Assembly (NCBI RefSeq): GCF_014204755.1
Contig: NZ_JACHLZ010000001.1
Span: 1,240,001-1,304,000, forward strand
From: Brachybacterium aquaticum
Lineage (GTDB): Bacteria > Actinomycetota > Actinomycetes > Actinomycetales > Dermabacteraceae
Length of the DNA: 64,000 nt
Direction of reading: 5' to 3'
How positions within the stretch are numbered: position 1 is the first letter of the stretch; each line of letters begins with the position of its first letter. Under the pieces are notes generated by a model, which was not told where the DNA came from, searched no databases, and saw only the letters and a list, made by a program, of their open reading frames with translations. Positions 1 through 64,000 of this stretch are shown here, in pieces. Made by a program: the position numbers and the translations under genes.

Positions 1-116
1 GTCAGGCAGCGGGGAGGGCATGCGGGAGAGTCTAGGTGCGCTCCAGGGTGCGACGGCGGCGGGCCCCGGTGCGGCTGTTGCATACTTGCCTGGCGAGTCC
101 ACCCGGAGGAGATGCC

Positions 117-1136
117 GTGACCCCACGCCGCGACAGCGAGTCGGCGAGCACGTCCAAGAACGGCGCCCGCAAGCCCTTCACCCGTGCCAACAGCGCTCAT
201 CGCTCCGCGCGGGAGGCGCTCTCGCGCCGCCTCTCCGCCGGCGACCCCCGCAGCGAGCAGGATCCGCAGCGCCGGATCCCGGTGGGCCTGTCCACCTCCT
301 CCGTCTTCCCCTCCGGGGTCGAGGAGGGCTTCCGCCTCGCCGCCGAGATCGGCTACGACGGCATGGAGGTGATGGTCTCCTACCCGAAGGACTCCCAGGA
401 CCCCGAGATCCTGCGCGAGTACTCCGAGCGGTACGAGCTGCCGATCCTGTCCCTCCACGCCCCGACCCTGTTCTTCCTGCAGGGGCTGTGGGGACGCGAG
501 CCGTGGGTGAAGATCGAGCGCACGATCGAGCTGGCCAAGGAGCTCGAGGTCCCGACCATCGTCGCCCACCCCCCCTTCCGCTGGCAGGGGAAGTACGCGC
601 GCGGCTTCGTGGACGGCGTTGCCCGGCTCGAGCAGGAGCACGGCATCGCGATCGCGGTGGAGAACATGTACCCGTGGCGGCTCGGGGTGCGTGAGGTGCT
701 GAACTACCTCCCCGACCACGACCCGACCGACGAGGACTACGAGCACGTCACCGTGGACCTCTCCCACGCCGCGACCGCCGGCGACGATGCGCTGGAGATG
801 ATCGAGCGCCTCGGCGACCGGCTCACCCACCTGCACCTGGCCGACGGCTCCGGCAACACCACCAAGGACGAGCACCTCGCCCCCGGGGAGGGCAGTCAGC
901 CCTGTGCCGAGGTGCTGCGGCGCCTGGCCAACCGCGGCTGGGAGGGCTCGGTGCTGCTGGAGGTGACCACCTCCCGCGACGCCGAGGCGCGCGAGCGCAC
1001 CCTGCGCCAGTCCCTCGCCTTCGCCCGCCACCACCTCGGCCACCACCTCGACGGCGAGGACGAGGGCGAGGGCGCAGGGGAGGGTGCGGCCGACGGGGGC
1101 GCCGACCGGGGCGACGTGGGATCCACCACCCCCTGA
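117..1136 (+). CDS. Sugar phosphate isomerase/epimerase-like TIM-barrel protein
   Basis: Predicted 339-residue protein of the xylose-isomerase-like TIM-barrel (AP_endonuc_2) superfamily, whose members isomerise or epimerise sugars or cleave phosphoesters using a divalent metal. Visible family features are the strand motif HAPTLF, a conserved Glu in VENMYPW, the Asp/His pair in VDLSHA, the histidines of HLHLADGSG and a late Glu in LLEV, the usual metal ligands. The start is the GTG at 117, because GGAGGAG lies 5 nt upstream; an in-frame ATG at 36 would add arginine-rich sequence outside the fold. The last 30 residues are acidic and Gly-rich and probably disordered. It precedes the ole operon with a 115-bp gap, so co-function is not shown. 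The substrate is unknown. Confidence 0.75.
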   Translation: MTPRRDSESASTSKNGARKPFTRANSAHRSAREALSRRLSAGDPRSEQDPQRRIPVGLSTSSVFPSGVEEGFRLAAEIGYDGMEVMVSYPKDSQDPEILREYSERYELPILSLHAPTLFFLQGLWGREPWVKIERTIELAKELEVPTIVAHPPFRWQGKYARGFVDGVARLEQEHGIAIAVENMYPWRLGVREVLNYLPDHDPTDEDYEHVTVDLSHAATAGDDALEMIERLGDRLTHLHLADGSGNTTKDEHLAPGEGSQPCAEVLRRLANRGWEGSVLLEVTTSRDAEARERTLRQSLAFARHHLGHHLDGEDEGEGAGEGAADGGADRGDVGSTTP

Positions 1137-1158
1137 GCCCCCGTCCAGCCTCGGGTGT

Positions 1159-1164
1159 GAGAAT
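1159..1164 (+). promoter_or_regulatory. Candidate -10 box upstream of oleA
   Basis: GAGAAT lies 9 nt before an ATG at 1174 that opens a 22-codon ORF ending at the TAG at 1240-1242, just before oleA. The same TGTGAGAATGG string precedes the ATP-grasp gene at 12640. The box is plausible; whether the 22-codon ORF is translated is unknown. Confidence 0.35.
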
Positions 1165-1251
1165 GGCGGGTGCATGTGCCGGGCTCGGCGCGGCCGCCAT
1201 GCGATGACGACAAGCACACGGACACACCGAACGACGAGGTAGCGCACGCAG

Positions 1252-2283
1252 ATGGGGAACGGCAACACAGGGATCGTCCACACGAACACGAGCCTGCTGG
1301 CGGTCGAGGGGACGCTGCCGCAGGTCACGGTGACCTCGGACGAGATCGACGAGATGCTGGCCCCGGCCCGCAAGCGGCTCCGCCTGCCCAAGGGCGTGCT
1401 GCAGCGCGTCGCGGGCGTGTACGAGCGCCGCTGGTGGCGCGACACCGAGAACGGCTGGAAGCAGGGCGTCGTGCTTGCCGCCGAGCGCGCCATGGCCAAG
1501 GCCGGGATCATGCGCGACCAGGTCGGTCTGCTGATCAACGCCTCCGTGTCCCGTCAGCACCTCGAGCCGGCCGTGTCCACCGGGATCCACCACTCCCTCG
1601 GCATGCCCGCCAGCTGCATGAACTTCGACATCACCAACGCCTGCCTCGGCTTCGTCAACGCCATGACGATGGCGGCGGGCATGATCGACTCCGGCCAGAT
1701 CAAGTACGCCCTGATCGTGGGCGCGGAGGATGTCGAGGAGGTCCAGCGCGGCACGATCGAGCGGATCAATTCCAAGAACTCCACCCGCGCGGACTTCAAC
1801 AACCAGTTCGCCTCCCTCACCCTCGGCTCCGGTGCCGCGGCCGCCGTGCTCGGCCCCACCGACGCCCACCCCGAGGGCCACCGACTGAAGGTCACCCAGG
1901 CCCGCGCCGGCACCGAGCACCACGAGCTGTGCGTGGCGAACATGCAGGACATGCGCACCGACTCCGCCGGTCTGCTCGAGAACGGGATCCAGCTCATCCT
2001 GGACACCTGGAAGGGCGCCAACGACGCGGGGCTGGACTTCAAGAGCATCGACCACGTCATCCCGCACCAGGTCTCGATGGTCTACACCCGCAACTTCTCG
2101 AAGATCACGGGCGTGGGCATGGAGCGCATCCCGGTCACCTTCCCGGACTGGGGCAACATCGCCGCCGAGGCGGTGCCGATGACGCTGGCCCACATCCAGA
2201 ACGACGTCAAGCGCGGGGAGCGGGTGCTCCTGATGGGGGTCGGCTCCGGACTGAACACGGCGATGATGGAGGTCGAGTGGTGA
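1252..2283 (+). CDS. oleA: OleA, acyl-CoA head-to-head condensing enzyme
   Basis: Thiolase-superfamily enzyme (343 aa) that joins two fatty acyl-CoA molecules to a beta-keto acid, the first step of long-chain olefin synthesis. It looks like ketoacyl-ACP synthase III: the nucleophile Cys131 lies in TNACLGF, with His272 in IPHQV and Asn302 in DWGNIAAE completing the Cys-His-Asn triad. The end GSGLNTAMMEVEW is typical of the family. Assignment to OleA rather than FabH rests on the fused oleBC and oleD genes directly downstream, overlapping by 4 bp. No strong ribosome binding site precedes ATG 1252; only a weak GAGG lies about 12 nt upstream. Confidence 0.88.
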   Translation: MGNGNTGIVHTNTSLLAVEGTLPQVTVTSDEIDEMLAPARKRLRLPKGVLQRVAGVYERRWWRDTENGWKQGVVLAAERAMAKAGIMRDQVGLLINASVSRQHLEPAVSTGIHHSLGMPASCMNFDITNACLGFVNAMTMAAGMIDSGQIKYALIVGAEDVEEVQRGTIERINSKNSTRADFNNQFASLTLGSGAAAAVLGPTDAHPEGHRLKVTQARAGTEHHELCVANMQDMRTDSAGLLENGIQLILDTWKGANDAGLDFKSIDHVIPHQVSMVYTRNFSKITGVGMERIPVTFPDWGNIAAEAVPMTLAHIQNDVKRGERVLLMGVGSGLNTAMMEVEW

Positions 2284-4955
2284 GCCCCGCCCAGAACAGC
2301 ACCCCTGCAGGGATCCCGAGCGTGCCCGGGCTCGACCCGGCCCTCAGCCGCACCCTCGAGGTGCGCGACCACACCGGGGAGCTGCGGCAGTGGCACCTGC
2401 TGGACTCCGGGCCGTGGCTCGCCGAGCGCGGCATCCGCCCCCGCGGCACGCTCCTCGCCGTGCACGGCAACCCCACCTGGTCCTTCCTGTTCCGCTCGCT
2501 CGTGCGCGAGGACATCCCCTGGCGCCTGATCGCCGTGGACCAGCTGGAGATGGGCTGGTCCGAGCGCACCGGCGTCACCCGCCGCTACCAGGACCGCATC
2601 ACCGACCTGTCCCTGCTCACCGACGCGCTGTCGCTCCGCGGCCCGGTGGTCACCGTCGGCCACGACTGGGGCGGCCTGATCTCCGCCGGGTGGGCGCTGG
2701 ACAACCGCCACGACCTGGTCGGGATGATCCTCACCAACACCGGCGTGCACCAGAAGCTCGAGGAGGCGCTGCCGAAGGCGCTGCAGCTGGCCACCACCCC
2801 CGGCTTCCGCACCGCCTCCACCTCGCTCACCGACGCGTTCCTGCGCACCACCCTGTCGCTGTCCACGCCGGCGCTGCCGAAGGAGGTGCAGGAGGCGTAC
2901 CTCGCCCCCTACCGCTCCCGCGCGCGCCGCCGCGGCATCGACCAGTTCGTCGCCGACATCCCCGCCGGTGCCGAGCACCCCTCCCGCGCCACCCTCGAGC
3001 GGGTCGCGGCCGGCATCGCCGAGCTGAAGGTCCCGACCCTGTTCGCCTGGGGCCCGCGCGACATCACCTTCTCGGACCGCTTCCTGCGCGACCTGATCCA
3101 GCGCGTCCCCCACGCGGACGTGCACCGCTTCGAGAAGGCCTCCCACCTGGTGTGGGAGGACGCGGACGTCGCGGGCCTGGTCGCGACGTGGCTCGAGGCG
3201 ACCTTCGGCACCGCCGAGGAGCCCCGCATCGAGGCCGCGCCCTGGCGACCGGTCTCCTCCTACGCCGAGCCCGCGCCCGCGCGTCCCATCGGCGCCGAGA
3301 TCTCCCGTCTCGCCGCCGACCCGGCCCATGCCCACCGCCCCGCCGTGGTGGAGCTCGCCGGCGAGGGACGCGAGGGCCGCGAGATCTCCTGGTCGCTGCT
3401 GGACCGCCGCGTCGAGGACATCGCCGCGGGCCTGCTCTCCCATGGCGTGCGCCCCGGCGACCGCGTGAGCCTGCTGATCACCCCCGGCGCCGACCTGACC
3501 GGTGTGCTCTACGCCTGCTTCCGCATCGGCGCCGTCGCGGTCGTGGCCGATGCCGGCCTCGGCGTGCAGGGCCTGACCCGCGCCGTGATCGGCTCCCACA
3601 TCGACTGGCTGATCGGCATCAACAAGGCTCTCGTCGGCGCCCGCGCCATGGGCTGGCCCGGCCGGCGCCTCAGCGTCGAGCAGCTGCCCACCGTGGACCG
3701 CACCGCCCTCGGCGTGGAGACCTCCATCGCCGAGCTCGCCCGCTCCGGTGCGCTCCAGCGCGAGCTCGGCGCACCGCTGGACGTGCCGGTGCCGGACCCG
3801 GACTCCGATGCGGCCGTGCTGTTCACCTCCGGCTCCACCGGCCCGGCCAAGGGCGCGGTGCTCACGCACCGCCAGCTCAGCGCCATGTTCGCCGCCGTCG
3901 GCGACACCCTCGACCTCGCCCCCGAGCGCGGTCTCGTCGCCGGGTTCGCGACCTTCGCGCTGCTGGGCCCCGCGCTCGGCGCCCCCACGGTCGTGCCCGA
4001 CATGGACATCACCCGTCCCGGCGAGCTGACCGCCCCGGCCCTCGCGGAGGCGATCGCGGCGCTCGGCAGCCCCGCCGTGTTCACCGCCCCCGCCGCGCTG
4101 CGGAACATCCTGGACACCGCCGACCAGCTCGATGAGTCCGGCCGCGCCGCCATGGCCCGCGCCGCGAGCTTCTTCTCCGCCGGCGCCCCCATCCCCGCGC
4201 ACCTGCTGCGCGGGCTGAGGGACCTCATGCCGCACGCGAAGGCGCTGACGCCGTACGGCATGACCGAGTGCCTGGCCGTCGCCGCGAGCGACCTCGAGGG
4301 CATCGAGGCGGCCGGTGAGGGCTCCGGCGTGTGCGTCGGCACCCCCGTGCCGCGCGTCGAGATCGCCATCGCCGTCATGGACGAGGAGGGCGTGACCACC
4401 GGGGAGATCACCACCGACGCCGGCGTCACCGGCGAGATCCTTGTGCGCGCCCCGCACGTGCGCGACCGCTACCTCATGCTCTGGGGCACCACCCACACCT
4501 CCATGCGCTTCGAGGGCTGGCACGCCACCGGCGACGTCGGCCACCTCGACCAGGCCGGCCGGCTCTGGGTCGAGGGGCGCGCCGCCCACGTCCTCGCCAC
4601 GGCCGACGGGCTGTTCACCCCCGTCCAGGTCGAGGAGGCCGCCGAGTCCGTGCCGACCGTGCGCCGTGCCGGCGCCGCCGTCGTCGGCCCCCGCGGCACC
4701 CAGCAGGTCGTCGTGATCCTCGAGACCGAGGACGGCTACCGGCCCGGGAAGGCGGGGCGTCCGCGCGCCGCCGCACCGTCGCTGCAGGAGGCCGTGCGCC
4801 GCGCCGTCCGCGACCGCGCCGGCGTGGAGGTCGTGGCCGTGTTCACCACCCGCGCCCTGCCCACCGACATCCGCCACAACTCCAAGATCGACCGCGCGGC
4901 TCTGTCGCGCTGGTCCGGTCAGACCCTGCGCGGGGAGAAGGCGGACGCCCTGTGA
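2280..4955 (+). CDS. oleBC: OleBC fusion: beta-lactone decarboxylase plus beta-lactone synthetase
   Basis: An 891-residue fusion. Residues about 1-320 are an alpha/beta hydrolase of the haloalkane-dehalogenase type (OleB) with the oxyanion-hole motif HGNPTWSF near residue 61 and the nucleophile Asp in GHDWGG near 126. Residues about 340-891 are an AMP-dependent synthetase-like domain (OleC) with the P-loop FTSGSTGPAKGAV near 514, TPYGMTE, ATGDVGHLD and a C-terminal RHNSKIDR lysine motif. OleC converts the beta-hydroxy acid to a beta-lactone and OleB decarboxylates that to a cis-olefin. The start is GTG 2280, overlapping the oleA stop in GTGA. Such OleB-OleC fusions are known in actinobacteria such as Micrococcus. 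Confidence 0.88.
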   Translation: MSPAQNSTPAGIPSVPGLDPALSRTLEVRDHTGELRQWHLLDSGPWLAERGIRPRGTLLAVHGNPTWSFLFRSLVREDIPWRLIAVDQLEMGWSERTGVTRRYQDRITDLSLLTDALSLRGPVVTVGHDWGGLISAGWALDNRHDLVGMILTNTGVHQKLEEALPKALQLATTPGFRTASTSLTDAFLRTTLSLSTPALPKEVQEAYLAPYRSRARRRGIDQFVADIPAGAEHPSRATLERVAAGIAELKVPTLFAWGPRDITFSDRFLRDLIQRVPHADVHRFEKASHLVWEDADVAGLVATWLEATFGTAEEPRIEAAPWRPVSSYAEPAPARPIGAEISRLAADPAHAHRPAVVELAGEGREGREISWSLLDRRVEDIAAGLLSHGVRPGDRVSLLITPGADLTGVLYACFRIGAVAVVADAGLGVQGLTRAVIGSHIDWLIGINKALVGARAMGWPGRRLSVEQLPTVDRTALGVETSIAELARSGALQRELGAPLDVPVPDPDSDAAVLFTSGSTGPAKGAVLTHRQLSAMFAAVGDTLDLAPERGLVAGFATFALLGPALGAPTVVPDMDITRPGELTAPALAEAIAALGSPAVFTAPAALRNILDTADQLDESGRAAMARAASFFSAGAPIPAHLLRGLRDLMPHAKALTPYGMTECLAVAASDLEGIEAAGEGSGVCVGTPVPRVEIAIAVMDEEGVTTGEITTDAGVTGEILVRAPHVRDRYLMLWGTTHTSMRFEGWHATGDVGHLDQAGRLWVEGRAAHVLATADGLFTPVQVEEAAESVPTVRRAGAAVVGPRGTQQVVVILETEDGYRPGKAGRPRAAAPSLQEAVRRAVRDRAGVEVVAVFTTRALPTDIRHNSKIDRAALSRWSGQTLRGEKADAL

Positions 4956-5944
4956 GCGCCCCGACCATCCTGGTCACCGGCGCCTCCGGCATGCTCGGCG
5001 GAGCCGTCGCGACCGCCCTGCGCGACCGCGGCGCGACCGTTCGCGCCTTCCAGCGCCGCCCCGCCGGGATCGACGGCGTCGAGGACGTCAACGGCTCCCT
5101 CACCGAGGCGGGCGACGTGCGCCGCGCCGTCGCCGGGGCGGACGCCGTGATCCACCTGGCCGCGAAGGTGTCCATCTCCGGGCCCGAGAGCGAGTACCGG
5201 GCGATCAACATCGAGGGCACCCGCCACGTCCTGGACGCCCTGCGCGCCAATGGCGGCGGGAACCTCGTGAACGTCTCCACCCCGTCGGCCGCCCACCTGG
5301 GCCGCGCCATCGAGGGCCTCGACGCGACCCCCGCGGACCCCGAGCGGGCCCGCGGGCCGTACGCCCGCACGAAGGCCGCCGCCGAGCTGCTGGCGATGGC
5401 CGCCGACGGCACCGCCGGCATCCAGGTCACCTCCGTGCGCCCCCACATCGTGTGGGGCCCCGGCGACACCCAGCTCGTGGGACGGATCGTCGACCGCGCG
5501 AAGAGCGGTCGCCTGCCCCTGCTCGACGAGGGCATGGCGCTCATCGACACCACCTACGTCACCAACGCGGCCGACGCGATCGTCGCCGCCCACGACCGGA
5601 TCGACGACGTGCACGGCGAGAGCTTCGTGATCTCCAACGGCGAGCCCCGCACCGTCCGCGACGTGTTCGCCGGCTGGTGCGACGCGGCCGGGGTGCCCGC
5701 CCCGACCCTGCGCGTCCCCGGCAGCGTGGCCCGCTTCGCCGGCCGCCTCATCGAGAAGGTGTGGGAGAAGCGCCCCGGCTACGACGAACCGCCCATGACG
5801 GAGTTCCTCGCCGAGCAGATGTCCACCGCGCACTGGTTCGACCAGCGCCGCACCCGCGAGCGCCTGCAGTGGACGCCGCGGGTCAGCATGGACGAGGGCA
5901 ACGCCCGCCTCGCGGAGTGGTTCCGCGCGCACCCCGTCGTCTGA
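4952..5944 (+). CDS. oleD: OleD, 2-alkyl-3-keto acid reductase (SDR/3-beta-HSD family)
   Basis: A 330-residue extended short-chain dehydrogenase expected to reduce the OleA product with NADPH to the beta-hydroxy acid used by the OleC domain. The N-terminus carries the nucleotide-binding glycine motif VTGASGMLGG and the catalytic YxxxK appears as YARTK near residue 131. It starts at GTG 4952, overlapping the oleBC stop (GTGA), so oleA-oleBC-oleD is one translationally coupled operon. The enzyme resembles 3-beta-hydroxysteroid dehydrogenases, and the operon context decides the call. Confidence 0.85.
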   Translation: MSAPTILVTGASGMLGGAVATALRDRGATVRAFQRRPAGIDGVEDVNGSLTEAGDVRRAVAGADAVIHLAAKVSISGPESEYRAINIEGTRHVLDALRANGGGNLVNVSTPSAAHLGRAIEGLDATPADPERARGPYARTKAAAELLAMAADGTAGIQVTSVRPHIVWGPGDTQLVGRIVDRAKSGRLPLLDEGMALIDTTYVTNAADAIVAAHDRIDDVHGESFVISNGEPRTVRDVFAGWCDAAGVPAPTLRVPGSVARFAGRLIEKVWEKRPGYDEPPMTEFLAEQMSTAHWFDQRRTRERLQWTPRVSMDEGNARLAEWFRAHPVV

Positions 5945-6023
5945 CCCCTCCGTCGACGCCTGCTGCCCGAGCCCGCCGTCCGACCCCGTCGCCCGATCCC
6001 GCCTCACGGAAGTCGAGTCCTCC

Positions 6024-6719
6024 ATGTCGACCGTCCCTTCCCCCCAGTCCGACGCCGCGCACAACGAGGCCGACGAGGCCGCGCTGCGCGCGGAGATCGA
6101 TGCGGAGCTCGCCGCCGAGCGCAGCGCCCGACCCCGGGCCGGGCTGCGCCTCGCCGGGGCGGTGCTGCTGATCGGCGCGCTCGTGGGCTGGTTCGCCTCC
6201 CTCGAGCTGCAGGTCGGCAAGGAGTTCCTGCTCGCGAACCCCGGGGCGAGCCTCGCCTGCGACGTGAACCCCTTCATCTCCTGCGGCAGCGTCATGATGA
6301 CCTGGCAGTCCTCGGCGCTGGGCATCCCGAACATGGCCATCGGCCTGGGAGGCTTCGCGATCATGGCCGCGACCGGTGCGCTGATGGTCTCCGGCACCGC
6401 CCTGCCCACCTGGTACCGGTGGGCACGCCTGGGCGGGATGACCTTCGCCTTCGGCTACATCCACTTCCTCGCGATCTCCGCGATCTTCGTGATCCGGGCG
6501 CTGTGCCCCTGGTGCATGGTCATCTGGACCGTCACCGCGCCGATGTTCTTCTCCACCCTCGCCCACACCATCGAGAGCGGCGACCTGCGCCTGCCGCGCC
6601 CGCTCGCGAACGTGCTGCGCCACTGGGTGGTCCTCACCCTGCTGTGGTACTTGCTGGTGATCGTCACGATCCTCGCCGCCTTCTGGCGGCAGTGGCTCGT
6701 GGTCTTCGGAATCGCCTGA
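6024..6719 (+). CDS. Vitamin K epoxide reductase family membrane protein
   Basis: Integral membrane quinone-linked thiol oxidase (231 aa) of the VKOR family, which re-oxidises a DsbA-like partner to support disulfide formation outside the membrane. Cys79 and Cys87 (in CDVNPFISCGS) form the shuttle pair, and Cys161 and Cys164 in CPWC form the active-site pair on a later helix. About five hydrophobic segments follow a charged 40-residue N-terminus. No thioredoxin-like domain is fused, so the partner must be encoded elsewhere. It stands alone between oleD and comEA. Confidence 0.9.
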   Translation: MSTVPSPQSDAAHNEADEAALRAEIDAELAAERSARPRAGLRLAGAVLLIGALVGWFASLELQVGKEFLLANPGASLACDVNPFISCGSVMMTWQSSALGIPNMAIGLGGFAIMAATGALMVSGTALPTWYRWARLGGMTFAFGYIHFLAISAIFVIRALCPWCMVIWTVTAPMFFSTLAHTIESGDLRLPRPLANVLRHWVVLTLLWYLLVIVTILAAFWRQWLVVFGIA

Positions 6720-6816
6720 GCCGGGATCTCCCCACCGGGGCGCCCGACCGTTCCTCCACAGGGATGGGTCGTCCCCATCCCGGGGCCTGCGCCTGACCCG
6801 AGCACCGCAGCCCGCC

Positions 6817-6822
6817 TAGGTT
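6817..6822 (+). promoter_or_regulatory. -10 box of a leaderless comEA transcript
   Basis: TAGGTT ends exactly 7 nt before ATG 6830 and no Shine-Dalgarno sequence fits, so the transcript probably begins at the start codon. CTGACC lies 18 nt upstream as a possible -35. Confidence 0.6.
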
Positions 6823-6829
6823 CGCGGGC

Positions 6830-7711
6830 ATGGGAGCACATGCGGGGCACGGGAGCGGGGCCGACGAGCACGGCCGGGGACGCCCCGGCCGGCACCGCCG
6901 CAGCGGCGAGCCGCTGATCGCGCGGCGGGATCATGCCCCCGCCGGACCCAGGCGCCTGCCCTTCCCCGCCCCTTCGCCCTCGGCGCTCGTGGGCATCGCC
7001 GTGCTCGTCCTCATCGGCCTCGGGGTCATCCACCTCTCCAGCACCGGCTCCGCCGTGCCCCAGGAGGAGACGGCGGCGGAGGTCGTGGAGGGGGAGGGGG
7101 ACGGCACTGAGCCGCCCTCCTCCGCACCCGCAGCGTCCGAGGCGCCGGGCGCCGCGCCGTCGTCCCCGTCATCCCCATCATCGCCGGGAGCCCCGTCGTC
7201 GCCGGCGGCCGACGGGGCTCCCGCCGCGGAGCTCGTCGTGCACGTCTCCGGCGCGGTCGCGAGCCCCGGCGTGGTGCGCCTGCCCGCCGGTGCCCGGGTC
7301 GACGACGCGCTGCGCGCCGCCGGGGGAGCACTGCCCGAGGCCGAGCTCGCCGCCGTGAACCTCGCCCGCCCCGTGGCCGACGGGGAGCAGATCCACGTGC
7401 CGGTGCCGGGGGAGGAGCCACCCGTCCAGGCCCCGGCGCCCGTCGCGGGCGAGGCACCGGTGAACGGGGACGGCGGGGATGGGGCCGGCGGGGGCGGCAC
7501 CGGAGGCAGCAGCGGCGGAGGGCCCATCGACCTGAACACCGCGAGCGCCGCCGAGCTCGAGGAGCTCCCCGGGGTGGGGCCGGCCATCGCGCAGCGCATC
7601 ATCGACCATCGCGAGGCGAACGGCCCCTTCACCTCCGTGGACGGTCTGCTCGAGGTCTCCGGCATCGGACCGGCGACCCTCGAGAAGATCCGCCCGGCGG
7701 CGACCGTATGA
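6830..7711 (+). CDS. comEA: ComEA-like helix-hairpin-helix DNA receptor
   Basis: A 293-residue membrane-anchored DNA-binding protein of the competence pathway. A basic N-terminus precedes one transmembrane segment (about residues 51-70), a long Ser/Pro/Ala-rich linker, an SLBB domain from about 133 (VVHVSGAVASPGVV) and a double helix-hairpin-helix from about 232 (DLNTASAAELEELPGVGP) to the end. The domain order matches ComEA of Gram-positive bacteria, which hands double-stranded DNA to the ComEC channel. Its stop overlaps the comEC start by 4 bp (ATGA). Whether the organism is competent cannot be judged; these genes are widespread in non-transformable actinobacteria. Confidence 0.9.
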   Translation: MGAHAGHGSGADEHGRGRPGRHRRSGEPLIARRDHAPAGPRRLPFPAPSPSALVGIAVLVLIGLGVIHLSSTGSAVPQEETAAEVVEGEGDGTEPPSSAPAASEAPGAAPSSPSSPSSPGAPSSPAADGAPAAELVVHVSGAVASPGVVRLPAGARVDDALRAAGGALPEAELAAVNLARPVADGEQIHVPVPGEEPPVQAPAPVAGEAPVNGDGGDGAGGGGTGGSSGGGPIDLNTASAAELEELPGVGPAIAQRIIDHREANGPFTSVDGLLEVSGIGPATLEKIRPAATV

Positions 7712-10095
7712 CCCGCGGCGACCTGCGACTGCTGCCCGCGGCGACCTGCGTGTGGGCCCTCGCGGTTCTCGGCATCACCGCCGGCACAGCGGCCGCCGTC
7801 GCCGCGGCCGCCGTGCTCGTGGCGCTCGCCCTCACGGTCATCACCCTGCTCGGTCCCGCCCGCTGCGGCCATGGGGTGTTCGCCCATCTGGGCATCGTGG
7901 TCCTCGCCGGGGTGCTGCTGTTCCCGGCCCTCCAGCGCCACAGCGGTGCCGAGGAGCTGTTCGCGGACGCCGCCTCCGAGGGGCTCGTGGTGGAGGTGGG
8001 CGTGCGCGCATCCAGCGAGGCCGCTCCGCCGAGCGGCGGGCCCGAATGGTCCCGCAGCGGACTGCAGATGCGCGCGAGGACCGTCGCCGGGCCCGCCCGG
8101 TTCGGCACGGCGCAGGAGCAGCTGCCGGCCTCCCTCCCCGTGCTCGTGCGCGCGTCGGGTCCCGCCGCCGAGGAGCTCGCCCGGGTGCGGGACGGCCAGA
8201 GCGTCCACCTGCGCGGCGGCGTCTCCACGAGCGGCTCCCTGATCGTGCTGCGCGCCACCGAGGTCACGGTGGTCGCTGCTCCCGGCGGGGCCGGACGGGC
8301 CCAGGAGGCCCGTCACCGGTTCCGCGGGATCGCCCGCGCGGCCACCTCCCACCTCCCGGCCGACGAGGCCGCGTTGGTGCGAGGCATGACCACCGGCGAC
8401 ACCGCCGGGATGGGGGAGCGGACCGAGGAGATCATGCGCCGCGCCGGGATCTCCCATCTCGTGGCGGTCTCGGGAGCCAATATTGCTCTGGTCCTCGCCG
8501 CGGTGCTCGCACCGCTGCTGCTCCTCGGGGTGCGGCGCAGACCGCGGCTGCTGGCCGCCGCGACGGTCGTCGCCGGGTACGTGTGGCTGGTCGGGGACGA
8601 GCCGAGCGTGCAGCGCGCCGCGACGATGGCGGCCCCGCTGCTCGCCGCCCGATTCGCCGGGGTGCGCGCCTCCCCGGTCGCGGTCCTCGCCCTCACCGTC
8701 GCGCTGTGGTCCGTGCTCGACCCGGTCACCGCCGCGTCGATCGGCTTCCTGCTCTCCGCCCTCGCGACCGCAGCGATCCTCATCGTGGCGCCACCGCTCG
8801 CGACCGCCCTCGTGGAGCTGAGCGGGGAGCGGCTGGGGCGCACCGCCGCGCTCGTGCTCGCCGTGCCGCTGGTCGCCCAGGCCGCGTGCACCCCCGTGCT
8901 GCTCCTGCTCACCCCTGAGCTGTCGCTCTGGGCGGTGGCCGTGAACATGGCGGTCGCGCCGCTGGTGGGTCCTGCGACGGTGATCGGCCTGGTCGCCCTC
9001 GTGCTCGGGGTCGTCTCGCCGCCGCTCGCGGCGGCGCTGTACACCCTCGCCGCGGGCGGTGCGCACGCGGTGCTGCTCATCGCCCGCACCGCCGACGCGC
9101 TGCCCGGCTCCCGCATCCCCGTCGCCGAGGGGCCGACCGGCGTGCTCATCGCGATCGCTGTGCTGGTCCTCGCTGGTCTGGCGGTGGCGGGTCGGCGCCT
9201 GCGCGTGGTGCGCTGGAGCGTCGCCGTGGTGCTCGTCCTCGCCCTCGCGCCGAGCCTCGGACGGCAGCTGCCGATGCGGAGCGCCCCAGGATGGACCGTG
9301 GCGATGTGCGCGGTCGGGCAGGGCGATGCGATGCTGCTGCGCCCGGCGGACCGCCCGGCCGGATCCGGGGCGGGAGGGAGCCGGGACGGGCCGACGGTCC
9401 TCGTCGACACCGGAGGGGACCCCGACCTGCTGCGCACCTGCCTCGACCGGCTCCAGGTGCGCACGATCGACCTGCTCGTCCTCACCCACCCCCACGCCGA
9501 CCACACCGGCGGCCGGGAGGCGCTCACCGGAGCCCGCGCCCCCGCCGAGCAGTGGGTGTGCCCCCTGCCCGAAGCGGCGCGCGACGTTCTGGACAGCATC
9601 CCGGCCCGGCCCGTGACGACAGGGGAGCGCTGGGAACGGTCCGGGCTCGCGCTGCAGGTGCTGTGGCCGGCGTCGGCCGAGGAGGCGCAACGGGCCAGCC
9701 GACTGGAGCGGGGGTCCGGGGAGGGGGACGCCGCGAACGACTGCTCCGTGGTCCTCGCCGCCACCTGGGAGGACGGCACCCGACTCGTGGCCCTCGGCGA
9801 CCTCGAGCCGGCCGCGCAGGAGCAGCTCGCCGCGCAGGAGCCCGGCACCGCGGACATCGTCAAGGTCGCCCACCACGGCTCCCGCTTCCAGCACCCGCCC
9901 CTGTACGCGCAGCTCGACCCGGACCTCGCGCTCGTCGGGGTCGGCGCGGAGAACACCTTCGGCCACCCCACCGACGAGGCCCTCGACCTCGCCCGCGGAC
10001 TCGGCGCGCAGGTGCTGCGCACCGACGAGCACGGCACCGTGGTGCTGCCGACGGGCGAGGGGGCCGCGCCGCGCAGCGTCGGCCCGGGCCGCTAG
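7708..10095 (+). CDS. comEC: ComEC/Rec2 DNA-uptake channel
   Basis: A 795-residue protein with an N-terminal membrane cluster, an OB-like region, a competence domain of many helices including the hallmark HLVAVSGANIAL (around residue 249), and a C-terminal metallo-beta-lactamase-like nuclease domain from about residue 530. The nuclease motif HPHADHTGG lies near 593 and AHHGSR follows later, so metal ligands look intact. ComEC transports one strand of incoming DNA across the membrane. The gene ends in TAG, and that TAG lies within TAGGAT, a candidate -10 for holA. Confidence 0.9.
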   Translation: MTRGDLRLLPAATCVWALAVLGITAGTAAAVAAAAVLVALALTVITLLGPARCGHGVFAHLGIVVLAGVLLFPALQRHSGAEELFADAASEGLVVEVGVRASSEAAPPSGGPEWSRSGLQMRARTVAGPARFGTAQEQLPASLPVLVRASGPAAEELARVRDGQSVHLRGGVSTSGSLIVLRATEVTVVAAPGGAGRAQEARHRFRGIARAATSHLPADEAALVRGMTTGDTAGMGERTEEIMRRAGISHLVAVSGANIALVLAAVLAPLLLLGVRRRPRLLAAATVVAGYVWLVGDEPSVQRAATMAAPLLAARFAGVRASPVAVLALTVALWSVLDPVTAASIGFLLSALATAAILIVAPPLATALVELSGERLGRTAALVLAVPLVAQAACTPVLLLLTPELSLWAVAVNMAVAPLVGPATVIGLVALVLGVVSPPLAAALYTLAAGGAHAVLLIARTADALPGSRIPVAEGPTGVLIAIAVLVLAGLAVAGRRLRVVRWSVAVVLVLALAPSLGRQLPMRSAPGWTVAMCAVGQGDAMLLRPADRPAGSGAGGSRDGPTVLVDTGGDPDLLRTCLDRLQVRTIDLLVLTHPHADHTGGREALTGARAPAEQWVCPLPEAARDVLDSIPARPVTTGERWERSGLALQVLWPASAEEAQRASRLERGSGEGDAANDCSVVLAATWEDGTRLVALGDLEPAAQEQLAAQEPGTADIVKVAHHGSRFQHPPLYAQLDPDLALVGVGAENTFGHPTDEALDLARGLGAQVLRTDEHGTVVLPTGEGAAPRSVGPGR

Positions 10096-10129
10096 GATCG
10101 ACGGGTCCCCGAGCAGTGAGGAGCTCACC

Positions 10130-11116
10130 GTGAGCGATGTCGAGTGGCACAGCGTCGCCCTCGCACCGATCGTGCTCGTCCAGGGCACCGAGTCCCTGAT
10201 CGCGGACCGCGCGGTGCAGCGCCTGCGCGCCCTGGCCAAGGAGGCCGACCCCTCCGTCGAGATCCACGGGCTGGTCGGTGAGGCGCTCGGCCCCGGCGCC
10301 CTCGCCCAGGTCGCCAGCCCCTCCCTGTTCGGCGAGCCCCGCCTCGTGATCGTGCCCGAGCTGCAGAGCGCCCCCGACGCGCTCGTCCTCGAGCTGCTGG
10401 ACTATCTCAAGGCCCCGGAGAGCGACGTGACCCTCGTGCTCGTCCACCGCGGCGGCAACCGCGGCAAGAAGCTGCTGGACGCGCTGAAGAAGGCCGGCGT
10501 GCCGCGCGTGGACGCGAGCCCCGTCAAGCGCGCCGCGGACAAGCAGACCTTCGTCGCCGCCGAGTTCGCCCGCGCCCAGCGCCGCATCCAGCCCGACGCC
10601 CTGGTGGCCCTGGTCGACGCCTTCGGCACGGACCTCGCCGAGCTCGCCGCGATCAGCCGCCAGCTCATCGAGGACACCACCCCCGACCCCGGCGAGCAGC
10701 CCGCCCAGGTCACCGTCGCCGACGTGCACGCCCTCACCTCAGGGCGCGTGGAGTCCACCGCCTTCGCCGTCGCCGACTCCGCGATCGCCGGGAAGGAGCA
10801 GGAGGCGCTGCAGCTTCTGCAGCAGGCCCAGCTCGCCGGCGCCGACCCCGTCCCGATCGTCGCCGCGATCGCCTCGAAGATGCGCTCGCTGGCGAAGGTC
10901 ACCGCCCCGTCGGCCAACGCCCGCACCCTCGGGATGCCCGACTGGATGCTGCGCAACCTCACCCGCGACGCCCGCGCCTGGAACGACCGCTCCCTCGCCC
11001 GGGCGCTCGAGGCCGTGGCCCGCGCCGATCACGAGGTCAAGGGTGCCGGACGCGACCCGCAATGGTCCGTGCAGCGCATGGTGATGGAGATCTGCCGCGC
11101 ACGTCGCGCCGGCTGA
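10130..11116 (+). CDS. holA: DNA polymerase III delta subunit
   Basis: A 328-residue clamp-loader subunit that opens the beta sliding clamp. It has the expected RarA/AAA+-like N-terminus (LVQGTESLIADRAV), then LVHRGGNRGKKLLDALKK and the C-terminal collar helices (QLLQQAQLAGADPVPIVAAI). GTG 10130 is preceded by GAGGAG. Location after comEC is a widely conserved arrangement. A candidate -10 (TAGGAT, 10093-10098) overlaps the comEC stop, so holA may also have its own promoter. The 3' end is duplicated across the stop codon. Confidence 0.92.
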   Translation: MSDVEWHSVALAPIVLVQGTESLIADRAVQRLRALAKEADPSVEIHGLVGEALGPGALAQVASPSLFGEPRLVIVPELQSAPDALVLELLDYLKAPESDVTLVLVHRGGNRGKKLLDALKKAGVPRVDASPVKRAADKQTFVAAEFARAQRRIQPDALVALVDAFGTDLAELAAISRQLIEDTTPDPGEQPAQVTVADVHALTSGRVESTAFAVADSAIAGKEQEALQLLQQAQLAGADPVPIVAAIASKMRSLAKVTAPSANARTLGMPDWMLRNLTRDARAWNDRSLARALEAVARADHEVKGAGRDPQWSVQRMVMEICRARRAG

Positions 11117-11156
11117 ACAGCGCACGTCGCGTCGGCTGAACAGCGCTGACTGAACA
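11097..11156 (+). repeat. Tandem repeat across the holA stop codon
   Basis: A 23-bp unit (11097-11119) carrying the last codons and TGA of holA is repeated at 11120-11142 with one mismatch, followed by a partial third copy ending in TGAACA at 11156. Confidence 0.8.
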
Positions 11157-11196
11157 GCGTCGGCCGGCAGCGTCGATCCGGAGTTCCCTGGACAGC

Positions 11197-11234
11197 GAGA
11201 AGCCCGGTGCGCATCCCTGCGCACCGGGCTTCTC
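11197..11234. terminator. Bidirectional hairpin terminator between holA and rpsT
   Basis: A perfect 17-bp inverted repeat (GAGAAGCCCGGTGCGCA and its complement) with a TCCC loop lies between the convergent holA and rpsT genes. No T-run follows on either strand, as is usual in high-GC actinobacteria. Confidence 0.8.
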
Positions 11235-11269
11235 GTCCCCGCCGGGCGGGGGAGGTCAGAGACCTGACG

Positions 11270-11536
11270 TCACTTGGCGACTCCGGCGACCAGCTTCGCG
11301 AGACCCGACTTGCGGTTCGCGGCCTGGTTCTTGTGGATGACGCCCTTGGAGACGGCCTTGTCCAGCTTGCGGGACGCGGTCTTGAGCGCCTCGCCGGCGG
11401 CCTCGGCGTCACCGGTGGAGACGGCGGCCTTCACCTTGCGGGTGTAGGTCTTGAGCTCGGACTTGACGGCACGGTTGCGCAGGCGCGCCTTCTCGTTCGT
11501 CCGGTTCCGCTTGATCTGGGACTTGATGTTTGCCAC
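11270..11536 (-). CDS. rpsT: 30S ribosomal protein S20
   Basis: An 88-residue basic helical protein that binds 16S rRNA early in 30S assembly. The start [20 protein letters not shown] and the motif [14 protein letters not shown] are diagnostic. It lies convergent to holA, the usual actinobacterial neighbourhood. Confidence 0.97.
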
Positions 11537-11898
11537 GAAGACTCTTCTCTAGTGCTGCTGCGGTGGATCATCCGCGGCGGCAGAGGAACGGCCCCGACGG
11601 GGACGGCGGTGGGGATCGCCTGGAGACGTCGGTGCCGGGTCGCTGCCACGGCTACTCACCCGGGTCGCACGCGACGCCCTGCCCCTGAGACACTTCGGGA
11701 GGACGTGATGCGCACACCGGACGGTATGTCACACATACAGCGGACAAGATTAGCAGAGACTCCTGCCCGGACCGCACCCGATGTGCGGCGTGTCTCCTGC
11801 TCGCGCCGGGGACGGGGGCTCGGGAGCGCTCGTGTCGGCCCTGTCGTTCAGCCCTGCCGCCAGTTCAGCCCCGCCCCCAGTTCAGCCCGGCCGTCAGT
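11537..11898. other. Non-coding stretch upstream of rpsT
   Basis: This 362-bp stretch separates the start of rpsT from the end of the PemK-like gene, both on the minus strand, so it should hold the rpsT promoter and leader. It contains a perfect dyad at 11724-11738 (GTATGT-CAC-ACATAC) in a locally AT-rich patch and 17-bp degenerate repeats at 11846-11913. The minus strand reads TGCTAATCT near 11750, a possible extended -10, but no convincing -35 is visible. No coding region was recognised. Confidence 0.5.
11724..11738. promoter_or_regulatory. Perfect 15-bp dyad upstream of rpsT
   Basis: GTATGTCACACATAC is a 6-3-6 perfect inverted repeat in the AT-richest part of the rpsT upstream region. It could be an operator. 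The binding protein is unknown. Confidence 0.3.
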
Positions 11899-11913
11899 TC
11901 AGCCCTGCACTGC
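11846..11913 (-). repeat. Four 17-bp repeats at the 3' end of the PemK-like gene
   Basis: Four adjacent degenerate 17-bp copies begin with GTTCAGCCC on the plus strand (11846, 11863, 11880, 11897). The copy at 11897-11913 contains the gene's own stop codon (11899-11901), so the gene end was copied downstream. Confidence 0.75.
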
Positions 11914-12591
11914 GGCGGCCACGCGCTCGTACCGCTCGCGATCCAGGCGAGCGCCCTCGCGGCGCACCGCGTCGGGGGAGATCCGCAGCAGCCGATCGGC
12001 GCGCACCTCCGAGGGACGGCCCTTGCTGTCCCAGTCCCCGGCGCCGATGTCGACCCAGGTCGCGCCGTGCTCTCCGGTGCGGGTCGCACCGGACTCGGTG
12101 CGGTCGCGGGAGGTGAGCATCAGGGCGATCAGCACCTCGCCCTCGCCGTCGCGGCCGCCGGCGGAGGCGTCCTCCTCGGCGATCACGAGCACCGGACGGT
12201 CCTTGCCGCGGGTGATGTCCTCCTCGTACGGCACCCACGCCCACACGATCTCGCCCGGATCGGGGTGGTCGTCCTCCCGCGGGGCGTAGGCGAGCCTCAG
12301 GCCGCGGGAGTCCTTGCGGTCCGCGAGCGCGCCGTGCCCGTCGGCCGCGCCGGAGCCGCCGGCCGTCGCCCGCCCGGCCCCGTCGGACTGCCGGGCCCCG
12401 TCGGCCGATCGACCGGGCGTCGCCCCGGCCCTGCCCGAGCCGCTCTTGGCCGAATCGTTATCCGCCGTCCCGCCGCGCTGCTCCTCGATGGCGCGGACCG
12501 CGGCACGGCCGAGGTCGCGGGCGCCGCGGCGCACGGAGGGGTTCCGTGCGAGGGAGCGCACGGCCGAGGACAGCGTGTCGAACAGGGACAT
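11899..12591 (-). CDS. PemK/MazF-like domain protein
   Basis: A 230-residue protein. The N-terminal 30 residues look helical (LFDTLSSAVRSLARNPSVRR), residues about 35-110 are low-complexity Gly/Ala/Ser/Asp, and the C-terminal 115 residues resemble the PemK/MazF fold (DPGEIVWAWVPYEED, then GKDRPVLVI). MazF-fold proteins are mRNA interferases, but no antitoxin gene is adjacent and the long N-terminal extension is unlike a free toxin, so this may be a housekeeping relative. ATG 12591 is chosen because the region further upstream is the promoter of the divergent ATP-grasp gene. Confidence 0.65.
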   Translation of the reverse strand: MSLFDTLSSAVRSLARNPSVRRGARDLGRAAVRAIEEQRGGTADNDSAKSGSGRAGATPGRSADGARQSDGAGRATAGGSGAADGHGALADRKDSRGLRLAYAPREDDHPDPGEIVWAWVPYEEDITRGKDRPVLVIAEEDASAGGRDGEGEVLIALMLTSRDRTESGATRTGEHGATWVDIGAGDWDSKGRPSEVRADRLLRISPDAVRREGARLDRERYERVAAAVQG

Positions 12592-12639
12592 GGTGCTCGC
12601 TTCCTGGGCAGTGCGCCCACGGGAGGGTGTCGGACCTGT

Positions 12640-12645
12640 GAGAAT
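12640..12645 (+). promoter_or_regulatory. -10 box of a leaderless ATP-grasp transcript
   Basis: GAGAAT is followed by exactly 7 nt (GGTAGGC) and ATG 12653. No ribosome binding site fits, which implies leaderless transcription. Confidence 0.55.
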
Positions 12646-12652
12646 GGTAGGC

Positions 12653-14331
<1,679 letters not shown>

Positions 14332-14335
<4 letters not shown>

Positions 14336-15249
14336 TGCTCAGCCGGATCGCCGATGCGATGTTCTGGATCGGCCGCTACGTCGAGCGGGCCGACCAGACC
14401 GCCCGCATCCTCGACGTGAAGCTCGAGTCGATCACCGAGGACGCCTCCCACGACCTGCACGGCGCCTGCCGGGCCGTCTACGACATCTTCGGCGTCGAGG
14501 ACGTGCCGCAGTCGGACTGCACGATCCAGCACGTGCTGGATCGCCTGGTCACCGATCGCACCAACCCGTCCTCGGTCGCAGGGGCGCTGCAGACCGCGCG
14601 CGAGAACGCCCGCGGTGCCCGCGAGGTCCTCTCCACCGAGGTATGGGAGTCGCTGAACACCACCACCCTCGGGATGCCGCGCGGGGTGCGCCCCTCCCGC
14701 ATGCACAGCTCCTTCCAGTTCGCCAAGGACCGCTGCGCCGTGGTCAACGGGCTCGTGGACTCCTCCATGACCCGCGACGAGGCCTGGCTGTTCCTGCGCA
14801 TCGGGCAGCTGCTGGAGCGCGTGGACATGCTCGCCCGGAACCTCCAGTCCCACGACCTCGAGGACTCCGCCGACGCCGCGACCGTGCTGCTGCTGCGCTC
14901 CTGCAGCGCGCACGAGGCGTACATCCGCACTTACCGCGGTCGGGTCGGGGCGGCGCGCGCGATCGAGTTCCTCCTGCTGGACTCGGTGTTCCCGCGCTCG
15001 GCCGTGCACTGCCTCGCCGAGATCGACGTCGCGCTCGAGTCGCTCGCGAAGCTGCACGGCAGCTCCTTCGACCGCCTCGGCACGGCCGAGCCCGGCCGAC
15101 GGATCGTGGGCCGGGCGCTCGCGAGCCTGCGCTACCGCGCCCTCGACGACATCGTCGAGGACTTCGAGGTCGAGATGGAGCAGCTGCAAATGGTCACCGG
15201 CGCGGTCACCCGGGCGCTCGGCGCGACCTACTTCCACCCGGCCGCCTGA
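14332..15249 (+). CDS. Alpha-E domain protein (DUF403)
   Basis: A 305-residue all-helical protein of the alpha-E family, predicted partner of the circularly permuted ATP-grasp protein in peptide modification. The start LSRIADAMFWIGRYVERADQ is highly characteristic. ATG 14332 overlaps the stop of the upstream gene (ATGA). A second ATG follows at once, so the start is ambiguous by one codon. The biochemical role is unproven across the family. Confidence 0.85.
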
Positions 15250-15279
15250 GCTGCGGCCGGGGAGCGGGGGCGAAACGGG

Positions 15280-15951
15280 ATGTCTCCCCGCAGAGTCCTG
15301 CCCCCGCTGCTGCTCCGCAGCCCGCTCGCGGTCGCGTCCCTGGCCCGCAACAGCCCCGCGGACCGGGTCCCGAGCCACCGCACGACGTTCGGTGCATCCG
15401 CGTACGCGATCGACCTCGTGCCCCTTGGGGAGCGCGGCCGCTCCGCGCCGTACACGCTCATCTCGTTCCTGGTCCCCGAGCCGCCGGAGCGCTTCGCTGG
15501 CTTCGGCGCCGAGGTGCTCGCCCCCTGCGCGGGCGTGGTCCGGCACGTCCGCGACGGCGAGGAGGACCATCTGGCCCATCGCGGGATCCCGTCGGTCCTC
15601 TACGCCCTCACCCAGCGCCGCCGCCTCGCCCGGGGGTGGGACGGCCTTGCGGGCAACCACCTGATCCTCGAGGCGGAGCTGCCCGGGGCGTCCAGCCACG
15701 GGCGCACCGCCTTCGTGGCGCTGTGCCACCTGCAGCGGGGCAGCCTGCGTGTCGCGCCCGGGGACCGGGTCGCGGCGGGGGAGGTGCTCGCCCGCTGCGG
15801 GAACTCGGGCAACAGCATGGAGCCGCACGTGCACCTGCAGGCGATGGACGCCTTGGACCCCGGGCGGGCGACGGCGCTGCCGATCGCGTTCCCCGGCGGG
15901 GTGCCGCGCTCCGGGCAGGTGCTCGCGGGCGCAGGTCGGCCGACGGGATGA
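15280..15951 (+). CDS. M23-type (LytM) peptidase-like protein
   Basis: A 223-residue protein with the core of M23 zinc metallopeptidases: an HxxxD-like element in the stretch from His39 to Asp51 (HRTTFGASAYAID), VLAPCAGVV, GNHLILE and a C-terminal EPHVHLQ supplying the HxH ligands. No clear signal peptide or cell-wall-binding domain is visible, so either export is non-classical or the protein is cytoplasmic. The fold is well supported and the activity less so. It follows the alpha-E gene by 30 bp and may be part of that operon. Confidence 0.7.
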   Translation: MSPRRVLPPLLLRSPLAVASLARNSPADRVPSHRTTFGASAYAIDLVPLGERGRSAPYTLISFLVPEPPERFAGFGAEVLAPCAGVVRHVRDGEEDHLAHRGIPSVLYALTQRRRLARGWDGLAGNHLILEAELPGASSHGRTAFVALCHLQRGSLRVAPGDRVAAGEVLARCGNSGNSMEPHVHLQAMDALDPGRATALPIAFPGGVPRSGQVLAGAGRPTG

Positions 15952-16071
15952 GCGCCCCGCTGTGACGTCGGCCCGTCCGGCGGGGCGCGGACCGCGCGCG
16001 CCGCGCCGCGCGTGAGACGATGGGCCGATGCCCGGCGCGCGTGCGCCGGTCCGCTGCCGACGAGAGGACGA

Positions 16072-17952
16072 ATGCCGGTGACCCCGAGGATCGCTGCCGA
16101 TGAGGCACGGGACATCGCTCCCGCGTCGACGCCCCAGGAGCGGCTCCGCAACTTCTGCATCATCGCCCACATCGACCACGGCAAGTCCACCCTGGCCGAC
16201 CGGATGCTGCAGATCACCGGGATCGTCGACGAGCGCGCCATGCGCGCCCAGTACCTCGACCGCATGGACATCGAGCGCGAGCGCGGAATCACCGTGAAGA
16301 GCCAGGCCGTGCGCATGCCCTGGCAGGTCGACGGCGTCAACTACGCCCTGAACATGATCGACACCCCCGGGCACGTGGACTTCACCTATGAGGTCTCCCG
16401 CTCGCTCGCCGCCTGCGAGGGCGCGATCCTGCTGGTCGACGCGGCCCAGGGCATCGAGGCGCAGACGCTCGCGAACTTGTACCTGGCGATGGAGAACGAC
16501 CTCACCATCATCCCGGTGCTCAACAAGATCGACCTGCCCGGCGCCGATCCCGAGAAGTACGCCGCCGAGATCGGCCAGCTCGTGGGCGTCGAGCCCGACG
16601 AGGTGCTGCGCGTCTCCGGCAAGACCGGCCAGGGCGTGCCCGAGCTGCTCGACCACGTCGTGAAGACCCTCCCCGCCCCCCAGGGCGAGCCCGACGCCCC
16701 CTGCCGCGCGATGATCTTCGACTCCGTCTACGACACCTATCGCGGCGTGGTCACCTACATCCGCGTCGTCGACGGGCACCTGCGCGCCCGCGACCGCATC
16801 GACATGATGTCCACAGGCGCCCACCACGAGCTGCTCGAGATCGGCGTCAGCTCCCCGGAGCCGCAGCCCACCGAGGGCATCGGCCCCGGCGAGGTCGGCT
16901 ACCTCATCACCGGCGTGAAGGACGTGCGCCAGTCCAAGGTGGGCGACACCGTCACCACCTCGGTGCGCGGGGCGACCCAGCCGCTGTCCGGCTACTCCGA
17001 CCCCAAGCCGATGGTCTACTCCGGCCTGTTCCCCATCGACGGCTCGGACTACCCGGCGCTTCGTGATGCGCTGGACAAGCTCAAGCTCAACGACGCGGCC
17101 CTGAACTACGAGCCCGAGACCTCCACCGCCCTCGGCTTCGGCTTCCGCGTGGGCTTCCTCGGGCTGCTGCACCTGGAGATCATCCGCGAGCGGCTCGAGC
17201 GCGAGTTCGACCTCGACCTCATCTCCACCGCCCCGTCGGTCGTCTATCACGTCGTGATGGAGGACGGCACCGACGTCGAGGTGCTGAACCCGTCGGACTT
17301 CCCCGAGGGGAAGGTGCGCGAGATCAGCGAGCCCGTCACCAAGGCGACCATCCTCGTGCCCAGCGAGTTCATCGGCGCCGTCATGGAGCTGTGTCAGTCC
17401 AAGCGCGGCACCCTCGGCGGCATGGACTACCTCAGCGAGGACCGCGTCGAGCTGCGCTACACCCTGCCGCTGGCGGAGATCGTCTTCGACTTCTTCGACC
17501 AGCTGAAGTCGAAGACCCGCGGCTACGCCTCGCTGGACTACGACGTCTCCGGCTCCCAGGTCGCCGACCTCGTCAAGGTCGACATGCTCCTCCAGGGCGA
17601 GCCCGTGGATGCGTTCAGCGCCATCGTTCACCGCGACAAGGCCTACAACTACGGCGTCGAGATGGCCGGGAAGCTCAAGAAGCTCATCCCGCGCCAGCAG
17701 TTCGAGGTCCCGATCCAGGCCGCGATCGGCTCGCGCATCATCGCCCGCGAAAACATCCGCGCCATGCGCAAGGACGTGCTGTCCAAGTGCTACGGCGGCG
17801 ACATCTCCCGCAAGCGCAAGCTGCTGGAGAAGCAGAAGGAGGGCAAGAAGCGCATGAAGAACATCGGCTCCGTCGAGGTGCCGCAGGAAGCCTTCATCGC
17901 CGCCCTCTCCTCCGACGCCGCCGAGGGCGGCAAGGACGGGAAGAAGAAGTGA
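16072..17952 (+). CDS. lepA: Elongation factor 4 (LepA)
   Basis: A 626-residue translational GTPase acting on stalled or mistranslocated ribosomes. The P-loop AHIDHGKST lies near residue 33, DTPGHVDFT and NKIDLPGA give G3 and G4, and the LepA-specific C-terminus ([20 protein letters not shown]) is present. ATG 16072 is chosen because AGAGGA precedes it; the next gene overlaps by 4 bp. Length fits the family with a slightly extended N-terminus. Confidence 0.96.
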
Positions 17953-18656
17953 CGACCTCCGCGCTCCCGGCCGACGCGCTCCCGGCGGGGGCGCGCGGGC
18001 GGGTCGGTGCGGTCTGCGTCGTCGCGACCCTCCACGCCGACGATGGCTCGGTCGGCACCACCGCGATCGACAAGCGCGCCGTCGAGGGCCCCGTCGCCGT
18101 CGGACCCCTCGGCCTCTACGCCGACGTGCAGGCCGACCGCGCCCACCACGGCGGCGCCGACCAGGCCGTCTACGCGGTCGACGCCGAGGAGCGGGCCCAC
18201 TGGTCCCGCGAGCTCGGACGCGCGCTCGCCCCCGGCGCGCTCGGGGAGAACCTCAGCATCGAGGACCTGCCCATCGACGATCTCGAGATCGGGGCGCGGG
18301 TGCGGCTCGGCACCGCGCTGCTCGAGGTCACTGCGCCGCGCACCCCCTGCATGACCTTCCAGCGCTGGATGGGCACCGACGACTTCCGCGCCCGCTACCA
18401 CGAGCGCGGCCGCACCGGCGTGTACTTCCGCGTGCTCGAGACCGGGCAGGTCGAAGCCGGTGACGCGCTCGAGGTCGTGGACGCGCCCGGCCACGGCGCG
18501 ACCGTCGCCGCGGTCTACGGCGGCGCCCGCGACCGGGACCTCACCCGGCGCCTGGCGACCTGGGCCGACGGCGCGGGCGTGGCGCTGCACCGCGAGCTCG
18601 AGGCCCGCGCGCAGCGGCATCTGAAGGGCGAGCGGCACTCGAAGGACGAGCGGTGA
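17949..18656 (+). CDS. MOSC domain protein
   Basis: A 235-residue protein with a MOSC domain (molybdenum cofactor sulfurase C-terminal type): [22 protein letters not shown] and the conserved Cys in TPRTPCMTF-like sequence ([12 protein letters not shown]). MOSC proteins are proposed sulfur carriers or N-oxide reductases similar to YiiM. It starts at GTG 17949, overlapping the lepA stop by 4 bp, and its own stop overlaps hemW by 4 bp. The partner and substrate are unknown. Confidence 0.85.
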
Positions 18657-19813
18657 GCGCTGCGGCCCGGGACCTCTCGGTCTACATCCACGTCCCGTTC
18701 TGCGCGGTGCGCTGCGGGTACTGCGACTTCAACACGTACACCGCCACCGAGCTCGGCGGCGGCGGGTCCCAGCGCGAGTACCCCGCCAACGCCATGGCGG
18801 AGATGGACCTGACCCTCGCCGCGGACCGCGCCGCCGGGTACGAGTACGCTCAGGTCTCCACCGTCTTCTTCGGCGGCGGCACCCCCACGCTGCTGCCGGC
18901 CGACGACCTCGTCGCCATGCTCGACCACCTGCGCGCCCTGATCCCGCTCGCGCCCGACGCGGAGGTGACCAGCGAGGCGAACCCCGACTCCGTCACCCGC
19001 GCGTCGCTGTCGCGCATGGCCGACGGCGGCATCACCCGCGTCTCGATCGGCATGCAGTCCGCGGTCCCGTCGGTGCTGGCGACCCTGGACCGCACCCACG
19101 AACCCGAGCGCGTGCCGCAGGTGGTGCAGTGGGCGAAGGAGGCGGGCCTGGACGTCAGCCTCGACCTCATCTACGGCACCCCCGGCGAGACCCTCGCCGA
19201 CGTAGAGACCTCCGTGCGCGCCGCCCTCGCCTGCGGGGTCGACCACCTCTCCGCCTACTCGCTGATCATCGAGGGCAACACCGCCATGGCCCGCCAGCTG
19301 CGCCGCGGCGAGCTCGAGGCCCCCGACCCCGACGACATGGCCGACAAGTACGAGCTCATCGACGACCTCACCCGCGAAGCGGGCCTCTCCTGGTACGAGG
19401 TCTCCAACTTCGCCCGCACCGAGGAGCACCGCTCCCGCCACAACCTCGCCTACTGGCGCGGCGGCGACTGGTGGGGGATCGGCCCCGGCGCCCACCGCCA
19501 CCGCGACGGACTGCGCTCCTGGAACGTCAAGCATCCCAGCCGCTACGCCCGCATGCTCGCGGTCGGCGAGCTGCCCGTCGCCGACTCCGAGCAGGTCGCG
19601 GCCGAGGACCGGCTCGTGGAGCGGATCATGCTCGAGCTGCGCATCGCCGACGGGCTGGAGGTGTCGGTCGTGCCCGAGGAGAACCGGGAGATGCTCGCCG
19701 TGCACCGCGACCGCGGCCATCTTGACCCGGACGCCCTCGCGCGGGGACGGGCCGTGCTCACCCGCAGCGGCCGGCTCCTCGCCGACGCGGTCATCCGCGA
19801 CCTCGTGCCCTGA
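18653..19813 (+). CDS. hemW: HemW-like radical SAM protein
   Basis: A 386-residue radical SAM protein, related to coproporphyrinogen III oxidase and now viewed as a heme chaperone. The iron-sulfur motif CAVRCGYCDF begins near residue 15, followed by FFGGGTPTLL, SEANPDSV, SIGMQS and DLIYGTPGET, all hallmarks of the family. GTG 18653 overlaps the MOSC stop. Order lepA then hemW is common in Gram-positive bacteria. The stop region is tandemly repeated. Confidence 0.92.
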   Translation: MSAAARDLSVYIHVPFCAVRCGYCDFNTYTATELGGGGSQREYPANAMAEMDLTLAADRAAGYEYAQVSTVFFGGGTPTLLPADDLVAMLDHLRALIPLAPDAEVTSEANPDSVTRASLSRMADGGITRVSIGMQSAVPSVLATLDRTHEPERVPQVVQWAKEAGLDVSLDLIYGTPGETLADVETSVRAALACGVDHLSAYSLIIEGNTAMARQLRRGELEAPDPDDMADKYELIDDLTREAGLSWYEVSNFARTEEHRSRHNLAYWRGGDWWGIGPGAHRHRDGLRSWNVKHPSRYARMLAVGELPVADSEQVAAEDRLVERIMLELRIADGLEVSVVPEENREMLAVHRDRGHLDPDALARGRAVLTRSGRLLADAVIRDLVP

Positions 19814-19858
19814 GCGCAGGCCCTGCGCGCACTGGCCCTGCGAGCACTGGCCCTGAGG
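19807..19858 (+). repeat. Degenerate tandem repeat across the hemW stop
   Basis: Units beginning GCCCTG at 19807, 19820, 19835 and 19850 (two of them 15 bp with one mismatch, GCCCTGCGCGCACTG type) run through and past the TGA at 19811-19813. Confidence 0.65.
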
Positions 19859-19883
19859 CCGGACCCGGAGCACACTGAGGACC

Positions 19884-20267
19884 ATGACTCCTGCCTCGGC
19901 TCGGCCCACCTCGATCGACGAGTACCTCGACGGCCTCGAGGACCCGGCCCGCACCCTCATCGCCCGGCTGCGGGCACTCGTGCAGGAGGCGCTGCCCGCG
20001 GCGACCGAGGCCGTGAAGTGGGGCAGCCCCGCGCACCTGCACCCCTCCGGCACGATCCTGCTCGTGTACAGCGCTCACAAGGACCACGCGAACTTCGTTG
20101 TCACCCCCAGCACCCGTGAGGCCTTCGACCGGGAGCTGGAGGGGTTCGCCACCGGCAAGGGACGCGTCGCCCTGCCCTACGGCCAGGAGATCCCGGAGGA
20201 CCTGCTGCGCAGGATGATCGCCTATCGCCTCCGCGAGCACGCGGAGCAGGGCGTGGGCTGGATGTGA
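19884..20267 (+). CDS. DUF1801/YdhG-like protein
   Basis: A 127-residue protein of the DUF1801 family, small alpha/beta proteins of unknown function related to the iron-chaperone frataxin-like YdhG group. Typical features are IDEYLDGLEDPARTLIARLR, the motif EAVKWGSPAH and IPEDLLRRMIAYR. It is a single gene before a strong hairpin. No function is assigned. Confidence 0.75.
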   Translation: MTPASARPTSIDEYLDGLEDPARTLIARLRALVQEALPAATEAVKWGSPAHLHPSGTILLVYSAHKDHANFVVTPSTREAFDRELEGFATGKGRVALPYGQEIPEDLLRRMIAYRLREHAEQGVGWM

Positions 20268-20298
20268 GGCCCCGGTGGGATCAGGCCCGATGACGGAA

Positions 20299-20333
20299 GG
20301 AGCCCCCGCGACCTCGAGGATCGCGGGGGCTCC
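20299..20333. terminator. Hairpin terminator between DUF1801 and DUF4870 genes
   Basis: A perfect 13-bp inverted repeat (GGAGCCCCCGCGA and complement) around a 9-nt loop sits between two convergent genes and can serve both. Confidence 0.8.
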
Positions 20334-20363
20334 GGTGCGTCGTGCGATCACGTCACGGCGTGA

Positions 20364-21263
20364 TCACTTCACGAAGCGGATGTTCAGCGGGTAGTTCCAG
20401 TACTCGCCCTTGTTGGACTTCACCGCTCCGATGATGGCGAAGATGACGTGCAGCACGGCCGGCAGCCACACCAGCGGGAACGCGATCGAACCGATGCCGA
20501 AGGTGACCACCGCGAAGATCGTGATCGCGATGGAGAGCACCACCTCCGCGATCACCGTGGCGATCGCCGCGTTCAACGTCTCGGCCGCGTTGTAGCGGAC
20601 GAAGCGGTCACGGTCCTTGTACATCAGGAAGATCACCAGCGGACCGACCCAGCCGAGGAAGCCGGCACCCACCACGTAGCCGAGCACCGCGGAGAGGTGG
20701 GAGAACATCGACCACATCTTCGAGTCCGAGGCGGAGACGGGCTGGCCGGTGATCGGACCCTCGTACAGTCCCTTGAAGCCCTGGGGGAGCGGCGAGGCAT
20801 CAAGGTGCGGAGCGCCCTGGGGAGCGCCGTTCCCGTCGGCCTGCTGCGCGTACTGCTGCTGGCCCGCGTACTGCTGACCGGAGAACTGCTGACCCTGGGG
20901 CTGCTGGCCGAAGGACGGATCCTGGCGCGGATCGTACTGACGCTCGGTGTGCGCCGCGAAGGGAGCGGCGCCGGCGGCGTAGGAATCGTGCGAGGCGGCG
21001 CTCGGAGCCGACGCACCGCTCGCGCCGTAGGGCGAACCCTGGGCGTAGTGCGAAGGCTGCGCCGGAGCGCTCTGCGCGTACGGGTCCGCCTGGGCGAACG
21101 GGTCGTGGGGGTGGAGCGCGGGGTCCGAGGTGGGCGATCCCTCCTCCGCCGGCTGTGAAGCGGCGGGGCCGCCCGTGCCGGGCTGGTCGATGTCGAGGGG
21201 GTCCGAGGCGGGGGTGCCGGGCTCGGAGCCGTACGGATCGTGCGGGTGCGGAGTCTGGCTCAT
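20364..21263 (-). CDS. DUF4870 membrane protein with Gln/Pro-rich N-terminus
   Basis: A 299-residue protein. The first 175 residues are low-complexity, rich in Ala, Pro, Gln, Ser and Tyr (QQFSGQQYAGQQQYAQQ). The C-terminal 115 residues form a DUF4870 domain: SKMWSMFSHLSAVLGY, then about three membrane helices, with YNAAETLNAAIA between them. Members are small membrane proteins of unknown function, often with disordered N-termini in actinobacteria. Confidence 0.82.
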   Translation of the reverse strand: MSQTPHPHDPYGSEPGTPASDPLDIDQPGTGGPAASQPAEEGSPTSDPALHPHDPFAQADPYAQSAPAQPSHYAQGSPYGASGASAPSAASHDSYAAGAAPFAAHTERQYDPRQDPSFGQQPQGQQFSGQQYAGQQQYAQQADGNGAPQGAPHLDASPLPQGFKGLYEGPITGQPVSASDSKMWSMFSHLSAVLGYVVGAGFLGWVGPLVIFLMYKDRDRFVRYNAAETLNAAIATVIAEVVLSIAITIFAVVTFGIGSIAFPLVWLPAVLHVIFAIIGAVKSNKGEYWNYPLNIRFVK

Positions 21264-21386
21264 GATTCCTTCTTCGTCTCGGGCCGGCGCCGGGCCGACC
21301 TGCTGGGTGATGACCTCACCCTAACGAGGGTCGTGCGGGCCGCTCATCGTGGAGGTCCGCCGCATACGCCGGGGGATATCCCCCAT

Positions 21387-22283
21387 TCAGTCCCCGTCGA
21401 CCGTCACGAAATCGATGAGCTCCTCGATCCGCCCGGACAGGGTCGGCTCGACGTCCGCGTAGGAGCGGACCGTGGAGAGGATCCGCTTCCAGCCCAGGCC
21501 GATGTCCGCCTTGTCCTCGTGGGGCCAGCCGAGCGCGGCGAGCGTGCCCACCTTGATGTCGGTGCCGCGGGGGATGTGCGGCCACTGGGCAAGACCCACC
21601 CGGGCGGGCTTCACCGCCTGCCACACGTCGACATAGGGGTGGCCGAGCACGGTGACATTGCCGCGCGCGCCCGGCAGCGCCATCACCTCGGCGGCGATGC
21701 GGGACTCCTTGGAGCCCTTCACGAGATGGTCCACGAGGATGCCGAGGCGCCGACCGGGGGAGGGGCCGAACTCGGCGACGCGCTCGACCAGGTTGTCCGC
21801 GCCCTCGAGCTGCTCGACGACGATGCCCTCGATGCGCAGGTCGTGGCCCCACACCTTCTGCACGAGCTCGGCGTCGTGGGTGCCCTCCACCCAGATCCGC
21901 GAGGCGCGGGCGGTGCGGGCCTTCGCCCCCTCGACGTACACCGATCCCGAGGCCGAGCGCTTGCGCACGGGCGCGGCGGAGCGGGCCACGGGTCGGGTGA
22001 GCACGACGGGCTTCCCGTCGATCATGAACCCGGGGCCGAGCGGGAAGGTGCGGCGCCTGCCGCGGCCGTCCTCGAGCTCGACGATCAGCTCGCCGGCGGT
22101 CTTCTCGACCCGGGTGATCGCGCCGGTGAACCCGGTCGAGGCCTCCTCGACCACGAGATCGCGAGCGGCGGGCACCTCCCTCGCCACGGGGCGGCGGCGG
22201 TGGTGCGCGGGCGGGCCGGAGGACAGCACGTCGGCGCCGTACCGGTCGGGGAATCGAGCGGAGGGGGAAGACACGGCGGACAC
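21387..22283 (-). CDS. DUF3097 protein
   Basis: An approximately 298-residue actinobacterial protein of the DUF3097 family, function unknown. Conserved stretches include IWVEGTHDAELVQKVWG, LVDHLVKGSKESRI and TDIKVGTLAALGWP, the first resembling part of a TOPRIM-like nucleic-acid-associated fold. The start is uncertain: GTG 22283 and GTG 22274 are both in frame and neither has a good ribosome binding site. It is transcribed divergently from hrcA. Confidence 0.8.
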   Translation of the reverse strand: MSAVSSPSARFPDRYGADVLSSGPPAHHRRRPVAREVPAARDLVVEEASTGFTGAITRVEKTAGELIVELEDGRGRRRTFPLGPGFMIDGKPVVLTRPVARSAAPVRKRSASGSVYVEGAKARTARASRIWVEGTHDAELVQKVWGHDLRIEGIVVEQLEGADNLVERVAEFGPSPGRRLGILVDHLVKGSKESRIAAEVMALPGARGNVTVLGHPYVDVWQAVKPARVGLAQWPHIPRGTDIKVGTLAALGWPHEDKADIGLGWKRILSTVRSYADVEPTLSGRIEELIDFVTVDGD

Positions 22284-22330
22284 TGTATCCCCGTGGCGAA
22301 CGCCTCCCCGCGCAGCGCGCCGGGGACGCG

Positions 22331-22362
22331 TAGGATTGGCACTTGGCACCGGAGAGTGCCAG
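22331..22362 (+). promoter_or_regulatory. CIRCE operator overlapping the hrcA promoter
   Basis: TTGGCACTT at 22336-22344, a 9-nt spacer and GAGTGCCAG at 22354-22362 match the CIRCE layout bound by HrcA. A -10 box TAGGAT (22331-22336) runs into the left arm, so HrcA binding would block its own promoter. Confidence 0.85.
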
Positions 22363-22448
22363 ATTGGGTCAGCAGGACGACCGAACCAGCAGGACGACGG
22401 AAGCGACAGGACATGCCGCGGCAGGACGAGAGGCAGGAGGACCGCCCC

Positions 22449-23450
22449 ATGGACGCCCGCAAGCTCCAGATCCTCGGCGCCATCGTCGAGGACTACGTCT
22501 CCACCCGCGAGCCCGTCGGCTCCAAGTCGCTCCTCGAGCGGCACGAGCTCGGCGTCTCCGCCGCGACCGTCCGCAACGACATGTCGATCCTCGAGGAGGA
22601 GGGGCTGATCCACCAGCCCCACACCTCCGCAGGACGCGTCCCCACCGACAAGGGCTACCGCGCCTTCGTCGACCACGTCGCGACCGTCAAGCCGCTGTCG
22701 GCCCCCGAGCGCCGGGCGATCCGCTCGCTGCTCGAGGACGCCGGCGATGTCGAGGAGCTGCTGGCCCGGACCGTGCGCCTGCTCGCCCAGCTCACCCAGC
22801 AGGTCGCGATGGTCCAGTACCCGGCCCGCCGCCAGGCCCGCATCCGCCACGTCGAGCTGGTCAAGGTCGCCGACTCCCTGCTCCTGGTCGTCCTGATCAC
22901 CGAGTCCGGCCGCGTGGACCAGCGCACCGTGCCCGTGATCTCCGGCAAGCCCGCCGAGTACTACGTGAGCCTTCGCGACCAGCTCAACCGCGTCGTCTCC
23001 GGCCGCGAGGTCACCGACCTCGTCGCGCCGCTGGCGGAGTACCTCGAGGCCCTGCCGCAGCCGGAGCGGCCCGCCGCCGCCGAGGTGGCCGACGCGCTCG
23101 CGGCCCTCGCCGCGACCCGCGCCGAGGACCGCATCATGATGGCGGGCACGGCGAACATCGCCCGCTCCGCCGAGGACTTCGCCCGCGACGTCGAGCCGCT
23201 GCTGGACGTGCTCGAGGAGCAGCTGGTGCTGCTGCGCCTGTTCACCGAGATGCACGTCTCCCCCGGGGACGTGCAGGTGCGCATCGGCTCCGAGCTGCAC
23301 GACCAGGCCCTGCACCAGGCCGCGCTCGTCGGCGCCGGCTACGGCGCGGGCTCGCACCTGGCGATCCTCGGCCCCAGCCGCATGGACTACGCCGCCGGCA
23401 TCTCGACGGTGCAGGCCATCGCCCGCTACGTCTCCCGCTTCCTCGAATGA
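22449..23450 (+). CDS. hrcA: Heat-inducible transcription repressor HrcA
   Basis: A 333-residue repressor of class I heat-shock genes. The winged-helix N-terminus is clear (LLERHELGVSAATVRNDMS, LEEEGLIHQPHTSAGRVPTD), followed by the GAF-like effector region. ATG 22449 is chosen because AGGAGG lies 8 nt upstream; an earlier in-frame ATG at 22413 has no such site. The CIRCE element in its promoter shows autoregulation, and dnaJ lies 70 bp downstream. Confidence 0.95.
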   Translation: MDARKLQILGAIVEDYVSTREPVGSKSLLERHELGVSAATVRNDMSILEEEGLIHQPHTSAGRVPTDKGYRAFVDHVATVKPLSAPERRAIRSLLEDAGDVEELLARTVRLLAQLTQQVAMVQYPARRQARIRHVELVKVADSLLLVVLITESGRVDQRTVPVISGKPAEYYVSLRDQLNRVVSGREVTDLVAPLAEYLEALPQPERPAAAEVADALAALAATRAEDRIMMAGTANIARSAEDFARDVEPLLDVLEEQLVLLRLFTEMHVSPGDVQVRIGSELHDQALHQAALVGAGYGAGSHLAILGPSRMDYAAGISTVQAIARYVSRFLE

Positions 23451-23520
23451 CCGCCCCGGCGGGCCCCGCGCCCGCCGCCCGCGGCCACCGACCCCCGACT
23501 CCCCCTAAGGACCCACGCCT

Positions 23521-24645
23521 GTGAACGAGGACTACTACGAGCTGCTCGGCGTCTCCCGCGACGCCTCGACCGAGGAGATCAAGAAGGCGTACCGCAAGCT
23601 CGCCCGCACCCTCCACCCGGACGTCAACCCCGACCCCGACGCGGCCGAGAGGTTCAAGAAGGTCTCCCAGGCGTACGAGACCCTGTCCCACGAGGACAAG
23701 CGCCGCCAGTACGACATGGGCGGCGGCCCGGGCATGGGCGACTTCCCCCGCGGCGGCGCCGGCTTCGACTTCAACGACATCTTCGACATGTTCGCCGGGG
23801 CCTCCGGCATGCGCGGCCGCAACCAGGGCCCCGTGCCCCGCCAGCGCCGCGGCGGCGACGTGCTGCGCCGCGTGAAGATCGAGCTGCGCGACGTCGTCTT
23901 CGGCACCGAGCAGCAGGTCGCCTTCCGCACCGCCGTGCTGTGCGAGCGCTGCTCCGGCTCCTGCTGCGAGCCCGGCACCAGCCCCACCCGCTGCACCGCC
24001 TGCAACGGCTCCGGCCACGTCCAGCGCGTCCAGCAGTCGCTGCTCGGCCAGATGGTGACCATGGCGCCCTGCCCCACCTGCGAGGGCCACGGCGACGTCA
24101 TCGACAAGCCCTGCACCGGCTGCTCCGGCCACGGCCGCACCGCCACCGAGCGCACCGTCACCGTGCGCATCCCCTCCGGTGTCGAGAACGGCACCCGCAT
24201 CCAGCTGCGCGGCGAGGGCGAGACCGGCGAGGCCGGCGGCCCCTCCGGCGACCTGTACGTCGAGCTCTCCGTCAAGAGCCACGAGATGTTCGAGCGCGAC
24301 GGCGACGACCTCGTCACCACCGTCGCCGTGCCCATGACCACCGCCGCGCTCGGCGCGACCGTGCCCCTGGAGACCTTCGACGGCGTGCAGGAGCTGGACA
24401 TCCGCCCCGGCTCCCAGCCCGGCGAGGAGGTCACGCTCAAGGGCCTCGGCGTCACCCCGCTGCGCCGCGAGCGCCGCGGCGACATCCGCGTGGTGCTCGA
24501 CGTGGACGTGCCCACCTCCCTCACCGAGCAGGAGCGCGAGCTGCTGGAGCAGTTCGCCGCCCTGCGCGGGGACGAGGCGGAGCGCCGCAAGGGCCATCAG
24601 GGCGGACCGTTCGCGAAGCTGCGCGAGCGCCTCCAGAACCTCTGA
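23521..24645 (+). CDS. dnaJ: Chaperone DnaJ, type I
   Basis: A 374-residue co-chaperone that stimulates DnaK. The J-domain begins at once ([12 protein letters not shown]) with the HPD motif in TLHPDVNPD, a short Gly/Phe region follows, and then four zinc-binding repeats ([32 protein letters not shown]). The first repeat ends in Cys in place of the usual Gly. Its place after hrcA fits the second actinobacterial DnaJ (DnaJ2). GTG 23521 is the start. Confidence 0.95.
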
Positions 24646-24676
24646 GCCCCGCACCGACCACACGCAGGAGCGCTCC

Positions 24677-25465
24677 GTGCCCACCACCCCACCCGGCTTC
24701 CTGATCCTCGACGACGCCCTCGCCGCCGCCCGTGAGGGCGACGCGCTGGTGCTGGACGGCGAGGAGGGCCGCCACGCGGCCAAGGTGGCCCGGATCGGGG
24801 TGGGGGAGCAGGTGCTGCTCACCGACCACCCCGGGAGGCAGGTCCTCGCCGAGGTGACCGCCGCCCGCAAGGAGGCGCTGCAGCTGCGCCTGCTCGCGGA
24901 CCCGTCGGCCGCCGTGCAGCGCCTGCCGCGCCTCACCCTCGTCCAGGCCCTCGCCACCGGCGGCCGCGATGAGCAGGCCGTGGAGTCCGCGACCGAGCTC
25001 GGCGCGGACCGGGTGGTGCCCTGGATCGCCAAGCGCTCCGTGTCTGTGTGGCGCGGGGACAAGCTCGCCAAGGGCCGCGCGAAGTGGGAGGCGACCGTGC
25101 GCGCCGCCGTCAAGCAGTGCCGCCGCCCCGGCATCCCGGAGGTGAGCGCCGCCGTCACAACGCCCGCGCTCGTCGAGGACCTGCGCGCCCGCGCCGCGGA
25201 CGGTGCCCTGGTGCTCGTCCTGCACGAGCAGGAGTCGGTGGGGCTGATGAGCCTCGCCCCCGAGCTGCGCTCTGCGAGCGAGTCCGGCATCGAGGAGATC
25301 GTGCTCGTCGTCGGCCCCGAGGGCGGGATCGACCCCGCCGAGCTCGACACGATGCGCGAGGCCGGTGCGCGCTCCGTCCTGCTCGGCCCCGAGGTGCTGC
25401 GCTCCTCGACCGCCGGCCCCGCCGCGATCGCAGTGCTCAGCGCGCTGATCGGGCGCTGGGGCTGA
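24677..25465 (+). CDS. rsmE: 16S rRNA (uracil1498-N3)-methyltransferase
   Basis: A 262-residue SPOUT-class methyltransferase of the RsmE family that modifies U1498 of 16S rRNA using SAM. Visible features are the N-terminal PUA-like part (LDGEEGRHAAKVARIGVGE), the conserved QALATGGRDEQAVESATELG and the knot sequence VVGPEGGIDPAELD. A slightly diverged ending LGPEVLRSSTAGPAAIAVL is standard. GTG 24677 follows GCAGGAG. It completes the hrcA-dnaJ-rsmE cluster. Confidence 0.92.
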   Translation: MPTTPPGFLILDDALAAAREGDALVLDGEEGRHAAKVARIGVGEQVLLTDHPGRQVLAEVTAARKEALQLRLLADPSAAVQRLPRLTLVQALATGGRDEQAVESATELGADRVVPWIAKRSVSVWRGDKLAKGRAKWEATVRAAVKQCRRPGIPEVSAAVTTPALVEDLRARAADGALVLVLHEQESVGLMSLAPELRSASESGIEEIVLVVGPEGGIDPAELDTMREAGARSVLLGPEVLRSSTAGPAAIAVLSALIGRWG

Positions 25466-25502
25466 CGGTCAGGGGCGGAGAGGCCCCCGCCGCCTGAACG
25501 CC

Positions 25503-25539
25503 GAAGGCCCCCGCCGACGTGATGTCGGCGGGGGCCTTC
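25503..25539. terminator. Hairpin terminator after rsmE
   Basis: A perfect 16-bp inverted repeat (GAAGGCCCCCGCCGAC and complement, loop GTGAT) lies between the convergent rsmE and FMN reductase genes. Confidence 0.85.
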
Positions 25540-25554
25540 TCAGGACTCGGGGAG

Positions 25555-26097
25555 TCAGGCGATCTCGGCGGGGACCTTGGTGGTCGCGGCCTGGAGCTGC
25601 TCGCGCAGCGTGGAGGTCTTGCCCTCGGCGATGAAGAGCTCGCCCTCGACGGAGAGGTCCTCGCGGAAGCCGAGGCCCACGATGCCGATGACGTCGGCGC
25701 CCACGCGGCCCATCAGGGTCTCCAGCAGCGGCAGGACCTCGCCCGCGTCGCCCCAGCCGTAGCCGACGAGCACGACCGGCAGGTCGACCCACTCGGTGTA
25801 CAGCCAGTCGATCGCGGTCTTCAGCGAACCCGGGTAGGAGCCGTTGTACTGGGGGGTGAGGATGACCAGCGCGTCCAGGGCGGCGATGCGCTCGGCCCAG
25901 GAGATGCCGTGCGCGGTCTCCTTGGGCAGGCCCTGCTTGGGGCTGGTGGTCTCGTCGAAGTCGGGGAGGGCCACCTCGCGGAGGTCGATGAGGTCCACAT
26001 CGGCGCCGGCGGGCACGTTGTCGCGGACCCACTGGGCGACGTTGTCGCCCACACGGTTCGGGCGGGCGGAGGAGATCAGGATTCCGAGAGTAGTCAT
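25555..26097 (-). CDS. NAD(P)H-dependent FMN reductase family protein
   Basis: A 180-residue flavodoxin-like oxidoreductase. LGILISSARPNRVGDNVAQW forms the phosphate-binding start, and TPQYNGSYPGSLKTAIDWLY is the family signature for FMN contact. Members reduce flavins, quinones or azo dyes with NAD(P)H; the substrate here is unknown. It is a single gene bounded by the shared terminator. Confidence 0.88.
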   Translation of the reverse strand: MTTLGILISSARPNRVGDNVAQWVRDNVPAGADVDLIDLREVALPDFDETTSPKQGLPKETAHGISWAERIAALDALVILTPQYNGSYPGSLKTAIDWLYTEWVDLPVVLVGYGWGDAGEVLPLLETLMGRVGADVIGIVGLGFREDLSVEGELFIAEGKTSTLREQLQAATTKVPAEIA

Positions 26098-26181
26098 AGT
26101 GACCAGAACTTCTCACAGTCCCGGTCTGTTCCGCATGCCGACGTGGCCTGTATCGCTTCTGCGACGCACGGGGGCCTCCCG

Positions 26182-26187
26182 TAGACT
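26182..26187 (+). promoter_or_regulatory. -10 box of a leaderless HIT-phoH operon
   Basis: TAGACT is followed by exactly 7 nt (CCCCGAC) and ATG 26195, with no ribosome binding site. Confidence 0.6.
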
Positions 26188-26194
26188 CCCCGAC

Positions 26195-26553
26195 ATGGGC
26201 AACAGCGTCACCGAGCACCGGGATCCCGACTGCGTCTTCTGCAAGATCGTCGCCGGGGAGATCCCCTCCGAACGGGTCCATGAGGACGAGCAGGTCATCG
26301 CGTTCAAGGACCTCAGCCCCAAGGCGCCCGTGCACGTGCTGGTCGTCCCGCGCGAGCACCGCCGCGACGTGCGCGAGCTCGCCGGTGACCCCGCGCTGCT
26401 CGCCCACACCGCCGAGGTCGCCTCGAAGGTCGCCTCCGAGCAGGCCGACGGCGACTTCCGCCTGATCTTCAACACCGGCGCCAACGCCGGTCAGACCGTG
26501 TTCCACGTGCACGCGCACGTCCTGGCGGGCGGGACGCTCGCAGAAGGAGAGAT

Positions 26554-26557
<4 letters not shown>
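26195..26557 (+). CDS. HIT family nucleotide-binding protein
   Basis: A 120-residue histidine-triad hydrolase of the HINT branch, which cleaves nucleotide phosphoramidates. CVFCKIVAGEIPSERV is the typical N-terminus and HVHAHVLAGG carries the histidine triad. It is the first gene of a tightly packed operon; its stop overlaps the phoH GTG by 4 bp. Confidence 0.93.
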
Positions 26558-27600
<1,043 letters not shown>

Positions 27601-27604
27601 GCCC

Positions 27605-28066
27605 ATGACCATCGAGATCCGCAACGAGACCACCGCCGTCGTCGACGAGCGCGAATTCGTCGACCTCGCCCGCTTCGTCTTCGAGGCGATGCACCTGCAT
27701 CCCGCCACGGAGATGTCCATCCTCTTCGTCGACGAGGAGGCGATGGAGAAGCTGCACGTGCAGTGGCTGGACCTGCCCGGCCCCACCGACGTGATGAGCT
27801 TCCCCATGGACGAGCTCACCCCCGGCACCCCCGAGCACCCCGCCCCCGAGGGGCTGCTGGGCGACGTGGTGCTCTGCCCGAGCGTCGCGGCGAAGCAGGC
27901 CGCCGAGTCCGGTCACAGCGCCGTCGAGGAGATGCTGCTGCTCACCGTGCACTCCATCCTCCACCTGCTGGGCTACGACCACATGGAGGAGGACGAGCGC
28001 ACGGAGATGTTCGACCTCCAGCGCAAGCTCCTGCTCACCTTCCTCGCCTCCCGACCGACGCACTGA
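27605..28066 (+). CDS. ybeY: Endoribonuclease YbeY
   Basis: A 153-residue zinc-dependent RNase needed for 16S rRNA 3'-end maturation and ribosome quality control. The metal-binding signature HSILHLLGYDH is near the C-terminus and GPTDVMSFPMDE is typical. ATG 27605 lies 4 bp after phoH, consistent with coupling. Confidence 0.95.
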   Translation: MTIEIRNETTAVVDEREFVDLARFVFEAMHLHPATEMSILFVDEEAMEKLHVQWLDLPGPTDVMSFPMDELTPGTPEHPAPEGLLGDVVLCPSVAAKQAAESGHSAVEEMLLLTVHSILHLLGYDHMEEDERTEMFDLQRKLLLTFLASRPTH

Positions 28067-28077
28067 CCCCTCCTCCC

Positions 28078-29412
28078 TTGCTCACCACCGTTCTGCTCGT
28101 CCTCATCCCCCTTGCGATCGCCGCGGCGATCGTCTCCACCGTGCTCACCGCGGCCGATGCCGCCCAGGTCACCGCCTCCCGCGGTGCGCTCGAGAAGGCC
28201 CTGGCCGACCATCCGGCCGACGTGCGCGAGCGCGTCCTGCACCAGCACGAGGACGCCGCCCGCACCCTCGCCTCCGTGTCGCTGGGCCGGATGCTCTCCG
28301 AGACCGTGATGGTCACGGCCGTCGCCGGGATCTGCTTCGCGATCGCCCGGGACCTCGGCCGCGACGGGGACTGGGTGCTGCCGGTGCTCGGGACGCTCCT
28401 CGTCGCCGGGCTGCTGGGGCTCATCGTGCTGGCGATCTCCCCGCGCACCATCGGCCGGCGCCGCGCCGAGTCGGTGATGATCTCCACCAGCGGCCTCGTG
28501 GGCGCCGTGCGCTGGCTGCTGTGGGTGCCCGCGAGCGTGCTGTCGCGCCTCGGTGCCTCCCTCGCCGCCCGCCCGGGACGGGTCGAGAACCCCGAGGAGC
28601 TCGCCGAGAAGGCGCGCCGCAACGTGGACCGCGCGCTCGAGGACGAGCACGTCGGCGAGGGCGAGCGGGACATGATCCAGGGCGTCTTCGATCTGCGCGG
28701 CACCATGGTGCGCGAGCTGATGGTGCCCCGCACCGACATGGTCGCGATCGCCGCCGACGCCACCGCCCGCAAGGCGATGCACCTGTTCGTCCGCTCCGGC
28801 TACTCGCGCGTCCCCGTCATCGGCGACAGCGTCGACGACCTGCGCGGCATGCTCTACGTCAAGGACGTCATGCGGGCGATCCACTCGCCCTGGGACCCGC
28901 GCCCCGAGCGGCCCGTCCACGAGATCATGCGCCCGGCGCGCTTCGCGCCCGAGTTCGTGCCGGCCGACGAGGTCCTGCGCCAGATGCAGACCAGCCACGT
29001 GCACATCACCGTGCTCGTGGACGAGTACGGCGGCGTCGCAGGCATCGTCACCATCGAGGACATCCTCGAGGAGATCGTGGGCGAGATCGCCGACGAGCAC
29101 GACCGCGCCGAGCCCGTCATCGAGGACCTCGGCGACGGCCGCTACCGCGTCCCCGCCCGGGCGAGCCTGTCCGAGGTGGGCGAGCTGTTCGACCTCGACC
29201 TGGACGACGACGACATCGACAGCGTGGGCGGGCTGCTCGGCAAGACCACCGGCCGCGTCCCCATCCCCGGCAGCCACGCCAGCGCCCTCGGCCTCGAGCT
29301 CGAGGCCGAGAAGACCGCCGGGCGCCGCAAGCGCCTCTCGACCGTGATCGTGAGCAGGACCCCCGAGGACGAGGATCCGTCCCGAGACCAGGAGGAGCAC
29401 CATGACCGCTGA
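28078..29412 (+). CDS. CBS-pair membrane protein (CorC/HlyC-type transporter-associated)
   Basis: A 444-residue protein. The N-terminal ~170 residues contain about three membrane segments but a poorly conserved CNNM/DUF21 region. A CBS pair follows (VRELMVPRTDMVAIAADATA, then HVHITVLVDEYGGVAGIVT), and the C-terminus is a CorC_HlyC domain ending near LSTVIVSRT. Such proteins are implicated in Mg/Co ion handling. The start is probably TTG 28078: no other start precedes the first membrane helix, though no good ribosome binding site is visible. It overlaps era by 11 bp. Confidence 0.82.
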   Translation: MLTTVLLVLIPLAIAAAIVSTVLTAADAAQVTASRGALEKALADHPADVRERVLHQHEDAARTLASVSLGRMLSETVMVTAVAGICFAIARDLGRDGDWVLPVLGTLLVAGLLGLIVLAISPRTIGRRRAESVMISTSGLVGAVRWLLWVPASVLSRLGASLAARPGRVENPEELAEKARRNVDRALEDEHVGEGERDMIQGVFDLRGTMVRELMVPRTDMVAIAADATARKAMHLFVRSGYSRVPVIGDSVDDLRGMLYVKDVMRAIHSPWDPRPERPVHEIMRPARFAPEFVPADEVLRQMQTSHVHITVLVDEYGGVAGIVTIEDILEEIVGEIADEHDRAEPVIEDLGDGRYRVPARASLSEVGELFDLDLDDDDIDSVGGLLGKTTGRVPIPGSHASALGLELEAEKTAGRRKRLSTVIVSRTPEDEDPSRDQEEHHDR

Positions 29413-30412
29413 CCAGGCTTCCCCCGACCAGGAGCCGGGCGCGCAGGAACCGAACGCCCAGGAGCCGAACGCGCAGGACGCCCCGCACCGCGCCGGCTTC
29501 GTCGCGCTCGTCGGCCGCCCGAACGTCGGCAAGTCGACCCTCACCAACGCCCTGGTGGGGGAGAAGGTCGCGATCACCTCGACCAAGCCCCAGACCACCC
29601 GCCGCGCCATCCGCGGGATCGTCACCCGCGAGGACTCCCAGATCATCCTCGTGGACACCCCCGGTGTGCACCGTCCCCGCACCCTGCTCGGAGAGCGGCT
29701 GAACGACCTGGTGCGCGAGACCCTCGGCGAGGTCGACGTGGTGGGCTTCTGCCTCCCCGCGGACCAGAAGATCGGCCCCGGCGACCGGTTCATCTCCCAG
29801 GACCTCGTCGAGATGCGCCAGGGCCGCCGCGGCCCGAAGGTCATCGCGATCGTCACCAAGATCGACCTCGTGGGCCGCGACACCCTCGCCGAGCACCTCG
29901 TGAGCGTCGACCAGCTGATGCACTTCGACGAGATCGTGCCGATCTCCGCGGTCAAGGGCGAGCAGATCGATGTGCTCATGGACGTCATCGCCTCGCAGCT
30001 GCCCGAGGGTCCGCAGCTCTACCCCGACGACCAGCTCACCGAGGAGTCGCGCGATGACCGCATCTCCGAGCTGATCCGCGAGGCCGCGCTCGAGGGCGTC
30101 CGCGACGAGCTGCCCCACTCGATCGCCGTGGTGGTCGAGGAGGTCGTCGAGGTCGACCCCGATGGCGATGCGTTCACCCCCGTCGAGCCCGGCACCGGAC
30201 GGCTCATCGTCCGCGCGACCCTCTTCGTCGAGCGCGACAGCCAGAAGGGCATCATCATCGGCCGCGCCGGCTCCCGCCTGAAGGAGGTCGGCTCCCGCGC
30301 CCGCGCCGAGATCAACCAGCTGCTGGGCCGCAAGGTGCACCTCGACCTGCGGGTCAAGGTCGCCAAGGAGTGGCAGCGCGACCCCAAGCAGCTGGGGCGG
30401 CTCGGCTTCTGA
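29402..30412 (+). CDS. era: GTPase Era
   Basis: A 336-residue GTPase that binds the 3' end of 16S rRNA during 30S maturation. G1 is GRPNVGKST near residue 39, G3 is DTPGVH, G4 is TKID, and the C-terminal KH domain reads IIIGRAGSRLKEVG. A 25-residue Gln/Asn/Pro-rich N-terminal extension with repeats of QEPNAQ is unusual but harmless-looking. The gene order ybeY, CBS protein, era is typical of actinobacteria. Confidence 0.95.
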   Translation: MTADQASPDQEPGAQEPNAQEPNAQDAPHRAGFVALVGRPNVGKSTLTNALVGEKVAITSTKPQTTRRAIRGIVTREDSQIILVDTPGVHRPRTLLGERLNDLVRETLGEVDVVGFCLPADQKIGPGDRFISQDLVEMRQGRRGPKVIAIVTKIDLVGRDTLAEHLVSVDQLMHFDEIVPISAVKGEQIDVLMDVIASQLPEGPQLYPDDQLTEESRDDRISELIREAALEGVRDELPHSIAVVVEEVVEVDPDGDAFTPVEPGTGRLIVRATLFVERDSQKGIIIGRAGSRLKEVGSRARAEINQLLGRKVHLDLRVKVAKEWQRDPKQLGRLGF

Positions 30413-30472
30413 GGCGGCGGACCAGCACGGTTCCGCATCGTGGTCCTGCCCGACCGGCGACGGGGACGGTGC

Positions 30473-30478
30473 TACGGT
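30473..30478 (+). promoter_or_regulatory. -10 box of a leaderless leuA leader transcript
   Basis: TACGGT is followed by exactly 7 nt (GGCTCCC) and the GTG of the leader peptide at 30486. Confidence 0.6.
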
Positions 30479-30485
30479 GGCTCCC

Positions 30486-30530
30486 GTGCGTGGATCGCTG
30501 CTCCTGCTTAGCCGCCGCGACGGGTCCTGA
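30486..30530 (+). CDS. leuL: leuA leader peptide
   Basis: A 14-residue ORF, VRGSLLLLSRRDGS, with four consecutive leucine codons (CTG CTC CTG CTT) 70 bp before leuA. This is the classic design of a transcription-attenuation leader: ribosome stalling at the Leu codons when leucyl-tRNA is scarce would change folding of the downstream RNA. The GTG sits 7 nt after a -10 box, so the mRNA probably starts at the leader codon itself. Leader-peptide control of leuA has been proposed for other actinobacteria. Confidence 0.75.
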   Translation: MRGSLLLLSRRDGS

Positions 30531-30553
30531 ACCGCCGGGAACCCGCCGCGGCT
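30510..30553 (+). promoter_or_regulatory. Candidate attenuator hairpin before leuA
   Basis: AGCCGC...CGGG at 30510-30524 can pair with CCCGCCGCGGCT at 30542-30553 in an imperfect long stem. The 5' arm overlaps the last codons of the leader peptide, so a ribosome there would disrupt it. No T-run follows. Confidence 0.5.
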
Positions 30554-30555
30554 GA

Positions 30556-32485
<1,930 letters not shown>

Positions 32486-32524
32486 ACAGCGAGCACCCTG
32501 GGGCGTGAGGCCCTGAGCATGAAT

Positions 32525-32555
32525 CGAGGCCCCGGGCATGATGCCCGGGGCCTCG
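32525..32555. terminator. leuA hairpin terminator
   Basis: CGAGGCCCCGGGCAT and its exact complement flank a single G, giving a strong hairpin about 90 bp after leuA. Confidence 0.85.
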
Positions 32556-32596
32556 ACTCTGTCCTGTGCTCCGTGCGATGCGCTCCGGTGCGGACC

Positions 32597-32648
32597 TGTG
32601 CGCGCTCACGGTCGATGCCGGACGCGACATCGACCGTGAGCGCGCACA
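32597..32648. repeat. Second strong hairpin, perfect 19-bp inverted repeat
   Basis: TGTGCGCGCTCACGGTCGA (32597-32615) pairs perfectly with 32630-32648 around a 14-nt loop. It lies between convergent leuA and eamA-like genes and may terminate the latter, but its length and the extra hairpin beside it also suit a REP-like element. Confidence 0.6.
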
Positions 32649-32709
32649 AGTTCGGTGCTGCCGGCATCGAAAGCGCGCGGGGACGGCGGTCAACGAGCCG
32701 GGGCGCCGG

Positions 32710-33837
32710 TCAGCGCGCGGGGGAGGTCCTGTCGCCGTCGGTGCTGTTGCCCGAGCCCGCCTCCCCGGCCCCGGTCTCGAACGCCGCGAGCTGCTCCTCG
32801 GTGAGCATCGGCATCTCGCCGGTGACCGTGGCGTGGGTGGGGGTGGGCAGCTCCCAGCCGGCGGGCTCGTCGATCGGCTGCGGCTCCTGCGGCGGGGCGG
32901 AGCGGGCGGTGAGGGTGACGCCGGCGCTCGCGAGCACCACGAGCAGCGCGGCGGCGAGGCGCAGCGGGGTGACGCCCTGGCTGAGCAGGACCATGCCCGC
33001 GAGCAGAGCGACCACGGGCTCGAGGCTCAGCATGATGCCGAAGACGTGCCGGGGCAGGCGGCGCAGCGCGGCGAGCTCGAGGGAGTAGGGCAGCACCGAG
33101 GCGAGCACCGCGGTGCCGAGCGCGAGCAGCAGCAGGTGCGGGTCGAGCAGACCCTGCACCGCGCCCGGCGCGCCGAGGGGAAGCACCGTGAGGGTGCCGA
33201 TGACCATGGCGATGGCGAGGCCGTCCTGGCCGGCGACGAGCTTGCCGACCCGGGCGCTGGTGATCACATACAGCCCCCAGAACACGCCGGCGAGCAGGGC
33301 GAAGAAGACACCGAGCGGGTCGAGCGAGGAGACCCCGGCGAAGGACTCCAGGCCGAACAGCCCCACGCCCCCGAGGGCGAGCGCGACCCACAGCAGGTCG
33401 GCGCGGCGGGTCGAGAGCACGGCGGAGACCACGAGCGGGCCGAGGAACTCGATCGCCACGGCGGTGCCGAGCGGGATCCGCGCGAGCGAGGCGTAGAAGA
33501 ACCCGTTCATGGTGCCGATGACGACGCCGAAGGCCGCGACGGCCAGCCACTGCTCCTTGGTGAAGCGATGCACCTTCGGGCGCACGATCACCAGCAGCAT
33601 GAGCGCCGCGAGGCCGAGGCGCAGGGCGGTGGTGCCCCAGGAGCCGATCTCGGGGAACAGCTGGACCGCCAGCGCCGCCCCGAACTGGAGCGAGAAGCAG
33701 GAGCCGAGGATGAACAGGACCGGGGTCAGCGGCACGCCGCGGCCGGACGTCGACGCGCTGGCCGGAGCGCCGCTCGCGCCGCTGGTCGGGGCCGCGGTGG
33801 GGGTGGTGGGGGAGGAGGTCACGTCGTCACTCTGCAC
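32710..33837 (-). CDS. EamA/RhtA-like metabolite exporter
   Basis: A 375-residue drug/metabolite transporter with ten hydrophobic segments in two EamA halves (SCFSLQFGAALAVQLF near the start, LASVLPYSLELAALRRLP in the second half). Close resemblance is to the threonine/homoserine exporter RhtA group. The N-terminal 35 residues and the C-terminal 65 are hydrophilic. GTG 33837 is chosen because GGGAGGGAGG lies just upstream; a longer reading would enter the shared promoter. It is divergent from a LysR regulator that probably controls it. Confidence 0.85.
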   Translation of the reverse strand: MQSDDVTSSPTTPTAAPTSGASGAPASASTSGRGVPLTPVLFILGSCFSLQFGAALAVQLFPEIGSWGTTALRLGLAALMLLVIVRPKVHRFTKEQWLAVAAFGVVIGTMNGFFYASLARIPLGTAVAIEFLGPLVVSAVLSTRRADLLWVALALGGVGLFGLESFAGVSSLDPLGVFFALLAGVFWGLYVITSARVGKLVAGQDGLAIAMVIGTLTVLPLGAPGAVQGLLDPHLLLLALGTAVLASVLPYSLELAALRRLPRHVFGIMLSLEPVVALLAGMVLLSQGVTPLRLAAALLVVLASAGVTLTARSAPPQEPQPIDEPAGWELPTPTHATVTGEMPMLTEEQLAAFETGAGEAGSGNSTDGDRTSPAR

Positions 33838-33914
33838 CGCATCCTCCCTCCCGGTCCAACGAATGTTTCCGACCTGTACTGTGAAGCAGAACTGAAAGAA
33901 CAACGGAGGCGCGA

Positions 33915-34841
33915 ATGCTGAACCTGCACCGTCTGTTCCTGCTGCGCGAACTGCGCAGGCTGGGGACGATGTCCGCCGTGGCGCGGGTGCACTCGATGTC
34001 CCCGTCGGCCGTGTCCCAGCAGCTCTCCCACCTGGAGCGGGAGACCAAGGTCACCCTGTTCGAACAGGCCGGGCGGAAGGTGGTCCTCACCGACGCGGGA
34101 ATGCGCCTGGCGCGCCGGGCGGAGGACGTGCTGGGGCTGCTGGAGGCGGCCGAGTCCGAGCTGGTCGCCGCGCAGGGCGAGGCCGGGGGAGTGCTGCGAG
34201 TGGCGTCCTTCCAGACTCCGCTGATCGCCCTGGCCCCGAGGGCGGTGAGCGTGCTCGAGCAGCGCCATCCGGACCTGCGCATCGAGATCGCCCAGCGCGA
34301 GGTCGAGGAGGCCTACCTCGGCCTGCTCGCCCACCGCTTCGAGGTGATCCTCGGCGAGGACTACCCCGGCGGGCAGCAGGTGGTGCGCCGCGGCACCGAC
34401 CGCGAGCACCTGCTGCGCGACCCGCTGCTGCTGGTGGTGCCCGACCACGGCCCCGCCTCCGAGGCGCGACGCCTCACCGACCTCGCCCAGATGCCGTGGG
34501 CGCTGGACCCCGAGAACTCGCGCACCGGCGTGTGGGAGCGGACCTATCTGCGCGCCGCCGGCATCGAGCCGTGGGTGCGCTTCGAGACCCCGGACCCGCT
34601 GCTCCAGGTGCACCTGGTCCGCTCCGGGCACGCGGCCGCGTTCGTGCCCGGGATCATCGCCTCCGAGCACCTCGGCGGCACCCGGGTGCGGCGCCTTCCC
34701 GGGGACCCGCACCGCAGCCTCTACACCGCGGCCCGCGCCGGAGCCCGGGAGCATCCCGCGCTGCTCGCCTTCCGTGCGGCGCTGCTCGAGGCCGCAGGCT
34801 CGATCGCGGACCTGACAGGGCTCGAGCCGCTCGCGGAGTGA
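33915..34841 (+). CDS. LysR-type transcriptional regulator
   Basis: A 308-residue LTTR with an N-terminal winged helix (MSAVARVHSMSPSAVSQQLS, LERETKVTLFEQ, GRKVVLTDAG) and a periplasmic-binding-like effector domain. GGAGG precedes ATG 33915. Only 77 bp separate it from the divergent EamA exporter, a classic regulator-target layout. The intergenic stretch is AT-rich, but no clear T-N11-A site was fixed. The inducer is unknown. Confidence 0.88.
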   Translation: MLNLHRLFLLRELRRLGTMSAVARVHSMSPSAVSQQLSHLERETKVTLFEQAGRKVVLTDAGMRLARRAEDVLGLLEAAESELVAAQGEAGGVLRVASFQTPLIALAPRAVSVLEQRHPDLRIEIAQREVEEAYLGLLAHRFEVILGEDYPGGQQVVRRGTDREHLLRDPLLLVVPDHGPASEARRLTDLAQMPWALDPENSRTGVWERTYLRAAGIEPWVRFETPDPLLQVHLVRSGHAAAFVPGIIASEHLGGTRVRRLPGDPHRSLYTAARAGAREHPALLAFRAALLEAAGSIADLTGLEPLAE

Positions 34842-34861
34842 CGGCCGAGCAGCCCCGCCGC

Positions 34862-35071
34862 TCATCCCTCGTGGCGGAACCCGAGCTTGATCGTCACCTG
34901 CCAGTCCGCGACGTAGCCATCGACGATATGGCCGCGGATGGACTGGACTTCGAACCAGTCGAGGTTCCGCAGGGTCTTCCCGGCCTCGGCGAGGGCGTTC
35001 TTCACGGCGTCGTCGCTGCTCTCCGGGGAGGTGCCGACGATCTCGGTGATGCTGTAGACGTGCCCTGACAT
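34862..35071 (-). CDS. Dodecin flavin-binding protein
   Basis: A 69-residue protein that assembles as a dodecamer and stores flavin or CoA. The sequence VYSITEIVGTSPESSDDAVK, LDWFEVQSIRGHI and YVADWQVTIKLGF covers the whole fold, with the flavin-stacking Trp in DWFEV. GGAGG precedes the ATG. It stands alone, convergent with the LysR gene. Confidence 0.93.
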   Translation of the reverse strand: MSGHVYSITEIVGTSPESSDDAVKNALAEAGKTLRNLDWFEVQSIRGHIVDGYVADWQVTIKLGFRHEG

Positions 35072-35209
35072 GGTGACCTCCAGGTGTCGGCCGCGGGCCG
35101 GACCCCGCGGGATCGGTAGCGCAACGCTACGCCGCCCGCCTCGCCGCGACCAGGGCCCCGTCGGGACTCGGCGCTGCGCCCGGTCTCTGGGTACCTCGCC
35201 CGCGGAGTG

Positions 35210-35848
35210 TCACCCGCCCAGCGGCACGGTCGCGAGCACCTCGTGGCGCGGTCCGCCGCCGCGGCCCTCGCCGAGGTGGGAGGCGAGCAGCTCGATCTCC
35301 CTCGCCCGCCAGGTCGGTCCGCGATAGACCGACAGCGCGTTCACCGCGGAGTCCAGCAGCATCCGCGTCGGATCGGGCTCCGGCGCCTCGCCGCGGCGGC
35401 GCCGACGCGGGGCCCGCGGAGCGCGGGCCGAGACCCGGGCGACCGTCAGATGCGCACGCCGCCGCTCCCGCGGATCCCGTCGGCCGCCCCGAGCGGCACC
35501 GTCCGCGCCGTCCTCCGACCCCTCGCCGAGCAGATCCTCGGCCATCAGGTCCGCGAGCTGCGCCGTCTGCCCGGCGACCCCGATCCACAGCGTGCGGTGC
35601 CCGAACTCGCCGGCCCCGTGCAGCGCGAGGTCGAGCGGTGCGTGCCGGCGCGCCGTGTGCGCGAGCTCGTCGGCGACGCCCTCGAGCGCCCCGGCCGGCA
35701 GAGCGGGGTGGAAGGCGAGGGTGAGATGCCACTGCGCCGGATCGCTCCAGCGCAGCGACAGCCCGGAGCCCGCGCGCACGCCCGACAGCGCCGCGTCGAG
35801 GTGCTTGAGCACGTCGGCCGGTGGGCGCAGCGCCGCGAAGACCCGCAT
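35210..35848 (-). CDS. thpR: RNA 2',3'-cyclic phosphodiesterase (ThpR-like)
   Basis: A 212-residue 2H phosphoesterase. The two catalytic HxT motifs are HLTLAF near residue 41 and HLTVAR near residue 132, at the expected separation with a low-complexity Arg/Gly insertion before the second. The family opens 2',3'-cyclic phosphates on RNA ends; the physiological role is unclear. The fold start MRVFAALRPP is typical. It ends 14 bp before the EcsC-like gene (same strand), so the two could be co-transcribed. Confidence 0.82.
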   Translation of the reverse strand: MRVFAALRPPADVLKHLDAALSGVRAGSGLSLRWSDPAQWHLTLAFHPALPAGALEGVADELAHTARRHAPLDLALHGAGEFGHRTLWIGVAGQTAQLADLMAEDLLGEGSEDGADGAARGGRRDPRERRRAHLTVARVSARAPRAPRRRRRGEAPEPDPTRMLLDSAVNALSVYRGPTWRAREIELLASHLGEGRGGGPRHEVLATVPLGG

Positions 35849-35862
35849 CGCCGGCGCAGCCC

Positions 35863-36588
35863 TCAGCTGACCTGCGGGAAGGAGCGCTTCGCGGCTTCGG
35901 CGATCTTGTTCAGCTGGGAGCGGTCGGACATCGCGCCGAGCACGCCGCCGAGGCCCGGGATCGCCTTGCCGAACAGGCGCGAGGAGCGCAGGGCGAAGCG
36001 CTTCAGGATCCGGGATCCCACGGCGGAGGCGACCTGGGACTGGGGCGTGGAGGGCAGGCGCCCGGCCACGCCGCGAGCGGCGACGCCGGCGACCGGGCCG
36101 AGGCCGATGTTCTTCAGCACCTCGCCGGACTCCTCGCCGACCAGTGCCGCGAGGACGCGCACGCGGATCTCGGGATCGTCCAGGTCGTAGCCGCGCACGG
36201 CCGCGATCGCGCCGACCATGCGGGTGGACTGGATGTAGAACTCCATCACGTTGGTGGGCAGCAGGACCGGCAGGGTGATCGCACCGCCGAGCCCCGTGAG
36301 GAATCCGGCGACGGTCACGCCCCGGCGGTGGGAGCGCACGATCCGACGCACCGCCTTCTCCGGGCGCTTGCGGGCCCGGCCGCGCTGGGCCTTCCTCGCG
36401 ACGTCCGCGGCGGAGGAGTAGGTGAGCTTCCCGTCCAGGCCGATGTCGCGGACGGAGTCGATGAGGCGCTGGACGGCCCCGCCGCTGTCAGCGGGGGCGG
36501 AGCCCTTGGTGGACTTCGCCTCCTTCATGGCCTGGCGTGCGGTCTTCTTCGCCGACTCGTCGCGGCGCAGCATGCTGAAGATCCCCAT
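35863..36588 (-). CDS. EcsC family protein
   Basis: A 241-residue protein. After a Lys/Ala-rich N-terminus come a hydrophobic segment GFLTGLGGAITLPVLLPTNV and the family signature FYIQSTRMVGAIAAVRGYDL. EcsC proteins are membrane-associated and of unknown function, named after a gene near a Bacillus ABC transporter. AAGGAG precedes ATG 36588. No ABC transporter is adjacent here. Confidence 0.75.
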   Translation of the reverse strand: MGIFSMLRRDESAKKTARQAMKEAKSTKGSAPADSGGAVQRLIDSVRDIGLDGKLTYSSAADVARKAQRGRARKRPEKAVRRIVRSHRRGVTVAGFLTGLGGAITLPVLLPTNVMEFYIQSTRMVGAIAAVRGYDLDDPEIRVRVLAALVGEESGEVLKNIGLGPVAGVAARGVAGRLPSTPQSQVASAVGSRILKRFALRSSRLFGKAIPGLGGVLGAMSDRSQLNKIAEAAKRSFPQVS

Positions 36589-36769
36589 GAGGGGCTCCTT
36601 CCTGCGCAGGGCCCGGATCCGGGTCCGGCGCGGTGCGGGGTCTGGGGCCGACGGGCCGGGTGCGGCCGACGGCGGACAGGCCCATGATGCCAACTCGCCG
36701 CTCCGGGCGCGGAATCGCCGACCGCTCGGTGCGGGCCGACGCGGGCCGACACGGGCGGGGGAGCCGTCG

Positions 36770-36775
36770 TACCCT
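36770..36775 (+). promoter_or_regulatory. Candidate -10 before a small upstream ORF
   Basis: TACCCT lies 9 nt before ATG 36785. The spacing is slightly longer than at the clearest leaderless genes in this window. Confidence 0.4.
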
Positions 36776-36784
36776 CGTCCCATC

Positions 36785-36832
36785 ATGGACGTCCTGCACG
36801 AGCCCGCGACCCCTTCTGCCCGGAGCCGGTGA
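36785..36832 (+). CDS. 15-residue upstream ORF coupled to a membrane protein
   Basis: ATG 36785 encodes MDVLHEPATPSARSR and stops in TGATG, so its stop overlaps the ATG of the next gene at 36832. With a -10 box 9 nt upstream, it may be a leaderless ORF whose translation drives initiation of the membrane protein. No homologue is recognised. Confidence 0.45.
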   Translation: MDVLHEPATPSARSR

Positions 36833-37533
36833 TGAGCCGCCTGTCGCCGTGGCAGCCGTCCTGGTGGACCGCGGAGCACCTGCGCGAGACGATCCCGTAC
36901 ATGGCCGCGGGCATCGCCCTGATGCTCTTCGGGACCGCGATGGCGATCGCGGTGCTCGGCGGATTCCGGCCAGGAGGCATCCACACGGTGCTCGTCTGGG
37001 CGGCCGCGATCCTCGTGGGCCTCATCCCCCTGATCGCCGCCGAGATCGCCCGGGCGCGCACCTGGGCATCGGTCCGTGCGACCGCGTGGCTCGTGGTCAC
37101 CGCCGGCTTCGCGGCGCTGGCGATCGGCTCGGCGGCCGCCGACGTGTACGCGCTGACGGTGATGGACGAGGTCGAGGTGACCGTCCGCGAGCGCGGGGCG
37201 CATCTGGAGGAGGAGCTCGAGGCGCCAGGGGCGGAGGGACGAGTCCATGCGCATCTGGTGGACGCGCCCAACGGCGAGCTCGGCGTCGTGCCCCTCCAGC
37301 GGGAGGAACAGGTCAACGGCACTCTCGACGGCATCCGACAGGACCCGTTCGGGCTGCGCCCGCTGACCGTGTCGCCCTCGGTCAGCGGGACCGTGGTGAT
37401 GAGCCTGGTCGGCCTCGTCCTCTTGGTGATCAGCCTGCTCGTGCTCGCCCGCGAGACCCTGCGGCTGCTCGACGCCCAGCGCCGCGTGGTGCGCGTGGCA
37501 CGGCGTGCCGCCCAGCACCCGCAGGCCCGCTGA
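36832..37533 (+). CDS. Predicted membrane protein of unknown function
   Basis: A 233-residue protein not recognised as a named family. Three hydrophobic segments (about residues 23-45, 52-73 and 84-108) are followed by an ~80-residue, mostly polar region with acidic stretches, probably outside the membrane, and a final helix (about 186-208) with a basic tail. Start is taken as ATG 36832 because the upstream ORF ends there; GTG 36829 is also in frame. It precedes recO but has a 93-bp gap. Confidence 0.6.
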   Translation: MSRLSPWQPSWWTAEHLRETIPYMAAGIALMLFGTAMAIAVLGGFRPGGIHTVLVWAAAILVGLIPLIAAEIARARTWASVRATAWLVVTAGFAALAIGSAAADVYALTVMDEVEVTVRERGAHLEEELEAPGAEGRVHAHLVDAPNGELGVVPLQREEQVNGTLDGIRQDPFGLRPLTVSPSVSGTVVMSLVGLVLLVISLLVLARETLRLLDAQRRVVRVARRAAQHPQAR

Positions 37534-37626
37534 GGAGACGAGAGCGCGCGGCGTGAGCGAGGTCCCTGCACTGGCGGGGTCCGCCTCCCGCTCGGCGTCG
37601 GCCCCCGGGCGTACTCTCGAGGGACG

Positions 37627-38361
37627 ATGACCAGCAAGCTCTACCGTGACGACGCGATCGTACTGCGCACCCACCCGCTGGGCGAGGCCGACCGCATCAT
37701 CACCCTGCTCACCCGCCGCCACGGCAAGGTGCGCGCGGTCGCCAAGGGCGTGCGCCGCACCGGCAGCCGCTTCGGCGCCCGGCTCGAGCCGTTCTCGCTG
37801 GTCGACGTGCAGCTGCACGCCGGACGGAACCTCCACACCGTCACCCAGGTGGTGACCATCGAGGCCTTCGCCGTGGGGATCACCGCGGACTACGGGCGCT
37901 TCACCGCCGCCAGCGCCATGCTCGAGACCACCGACCGGCTCACCGACGAGATGGTCGATCCCAGCCAGCGCGGCTTCCTCATGCTCGTCGGGGCGCTGCG
38001 CGCGATGGGCGAGGGCCGGATCCCGCCGCCGCTGGTGTTGGACTCCTTCCTGCTGCGCACCCTCGCGGTGTCCGGCTGGGCGCCGGAGCTGCGGGTCTGC
38101 GCGACCTGCGGCGCCGAGGGCCCCCATCACGCCTTCGACATCCGCGCCGGCGGGCTGGTGTGCACGCCGTGCCGTCGGCCCGGAGCGATCGCCGTGCGCC
38201 AGGCCGCGATCGAGCACATGATCTTCCTGCTCGCCGGGGACTGGGAGAATGTGCTGTCCGCCGACGAGACGATCCACGCCGAGGCGGGCCGCCTGATCAC
38301 GGACACGATGACCTGGCACCTCGAGCGCTCCGTCCGCTCGCTGCATTACGTCGAACGCTGA
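37627..38361 (+). CDS. recO: DNA repair protein RecO
   Basis: A 244-residue recombination mediator that anneals SSB-coated DNA and works with RecR to load RecA. The OB-fold start (YRDDAIVLRTHPLGEADRII) and the C-terminal zinc-binding region with CATCGAEGP and CTPC support the call. A -10 box TACTCT lies 9 nt before ATG 37627, suggesting a leaderless or near-leaderless message. The stop lies in a short repeat of GAACGCT. Confidence 0.94.
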   Translation: MTSKLYRDDAIVLRTHPLGEADRIITLLTRRHGKVRAVAKGVRRTGSRFGARLEPFSLVDVQLHAGRNLHTVTQVVTIEAFAVGITADYGRFTAASAMLETTDRLTDEMVDPSQRGFLMLVGALRAMGEGRIPPPLVLDSFLLRTLAVSGWAPELRVCATCGAEGPHHAFDIRAGGLVCTPCRRPGAIAVRQAAIEHMIFLLAGDWENVLSADETIHAEAGRLITDTMTWHLERSVRSLHYVER

Positions 38362-38413
38362 ACGCTGAGCTCTCGCCTGCCCTTCCCGCCCGCCCGACCG
38401 CCGAGGAGACCCG

Positions 38414-39220
38414 ATGCCCGCTGCCGCTGAGCACGGCCACCAGGACCCGTACCCGCACCCGAGCGGTGCCCGGCCCCCGCAGCTGCCCGCTCCCACGATC
38501 CCGCGCCACGTGGCCGTGGTCATGGACGGCAACGGCCGCTGGGCGAACCGGCAGGGCCTGCCCCGCACCGCAGGGCACGAGGCCGGGGAGGCGGCGCTGC
38601 TGGACGTGGTCGCAGGCGCGCTCGAGATCGGCGTGACGCACCTGAGCGCCTACGCCTTCTCCACCGAGAACTGGAAGCGCTCCCCGGACGAGGTTCGCTT
38701 CCTCATGGGCTTCTCCCGCTCCGTGCTGCGCCGCCAGCGCGACACCCTGAACTCCTGGGGCGTGCGCATCGTGTGGATCGGCCGCGAGCAGCGCCTGTGG
38801 GGCTCGGTCATCAAGGAGCTGAAGGAGGCCGAGGAGCTCACCCGGCACAACTCCCGCATGACCCTGTACATGTGCGTGAACTATGGCGGCCGCGCCGAGA
38901 TCGTCGACGCGGTGCGGGAGATCGCCGAGGAGGCGCGCGCCGGGCGCGTGATCGGCAGGGGCATCACCGCCGCGAGCTTCGCCCGCCACCTGAACGATCC
39001 GGACATGCCGGACGTGGACCTGTTCCTGCGCACCAGCGGCGAGCAGCGCACCTCCAACTTCCTGCTGTGGCAGTCCGCCTACGCCGAGCTCGTGTTCGTG
39101 CCGGAGCTGTGGCCGGAGGTGGACCGGGTGGTGCTATGGCGGGCGATCACCGAGTACGCCCGGCGCGACCGCCGCTACGGCGGCGCGATCGACGCCCCGG
39201 AGGAGACGGCGAAGGGCTGA
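38414..39220 (+). CDS. uppS: Isoprenyl (undecaprenyl/decaprenyl) diphosphate synthase
   Basis: A 268-residue cis-prenyltransferase making the lipid carrier for cell-wall synthesis. Catalytic Asp lies in [29 protein letters not shown] and the C-terminal [15 protein letters not shown] are diagnostic. Chain length cannot be judged by eye. It follows recO by about 50 bp, the usual arrangement. Confidence 0.95.
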
Positions 39221-39266
39221 TCCGTCCGGGGCGGACTGACCGGCCCGGGCCCGACCGGTGCGCCGT

Positions 39267-39869
39267 TCAGCGCTCGCTGGGCAACGGCTCCGAGCTCTCG
39301 GCGAGGGTGCTCTCGCCGGCGGCGGTCGTCGCGGTGTCGGTCGCCGAAGTCTCGGTCACCGAAGTGTCTGCCGTCGCAGCCTCGGTCGTCGCGGCGGCGC
39401 TGGCCCCGCCGGTGCGGCGCTTGTGACGCAGCAGCACGGCGACCAGCACCACGAGCAGCGCGAGCACAGCCACGGCCGCCCAGGGCGAGCGCAGGAACAG
39501 CTCGAACCAGGCGGCGAAGGCCACCAGACCCACGGTGGCGTAGATGAACGCCCAGGCGAGCCCGCCAAGGGCGAGCGCGGGGAGGTAGCGCCTCGCGGGC
39601 ATGGCGGTGAGTCCCGCGGCGGCGTTGGCAGCGGTCTGGAAGCCGACGGTGAGGAAGCTCAGCGCCACCACCGGCGCGCCCCAGCGGTTGACGAGCTCGG
39701 TAGCGTGCTGGACATTGGGGGAGTCGAGGAACTTCGCGACCCGGCCGCGGTCCACGGCCTTGCGCGCCCCGCGCCCCACGAGATAGGTGGCGCCCGCGCG
39801 GCACCAGATCACGACGTAGAGGAAGGCGACCGCCGGCAGCAGCGGCAGGCTCTGCACCCAGTCCATCAT
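39267..39869 (-). CDS. DedA/VTT-domain membrane protein
   Basis: A 200-residue membrane protein related to the DedA family, some members of which flip undecaprenyl phosphate. ARRYLPALALGGLAWAFIY and the Arg/Gly context resemble the VTT domain, though the N-terminal part is shortened. The C-terminal 45 residues are Thr/Ala/Ser-rich. Its ATG overlaps the zur stop by 4 bp, so it is translated with the zinc regulator, an unexpected partner. A second ATG follows at once. Confidence 0.75.
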   Translation of the reverse strand: MMDWVQSLPLLPAVAFLYVVIWCRAGATYLVGRGARKAVDRGRVAKFLDSPNVQHATELVNRWGAPVVALSFLTVGFQTAANAAAGLTAMPARRYLPALALGGLAWAFIYATVGLVAFAAWFELFLRSPWAAVAVLALLVVLVAVLLRHKRRTGGASAAATTEAATADTSVTETSATDTATTAAGESTLAESSEPLPSER

Positions 39870-40324
39870 CGGCCCGGCGCCCCGTCCTCCGCCTCGTCGC
39901 CCCCGGCCGCGGAATGCTCCGCGCACAGGCCGAACACCTCCAGGGTGTGGTCGAGGTCGGTGAAGCCGTGCTCGTTCGCGATCGTGGTCATCGCGCCCTC
40001 GAGGCGCGGGGCGAGGAACTCGACGGTGCGGCCGCACTCGCGGCAGACCAGGTGGTGGTGGTGCCCGGAGTCCTCGCACTGGCGGTACAGGGACTCGCCG
40101 TCGCCCGCGACGAGCACGTCGAGCCGACCCGAGCGCGAGAGCGCCTGCAGGTTGCGGTACACGGTCGCCAGGCCCACGGTCTCCCCGTCGGCCTTCATCT
40201 GCTCATGGATCTGCTGGGCGGAGCGGAAGTCGTCCTGCCGCGAGAGCGTCTCCAGGATCGCTGCGCGCTGGCGGGTGTTCCGTTGCATCCCCCCATTGTC
40301 CGTCATGGTCATCGGGACTTCCAT
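39866..40324 (-). CDS. zur: Fur-family zinc uptake regulator (Zur)
   Basis: A 152-residue metalloregulator. The DNA-binding part reads RNTRQRAAILETLSRQ and VGLATVYRNLQAL; the metal region has EDSGHHHHLVCRECGRTVEF with the CxxC structural zinc site. Assignment as Zur rests on the adjacent znuABC genes and the Zur box on znuA. Four in-frame ATGs lie in the first 13 codons. The one before QRNTRQ is preceded by a G-run and could be the real start, giving a 140-residue protein. Confidence 0.88.
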   Translation of the reverse strand: MEVPMTMTDNGGMQRNTRQRAAILETLSRQDDFRSAQQIHEQMKADGETVGLATVYRNLQALSRSGRLDVLVAGDGESLYRQCEDSGHHHHLVCRECGRTVEFLAPRLEGAMTTIANEHGFTDLDHTLEVFGLCAEHSAAGGDEAEDGAPGR

Positions 40325-40361
40325 CGGTCGTGAAGGGACCCACGTCGGCGTGAGAAGGCGC

Positions 40362-40433
40362 GCTGGTCGCTCACGCGCTGGTCTCGCTGGTCGCCCACGC
40401 GCTGGTCTCGCTGGTCGCTCACGCGCCGGTCGC
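40362..40433 (-). repeat. 24-bp tandem repeat spanning the znuB stop
   Basis: Three 24-bp copies at 40362-40385, 40386-40409 and 40410-40433. The znuB stop (40419-40421) lies in the third (first in the direction of translation). The middle copy has one base change that removes its stop triplet, while the last copy retains it. The unit length is a multiple of 3. Confidence 0.88.
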
Positions 40434-41378
40434 GCCGGTCGTGCTCCGTGCGGCGGCCGACGGGGCGGCGGTGCGGCCGGGCCCGGGTCCCGACCCGGCG
40501 CCCCCGGCGTGCTCGCCGTGGCGCTCCCGCCCCGGGCGAGCGGGGCGCAGCGCCCGGCTCAGCAACCCGAGGATGTACACCCCGATGGTGAGCAGCACGA
40601 TCACGCCGCCCGGGGGCAGGTCGACGTAGACGGTGATGAGGAGTCCGCCGAGGGCGCAGACCACGGCGATGACCATCGCGGTGCGCATGGTGCGGGTGAA
40701 GCCGACCACGAGGTTCTGCGCGGCGGCGACCGGGACGATCATGAGCGCGGAGACCATGAGCGCGCCGACGATCCGCATCGACAGGGTGACGGTGAGCGCG
40801 GCCATCACGGCGATCAGCACGTTGACGGTGCGCACCGGCAGGCCGGAGGCGCGGGCGAACTCCTCGTCGGCCGTGACGGCCGAGAGCAGCCCCGACAGGC
40901 CCACCCCGATCGCGAGCACGACGACGGCGAGGACCGCGGAGATGACGGTGTCCAGCCGCGTCACGGTGGACAGCGAGCCGAAGAGGTAGCCCATGAGGTT
41001 CTGGGAGGTGCCGCCGGCGAGCTGGATGATCACGACGCCACCGGCGATGCCGCCGTAGAACAGGATCGCGAGTGCCACGTCGCGGCTGGTGTGGGAGACC
41101 TCGCGGACGTACTCGATGAGCACCGCGCCGATCACCGAGGCGGCCAGCGCCCCCGGGATCGCGAGGAGGTCGGCGGGGGTGGCCGAGAGCCAGGCACCCA
41201 CCAGCCAGCCGACGGCGACGCCGGTCAGGGCCACGTGGCCGAGCCCGTCGCCGAGCAGGGACAGGCGCTTCTGGACCAGGTAGGTGCCGACGACGGGAGC
41301 GGTCAGTCCGATGAGCAGCGCGATGATCAGCGGGTAGCGCAGCAGGTCGGAGGTGAGGATGTCGAGGGGCGAGATCAT
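40419..41378 (-). CDS. znuB: Zinc ABC transporter permease
   Basis: A 319-residue ABC-3 family permease with eight or so membrane helices (PLIIALLIGLTAPVVGTYLV at the start, then MRIVGALMVSALMIVPVAAA, a conserved ABC-3 motif). It forms the channel of the ZnuABC zinc importer. The C-terminal 45 residues are hydrophilic and Pro/Arg-rich. ATG 41378 overlaps the znuC stop by 4 bp. Confidence 0.93.
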   Translation of the reverse strand: MISPLDILTSDLLRYPLIIALLIGLTAPVVGTYLVQKRLSLLGDGLGHVALTGVAVGWLVGAWLSATPADLLAIPGALAASVIGAVLIEYVREVSHTSRDVALAILFYGGIAGGVVIIQLAGGTSQNLMGYLFGSLSTVTRLDTVISAVLAVVVLAIGVGLSGLLSAVTADEEFARASGLPVRTVNVLIAVMAALTVTLSMRIVGALMVSALMIVPVAAAQNLVVGFTRTMRTAMVIAVVCALGGLLITVYVDLPPGGVIVLLTIGVYILGLLSRALRPARPGRERHGEHAGGAGSGPGPGRTAAPSAAARSTTGATGA

Positions 41379-42142
41379 AGGGGGTGGATCTCCTGTCCGA
41401 GGCACTCGTCGTAGGGGAGGGCGTCCTCGGGGTGGTCGTGGCCGGGGTCCAGGTGGGGGCGGTCGTGCTCGGGCCCGTCGTGGACGACGTGGCCGTGGTC
41501 GAGCACGACGGCGCGGCGGATGTCCCCGCCAAGAGGTCCGGTCTCGTGCAGGACGACGAGGATCGTGGTGCCCTTCGCGGACAGCTCGCGGAACAGGCCC
41601 GCGATGAGCTCCTGGGTGGGGACGTCCACGCCGGAGAAGGGCTCGTCCAGGACCAGCAGCTCGGGCTCGCGCACCAGCGCCCGGGCGATCATGACGCGGC
41701 GCCGCTGCCCGCCGGACATGCGGGTGATGGGGCGGCCGGCGAGGTCGGCCATGCCCACGGCCTCCAGGGCGCGGGTGACGCGGGGATCGCGGGTGCTCGG
41801 CCACCAGGAGCGGGAGCCGAGGAGGCCGGCCGCGACGGTCTCGCGGGCCGTGGCAGGGATGGAGCCGCCCTCGGCGGAGTCCTGGGGCACGTAGCCGAGC
41901 CGGTCGTGCGCGGCGCCCTGGGCGACGGGACGGCCGAACAGGCGCGCGCTGCCCTCCTCGAGGGGGAGCACGCCGACGACGGCACGCAGCAGGGTCGACT
42001 TGCCCGAGCCGTTGGCGCCGAGCAGAGCCACCATCTCTCCGGGCTCGATCCGCAGGTCCACGCCGTGGAGGATCCGCTGGCCGCCGAGGGCGACGACCGC
42101 GCCGCGCACATCGACGACGGGGGAGGGGGCCGCGGCGCTCAT
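41375..42142 (-). CDS. znuC: Zinc ABC transporter ATP-binding protein
   Basis: A 255-residue ATPase with Walker A LLGANGSGKSTLL, Q-loop YVPQD, signature MSGGQRRRV, Walker B LLVLDEPFSGVD and H-loop VLHET. The C-terminus is His-rich (HGHVVHDGPEHDRPHLDPGH), which may sense or buffer zinc on the cytoplasmic side. It overlaps znuA and znuB by 4 bp each. Confidence 0.95.
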   Translation of the reverse strand: MSAAAPSPVVDVRGAVVALGGQRILHGVDLRIEPGEMVALLGANGSGKSTLLRAVVGVLPLEEGSARLFGRPVAQGAAHDRLGYVPQDSAEGGSIPATARETVAAGLLGSRSWWPSTRDPRVTRALEAVGMADLAGRPITRMSGGQRRRVMIARALVREPELLVLDEPFSGVDVPTQELIAGLFRELSAKGTTILVVLHETGPLGGDIRRAVVLDHGHVVHDGPEHDRPHLDPGHDHPEDALPYDECLGQEIHPL

Positions 42143-43170
42143 GCCCAGCTCGCCACGAGCTTCGTGCAGTTCTCTCGCATGACCTGAGGGTAGTCCGCGT
42201 CCTCGGAGAGCTGGGTCTCGAGGTTGTCGAGCTCCTCGGCGGTGATGCCGAGGTTGTCGGCGAGGGTCTGGGCGACCTTCGGCGAAGCGGTGGTCTCGAA
42301 GAAGACAGTCGTCACGCCCTCGTCGCGCACGATCCCCTCGAGGGCGAGCAGGCGCTGCGGGGAGGGCTCGGTCTCGGGATCCACGCCGGTGATGCCGATC
42401 TGGTGGAGGTCGTAGCGCTGGGCGAGGTAGACGTAGGCGGCGTGGCTGGTGATGAAGGGCCGGTCTCCGTCGACGGCACCGAAGTCGTCGGTGAGGTCCT
42501 GGTCCAGCGTCTCCAGCTCGGTGCGCAGCGCCTCGGCATTGGCGGTGAACTCGTCCGCGAGCTCAGGGGAGAGCTCGCCGAGCCGCTGCGCGATCGCGTC
42601 GCCGAGGTCCGCCATCCGCACCGGGTCGTGCCAGAAGTGCGGGTCGAAGGCGCCGTGATCGTGACCGTCGTGACCGCCCTCGGCGTCCTCGCCCTCTGCG
42701 TCCTCGCCCTCTCCGGCTCCCTCCTCGTCCGCGTGGGCGGCGTGCTCCTCGGAGGTCTCCTCGCCGTGGGTGCCCGCCGCGTCGGCCGCGATCAGGTCGA
42801 TGACCGAGGAGACATCCAGCACGTTGTCCCCGCCGTGGGAGGCGATCGCGTCGTCGAGCGCCGTCTGGAACCCCGGGATCTGGGGCACCAGATCCGCCTT
42901 CTCGACCTGGATCACCTGCTGGATCGACAGCTCGAGTCCGTGCGCGTCGGCGCCCGGGGTGGTGAGGTCGACGATCTCGACGTGCTCCCCGCCGACCTTC
43001 GTGGCGAGGTAGCGCAGCGGGTATGCCGAGGTCACGACCGTGAGGTGATTCCCGTCGGCCGAGCCCCCGCCGCCCGCACCCGAGCCGCAGGCGGCCAGCA
43101 GGGCGGCGCCGACGCCGAGACCGGCGGCGGCGAACAGGGAGCGGCGCGATGGCGTGAAGCTGGAGGGCAT
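42139..43170 (-). CDS. znuA: Zinc-binding lipoprotein ZnuA
   Basis: A 343-residue substrate-binding protein of the cluster A-I metal type. After a basic N-terminus (PSRRSLF) and a hydrophobic segment comes the lipobox LLAACGSG, so it is lipid-anchored outside the membrane. Metal ligands include His in ADAHGLEL and the FDPHFWHDP region, preceded by a long Asp/Glu/His-rich zinc-loop (GGHDGHDHG). ATG 43170 fits a leaderless start 7 nt after GAGAAT; two earlier in-frame ATGs would lie in the promoter itself. Confidence 0.93.
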   Translation of the reverse strand: MPSSFTPSRRSLFAAAGLGVGAALLAACGSGAGGGGSADGNHLTVVTSAYPLRYLATKVGGEHVEIVDLTTPGADAHGLELSIQQVIQVEKADLVPQIPGFQTALDDAIASHGGDNVLDVSSVIDLIAADAAGTHGEETSEEHAAHADEEGAGEGEDAEGEDAEGGHDGHDHGAFDPHFWHDPVRMADLGDAIAQRLGELSPELADEFTANAEALRTELETLDQDLTDDFGAVDGDRPFITSHAAYVYLAQRYDLHQIGITGVDPETEPSPQRLLALEGIVRDEGVTTVFFETTASPKVAQTLADNLGITAEELDNLETQLSEDADYPQVMRENCTKLVASWA

Positions 43171-43184
43171 GACAATCATTCTCA
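43170..43184 (-). promoter_or_regulatory. Zur box covering the leaderless znuA promoter
   Basis: On the minus strand TGAGAATGATTGTCA differs at two positions from the actinobacterial Zur-box form TGAAAATGATTTTCA. It contains the -10 box GAGAAT (43183-43178), and its last base is the A of ATG. Zn-Zur binding would block RNA polymerase directly. Confidence 0.8.
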
Positions 43185-43306
43185 TCAGTGGGTGGAGGTG
43201 AGGCAAGTCGACGCCCAGCCGACGAGGCCGTTCGTGGGCACCGTCACAGCGCGGTCGCTCGCTATGCTGGGGCGGTCCCGATCCACCCGTCACCAGGAGA
43301 CTCCCC

Positions 43307-44698
<1,392 letters not shown>

Positions 44699-44728
44699 GC
44701 AGGGCGCGGGCCACAGGGCTCGCAGGGC

Positions 44729-44767
44729 CGACGGGGCCGACGGGGGAGAACCCCGTGGGCCCCGTCG
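44729..44767 (+). terminator. glyS hairpin terminator
   Basis: CGACGGGGCCGACGGGG pairs with 44751-44767 with one mismatch in 17 around a 5-nt loop, 30 bp after glyS. Confidence 0.75.
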
Positions 44768-44811
44768 CCGTTCGTGGTGGCGGGTTCGCCGTCGCCTGCC
44801 CCGTGGTGCGG

Positions 44812-44883
44812 GCTGCTCAGCGCGGGGTGATCAGCGCGGGCTGCTCAGCACCCGGCGGAACAGCTCACGGCTGACCAGCGCAG
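44812..44883. repeat. Four 14-bp direct repeats upstream of the clpP pair
   Basis: GCTGNTCAGCGCGG-like units lie at 44812, 44826 and 44840 (adjacent, 14-bp period) and again at 44870. The core GCTGATCAGC is a palindrome. They end 46 bp before the clpP start, so they could bind the PopR-like regulator encoded at the other end of the operon. Confidence 0.5.
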
Positions 44884-44929
44884 AACGGAGATCGCCCCGA
44901 CGGTCCGCGCGGGCGCGCAGGCTCGTCCC

Positions 44930-45562
44930 ATGACCACCACGACATCACCCCCGACACCGCTCGCCGACCTCACCACCACCCGACTGCTCCACCAGCGCGT
45001 GCTCCTGCTGGACCGCGAGCTCGACCAGGAGAACGGCGCGGCGCTCAGCGCCCAGCTGCTCCTGCTCGCCGCAGAGGATCCCCGCACCGACATCACGCTG
45101 CTGATCAACTCACCGGGCGGGCTCGTCCCCGCCATGCTCGCCATCGGCGACCTCATGGACCTCGTTCCCTGCGACGTGCGCACCGTGGCGCTGGGCATGG
45201 CCTACAGCGCCGGCCAGTACCTGCTCACGCAGGGCACCCCGGGCAAGCGCTTCGTGCTCCCGCACGGCCAGGTGCTCATGCACCAGGGCTCGGCCGGGTT
45301 CGGCGGCAGCGCCGCGGACATCGAGCTGCAGGCCGAGGACCTCCGCCGCAACCGCGACCTGCTGATCCGCCTGACCGCCGAGCGCACCGGGCAGAGCGAG
45401 GAGACGATCGCGCGCGACTCCGAGCGCGACCGCATCTGGGACGCCGACGGCGCGGTCGCCTACGGCTTCGCGGACCACGTCGCGAGCTCCCTGGAGGAGA
45501 TCCTCCCGCTCGGCCCCGCGGGTCGACGGGGGACCGGCGCAGGGATCGGAGGCGCGCGATGA
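44930..45562 (+). CDS. clpP: ClpP-type serine protease subunit, catalytically complete
   Basis: A 210-residue ClpP paralogue. Catalytic residues line up as Ser93 (MAYSAGQ), His118 (VLMHQ) and Asp167 (SERDR); the Ser-His and His-Asp spacings of 25 and 49 equal those of E. coli ClpP. It overlaps the next clpP-like gene by 4 bp. Because a PopR-like gene follows, this is probably the second, regulated pair (ClpP3/ClpP4-like) rather than the essential ClpP1/P2 pair, which normally sits beside tig/clpX. Confidence 0.9.
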   Translation: MTTTTSPPTPLADLTTTRLLHQRVLLLDRELDQENGAALSAQLLLLAAEDPRTDITLLINSPGGLVPAMLAIGDLMDLVPCDVRTVALGMAYSAGQYLLTQGTPGKRFVLPHGQVLMHQGSAGFGGSAADIELQAEDLRRNRDLLIRLTAERTGQSEETIARDSERDRIWDADGAVAYGFADHVASSLEEILPLGPAGRRGTGAGIGGAR

Positions 45563-46161
45563 GCAGCTACACCATCCCCTCGGTCCTCGAGCGCACGAGC
45601 ACCGGCACCGAGCGCAGCGCGGACGTGTTCTCCCGCCTGCTCAGCGACCGGATCATCTACGTCGGCACGCCGATCGACGACGGGGTCGCCAACACCGTCA
45701 TCGCCCAGATCCTGCATCTGGAGGACGACTCGGCCGACGCCCCGATTCACCTGTACCTCAACTCCTCCGGCGGCGACGTGCAGGCGGTGCTCGCCATCTA
45801 CGACACCCTCGCCTTCGTGCGCAGCCAGGTCGCGGTCACCTGCATCGGCCAGGCCGTCGCCGCTCCGGTGGTGCTGCTCGCGGCGGGCACGCCGGGCATG
45901 CGCTGGGTGCTCCCGCACACCCGCGTGGTGCTGCACCCGCTGGAGGCACAGGGTCGCGGCGCGGTGCCGGACCTGATCCTCGCCACCGAGGAGGTCCAGC
46001 GCCTGCGCGGCGCGCTCGAGGAGCTGATCGCCGAGCACTCCGGGCAGGACCGTGAGAGGGTTCGCCGGGACCTCGAGCGCGAGCGGGTGCTGGACGCGGA
46101 GGCGACCGTCGCGTACGGGCTCGCCGACCAGGTGCTGCTCAGGCGGCCGCGAGCAGCCTGA
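45559..46161 (+). CDS. ClpP-like subunit lacking the catalytic Ser and Asp
   Basis: A 200-residue ClpP-family subunit. In the line-up with its neighbour, His126 (VVLHP) is kept but the nucleophile position 25 residues earlier is Ala101 (IGQAVAAPV) and the Asp position 49 residues later is Glu175. The fold is otherwise intact (YVGTPIDDGVANTVIAQI, LYLNSSGGDV, YGLADQVL). It cannot be a serine protease by itself and resembles ClpR-type subunits of plastids and cyanobacteria, probably forming mixed rings with the active partner. It overlaps the regulator gene tail to tail by 23 bp. Confidence 0.88.
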   Translation: MSSYTIPSVLERTSTGTERSADVFSRLLSDRIIYVGTPIDDGVANTVIAQILHLEDDSADAPIHLYLNSSGGDVQAVLAIYDTLAFVRSQVAVTCIGQAVAAPVVLLAAGTPGMRWVLPHTRVVLHPLEAQGRGAVPDLILATEEVQRLRGALEELIAEHSGQDRERVRRDLERERVLDAEATVAYGLADQVLLRRPRAA

Positions 46162-46657
46162 CGGAGCTGTGTGGAGCACCGCCCGCCCCATCGGGGAGGG
46201 TCGGGCCCGGGATGCGGGTGCTGGAGTCGGTTTCGGCGAGGTCCGACCCCGTGAGGTCCAGGATCTGCGGGCGCCCCGCCCGCATCGGGGCCGGTCCTGA
46301 GGCCCATCCGCTGCCCGCCGTCTCGTCGCCGGGTACCTCCAGGGCCCCGTCGGCCACCCGCAGCAGGAGGAGCGGCAGATCCACCCCGAGGGCGCCGAGC
46401 ACGGCGGCGAGCAGCTCCGAGGAGGGATCCTTGCGGCCGCGCTCCACGTCGGAGAGGTGCTGCATGCTCATTCCCGCGCGGCCCGCCACCTCGGCGAGGG
46501 TGCGTCCCTGCCGCCGGCGCTCGGCGCGCAGCTGCTCGCCGAGGAGTTCGCGCAGGAGCGGCGCGGGGCGAATGCCGGCCCGATCGCTCGACGGCGGCGT
46601 GGGACGGCCGGGGCGGTGGTCGTCCGCGACCGCGCGTCTCGCGTGCTGGCTCGTCAT
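46139..46657 (-). CDS. PopR/ClgR-like XRE-family regulator
   Basis: A 172-residue DNA-binding protein. The central helix-turn-helix (RRQGRTLAEVAGRAGMSMQ, then LSDVERGRKDPSSELLAAVL) closely resembles ClgR and PopR, activators of clp genes in actinobacteria. The C-terminus ends VRLLAAA, like the LAA-type tail by which ClgR and PopR are recognised by ClpP1P2. This supports a feedback loop: active ClpP1P2 destroys the regulator, and its loss allows the clpP pair to be induced. Start ATG 46657 lies 6 nt after TAGGTT. Confidence 0.8.
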   Translation of the reverse strand: MTSQHARRAVADDHRPGRPTPPSSDRAGIRPAPLLRELLGEQLRAERRRQGRTLAEVAGRAGMSMQHLSDVERGRKDPSSELLAAVLGALGVDLPLLLLRVADGALEVPGDETAGSGWASGPAPMRAGRPQILDLTGSDLAETDSSTRIPGPTLPDGAGGAPHSSVRLLAAA

Positions 46658-46663
46658 GGACCG

Positions 46664-46669
46664 AACCTA
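46664..46669 (-). promoter_or_regulatory. -10 box of a leaderless PopR-like transcript
   Basis: On the minus strand TAGGTT is followed by 6 nt (CGGTCC) and ATG 46657. No ribosome binding site fits. Confidence 0.5.
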
Positions 46670-46758
46670 CGCGTCCCGTGTGCGACCCGCCCGTGCCTCT
46701 GCTCTGGGCGGAACCCGGTGAGCCGACCGCTCGCGCTGCCGGGTCCGCCCCGCACCCG

Positions 46759-47799
46759 TCAGACGATCGCGGTGAGCAGGTGCGGGACGACGTGCCGGGC
46801 GAAGGTGCCGAGCATCGCGCGCTGGTCCGCGGCGGGCGCCCCGAAGGGGAGCACCAGCGAGATCTCGTCGGCCGCCTGCACGACCGCGTCGGCGACGAGC
46901 GCCTGCGCGACCTCGCCGGGATCGTCGATGACGATGCGGGAGAACACCGCGGCCTTCCCGCCGATCTCCTGGGCCTGGTGCTCGTCGCTGACGCCGGGGC
47001 CGGCGGTCCGCTCGCGCGGGATCAGCGACACGTAGCGCTCGAGATCCTCCTCGGACTCCACCGGGATCATCTGGCGGGAGACCATCACGTGCCCCTCGCC
47101 GTGCCCCGCCTCGCGGGACGCCTCCCGGTAGGCCTCCAGCGCCTCGAGCTGGAGCAGCTCGAAGGAACGGCCGGAACCGTCGTCCGGTGCCATGGTCGCC
47201 AGCTGCAGGCCGAGTCCCGCGTGGCCCGCCATCGCGGCGCGCTGCGGGCTCGCCGCCCCGTAGGCGAGGCGCTCGCGCAGACCCGGGGCCTGGGGCTGGA
47301 TCCGCAGCGGGGTGCCGGGGTCGACGCCCTCGATGTGCTGGTCGGCGCCGGAGACGATCTCCCCGCCCACGAGCTCCAGCAGATCGTGCAGCACCCGGTC
47401 CACGTGGTCCGTGCGGTCCCCGTGCAGGGCGCCGAAGGCGCGGGTGTAGATCGCGTCGTGCGCGGAATAGCCGGAGCCGAGACCGGGGCGCAGGCGACCG
47501 CCGGTGAGCAGATCGGCGGTGGCGAGGTCCTCGGCGAGTCGGCCCGCGTTCTCGAAGCGCAGCGGGATCACCGCGGTGCCCAGCTGGATGTGGGAGGTGT
47601 GCTGGCCGAGCGCGGAGAGGAACAGCAGCGGAGAGGACAGGGCGTCCTGCAGATGCCGCACGCGCACATAGCCGACGTCGTAGCCCAGCTCCTCGGCCTC
47701 GAGGAACAGCGCGCGACCGTCCTCCAGGGCGCCGTGGTCCACCTGGCCGACGAAGCCGATCCGGGGAGCCTCCCGGGTGCCGGATGCTGATGCGGTCAT
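46759..47799 (-). CDS. LLM-class flavin-dependent oxidoreductase
   Basis: A 346-residue bacterial-luciferase-like monooxygenase. The barrel features are RIGFVGQVDHG, LGTAVIPLRFENAGRLAEDLATADLLTGGR (read in two strands) and a distinct LGSGYSAHD stretch. Members use reduced flavin on varied substrates. ATG 47799 follows GAAGGAGG. No flavin reductase is adjacent, and the substrate is unknown. Confidence 0.85.
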   Translation of the reverse strand: MTASASGTREAPRIGFVGQVDHGALEDGRALFLEAEELGYDVGYVRVRHLQDALSSPLLFLSALGQHTSHIQLGTAVIPLRFENAGRLAEDLATADLLTGGRLRPGLGSGYSAHDAIYTRAFGALHGDRTDHVDRVLHDLLELVGGEIVSGADQHIEGVDPGTPLRIQPQAPGLRERLAYGAASPQRAAMAGHAGLGLQLATMAPDDGSGRSFELLQLEALEAYREASREAGHGEGHVMVSRQMIPVESEEDLERYVSLIPRERTAGPGVSDEHQAQEIGGKAAVFSRIVIDDPGEVAQALVADAVVQAADEISLVLPFGAPAADQRAMLGTFARHVVPHLLTAIV

Positions 47800-48056
47800 C
47801 TCACGCCTCCTTCGAGCGATGCCTTCACGGCGCGAGGGAGAGGAAGGGGATGCGCCGATGGCCCATTCTCCCAATCGACCGCGCCGCCGGTGGGGACTTC
47901 CTGCCTTCCGCCCGACGCGCCGTCGACGGGTCCTCCCCGCCGCGCGCTGCGACCGTTCCTCCACAGCGGTCGACGCGGAGTCGGAACTCGGCTGGATGCA
48001 CATCACCACTCCTCCTCCTCCCATGGACGGCCCGGTGGTGGGAGAATCCCAGGACG

Positions 48057-49286
48057 ATGACGCTTCTCCACGACACCCCGCACGGAGCCCCCGCCCAGGC
48101 CAGCACTCCCGGTCACGGCACGGGGGCTCGTCGTCGACCCCTCACGATCGGGAACCTCACCGTGGACACCCCGGTCATGCTCGCCCCCATGGCGGGCGTG
48201 ACCAACATGGCCTTCCGCGTGCTGTGCCGCGAGTTCGGCGCCCAGCACAGCGAGGACGACGGCGGGCTGTTCCCCACCGAGATGGTCACCACGCGCGCGC
48301 TCATCGAGGACCACCGCGAGTCCTGGCGCCTGCTGCGCATGGCCGACCGGGAGTCGCCCCGCTCCGTCCAGCTGTACGGCGTGGACCCCGCGGTCGTCGG
48401 CCGCTCGATCGAGATGATCCTCGAGCGCGATGGCGCCGACCACATCGACCTGAACTTCGGCTGCCCCGTCCCCAAGGTGACCCGCCGCGGCGGCGGCGGT
48501 GTGCTGCCCTGGAAGGACGAGCTGTTCACCCGCATCCTCCGCGCGGCCGTGGACGCCGCCGGGGACGTGCCGGTCACCCTGAAGACCCGCAAGGGCGTGG
48601 ACGATGCGCACCTGACCTTCCGCGACGCGGGCCTGATCGCCCAGGAGGTCGGCGCCGCCGCGATCACCCTGCACGGCCGCACCGTGAAGGAGCAGTACTC
48701 CGGCACCGCGGACTGGACCTCCATCGCCGAGCTCAAGGAGACCGTCATCGACATCCCCGTGCTCGGCAACGGCGACGTGTGGTCGGCCGAGGACGCGCTG
48801 CGGATGATGGACGAGACCGGGGCCGACGGGGTCGTCGTCGGCCGCGGCTGCCAGGGCAGGCCCTGGCTCTTCGCCGACCTCGCCGCCGGCTTCGCCGGCT
48901 CCGAGGAGCGGGTGCGTCCCGGCCTCGGCGACGTCGCCCGGATCCTGCGCCGCCACGCCGAGCTGCTGGTCGAGTTCTACGAGGACGAGGACCGCGGCGT
49001 GAAGGACCTGCGCAAGCACGTGGCCTGGTACTTCAAGGGCTACCCCGTCGGCGGCGACATGCGCCGGAAGCTGGCGAGCATGGAATCCCTCGCCGACCTC
49101 GACCAGAAGCTCTCCGAGCTCGACCTCGAAGCGCCCTACCCGGGCGCCGACGTCGAAGGGCCCCGCGGCCGCACCGGCCATCCCCGCAACGCCACGGTCC
49201 CCACCGGGTGGATGGACTCCCGCGAGCTGTCCGACGAGCATCGCCGGCGCCTCCACGAGGCCGAGCTGGACATCTCGGGCGGCTGA
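48057..49286 (+). CDS. dusB: tRNA-dihydrouridine synthase (DusB-like)
   Basis: A 409-residue FMN enzyme reducing uridines in tRNA. Start of the barrel: VMLAPMAGVTNMAFR; catalytic Cys in NFGCPVPKVTRRGGG; then VTLKTRKG, LHGRTVKEQYSG, GNGDVWS and GVVVGRGCQG. ATG 48057 lies 9 nt after GAGAAT (48042-48047), so the message may be nearly leaderless. The dgt gene follows by 3 bp. Confidence 0.93.
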   Translation: MTLLHDTPHGAPAQASTPGHGTGARRRPLTIGNLTVDTPVMLAPMAGVTNMAFRVLCREFGAQHSEDDGGLFPTEMVTTRALIEDHRESWRLLRMADRESPRSVQLYGVDPAVVGRSIEMILERDGADHIDLNFGCPVPKVTRRGGGGVLPWKDELFTRILRAAVDAAGDVPVTLKTRKGVDDAHLTFRDAGLIAQEVGAAAITLHGRTVKEQYSGTADWTSIAELKETVIDIPVLGNGDVWSAEDALRMMDETGADGVVVGRGCQGRPWLFADLAAGFAGSEERVRPGLGDVARILRRHAELLVEFYEDEDRGVKDLRKHVAWYFKGYPVGGDMRRKLASMESLADLDQKLSELDLEAPYPGADVEGPRGRTGHPRNATVPTGWMDSRELSDEHRRRLHEAELDISGG

Positions 49287-49289
49287 GCG

Positions 49290-50639
49290 ATGACCGACCC
49301 CGCCTCCTCCAGCACTGCCGCGGCAGCCCCGTCGGCCCCCGCCCTCCCGCCGCCCGGCTACACCGCGCACGACCTCGAGCGGTGGATGCCCGAGCCGCCC
49401 AAGTCCCAGGCCCGCACCCCTTTCCAGCGCGACCGCGCCCGGGTGCTGCACTCCTCGGCGCTGCGCCGCCTCGGCGCGAAGACGCAGGTGCTCGGCGCCG
49501 GCGCGAACGACTTCGTGCGCACGCGCCTGACCCACTCGCTCGAGGTCGCGCAGGTGGGGCGCGACATCGGCGCAGAGCTCGGCTGCGATCCCGACGTGGT
49601 CGACGCCGCGTGCCTCTCCCACGACCTCGGCCACCCGCCCTTCGGCCATAACGGCGAGAAGGTCCTCGACGACATCGCCGCGGACTTCGGCGGCTTCGAG
49701 GGCAACGCCCAGACCCTGCGCCTGCTCACCCGGCTCGAGCCGAAGGTGGTGGGGGAGGAGCGGCCCTACGGCCTGAACCTCACCCGCGCGAGCGTCGACG
49801 CCGCGATCAAGTACCCCTGGGCGCGCTTCGAGGGCCCCGATCCGGCCTCCCCGAAGTTCGGCGCCTATGCCGACGACCTCGGGGTGTACACCTGGGCGCG
49901 CGAGGGCGCGATCGAGGGCCGCAAGTGCTTCGAGGCGCAGGTCATGGACCTCGCCGACGACATCGCCTATTCCGTCCACGACATCGAGGACGCGATCACC
50001 GGGCTCACCCTGGACCTCGCGAAGCTGCGCGACCCGATGGAGCGCCACGCCGCCCTGTTCGTCGTCCAGGACTGGTACATGCCTGACATGCCCCTCGAGG
50101 CGCTGGACGAGGCACTCTCCCGCCTCGAGGCGGAGCCCAGCTGGCTGACCTCCTTCACCGGGTCGATGCGCTCGGCCGCGGCGCTGAAGGACATGACCAG
50201 CCAGCTCATCGGCCGCTTCACCCGCTCCGCGATCACCGCGACCCGCGAGGCCCACGGCACGGCTCCCATGTCCCGCTACGCCGGTGAGGTCGTCGTCCCC
50301 GAGGGGACGAGGCTCGAGATCGCGGTGCTGAAGGGTCTCGCCGCCGCGTACGTCATGTCCTCCGCCTCCCAGCAGCCCGTCTACGAGGCGCAGGAGGAGA
50401 TCATCCGCGACCTGTACTCGCGCCTGTGGCACACCGGCACCCAGTACCTCAGCCCCCTGTTCGCGGAGCTGTGGCAGCAGGCCGGGGACGACGACGCGCG
50501 CCGGCGCGTGATCGTCGACCAGATCGCCTCCTACACCGACGTCACCGCCCGGCGCCTTCACGAGGTGCTGTTCGACCGGGACGTCACCCACATCACCGCC
50601 GCCGACATGCCCCTGCCCGGGCTCGGATCGGAGCTCTGA
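49290..50639 (+). CDS. dgt: dGTPase-like deoxynucleotide triphosphohydrolase
   Basis: A 449-residue HD-domain enzyme releasing triphosphate from dNTPs. Metal ligands lie in HSLEVAQ, then CLSHDLGHPPFGHNGE. The position directly before dnaG is conserved in actinobacteria, so a role in nucleotide quality near replication priming is plausible. The N-terminal 25 residues are Ala/Pro-rich. Confidence 0.92.
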   Translation: MTDPASSSTAAAAPSAPALPPPGYTAHDLERWMPEPPKSQARTPFQRDRARVLHSSALRRLGAKTQVLGAGANDFVRTRLTHSLEVAQVGRDIGAELGCDPDVVDAACLSHDLGHPPFGHNGEKVLDDIAADFGGFEGNAQTLRLLTRLEPKVVGEERPYGLNLTRASVDAAIKYPWARFEGPDPASPKFGAYADDLGVYTWAREGAIEGRKCFEAQVMDLADDIAYSVHDIEDAITGLTLDLAKLRDPMERHAALFVVQDWYMPDMPLEALDEALSRLEAEPSWLTSFTGSMRSAAALKDMTSQLIGRFTRSAITATREAHGTAPMSRYAGEVVVPEGTRLEIAVLKGLAAAYVMSSASQQPVYEAQEEIIRDLYSRLWHTGTQYLSPLFAELWQQAGDDDARRRVIVDQIASYTDVTARRLHEVLFDRDVTHITAADMPLPGLGSEL

Positions 50640-50643
50640 GCGA

Positions 50644-52638
50644 GTGGCCCAGGGACTGATCCGCCGCGCCGACGTGGAGCTCGTGCGCGAGCGCGCCCGC
50701 CTGGACGAGGTGGTGGGGGAGCACGTCACCCTGCGCACCGCCGGGATCGGCTCGATGAAGGGGCTGTGCCCCTTCCACGACGAGAAGACCCCCTCGTTCA
50801 ACATCCGCCCGCAGCTGGGCCACTGGCACTGCTTCGGCTGCGGCGAGGGCGGGGACGTCATCTCCTTCGTCCAGAAGATCAACCACCTCAGCTTCGTCGA
50901 GGCCGTCGAGATGCTCGCCGGCCGCTACGGCGTCCAGCTGCACTACGAGGACGGCGGCAAGGACGGCGACCGCCCCGACTTCGGCACCCGGCGTCGCCTC
51001 GTGGACGCCCACGCCATCGCCGAAGAGTTCTACCGCGAGCAGCTGCTCGCCCCCGCCTCCGAGGTGGGACGGCGCTTCCTCGCCGAGCGCGGCTTCGACC
51101 AGGACGCCGCCGAGCACTTCGGCGTCGGCTTCGCCCCGGAGGGCTGGGACTCCCTGACCGGCCACCTGCGCTCGCGCGGCTTCACCGAGGCGGAGCTCAC
51201 CGCGAGCGGCCTGGTCTCCCAGGGCCAGCGCGGGGTGTACGACCGGTTCCGCGGCCGGCTCGTGTGGCCGATCCGCGACATCACCGGCAAGACCATCGGC
51301 TTCGGCGCGCGGCGCCTGCTCGAGTCCGACCAGGGCCCCAAGTACCTCAACACCCCCGAGACGGACATCTACCACAAGTCCCAGGTGCTCTACGGCCTGG
51401 ACATCGCCCGCAAGGAGATCGCCACCCAGCACCGCGTGGTGGTCGTCGAGGGATACACCGACGTGATGGCCGCGCACCTGGCCGGGGTCACCACCGCCGT
51501 CGCCTCCTGCGGCACCGCCTTCGGCGCCGAGCACGTGAAGATCGTCCGCCGCGTCATGGGCGACTCCAACCCCTCGGCCGGGCTGCGGCTGAACACCGAC
51601 GGGAAAGGCCTGGCGGGAGAAGTCGTCTTCACCTTCGACGGCGACGCCGCCGGGCAGAAGGCGGCACTGCGCGCCTTCGAGGAGGACCAGCGCTTCGTCG
51701 CCCAGACCTACGTCGCCGTCGAACCGAACGGCATGGACCCCTGCGAGCTGCGGATCGAGCGCGGCGACCAGGCGGTGCGGGAGCTCATCGAGACCCGCAG
51801 GCCCCTGTTCGAGTTCGCGATCCGCACCGCCATCAGCCAGGTCGACCTCGACACCGTCGAGGGACAGGTGACCGCGCTGCGCATGGCGGCGCCGGTCGTG
51901 GCGAGGATCCGCGACCGCGCCATGCGGCCCGAGTACGCGCGGCGCCTGGCCGGCTGGCTCGGAATGGACGAGCGGACCGTGCTGCGAGCCGTCCACGACG
52001 CTGCTCGCACCGAGGGCCGCGGCGGGCATCGCGCCGAGGAGCAGCCGCCGGAGCCGCACCGCGACGGTGGCGGGCACAGCCCCGGGCACGGCAGGGACTC
52101 CGGGCACGGCAGGGACGAGGGCGGACTGCCCGTCCCACGCCTGGCCGACGTGGTCTCGCCCCGCGACCCCGTGGGCCAGGTCGAGACCCAGTCGCTCGCC
52201 GTCATGCTCCAGTCCCCGCAGCTGCTGGACGCGGACAAGGTCGCGGCGCTGCCCGACGACTCCTTCCACGTCCCCGCCCTGCAGGGCGTGTGGGACGTGA
52301 TGCTCGCCGCCGGCACCCTGCTCGACGCCGTCGAGGGGACCCTGCCCCCGGCCCGCTACCTCGAGCAGGTCCTCGAGATCGCGGGGGAGACCGTGCGGCC
52401 GCTCATCGTGGAGATCGCGAACCTCGACCTGCCCGCCCGGACCGAGGAGAGCCTCGCGCGGCTCGCCGACTCGCTGCTGAACCGCCTCAGCGAGCTGTCG
52501 ATCACCCGCGAGTACTCGGTGCTCAAGCAGCGCCTCCAGCGCACCGACCCCTCCGATGCGGAGCGGTACCAGGAGATCATGGCGCGGCTCACCGAGGTGC
52601 AGGTCAAGCGCCGTTCCCTGCGGGCTCCGGCGGACTGA
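50644..52638 (+). CDS. dnaG: DNA primase DnaG
   Basis: A 664-residue primase synthesising RNA primers for replication. The zinc-binding domain shows CPFHDEKTPSF and CFGCGEGGDVISF, the TOPRIM core has VVVEGYTDVMA and FTFDGDAAGQKAA, and the last 130 residues form the helicase-interacting region. A His/Gly-rich linker with repeated HGRDSG-like units lies at about 470-500. GTG 50644 follows dgt by 4 bp. Confidence 0.96.
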   Translation: MAQGLIRRADVELVRERARLDEVVGEHVTLRTAGIGSMKGLCPFHDEKTPSFNIRPQLGHWHCFGCGEGGDVISFVQKINHLSFVEAVEMLAGRYGVQLHYEDGGKDGDRPDFGTRRRLVDAHAIAEEFYREQLLAPASEVGRRFLAERGFDQDAAEHFGVGFAPEGWDSLTGHLRSRGFTEAELTASGLVSQGQRGVYDRFRGRLVWPIRDITGKTIGFGARRLLESDQGPKYLNTPETDIYHKSQVLYGLDIARKEIATQHRVVVVEGYTDVMAAHLAGVTTAVASCGTAFGAEHVKIVRRVMGDSNPSAGLRLNTDGKGLAGEVVFTFDGDAAGQKAALRAFEEDQRFVAQTYVAVEPNGMDPCELRIERGDQAVRELIETRRPLFEFAIRTAISQVDLDTVEGQVTALRMAAPVVARIRDRAMRPEYARRLAGWLGMDERTVLRAVHDAARTEGRGGHRAEEQPPEPHRDGGGHSPGHGRDSGHGRDEGGLPVPRLADVVSPRDPVGQVETQSLAVMLQSPQLLDADKVAALPDDSFHVPALQGVWDVMLAAGTLLDAVEGTLPPARYLEQVLEIAGETVRPLIVEIANLDLPARTEESLARLADSLLNRLSELSITREYSVLKQRLQRTDPSDAERYQEIMARLTEVQVKRRSLRAPAD

Positions 52639-52745
52639 CCGGCTCGGGACGGCGGACGACGGAGGCTCGGCCGACGGGGGCGGCCCTCGCGGCACCGCGC
52701 AAGACCGTCAGCCGAGCGCGCCGACAATCTCCTAGCGCACCCAGA

Positions 52746-53603
52746 TCAGCCGAGTGCGCGTACCGCGGTGATCGCCTTCTGCTGCATCTCCAGCAGGTGG
52801 GCGAGGAGGTTCTCGAGCGTCGGCACGGCCTCGGGCTCGGGGTCGAGCGCCGCGAGGAACGTGCGGGCGATCTCCACGTCCTGCACCCGCCCCAGCAGCT
52901 CCTGGTACGGCTCGGCGCGCGCCAGGCGCTCGGCGGCGATGGGGCCGAGGGGGAGGAGCAGCTCCGCGGCATAGCGCCAGCGCTTGGCGGCCTTGCGCGC
53001 CGAGTGCAGCTGGGCAGGATCGTCGGCCGCTGACGTCAGTCGCCTCCGGACCCGTGCCTCGGCGCCCTCGAGCACCGCGACCGGATCGAGGTGAGGCAGC
53101 GAGGGCGGTGCCGTCCTCCAGGTGCGCAGCAGGTCCGCGGTGCGTCCCCAGGCGCTCCCACCGGAGTCCGACCGCAGCTGGGCGAGGGCGGCGTCGCGCA
53201 GGACGTCCAGTTCGCGGGTCAGCAGTGCACGGGCAGGAGGGACCGGCGAGGGTCGGGCCCCGTCGGCCGACGGGAGCTCGTCGAGGGCGGGCAGCAGCAG
53301 CTCGGCGAGCACGTCGGCGTCCCGCACCTCGCCGAAGGCGAGCGCGACCGCCTGCAGATCCGCGTCGAGGGCGACGTGGTCCCCATACTCGGGCAGGTGC
53401 TCGAACGCCGCGGGGAAGGAGCGGACGGTCCCGCGGAGGCGGCGCAGCGAGGTGCGGGTGTCGTGGACGAGGTCGACGGTGAGATCGTCCACCGCCCGGT
53501 CGACCGTGTCGATGCCGATGAGTGCCCGTGCGGCGTGGGCGTGGACGTAGTCGGCGAGCGGGTCGGGGTCGGGGCTGCCGGCCCCGGTCATCGTCCGGGT
53601 CAT
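52746..53603 (-). CDS. CHAD domain protein
   Basis: A 285-residue helical protein of the CHAD family, which binds polyphosphate. Conserved His and basic helices are seen in VHDTRTSLRRLRGTVRSF and LHSARKAAKRWRYAAEL. No fused CYTH domain or neighbouring polyphosphate kinase is seen. ATG 53603 is preceded by AGGAGGCAGGAGC. Function inside the cell is unproven. Confidence 0.88.
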   Translation of the reverse strand: MTRTMTGAGSPDPDPLADYVHAHAARALIGIDTVDRAVDDLTVDLVHDTRTSLRRLRGTVRSFPAAFEHLPEYGDHVALDADLQAVALAFGEVRDADVLAELLLPALDELPSADGARPSPVPPARALLTRELDVLRDAALAQLRSDSGGSAWGRTADLLRTWRTAPPSLPHLDPVAVLEGAEARVRRRLTSAADDPAQLHSARKAAKRWRYAAELLLPLGPIAAERLARAEPYQELLGRVQDVEIARTFLAALDPEPEAVPTLENLLAHLLEMQQKAITAVRALG

Positions 53604-53813
53604 GATCGCTCCTGCCTCCTTCGTCCGCGGTGGGGCGAGCACGCCGCGCAGGCTGCTGCTCGGGCCCAGCCTGGCCGAACGGCGGCGCCGTGTCGAGCAT
53701 CGTCGGCCAGTCGTCGCCGGTGCGCCCCGGACTCTTCCCATCGGGCGAGCGGATGCGTAGCGTGGGCGCTTCACGGCGGCCCGACCACCGTGGTCCCGGG
53801 GAAAGGCGGCAGC

Positions 53814-55190
53814 GTGAGGATCGAGATCGAGCACCGACTGGACGCTCCGCAGGCGGAGGTCCTCGCCTGGCACGAACGCCCTGGCGCCCTGGTGCGCCTG
53901 ACCCCTCCGGGACTGGCCACTCCCGACGCGCCAGGCGAGGGAGGGATCCGCCCCGGACGCGTGGTGGGCGTGCGCGTGGGCCCGCCCGTGCTACCCATGC
54001 TCATCCGTCCCCACTGGGTCCTGAGGCACGTGGAGCGCGTGCCCGGCGGTGGCTTCGTCGATCAGCAGGTCCGCGGGCCCTGGCGCAGCTGGCGGCACGA
54101 GCACGGGATCCTCGACGACGCCCGCGGCGGCACGCTGCTGCGGGACGTCATCGACCTCGAGCTCCCGCGCCACCTCGACCACCTCGCCCCGCGGGTGGAG
54201 CGGGCGGTGCAGGCGCAGTTCGCCTTCCGCGCCCGGCAGCTGCGCGACGACCTCGCCTTCCACGCCCGCTGGGCGCACGTGCCGCGCCTGACCGTCGTCA
54301 TCACCGGGTCCTCCGGCCTCATCGGCACCCAGCTCGCCGCGCTGCTCGAGAGCGGCGGCCACACCGTGCGCCGCATGGTGCGGGAGGACCGGGTGGGGAC
54401 CGGCGAGGTCACTTGGGATCCGCAGACCGGGCAGCTCGATCCCGCGGACATCGAGGACGCCGACGTGGTCGTGAACCTCGCCGGGCGTTCGATCGCCACC
54501 CGCTGGACCTCCGCCGCCCGGCGCGATATCCGCTCCTCTCGCATCGGCGGCACCACGCTGATCTCACGCACCCTCGCCCAGCTCGAGGACGGACCGACCG
54601 CGCTCGTGCAGGCCTCCGCTATCGGGCTGTACGGGCCGCGCCGCCCCGGGGAGGTGCTCACCGAGGACGACCCCGGCGGGGACGGCTTCCTCGCAGACCT
54701 CGTGCGGGACTGGGAGGGCTCCACCCATGCCGCCCGTGATGCCGGGAAGCGGGTCGTCGCCGTGCGCACCGGCATGGTCCTCTCTGACGCCGGCGGCTCC
54801 CTGCTGCCCCAGCTGCCGCTCTTCTTCGCGGGCGTGGGCGGACGCCTCACCGCGAAGCGGGCGAAGCTCTCCTGGATCACCCTGGACGACATCACCCGCG
54901 CCTTCGCCCACGCCGTGCTCTCGGCGGACCTCGAGGGTCCCGTCAACGGCGTCGCCCCGCACCCCGTCACCGCCGGGGAGTTCGCCCGCACCCTCGGCGG
55001 GGTGATGCACCGGCCCTCGTTCGTGCCCGTGCCCGAGTTCGGCCCGCGCCTCTTGCTCGGCCGGGCGGGGGCCGACGAACTCGTCCGCACCGACCAGCAC
55101 GTCTCCGACGCGCACCTCGCCGCGAGCGGGTTCGTTTCCGCGCATGCGGAACTGGGGGAGGGATTGGCGCACCTGCTGGTGCGGGGGTGA
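53814..55190 (+). CDS. TIGR01777-type epimerase with N-terminal SRPBCC domain
   Basis: A 458-residue fusion. Residues about 1-155 resemble a SRPBCC (START-like) ligand-binding fold (RIEIEHRLDAPQAEVLAWHE, GPWRSWRHEHG). Residues about 160-458 are a nucleoside-diphosphate-sugar epimerase-like SDR with VVITGSSGLIGTQLAALLES, VVNLAGRSIATRWTSAARR and the DUF1731 C-terminus (RTDQHVSDAHLAASGF). The TIGR01777 family includes the cell-division-linked SulA-like protein of cyanobacteria, but substrates are unknown. GTG 53814 is chosen from the domain start and a GAAAGG upstream; TAGCGT at 53758-53763 is a possible -10. Confidence 0.85.
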   Translation: MRIEIEHRLDAPQAEVLAWHERPGALVRLTPPGLATPDAPGEGGIRPGRVVGVRVGPPVLPMLIRPHWVLRHVERVPGGGFVDQQVRGPWRSWRHEHGILDDARGGTLLRDVIDLELPRHLDHLAPRVERAVQAQFAFRARQLRDDLAFHARWAHVPRLTVVITGSSGLIGTQLAALLESGGHTVRRMVREDRVGTGEVTWDPQTGQLDPADIEDADVVVNLAGRSIATRWTSAARRDIRSSRIGGTTLISRTLAQLEDGPTALVQASAIGLYGPRRPGEVLTEDDPGGDGFLADLVRDWEGSTHAARDAGKRVVAVRTGMVLSDAGGSLLPQLPLFFAGVGGRLTAKRAKLSWITLDDITRAFAHAVLSADLEGPVNGVAPHPVTAGEFARTLGGVMHRPSFVPVPEFGPRLLLGRAGADELVRTDQHVSDAHLAASGFVSAHAELGEGLAHLLVRG

Positions 55191-55224
55191 GTCGAGACCG
55201 GGGAGGACCTGAGAGCCCCGCTCC

Positions 55225-55713
55225 TCAGGAATCCTGCGCGACGGCGAGTATCCGCCGGCACGCCGTGGCCAGCTGCCGGCTCTGCGCGGCGGTGAGGGGC
55301 TCGAAGAACAGGCGGCGCAGCTCTGTCTCGTGCGCCGGCGCAACCGACTCGACCTTCTGCCTCCCAGCATCGGTCAGTGTGACCAGCGTGGTTCGTCCGT
55401 CCTCGGGATTGGGCCGGCGGGTGAGCCATCCCTGCCGCTCGAGGCGCGTGGCCGCATTCGACAGGCGGGACAGCGTGCCGCAGACGCTGCTCGCGAGCTC
55501 GCTCATCCGCAGCGTGCGCTCCGGTGCCGTCGAGAGCCAGGACATGACCAGGTAGTCGAAGTGCCCGATGCCGCCGTCGCGCTGCATCTGGGTCTCGAGG
55601 ACCCCGGGGAGCAGGGTCAGGACATGGGCGAACGCGAACCACTGCGCGCGCTCCTCGTCGGTGAGCCGTTCGGGCTCGGCGCCGCTCGTCACGAGAGCGA
55701 GTCTAGGTCGCAT
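55225..55713 (-). CDS. MarR-family transcriptional regulator
   Basis: A 162-residue winged-helix regulator (MSELASSVCGTLSRLSNAATRLERQGWL, read as helices; then PEDGRTTLVTLTDAGRQ for the wing). Its target is unknown: the DNA just upstream was replaced by mobile elements from 55805, so any original divergent target gene may have been lost. The leader is unusually AT-rich. Confidence 0.88.
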   Translation of the reverse strand: MRPRLALVTSGAEPERLTDEERAQWFAFAHVLTLLPGVLETQMQRDGGIGHFDYLVMSWLSTAPERTLRMSELASSVCGTLSRLSNAATRLERQGWLTRRPNPEDGRTTLVTLTDAGRQKVESVAPAHETELRRLFFEPLTAAQSRQLATACRRILAVAQDS

Positions 55714-55755
55714 TGCCCCGAACTTGGTTGTCCAGTGAAATCAATAAGTCTAGTT

Positions 55756-55775
55756 CTACTTCATCAGGTAAGTAG
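55756..55775. promoter_or_regulatory. Inverted repeat in the MarR gene promoter region
   Basis: CTACTT and AAGTAG, 8 nt apart, lie 43-62 bp upstream of the marR-like start in an AT-rich stretch, a plausible autoregulatory operator. Short, so uncertain. Confidence 0.35.
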
Positions 55776-55824
55776 CTGCGGGCGCACTCAGCAAGCGTGA
55801 CCACTGAATCGCCTGTAAGTGTTC

Positions 55825-56045
55825 GTGGTGGCCGGCCCGGGGCTGGCTGGCAGGGTTGGTGCTGGTAGCCCGGCGCCCGTCGTGACTCCTGAATCGGCTG
55901 ACCCCTGCGGGGTGTCATTCCCGGGATCTGTCCGGCGGGGGCCGGGTGCCGGCGCCAGCCCTGGCCCACCACGATGGCTTGATCAGAAGCATGTCCACCG
56001 CCGGGAGCTCGATCTCGGCGGCGTGGCTCATTACAGGCCCGCCTC
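55825..56045 (+). ncRNA. Candidate IS110 bridge RNA, copy 1
   Basis: Two predicted folding domains lie upstream of the transposase. Domain 1 is closed by GTGGTGG (55825) with CCACCAC (55966) and GGGCTGG (55840) with CCAGCCC (55955). It holds CTGAATCG (55889-55896, same sense as the left target flank), a hairpin ACCCC-TGC-GGGGT (55901-55913), and CCCGGGAT (55920-55927, complement of the right target flank). Domain 2 holds AGAAGCAT (55985-55992, same sense as the element's right end), a stem CCACCGCCG/CGGCGGCGTGG, and TTACAGGC (56031-56038, complement of the element's left end). Order and sense agree with target-binding then donor-binding loops of known bridge RNAs. Exact ends are unknown. Confidence 0.65.
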
Positions 56046-56115
56046 GTAGTGACTCTCATCCTGGGCCGACGCCGGCAACGACGTCCCGTCCCAGCGATTC
56101 GAGAGGAACATCGTC

Positions 56116-57198
56116 ATGAACAGTCTGCCTGCCACCGTAGGGGACTTCTACCGATACGTCGTCGGAGTCGACACCCACGCCGCAACCCACTCCTACGCGA
56201 TCATCGAGGCTCCGAGCGGCGGCCTCATCGATCAGAATGTCTTCCCGACCAGCCCTGCAGGGCTGCGACGCGCACGAGAATGGATCGCGCGCCGCACCGA
56301 GGGAGACCTCGACGGTGTGCTGATCGCCGTGGAAGGAACCGGCTCTTACGGGGCAGTTCTCAGCGACGTGCTGCAGCAGGTCGGCTACCGAGTCGTCGAG
56401 GCACCGACCCCGCGTCGTGCACGAGCCCGAAGCAAGACCGACGCCCTCGACGCGCTACTCGCCGCCCGATCGAGTCTCGTCATGCCGTTGACGACGTTGC
56501 GAGATCGTCGCACCGGTGACCTGCAGTCGGCGCTCCAAGTCCTCACCGGTGCCCGCGACCAACAGAACGCCGACAGATTGCGGTGCATCAACGCCCTCAC
56601 CGCACTCGTGAGAACCCACGACCTTGGAATCGATGCACGCCGGGCCTTGACCGGAATGCAGATCGCGACGATCGCGAGCTGGCGTCGCCGAGAAGAGACG
56701 CTGGGGACAGCAACCGCCCGCGCCGAAGCGACACGCCTCGCGAAGCAGATCACGACGCTCGAGAGGGACCTCGCCGAGAACCGTGAACGGATCACTCACC
56801 TCGTGGAGACCACAGCTCCCGAGCTGCTGGACCTGCCAGGAGTCGGCGCAGTCACCGCAGCCGTGATCTTGACGGTCTGGTCGCACCCCGGCCGAATACG
56901 CAACGAGGCCGCATTCGCCATGATCGCAGGAGTCTGCCCGATCCCGGCCTCCTCGGGTAACACCACGAGGCATCGCCTCAACCGCGGTGGAGACCGACGG
57001 CTGAACCGCGCGCTGAACACCATCGTGCTCACCAGGATGCGCACCGATCCTGCCACCCGCACCTACATCGAGCGGCGCCAAAGCGAGGGCAAGACATCCA
57101 GAGAGATCCGACGCTGCCTCAAGCGCTACATCAGCCGCCAGATCTTCCGATCACTCACAGTTGCCCACCCCGTCCCGGACGCCGCCGCCGCGGCTTGA
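56116..57198 (+). CDS. IS110-family transposase (DEDD/Ser recombinase), copy 1
   Basis: A 360-residue recombinase. The RuvC-like N-terminal domain shows the DEDD residues in VVGVDTHAATHSYA, VEGTGSYG and KTDALDALLA; the C-terminal Tnp_20 domain shows LPGVGAVTAAVILTVW and the catalytic serine region PIPASSGNTTRHRLNRGG. Length is normal and no stop interrupts it, so the element looks active. GAGAGGA precedes ATG 56116. The copy at 60213-61295 differs at two residues (Ser/Asn near 35, Thr/Lys near 349). Confidence 0.93.
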   Translation: MNSLPATVGDFYRYVVGVDTHAATHSYAIIEAPSGGLIDQNVFPTSPAGLRRAREWIARRTEGDLDGVLIAVEGTGSYGAVLSDVLQQVGYRVVEAPTPRRARARSKTDALDALLAARSSLVMPLTTLRDRRTGDLQSALQVLTGARDQQNADRLRCINALTALVRTHDLGIDARRALTGMQIATIASWRRREETLGTATARAEATRLAKQITTLERDLAENRERITHLVETTAPELLDLPGVGAVTAAVILTVWSHPGRIRNEAAFAMIAGVCPIPASSGNTTRHRLNRGGDRRLNRALNTIVLTRMRTDPATRTYIERRQSEGKTSREIRRCLKRYISRQIFRSLTVAHPVPDAAAAA

Positions 57199-57258
57199 CA
57201 CAACATAGAAGCATCCCGGGTGTGGTGGAGGCTCTGAATCCACGGGAGGATGAGGAGC

Positions 57259-57521
57259 ATGGCAGCACCGAGGAAGTACCCCGACGAGCTTCGGGAGAGA
57301 GCCACGAGGATGGCAGTTCAGTCACGGCGCGATCCATCGACGAGGTCGGGAACGTTTCGCCGTGTGGGCGAGCAGCTCGGGATCAATCCTGAGACTCTGA
57401 GGAACTGGGTCGTGCAGGCCGAGGTTGACGAGGGGCACCGTCCCGGGACCACGACCAGCGAGTCCCAGCGCCTGGTCGAGCTGGAGAAGGAAGTGCGTGA
57501 GCTGCGCAGGGAGAACTCGAT
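57259..57521 (+). pseudogene. IS3-family orfA, 5' part, cut by IS30
   Basis: ATG 57259 begins MAAPRKYPDELRERATRMAV, a helix-turn-helix IS3 OrfA, with GINPETLRNWVVQAEVDEG and a leucine-zipper-like end LVELEKEVRELRREN. IS30 interrupts it after AACTCGAT. Joining the flanks minus one GAT restores the in-frame reading ...RRENSILRSASAFFAAELDR, ending at TGA 58811-58813. GAGGAG precedes the ATG. Confidence 0.88.
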
Positions 57522-58755
57522 GGCGGATTCAAGCGGTCAGTGCAACGAGTCCTGTGAGATGAGGCAGTCACTGATCACAGGAGGATCCGGATGCAGGGCA
57601 GGCACGGTCATCTCAGCCGGGAGCAGAAGCAGCTCGGGCTCAGGCTGCACGGGAAGGGCTGGCGGCTGGTCGACATCGCGAAAGAGATCGGCTGCAGCGC
57701 GCCGATGGTCGGCATCATGGCCCGCACCGGCAGGCACCTTGACGCCAGGCCGTTCGGCTGGGAGCCACGGCAGGGCTGTCTGACGATCCACGAGCGCGAG
57801 CAGATCCTGCTGGGGATCAATCGTGGCGATACCTTCACCGCGATCGCCGAGCAGCTGGGGCGTGCGGTGTCGACCGTCAGCCGTGAGGTGTAGCGCGGCG
57901 GGGGTCGCTGCGGCTACTCGGCGTGGCGTGGTCATGAACGTGCCCGCGAGCAGGCGCGTCGACCGAAGCCGTTCAAGCTTGCGTCGGGCCGGCTGCTCGA
58001 GGAGGTCGCCAGCCGGCTGGAGCAACTGTGGTCACCTGAGGAGATCGCGGCGCGCCTACGGTTGGATCACGCCGACGACCCGGAGATGCGCGTGAGCCAC
58101 GAGACGATCTACCAGTCGCTGTTCGTGCAGGGCCGAGGCGAACTGCGCCGTGAGCTGGCGCGGTGCCTGCGGTCCGGAAGAGCGGCCCGCAAGCCCCGCC
58201 GAACCACGGACGGTCGCGGCCGCATCCCCGGCATGGTCATGCTCAGCGAACGCCCCGCAGAAGCCGACGACCGCGCCGTGCCAGGCCACTGGGAAGGTGA
58301 TCTCATCCTCGGCGAGGGCAGCCGCAGCGCCGTCGGCACGCTCGTTGAGCGCTCGACGCGAATGACACTGCTGCTGCACCTGCCCGACGGCAAGAGCGCC
58401 GAGCAGGTCGAGGCCGCGATGCGCGCCGCAATCAGCAAGCTGCCGCCCTCGTTGATCCGAACGATCACCTGGGACCAAGGCGCGGAGATGTCCAAGCACG
58501 CCGCGTTCACCATCGCCACAGGAATCCCGATCTACTTCTGCGATCCCCACTCGCCCTGGCAGCGGGGGAGCAACGAGAACACCAACGGCCTGCTGCGCCA
58601 GTACCTGCCCAAAGGCACCGACCTGAGCGTCGTCAGCCGCGAGAAGTTGGACGCGATCCAGGACAGCCTCAACGGACGCCCCCGCAAGACACTGGGCTAT
58701 CTGACACCATCAGAGAAGCTCGCAGAGTTCCTTGCGCCCACCGCTTGAATCCGCC
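57522..58755 (+). mobile_element. IS30-family element in IS3 orfA
   Basis: The 1,234-bp element has inverted ends starting GGCGGATTCAAGCGGT on both sides and is flanked by a 3-bp direct repeat GAT (57519-57521 and 58756-58758). Removing element and one GAT restores the IS3 orfA frame, which confirms the boundaries. Confidence 0.88.
57591..58748 (+). pseudogene. IS30-family transposase with an in-frame amber codon
   Basis: The frame encodes a normal 385-codon IS30 transposase: N-terminal helix-turn-helix (LSREQKQLGLRLHGKG, then IAEQLGRAVSTVSREV), and the DDE core VPGHWEGDLILG, TWDQGAEMSKH and SPWQRGSNENTNGLLRQYLP. Codon 101 is TAG (57891-57893), directly after SREV, and the frame continues without further stops to 58748. 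It is therefore a pseudogene by one nonsense change, unless the stop is read through. Confidence 0.88.
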
Positions 58756-58813
58756 GATCCTGAGGTCAGCCTCGGCTTTTTTCGCGGCGGAGCTCGACCG
58801 CCAACAGCGTTGA
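58756..58813 (+). pseudogene. IS3 orfA 3' end with -1 slippery site
   Basis: This is the displaced end of orfA (ILRSASAFFAAELDRQQR). The heptamer T TTT TTC at 58777-58783 has the X XXY YYZ form for -1 frameshifting and connects the orfA frame to the orfB frame, as expected for IS3 elements. Confidence 0.75.
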
Positions 58814-59316
58814 TCGTGGAGTACATCGACCAGTGCAGGCATGAGTTCGGCGCCTGGCCGGTCTGTCGAACGCTGACCGCAGCGGGCACGCAGATCGCGC
58901 CGAGCACGTACTACGCGTTCAAGACCCGCCCACCCTCGAAGCGAGCACTACGCGACGAGGAACCGCTGGTCGAGATCCACCGGGTCCATGCGGCGAACTT
59001 CGGCGTCTACGGGGCGAAGAAGGTCCACGCCCAGCTGCGCCGCGAGGGCGTCGTCATCGCGCGTTGCACGGTCGAGCGGCTCATGCGCGGCGCGGGGTTG
59101 CGAGGGATCAGCCGGGCCAAGGGCCCGCGCACCACGATCTCAGGTCGCGGCACCGATAATCGTCCTGACCTCGTCGAACGTGACTTCACCGCGACCGCTC
59201 CGAACCAGCTGGGTGTCGCTTATTGTACATCGCTACTCGAATCGTTCGCGAAGTACGTCGCGCCGTCGTTGGGGTGGAAGCCCAATACGGAGGGCCCCGT
59301 CGAGGGGTACACCGGC

Positions 59317-59322
59317 TAGGCT
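59317..59322 (+). promoter_or_regulatory. -10 box of the leaderless cargo gene
   Basis: TAGGCT is followed by 6 nt (GACCCT) and ATG 59329. Confidence 0.5.
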
Positions 59323-59328
59323 GACCCT

Positions 59329-59613
59329 ATGGGCGAAGTGCAGTTGACAGGCCGACTTGTTTGTCGAACGACCGAGGAGTCGAATCTTGTCAAGCGATTC
59401 TTGCATGATCACGTTTCACTTACTCGCTTAGAACCCGGGTGCCTATCGTTTGAGGTTACGCAGACCGACGACCCACTTGTTTGGCGAGTCGAAGAACGAT
59501 TCAATAGCGAGGCTGCTTTCGAATGTCATCAAGACCGCGTGGCGTCCAGCGAGTGGGGGCGGATGACCGCGGGGATCACACGCGACTATTCGATCGTCAA
59601 GCACACCGGATAG
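59329..59613 (+). CDS. Antibiotic-biosynthesis/quinol monooxygenase-type protein in IS3
   Basis: A 94-residue single ABM-domain protein (ferredoxin-like fold), as in YgiN quinol monooxygenases: VQLTGRLVCRTTEESNLVK, LTRLEPGCLSFEVTQTDDP, WRVEERFNSEAAFECHQ. It is complete and has its own -10 box, so it may be expressed despite lying inside an IS. Base use is far less GC-rich than its neighbours (near half by eye), which indicates transfer from elsewhere. A role in quinone or reactive-compound oxidation is family knowledge only. Confidence 0.78.
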   Translation: MGEVQLTGRLVCRTTEESNLVKRFLHDHVSLTRLEPGCLSFEVTQTDDPLVWRVEERFNSEAAFECHQDRVASSEWGRMTAGITRDYSIVKHTG

Positions 59614-59625
59614 AGGTTGCCTTGA

Positions 59626-60183
<558 letters not shown>

Positions 60184-60212
60184 TAACAAACCCGGGATGC
60201 TTCTATGTTGTG

Positions 60213-61295
60213 TCAAGCCGCGGCGGCGGCGTCCGGGACGGGGTGGGCAACTTTGAGTGATCGGAAGATCTGGCGGCTGATGTAGCGCTTGAGGCAGCGT
60301 CGGATCTCTCTGGATGTCTTGCCCTCGCTTTGGCGCCGCTCGATGTAGGTGCGGGTGGCAGGATCGGTGCGCATCCTGGTGAGCACGATGGTGTTCAGCG
60401 CGCGGTTCAGCCGTCGGTCTCCACCGCGGTTGAGGCGATGCCTCGTGGTGTTACCCGAGGAGGCCGGGATCGGGCAGACTCCTGCGATCATGGCGAATGC
60501 GGCCTCGTTGCGTATTCGGCCGGGGTGCGACCAGACCGTCAAGATCACGGCTGCGGTGACTGCGCCGACTCCTGGCAGGTCCAGCAGCTCGGGAGCTGTG
60601 GTCTCCACGAGGTGAGTGATCCGTTCACGGTTCTCGGCGAGGTCCCTCTCGAGCGTCGTGATCTGCTTCGCGAGGCGTGTCGCTTCGGCGCGGGCGGTTG
60701 CTGTCCCCAGCGTCTCTTCTCGGCGACGCCAGCTCGCGATCGTCGCGATCTGCATTCCGGTCAAGGCCCGGCGTGCATCGATTCCAAGGTCGTGGGTTCT
60801 CACGAGTGCGGTGAGGGCGTTGATGCACCGCAATCTGTCGGCGTTCTGTTGGTCGCGGGCACCGGTGAGGACTTGGAGCGCCGACTGCAGGTCACCGGTG
60901 CGACGATCTCGCAACGTCGTCAACGGCATGACGAGACTCGATCGGGCGGCGAGTAGCGCGTCGAGGGCGTCGGTCTTGCTTCGGGCTCGTGCACGACGCG
61001 GGGTCGGTGCCTCGACGACTCGGTAGCCGACCTGCTGCAGCACGTCGCTGAGAACTGCCCCGTAAGAGCCGGTTCCTTCCACGGCGATCAGCACACCGTC
61101 GAGGTCTCCCTCGGTGCGGCGCGCGATCCATTCTCGTGCGCGTCGCAGCCCTGCAGGGCTGGTCGGGAAGACATTCTGATCGATGAGGCCGCCGTTCGGA
61201 GCCTCGATGATCGCGTAGGAGTGGGTTGCGGCGTGGGTGTCGACTCCGACGACGTATCGGTAGAAGTCCCCTACGGTGGCAGGCAGACTGTTCAT
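60213..61295 (-). CDS. IS110-family transposase, copy 2
   Basis: A 360-residue IS110 recombinase, intact, with the same DEDD and serine motifs as copy 1; two amino-acid differences (Asn in EAPNGGLID and Lys in RSLKVAHP). It is transcribed toward the IS3 interior. Confidence 0.93.
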   Translation of the reverse strand: MNSLPATVGDFYRYVVGVDTHAATHSYAIIEAPNGGLIDQNVFPTSPAGLRRAREWIARRTEGDLDGVLIAVEGTGSYGAVLSDVLQQVGYRVVEAPTPRRARARSKTDALDALLAARSSLVMPLTTLRDRRTGDLQSALQVLTGARDQQNADRLRCINALTALVRTHDLGIDARRALTGMQIATIASWRRREETLGTATARAEATRLAKQITTLERDLAENRERITHLVETTAPELLDLPGVGAVTAAVILTVWSHPGRIRNEAAFAMIAGVCPIPASSGNTTRHRLNRGGDRRLNRALNTIVLTRMRTDPATRTYIERRQSEGKTSREIRRCLKRYISRQIFRSLKVAHPVPDAAAAA

Positions 61296-61365
61296 GACGA
61301 TGTTCCTCTCGAATCGCTGGGACGGGACGTCGTTGCCGGCGTCGGCCCAGGATGAGAGTCACTAC

Positions 61366-61586
61366 GAGGCGGGCCTGTAATGAGCCACGCCGCCGAGATC
61401 GAGCTCCCGGCGGTGGACATGCTTCTGATCAAGCCATCGTGGTGGGCCAGGGCTGGCGCCGGCACCCGGCCCCCGCCGGACAGATCCCGGGAATGACACC
61501 CCGCAGGGGTCAGCCGATTCAGGAGTCACGACGGGCGCCGGGCTACCAGCACCAACCCTGCCAGCCAGCCCCGGGCCGGCCACCAC
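61366..61586 (-). ncRNA. Candidate IS110 bridge RNA, copy 2
   Basis: This is the same non-coding left-end sequence as copy 1 in reverse. The 76-codon frame across the region translates identically in both copies, so the guide segments are the same. Confidence 0.6.
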
Positions 61587-61607
61587 GAACACTTACAGGC
61601 GATTCAG

Positions 61608-61709
61608 CATCTCGGCCTGGACGTCCTCGCCCGGTGCCGCCTCAGCCTCGTCCCCGACACCAACACCGAGGGGGTCACCACCAGTACCCTGACCGCCCTG
61701 GCCGCCTGA
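61608..61709 (+). pseudogene. C-terminal fragment of a truncated coding sequence
   Basis: Directly after the IS3/IS110 edge an open frame reads LGLDVLARCRLSLVPDTNTE, then GVTTSTLTALAA and TGA 61707-61709. Nearly every codon ends in G or C, so it is real coding sequence whose 5' part is missing. The product is not recognised. Nothing left of the mobile region continues it. Confidence 0.5.
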
Positions 61710-61750
61710 CCAATCAGCGAAGGATCGCTACACCACTTCCCGGGACTTGA

Positions 61751-61903
61751 CCGAACGTGCAGGCGTTACAGCGGATGCTCGGGCATGAGAGTGCAACGAT
61801 GGCGCTTGACGTGTAGGCCTCGCCGGTGGACGACGATCTACGGGACCTCGGCGCGTCGATTGATGCTGCTGCGTACCCAGTGCGTACCGGCGATGCCGCC
61901 TAG
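61751..61903 (+). pseudogene. Tyrosine integrase C-terminal remnant
   Basis: The frame NVQALQRMLGHESATMALDV, amber, ASPVDDDLRDLGASID matches the end of phage-type tyrosine recombinases (the box with conserved LGH, then the nucleophile). The amber codon occupies the place of the catalytic Tyr (TAC to TAG). An upstream in-frame TGA at 61748 and missing N-terminus confirm decay. It ends 22 bp from the 3' end of the tRNA-Met gene, a usual attachment site layout. Confidence 0.7.
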
Positions 61904-61924
61904 GGCTGGAATATCGCTCTGAAC

Positions 61925-62001
61925 TGGTAGCCCAGGCGGGGCTTGAACCCGCGACCGACGGATTATGAGTCCGCTGCTCTAACCGGCTGAGCTACTGGGC
62001 C
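61925..62001 (-). tRNA. tRNA-Met (CAT anticodon, probably elongator)
   Basis: A 77-nt cloverleaf including an encoded CCA: acceptor GGCCCAG/CTGGGCT, anticodon loop CTCATAA with anticodon CAT, T-loop TTCAAGC in GCGGGTTCAAGCCCCGC. The loop context fits elongator Met; an Ile2 identity (lysidine-modified CAT) is the alternative. Its 3' end faces the integrase remnant. Confidence 0.9.
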
Positions 62002-62226
62002 GTGCCCACAGGGGCCGCACGAATCTACCACGCAGTGCACTGCGACCTGGGTCGATGCACGCATGTGGACCGGGCGCGCCTGCTCGACGCTCCCGTCGGC
62101 CGATGCCGCAACGGCCCCGAGGTGCCCCGGCCCCGCCGTGAGCGTTACCTTCGTCATAGAACCCCCGGTCAGCTCCCTTTCGAGGTGCGAACCCTGCCCA
62201 GATCCTGCTACAGTCGTCCAGGTCGA
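62002..62226. other. Intergenic region between the two tRNA genes
   Basis: Divergent tRNA promoters should lie here. GCTACAGT, followed by CGTCCAGGTCGA, just before 62227 offers a plausible -10 (TACAGT) for tRNA-Asn. No gene is seen. Confidence 0.4.
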
Positions 62227-62299
62227 TCCCGCATAGCTCAATCGGCAGAGCATTCGACTGTTAATCGAAGGGTTGTTGGTTCAAGTCCAACTGCGGGAG
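62227..62299 (+). tRNA. tRNA-Asn (GTT)
   Basis: Cloverleaf with acceptor TCCCGCA/TGCGGGA, anticodon loop CTGTTAA (anticodon GTT), T-arm TGTTGGTTCAAGTCCAACT-like pairing and discriminator G. The CCA end is not encoded. Confidence 0.95.
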
Positions 62300-62310
62300 C
62301 CCAGCACAGG

Positions 62311-62341
62311 AGACAGCCCCGGATTCGTCCGGGGCTGTTCT
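62311..62341 (+). terminator. Hairpin after tRNA-Asn
   Basis: CAGCCCCGGA and TCCGGGGCTG pair around TTCG, with weak extension outside, 12 bp after the tRNA gene. Confidence 0.75.
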
Positions 62342-62383
62342 CGTTGCGCACACCTGTCCCCGGTCCCTCGAAGGAGTCCGACG

Positions 62384-62899
62384 ATGCCCTCCCTGCCCGA
62401 CGACCGCTTCCCGCTCCCGGAGAACTTCGGCCCCGGCAGCGTGTGGGCCGACCGCACCGGTCACCGCACCCTCATGGGCCGCAACCAGCGCGGCGTCGAG
62501 ATACCGATCGGCTATGGCGAGGGCGAGATCAACCCCGGCGAGCTGCTGAAGATCGCGCTCATCGGCTGCGCCGGTATGAGCAGCGACACGAACCTCTCCC
62601 GCCGCCTCGGCGAGGACTACGACGCCCGCCTGTGGGCGCACGGCACCTCCGACGAGGCCGCCAACCGCTACTTCACGATCGCCGAGGAGGCGCAGCTCCC
62701 GCTCGAGGGACTCACCGAGAAGGAGATCGCGACCGTCGTGAAGGTGTTCTCCCGCGCCGTCGAGGTGGGCTGTACCGTCGAGCGCAGCGTCGTCGCCGGC
62801 GTGGAGGTCACCCACCGCATCCTCGGCGCGGAACCTGCCGCCGAGCCCACCGCCGCCGCGCCGTCCGCCGACATCGCCCAGGAGGACCCCCGCTCATGA
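62384..62899 (+). CDS. OsmC-like protein
   Basis: A 171-residue protein resembling the OsmC/Ohr superfamily: GRNQRGVEIPIGYGEGEINPGELLKIAL (in two parts), a Cys in IGCAGMSSD and a second Cys in VGCTVERSV. These are the positions of the thiol pair that reduces organic hydroperoxides. AAGGAG precedes ATG 62384. It overlaps def by 4 bp, so peroxide defence and N-terminal deformylation are co-expressed. Confidence 0.75.
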   Translation: MPSLPDDRFPLPENFGPGSVWADRTGHRTLMGRNQRGVEIPIGYGEGEINPGELLKIALIGCAGMSSDTNLSRRLGEDYDARLWAHGTSDEAANRYFTIAEEAQLPLEGLTEKEIATVVKVFSRAVEVGCTVERSVVAGVEVTHRILGAEPAAEPTAAAPSADIAQEDPRS

Positions 62900-63387
62900 C
62901 CATCCGTCCCATCCGCGTGGTCGGCGACCCGGTGCTGCGCACCCCCTGCGACCCCGTCGGCACCATCACCGACGGCACCCGCTCCCTGGTCCAGGACCTC
63001 CTGGACACCGTGGACGACGAGGGCCGTGCGGGCGTGGCCGCGAACCAGATCGGCGTGAGCCTGCGCGCCTTCTCCTGGCACATCGTCGAGACCGGGGAGC
63101 TCGGTTACATCCTGAACCCCACCATCGTCGAGCTCTCCGAGGAGCTCCAGCACGATGACGAGGGCTGCCTCTCCGTGCCGGGGCTGTTCTTTCCACGCAC
63201 CCGCTCCGCCTACGCCCGCTGCGTGGGCCAGAACCTCGAGGGCGAGGAGATCGAGCTGGCCGGCGAGGGGATCATCGCCCGCCTCATCCAGCACGAGGTC
63301 GGCCACCTCGACGGCGAGCTCTACATCGACGGCCTCGAACGCTCCGTGAAGAAGCGGGCATTGCGCCAGATCAGGGAGACCCTCTAA
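62896..63387 (+). CDS. def: Peptide deformylase
   Basis: A 163-residue metalloenzyme that removes formyl groups from nascent peptides. Motifs are GVAANQIGVS (motif 1), EGCLSVPG (motif 2, metal Cys) and QHEVGHLDG (motif 3, HExxH). Gly in place of the common Asp/Asn in motif 3 is a mild deviation. ATG 62896 overlaps the OsmC-like stop. Confidence 0.95.
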   Translation: MTIRPIRVVGDPVLRTPCDPVGTITDGTRSLVQDLLDTVDDEGRAGVAANQIGVSLRAFSWHIVETGELGYILNPTIVELSEELQHDDEGCLSVPGLFFPRTRSAYARCVGQNLEGEEIELAGEGIIARLIQHEVGHLDGELYIDGLERSVKKRALRQIRETL

Positions 63388-63476
63388 GCTCGGCCCCTGA
63401 CAGCCACCCTCTGTCATCGCACACCTCCGCAGTTCCGATCGTTGGGGAAGACGCATCGGACACCGGAAGGAACGAG

Positions 63477-63968
63477 ATGACCCAGGGCGTTCTGTACATC
63501 CACTCCGCCCCGCGCGCCCTCACGCCTCACATCGACTGGGCCGCCAGCGGAGTCCTCGGCGCACCCGCGCGGATCCGCTGGGAGGACCAGCCGGCGCAGC
63601 GCGGGCTCCAGCGCGCCGAGATGACCTGGCGCGGCCGCGAGGACACCGGTGCCCGGCTCGTCAGCGCCCTGCGCGGCATGCACGAGGTGCGCTTCGAGGT
63701 GACCCAGGAGGCGACCGCCGCCGTGGACGGCGCCCGCTGGAGCTGCACCCCCGACCTCGGCATCCACCACGCCGCGACCGACCACGCCGGCAACATCGTC
63801 CTCACCGAGGACCATGTGCGCGGCTGCATGGAGCGCGCCGGCAACGACGCCCGCGCCCTCACCCGCGAGCTCGGCATCGCCCTCGGCGAGCCCTGGGACG
63901 AGGAGCTGGAGATCTACCGCCACGCCGGCGAGGGCGTGCCCATGCGCTGGCTGCACCGCGTCAGCTGA
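63477..63968 (+). CDS. DUF3145 protein
   Basis: A 163-residue protein of the actinobacterial DUF3145 family, function unknown. The start GVLYIHSAPRALTPHIDWAA and the stretch MHEVRFEVTQEATAAVDGAR with DLGIHHAATDHAGNIVL are characteristic. GGAAGGAACGAG precedes ATG 63477. It is one of the best taxonomic markers for actinobacteria here. Confidence 0.9.
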   Translation: MTQGVLYIHSAPRALTPHIDWAASGVLGAPARIRWEDQPAQRGLQRAEMTWRGREDTGARLVSALRGMHEVRFEVTQEATAAVDGARWSCTPDLGIHHAATDHAGNIVLTEDHVRGCMERAGNDARALTRELGIALGEPWDEELEIYRHAGEGVPMRWLHRVS

Positions 63969-64000
63969 CGGCCCGCCCCGCACGTCCTTCCGAGCACACC

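What the first reader, a model, noticed from the sequence alone, without database searches (positions are those of the whole stretch)
55825..56045. Candidate bridge RNA of an IS110 element with all four guide segments matched to its target and ends
Seen: in the non-coding left end of the IS110 copy, CTGAATCG (55889) equals the left target flank, CCCGGGAT (55920) is the complement of the right target flank, AGAAGCAT (55985) equals the element's right end at 57207-57214, and TTACAGGC (56031) is the complement of the left end at 55811-55818. Target guides flank one hairpin (ACCCC-TGC-GGGGT); donor guides flank another (CCACCGCCG with CGGCGGCGTGG). Known: IS110-group elements such as IS621 carry a bridge RNA with a target loop then a donor loop, left guides in sense and right guides in antisense. 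Inference: this element has the same system, with AT as apparent crossover dinucleotide instead of the CT of IS621. I found the matches by eye, so chance is not formally excluded.
Basis: partly seen in the sequence, partly recalled or inferred. Interest (0 to 1): 0.92.

Follow-up and report, generated by a model that had tools for sequence, protein, structure and literature searches.

The report
IS110 bridge RNA targeting IS3 ends
A jumping gene in this bacterium carries a two-loop guide RNA that steers it into the ends of another kind of jumping gene; relatives with different guides sit in matching different sites, and the crossover shares one C rather than the AT first proposed.

Summary
The bridge-RNA reading is strongly supported. 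Across 16 lineages, a blind scan of every left-end column against target and donor positions recovers exactly these guides; permutation tests are reached in at most 2 of 100,000 cases. The left ends share a two-loop fold; 31 of 51 pairs show compensatory change. One part is wrong: AT is not the crossover. Empty sites show the element sits 8 bp inside the terminal repeat of IS3-family elements (TGAATCGn|C|CCGGG). Base 55812 is target-derived, and both junctions share a single C (55813, 57215). The extra 'AT' after CCCGGG and 'GC' after TTACAG are handshake guides as in IS621, and they covary too. The target base after the C is free in this clade (17 C, 11 A, 4 G, 2 T in 34 sites), so the overlap looks like one base, not IS621's CT. 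Several lineages target other mobile elements' transposase genes or ends. Mechanism known, member new, one-base overlap a probable variant.

The parts
55813..57214 (+). IS110-group element, 1402 bp, CTGTAAG...AGAAGCAT; 4 near-identical copies in the genome
   Evidence: copies compared; ends fixed by empty target sites
55805..55812 (+). left part of the target, TGAATCGC (first 8 bp of an IS3-family terminal repeat); base 55812 is target-derived
   Evidence: empty sites TGAATCG[C/G]CCC[G/A]GG; 55812 is G in the copy that sits in the IS3 type with TGAATCGG
57215..57230 (+). right part of the target, CCCGGGTGTGGTGGAG, rest of the same IS3 terminal repeat
   Evidence: matches free IS3 ends from CCCGGG on but not the AT before it
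55813..55813 (+). shared crossover base C, left junction (second copy at 57215)
   Evidence: only base common to both junctions and the empty site (same geometry in an independent lineage)
55853..56055 (+). predicted bridge RNA: target-binding stem-loop then donor-binding stem-loop (outer limits approximate)
   Evidence: consensus fold of 17 left ends, 51 pairs, 31 with changes on both sides, 0/500 shuffles as good
55889..55897 (+). left target guide CTGAATCGG (followed by CU at 55898-55899)
   Evidence: sense match to left flank; columns 55890-55897 covary with target positions -8..-1
55920..55925 (+). right target guide CCCGGG, pairs with the target from the shared C rightwards
   Evidence: antisense match; columns 55920-55924 covary with target +5..+1
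55926..55927 (+). handshake guide AU, pairs with donor T7 and A6 (57214, 57213)
   Evidence: column 55927 matches donor position 6 in 16/16 lineages of the blind scan, expected 6.7
55985..55992 (+). left donor guide AGAAGCAU, matches the right end 57207-57214
   Evidence: donor base 5 matched in 16/16 lineages; donor base 6 not matched across lineages (2/16)
56031..56036 (+). right donor guide UUACAG, pairs with 55813-55818 (CTGTAA)
   Evidence: 96/96 pairs in 16 lineages including variants CTGTGA, CTGCAA, CTGTCA
56037..56038 (+). handshake guide GC, pairs with target C7 and G6 (55812, 55811)
   Evidence: 13/16 lineages at each position, expected 4.9 and 3.9
56116..57198 (+). IS110-group recombinase, 360 aa (DEDD_Tnp_IS110 + Transposase_20)
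   Evidence: Pfam; IS621 is the best solved match, E 4e-8
57195..57200 (+). TTGACA, candidate -35 box that overlaps the stop codon and would be joined to the left end in the circle
   Evidence: TTGAC in 38 of 39 right ends, 13-17 bp from the junction
60197..61598 (-). second copy of the same element, in the other terminal repeat of the same IS3 element

Best explanation
The left end of this IS110-group element encodes a bridge RNA. One internal loop pairs with both strands of the target, here the terminal inverted repeat of IS3-family elements. The second loop pairs with both strands of the element's own joined ends (the circle: AGAAGCAT-C-TGTAAG). The recombinase brings the two together and exchanges strands at one shared C. 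After exchange the two right guides also pair through their handshake nucleotides (AU, GC) with the newly joined DNA. Shown here by sequence: guides, handshake guides, fold, target, junctions, covariation. Inferred from IS621: RNA expression, binding to the recombinase, the circular intermediate and the strand chemistry.
For: Four exact guide matches. Four copies in one genome and more in sister species sit at [T]GAATCGn|C|C; seven of the eight close copies whose right flank is known lie in IS3-family ends, and uninterrupted IS3 ends serve as empty sites. Guide-flank covariation over 16 lineages: left target guide 96/128 matches against 38 expected, right target guide 70/80 against 25, donor base 5 16/16, right donor guide 96/96, handshake bases 15/16, 13/16 and 13/16; each reached by at most 2 of 100,000 permutations. 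A blind scan of 10,795 column pairs ranks the same columns first. Conserved two-loop fold with compensatory changes. Layout, guide polarity and handshake pairing as in IS621 (PMC11208160, PMC11208158).
Against: No transcript or protein data. Guide registers were first set by eye and by anchor motifs before the blind test. Some lineages match poorly (L069 left guide 3/9 in the fixed register; L042 left flank lacks CGn; the right end of L062 does not fit). The 16 lineages are related, so permutations overstate significance somewhat. Rfam lists no family at this place.
Confidence: 0.94

Rival explanations
1. Bridge RNA as above, but with an ordinary two-base CT core; positions that differ between target and donor are heteroduplex and always resolve the same way through repair or replication bias.
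For: The donor reads T-CT-GTRAG and most left target guides end in CU or UU; IS621 strands are cut with a stagger and mismatch repair was proposed (PMC11208158).
Against: All 34 distinct sites keep target base 7 and donor base 9 at the left junction, and donor base 7 and target base 9 at the right one; no mixed outcome was seen. Both right guides go straight from the C pair to the handshake pairs, one base shorter than described for IS621.
Confidence: 0.25
2. The repeated segments are DNA binding sites for the recombinase at ends and target, not RNA guides.
For: Direct and inverted copies of end sequence in a left end are also expected of protein binding sites.
Against: Guides change together with unrelated targets while stems covary as RNA helices; guide strand and order follow the IS621 scheme.
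Confidence: 0.02
3. The four matches are chance.
For: 8-mers found by eye in GC-rich DNA.
Against: 0 of 20,000 shuffles held two of them; the same columns match in 16 lineages.
Confidence: 0.005

Closest known systems
IS621 bridge RNA and recombinase (IS110 group), PMC11208160 and PMC11208158
   Same: RNA in the left end upstream of the gene; target loop then donor loop; left guides sense, right guides antisense; handshake guides after both right guides; -35-like box in the right end; DEDD/Tnp recombinase
   Different: Recombinase only distantly similar (E 4e-8); target and donor share one C instead of CT; target is the terminal repeat of IS3-family elements instead of REP sequences; right target guide is 6-7 nt; donor base 6 is read by the handshake guide, not by the left donor guide
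IS4321/IS5075 (IS1111 group), which insert in Tn21 terminal repeats (Partridge and Hall 2003, cited in PMC11187229)
   Same: An IS110-family element that specifically enters the terminal inverted repeat of another mobile element
   Different: IS1111 type with subterminal inverted repeats and RNA in the right end (per PMC11208160 and PMC11187229); here RNA in the left end and an IS3-family host element
ISEc21 seekRNA (IS110 type), PMC11187229
   Same: Upstream non-coding RNA needed for movement, insertion without target duplication
   Different: Different element and target; donor-loop and handshake pairing were not described in the passages I read

Membership tests
IS110 group with bridge RNA | DEDD recombinase with C-terminal Transposase_20 domain | tested here: met
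   Pfam PF01548 and PF02371 above cut-off; VEGTG, KTDALDA and the SGNTT serine region align with the IS621 regions of E60, D102/D105 and S241
IS110 group with bridge RNA | long non-coding left end upstream of the gene, short right end | tested here: met
   303 bp before the gene, 16 bp after the stop codon
IS110 group with bridge RNA | conserved RNA with two internal loops | tested here: met
   17-sequence consensus with pair covariation
IS110 group with bridge RNA | loop segments covary with target and donor on both strands | tested here: met
IS110 group with bridge RNA | RNA expressed, bound by the recombinase and needed for recombination | not testable with these tools
   needs small-RNA sequencing and an in vitro assay
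IS110 group with bridge RNA | circular intermediate with a promoter formed at the joined ends | tested here: inconclusive
   TTGAC in 38/39 right ends at near-fixed spacing; -10 box weak, circle not observed
IS621-type core | CT dinucleotide shared by target and donor | tested here: not met
   target base after C is C/A/G in 32 of 34 sites; empty sites share one C with the donor
IS1111 group | RNA in the right end and subterminal inverted repeats | tested here: not met
   right end of 16 bp; RNA in the left end

The most novel reading that the evidence does not exclude
An actinobacterial clade of IS110-group elements recombines at a single shared C, with the strand-exchange point directly next to the handshake guides. 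Its guides have been naturally re-aimed several times, often at conserved motifs of other transposable elements (IS3 terminal repeats, the SYDN and WYN codons of rve-type transposases, the TEAING motif of ISL3 transposases).
Probability: 0.65. Interest if true: 0.6.

Novelty: new variant of a known kind. Interest (0 to 1): 0.55.

Why it matters
It gives independent, base-level comparative support for handshake pairing. It also offers a compact family of bridge recombinases from high-GC bacteria whose target seems to need only one fixed base, where IS621 prefers CT. If the one-base overlap is confirmed in vitro, these enzymes would put fewer limits on which DNA sites can be addressed. The natural targets also show bridge RNAs repeatedly re-aimed at other mobile elements.

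Tried and rejected
The AT crossover was rejected by empty sites. One DNA alignment with a wrong second reference was useless. The single-protein scan of genome contigs returned one truncated relative, Brachybacterium nesterenkovii, so relatives came from the genome search instead. The class-level search added few lineages. For lineage D no uninterrupted target copy was found. A lookup of an arbitrary accession failed. Papers on IS110 in Brachybacterium or on IS3 ends as IS110 targets: nothing directly on point in the titles and abstracts returned. I did not build a covariance model, because the fold and guide tests already agreed.

Full report
WHAT IS THERE. The window (genus probably Brachybacterium: the nearest named contig is B. 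nesterenkovii) carries an IS110-group element whose recombinase is at 56116-57198. Shuffles of the left end that keep dinucleotides contained two of the four in 0 of 20,000 trials.

COPIES AND EMPTY SITES. The genome holds four copies that differ by one or two bases. Their flanks read: ACCACTGAATCGC|..|CCCGGGTGTGGTGG; CTACCTGAATCGC|..|CCCGGGTTTGTTAG; GATGCTGAATCGC|..|CCCGGGTTTGTTAG; AAATGTGAATCGG|..|CCCAGGTTTGATGC. Searches with the right flanks found many uninterrupted IS3-family ends. These read TGAATCGCCCCGGGTCTGG, TGAATCGCCCCGGGTTTGTTAG and TGAATCGGCCCAGGTTTGATGCC. The element therefore sits between positions 8 and 9 of the IS3 terminal repeat. The base before CTGTAAG (55812) is C in copies that hit the first two IS3 types and G in the copy that hit the third, so it comes from the target. 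Target and element share one base only, a C (55813 and 57215). The three free sites in the genome with no mismatch to TGAATCGNCCNRGG lie at IS3 ends found.

BOTH ENDS OCCUPIED. In the window the IS3 element between 57215 and 60196 has an inward-facing IS110 copy in each terminal repeat (55813-57214 plus; 60197-61598 minus). A pair of inward-facing copies about 1.3 kb apart also occurs in two other genomes, G020 (around an IS3 element) and G534.

RELATIVES WITH OTHER GUIDES. Searches of genus, family, order and class gave relatives of 38-93% protein identity. Multi-copy families fixed their ends: left end C-TGTRAG, right end ATAG[A/G]AGnnT, target C between. Guides were read at fixed offsets from conserved motifs (GTGACTC before the left target guide, TGTCC after the right one). 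Examples: L065 flank AGTTCGCTC, guide AGTTCGCTC; L048 flank CGGGTAGAA, guide CGGGTAGAA; L074 right flank CAATGAC, complement of guide GTCATTG.

STATISTICS. Over 16 lineages, own-pair matches against permuted pairs were: left target guide 96/128 (mean 38.2); right target guide, positions 9-13, 70/80 (mean 25.0); handshake to donor base 6 15/16 (6.3); handshake to target bases 7 and 6 13/16 (4.9) and 13/16 (3.9); left donor guide base 5 16/16 (6.5); right donor guide 96/96 (82.3). Each was reached by 0 to 2 of 100,000 permutations. Donor base 6 is not matched by the left donor guide (2/16). Registers were fixed by the anchors, so lineages with a one-base shift (L017, L063, L019) count against me. 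A blind scan of 10,795 column pairs, with 16 lineages, ranked the same columns first: 55890-55897 sense, 55920-55924 antisense, 55927 to donor base 6, 56037-56038 to target bases 7 and 6, 55990 to donor base 5 (self-matches of the left end aside). Relatedness of lineages makes these numbers optimistic, but the targets themselves are unrelated in sequence.

FOLD. A 17-sequence alignment gives a long outer stem, a hairpin between the two target guides, and a second stem-loop with a hairpin between the two donor guides. 92.2% of cells are paired; 31 pairs have changes on both sides; no shuffle or slid version comes near. The guides lie in the two internal loops.

MECHANISM. By the IS621 structures, left guides pair with the bottom strand, right guides with the top strand, and handshake guides pair with the exchanged strand (PMC11208160, PMC11208158). 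Here the right target guide CCCGGG is followed by AU, which pairs with donor T7 and A6. The right donor guide UUACAG is followed by GC, which pairs with target C7 and G6. In IS621 two core bases (CT) separate handshake and outer pairing; here one C does. I number that C as position 8. In 34 distinct sites the target base after the C is C 17, A 11, G 4, T 2. In an independent lineage, three uninterrupted ISL3 copies align without a gap to flanks joined over one C. I infer that strand exchange takes place next to this C. A two-base core with consistently biased repair is not excluded.

PROMOTER. TTGAC overlaps the recombinase stop codon region in 38 of 39 right ends and lies 13-17 bp from the junction, as expected if the circle rebuilds a promoter. 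The -10 side is weak.

TARGETS OF RELATIVES. Reconstituted targets include an ISL3 transposase (TEA|INGR), rve-type transposases ([23 protein letters not shown]) and an IS3-type reading frame (KR|FYPLV). One lineage sits in a palindromic repeat (L067). REP palindromes and Tn21 ends are known IS110-family targets (PMC1525189, PMC11187229).

VERDICT. Ordinary in kind, since most IS110s are predicted to carry such RNAs (PMC11208160), but very clean, with the crossover corrected and a probable one-base overlap that differs from the published CT core. I found no report of this in the papers I could search; subscription papers were mostly not available.

Noticed in passing
window 55813-57214 (+) and 60197-61598 (-): Both terminal repeats of one IS3-family element carry inward-facing copies of the IS110 element, which should break both IS3 ends; similar pairs in loci L174 (G020) and L173 (G534).
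   Followed up: partly
window 57530-58760: The IS3 element's first gene is interrupted by an IS30-like transposase region (rve domain).
   Followed up: no
window 59213-59652: The second IS3 gene is split by about 430 bp that carry a 94-aa ORF with an antibiotic biosynthesis monooxygenase (ABM) domain; a possible passenger gene inside the IS3 element.
   Followed up: partly
window 58774-58902: Rfam ALIL pseudoknot (frameshift signal of IS3-family elements), consistent with the IS3 identification.
   Followed up: no
L100, about positions 1385-1430: An IS3-like end reads CTGAAGCATCCCGGG: it looks like a scar left by deletion of an IS110 copy through the short repeat GAA (CTGAA / TAGAAGCAT).
   Followed up: no
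L067, L075, L080, L081, L082 (G166): An IS110 relative sits at the centre of a long palindromic repeat (CTGACGGCGGCCCAG...CTGGGCCGCCGTCAG) at five places, like REP-targeting IS621.
   Followed up: partly
L068 and L069: Two nearly identical elements in the same kind of target differ at the bases after the right donor guide (GTA and TTC), the handshake site; only TTC fits the target.
   Followed up: no

Follow-up and report, generated by a model that had tools for sequence, protein, structure and literature searches.

Prophages, genomic islands, and integrative and mobilizable elements are well known to carry tyrosine integrases that act at the 3' ends of tRNA genes, as set out in PMC5704250. 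The locus described here resembles the elements in that account, as an integrase sequence lies beside the target tRNA, the tRNA is whole, and far-side repeats occur in relatives. It differs from them in that about 50 codons of the integrase are left, the nucleophile is replaced by a stop codon, and the far repeat was not found. A parallel is also offered by the predicted provirus IMGVR_UViG_2867103336_000002, in which a tRNA-Met end lies beside an integrase ORF, and which is 97% identical over 4.15 kb to an island of a congeneric genome (G007). Both have an integrase converging on the same tRNA-Met 3' end as the present locus, whereas their integrase belongs to another lineage and the G007 island still has its repeat. 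The G007 integrase ORF loses its frame just before the catalytic tyrosine, whereas the provirus contig has one ORF running through it.

The window, a stretch of 64,000 nucleotides from Brachybacterium aquaticum, contains next to tRNA-Met an integrase stub that is very probably the remnant of an integrative element once inserted in the 3' end of this tRNA and then cut by an insertion sequence (Table 1). Dead stubs of this kind are well known, and this one is an unremarkable trace of a mobile element that has been lost.

Table 1. Features of the window between the epimerase gene and tRNA-Met
Feature	Position	Strand	Remarks
Epimerase/DUF1731 gene	53814..55190	+	End abuts the tRNA in G003; left limit of inserted DNA
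MarR-family regulator	55225..55713	-	
IS3-family element	55805..61606	+	Ends TGAATCGCC...GGCGATTCA; contains two IS110 copies, one IS30 and an insert with a gene
IS110 copy 1	55814..57215	+	In left IS3 terminal repeat; right edge uncertain by a few bases
IS30-family element	57522..58755	+	Inside IS3
ALIL pseudoknot match	58774-58902		In IS3
Insert of about 424 bp	59220..59643	+	In IS3 transposase gene; ABM-domain ORF 59329-59613
IS110 copy 2, inverted	60196..61597	-	In right IS3 terminal repeat; left edge uncertain by a few bases
IS256-family element, right-hand fragment	61607..61752	+	Alignment from 61611; ends ...GGGACTTGACC
Tyrosine integrase C-terminal stub	61753..61903	+	Homology from 61754; own stop codon 61901-61903
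TAG in catalytic tyrosine column	61814..61816	+	Alignment with 35 relatives
tRNA-Met (CAT)	61925..62001	-	Intact, CCA encoded; 3' end is the integration target

Homology identifies 61753-61903 as the part of a tyrosine-integrase gene that encodes the C-terminus. When integrases of 340-500 residues were compared by tblastn with the 4 kb beside the tRNA, 23 matches were obtained, and the best 14 of these, with E values of 2.8e-9 to 3.1e-7, all start at 61754. On the + strand, the frame from 61751 to 61903 gives PNVQALQRMLGHESATMALDV, a stop, ASPVDDDLRDLGASIDAAAYPVRTGDAA and a second stop, and the stub is read as ...NVQALQRMLGHESATMALDV, stop, ASPVDDDLRDLGASIDAAAYPVRTGDAA, stop. The first 21 stub codons were also recovered by phmmer (E 6.5e-5) among short ORFs of 35 loci, using 33 queries that comprised nine tRNA-adjacent ORFs and 24 other integrases. 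A Pfam search with the 50-residue stub, which is too short for it, gave no family at E<=1 and did not reach a gathering score, and PHROG 1 matched at E 0.28 only. The LGH block and the next helix ahead of the nucleophile, which belong to PF00589, are present in the stub. Arg I, Lys, and HxxR are catalytic residues of the tyrosine recombinase/integrase family (PF00589), and the stub is without them, its homology beginning only at 61754 with IS256 upstream. The stub is a pseudogene rather than a working member of PF00589, and most likely has no activity; an excised or circular form would not be expected from it.

The nucleophilic tyrosine of PF00589 is likewise missing, with TAG in its place. 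In an alignment with 35 relatives (a 36th was dropped as too short), this column holds tyrosine in 34 and histidine in one short ORF. The same column contains cysteine and phenylalanine in two stubs of the same lineage, those of G020 and G028, respectively. Conservation in at least 80% of the 35 relatives is seen at 25 columns, of which the stub of the present genome (G000) has lost 9, that of G020 14, and that of G028 10. Under independent decay, a given column would be lost in all three stubs with a probability of about 8%, which amounts to 2 of the 25, and 5 of the 25 were observed, namely the tyrosine and four others. One of those four is isoleucine in all three stubs, perhaps a lineage difference. 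Targeted loss of the tyrosine in the three stubs was considered, and these counts were not taken as a signal of it; its loss fits ordinary decay, and the TAG would have come about through a single-base substitution after selection on the gene had ceased. The sequence-only reading had recognised here an integrase C-terminus with TAG at the nucleophile position. The tblastn, phmmer, and tyrosine-column results bear out the former, and the tyrosine in 34 of 35 relatives the latter. Its span of 61751-61903 stands as an integrase fragment and gives way at the start, where the first two bases (61751-61752) are the IS256 end.

The stubs of G020 and G028 are 57% and 66% identical to that of the window and share with it a C-terminal tail, ...GASIDAAAYPVRT, that is absent from the 35 others aligned, as well as a TCTGA(A/C)C TGG junction with the tRNA. 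Like the window stub, they lie 21-30 bp from tRNA-Met, are dead, and have no tRNA-end repeat that could be seen. They differ from it in the cysteine or phenylalanine that takes the place of TAG, and in the longer broken catalytic domain of G028, much of which is kept with its frames broken, indicating descent from a full integrase. The IS256 piece has no match in G020. In searches for an intact integrase of this lineage, the highest score was 56 bits across 394 genomes of the class and, apart from the stubs, 49 bits across 47 genomes of the family, and none was confirmed in viral contigs. The three stubs reach 106-110 bits against a profile made from themselves, which renders the gap to 56 bits partly circular.

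Between the last base of the stub's stop codon (61903) and the first of tRNA-Met (61925) there are 21 bp, across which the two 3' ends face each other, and the integrase end is thus near to and converging on the tRNA, as in elements at tRNA 3' ends. The tRNA is named by its CAT anticodon, a name that here covers elongator Met and Ile forms alike. Across the genus, all 38 genomes of the set gave a match, and the tRNA-Met locus was read in 35, the count leaving aside the fragmented G026, G029, and G032. An integrase or stub converging on the tRNA within about 120 bp was found at 14 of the 35 loci: eight long ORFs of 430-503 residues (G006, G007, G010, G012, G014, G023, G025, and G036) and six stubs (G000, G002, G004, G008, G020, and G028). 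No integrase was found at the other 21 loci in a search that reached up to 6 kb left of the tRNA and covered relatives of the 33 phmmer queries; among these, G015 and G030 offer 227 and 1145 bases on that side. An integrase profile built from 24 relatives missed G006 and the stubs of G002, G004, and G008, which phmmer recovered with the tRNA-adjacent ORFs as queries.

Pfam, applied to 10 of the 14, detected PF00589 in all eight long ORFs and nothing in the G004 stub, which was identified by phmmer at E 1.1e-14, as the G002 stub was at E 4e-8. For G008 (L118:5014-5931), Pfam gives only an FGE-sulfatase domain in the first part of the ORF; 87 of its last residues are 69% identical to the G006 integrase and retain the tyrosine. 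Since the G008 ORF was itself a phmmer query, the stub assignment there comes from the alignment with the G006 integrase. Related integrases were compared at 36 loci, nine of them in the genus and 27 in other members of the order; at 19 of the 36, a tRNA or tmRNA 3' end faces the integrase within 400 bp of its stop codon, and three of the 19 are tRNA-Met. The recurrence of stubs (6 of 35 loci, in several lineages) could be read as a sign that the tRNA flank is kept, for instance as a working 3' trailer of the tRNA or as arm-binding DNA of the integrase, an idea to which very little probability is given; if true, the kept arm-binding DNA would leave the site attractive to later elements, the rest of each being lost.

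Integration predicts copies of the tRNA 3' end, and copies of 35-42 bp with 95-100% identity were present, as predicted, in seven of the eight genomes with a long integrase ORF. The repeat lies 8.1 kb from the tRNA in G007 and 7.6 kb in G010, and G023 has two repeats, which delimit islands in tandem, one of about 9 kb and the other of about 15 kb. In G012, the repeat is about 203 kb from the tRNA and 4.6 kb beyond the core anchor gene (G012:C1:785800-988620), so that a very large or compound island may occupy this tRNA-Met. In G014, G025, and G036, the repeat is on another contig than the tRNA and the pairing is unproven. A copy is also held by G029, whose locus is outside the 35 read, and weaker copies (84%) are found in G002 and G037. 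G006 has a 47-bp copy of 94% identity after a second integrase ORF (L158:4661-6310, G006:C18), on a contig without the tRNA, and this copy is not readable as a simple attR. No attR was found in the window or in the whole present genome, where far weaker matches were listed, so a copy of 35-42 bp should have been seen. The converging integrases and stubs, together with these repeats, support the view that mobile elements have integrated again and again at the 3' end of tRNA-Met in several species of the genus.

At least two relatives are free of the inserted DNA. In G003, the epimerase frame (53.8-55.2 kb of the window) runs to the tRNA, its stop codon overlapping the tRNA end, which makes the DNA between 55190 and 61924 an insertion when compared with G003. 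In G021, the match to the gene at 52.1-52.6 kb of the window stops 98 bp before the tRNA. The MarR gene has matches in 37 of the 38 genomes, at no more than 48% identity outside its own genome, and the other genomes yielded no close relative of this gene beside their tRNA-Met; the only listed match within an island at this tRNA is G023:C1:880107-880538, at 28% identity. The proposal that the integrase fragment sits beside its attachment tRNA is thus upheld by the 14 of 35 converging loci and the tRNA 3'-end copies, and the synteny comparison proposed with it yielded both relatives without the insertion and relatives with a long integrase ORF and a second copy of the tRNA 3' end. Neither a fragment belonging to an unrelated gene nor an island of ancestral core was seen. 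The integrase end was rightly described as close to the tRNA, at a distance that is 21 bp rather than 22.

The upstream boundary of the stub is formed by an IS256-family fragment, which is 89% identical over 142 bp to a sequence in G025 and 79% identical to one in a Kocuria plasmid whose annotation gives the transposase as IS256. Its right end occurs at eight other places in the same genome, seven with 86-92% identity and one with 71%. Past the base equivalent to 61752, the sequence is different at all eight, and an 8-bp flanking duplication starts exactly past that base at three of them and is absent at five. The integrase homology begins 1-2 bp after this end, and the integrase gene was therefore most likely cut by an IS insertion. 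On its other side, the IS256 piece has in turn been truncated, at about 61607, by the end of the IS3-family element. The missing half of the integrase was sought at the eight IS256 places; at none of them is the left flank the sequence with which the stub begins, GAACGTGC, and the integrase profile found no match there among ORFs of at least 30 residues. A second broken integrase of the genome, at 408.9-409.5 kb, was rejected as the missing partner, its second piece reaching position 168 of 172 of PF00589; no tRNA lies in the 5 kb surrounding it.

The 5.8-kb block left of the stub is layered IS, not island cargo. The two IS110 copies are 99.65% identical, inverted like the IS3 ends, and split each end at the same point. 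An uninterrupted IS3 relative in G012 has the ends TGAATCGCCCCGGGT.../...ACCCGGGGCGATTCA, and such ends are found in the window at 55805 and 61606. Further copies of IS110, IS30, and IS3 occur in this genome; for the ABM insert, no other copy was found among the genome matches listed. A plasmid search with the IS block returned seven records, none covering 80% of it. The IS3 flanks show no matching target duplication in the window; the uninterrupted G012 relative has none either, so the absence is weak evidence for a deletion beside the element.

Several other origins of this DNA can be weighed against an integration followed by IS disruption. The stub is short and falls below the Pfam models, and it might be taken for a chance reading frame; yet the best 14 queries share one start base in a 4-kb target and homologous stubs lie at the same spot in two other species. 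The tblastn matches refute a chance frame, whose probability is next to nil. Passive arrival, by IS256-IS256 recombination or within an IS256-bounded segment and without any integration at this tRNA, would suit a stub that begins at an IS256 end in a genome where no attR was found. It is nevertheless highly improbable, given that the stub stops just 21 bp short of the tRNA, oriented as integrases beside tRNAs usually are, and that stubs of the same lineage, with the shared junction, occupy the same spot in G020 and G028.

A larger claim is that the entire 55.2-61.9 kb, including MarR and ABM, is the eroded body of one integrated element, and the sequence-only reading had derived the whole of 55.8-61.9 kb from such an element. 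Everything from the epimerase end to the tRNA is indeed missing from G003, and the distant MarR match in the G023 island indicates that such regulators can be cargo. Against this, 5.8 of the 6.7 kb form one block of nested insertion sequences that recur at other places in this genome, the ABM ORF lies inside IS3, and no attR-like sequence adjoins the epimerase. The MarR gene is outside the 55.8-61.9 kb, on its left, and nothing ties it to the integrated element. A single eroded body is thus unlikely. The extent given earlier does not hold, as 55805-61606 is the IS block, followed by the IS256 fragment, and only about 150 bp (61753-61903) are recognisably from the integrated element; the origin at this tRNA stands.

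For a remnant of an element integrated at tRNA-Met, an order of events can be inferred from what is observed, namely the stub, the use of the site, the insert-free relatives, the IS256 end, and its contact with the IS3 element. A prophage or other integrative element with a tyrosine integrase would have entered the tRNA-Met 3' end by site-specific recombination, leaving the tRNA whole and the integrase 3' end adjoining it, the usual attL layout. An IS256 copy would have jumped into the integrase gene, and an IS3 copy would then have landed in or beside that IS256. Subsequently, IS110 copies would have entered both IS3 ends and IS30 the IS3 middle. A deletion from the IS3 left end, to which only the missing sequence points, may have removed the remaining IS256, integrase, and element, attR included. 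The lack of a detected attR, of an intact integrase scoring near the stubs, and of an integrase at 21 of the 35 loci counts against this explanation. The locus shows that, throughout an actinobacterial genus, one tRNA-Met 3' end is a site of recurrent integration, and it suggests a plausible sequence of steps in which an integrated element is reduced to a stub by insertion sequences. Its main importance is for annotation, where "pseudogene" is the proper label for the stub and the block on its left is to be entered as IS, not cargo.

Whether CCA is encoded in the tRNA-Met gene differs between species of the genus (61925-61927 in the window, and relatives), perhaps through elements replacing the tRNA 3' end on integration. 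Within the IS block, the ABM ORF is complete, and its insert of about 424 bp is bounded by imperfect direct repeats of about 20 bp. All four near-identical IS110 copies that were read follow TGAATCG(C/G)C (55805-55814 and 61597-61606 in the window; L179, L180), three of them in a recognisable IS3 end. According to the title of Partridge and Hall (2003), as cited in PMC11208160 and PMC11187229, IS4321 and IS5075 target Tn21-family terminal repeats, and IS110 at a fixed point in the IS3 ends resembles this arrangement. Additionally, of five IS30 copies read, four occupy an identical site, each in a different IS3 copy, with two in either orientation (L180-L183), which suggests that IS30 has a strong target preference.
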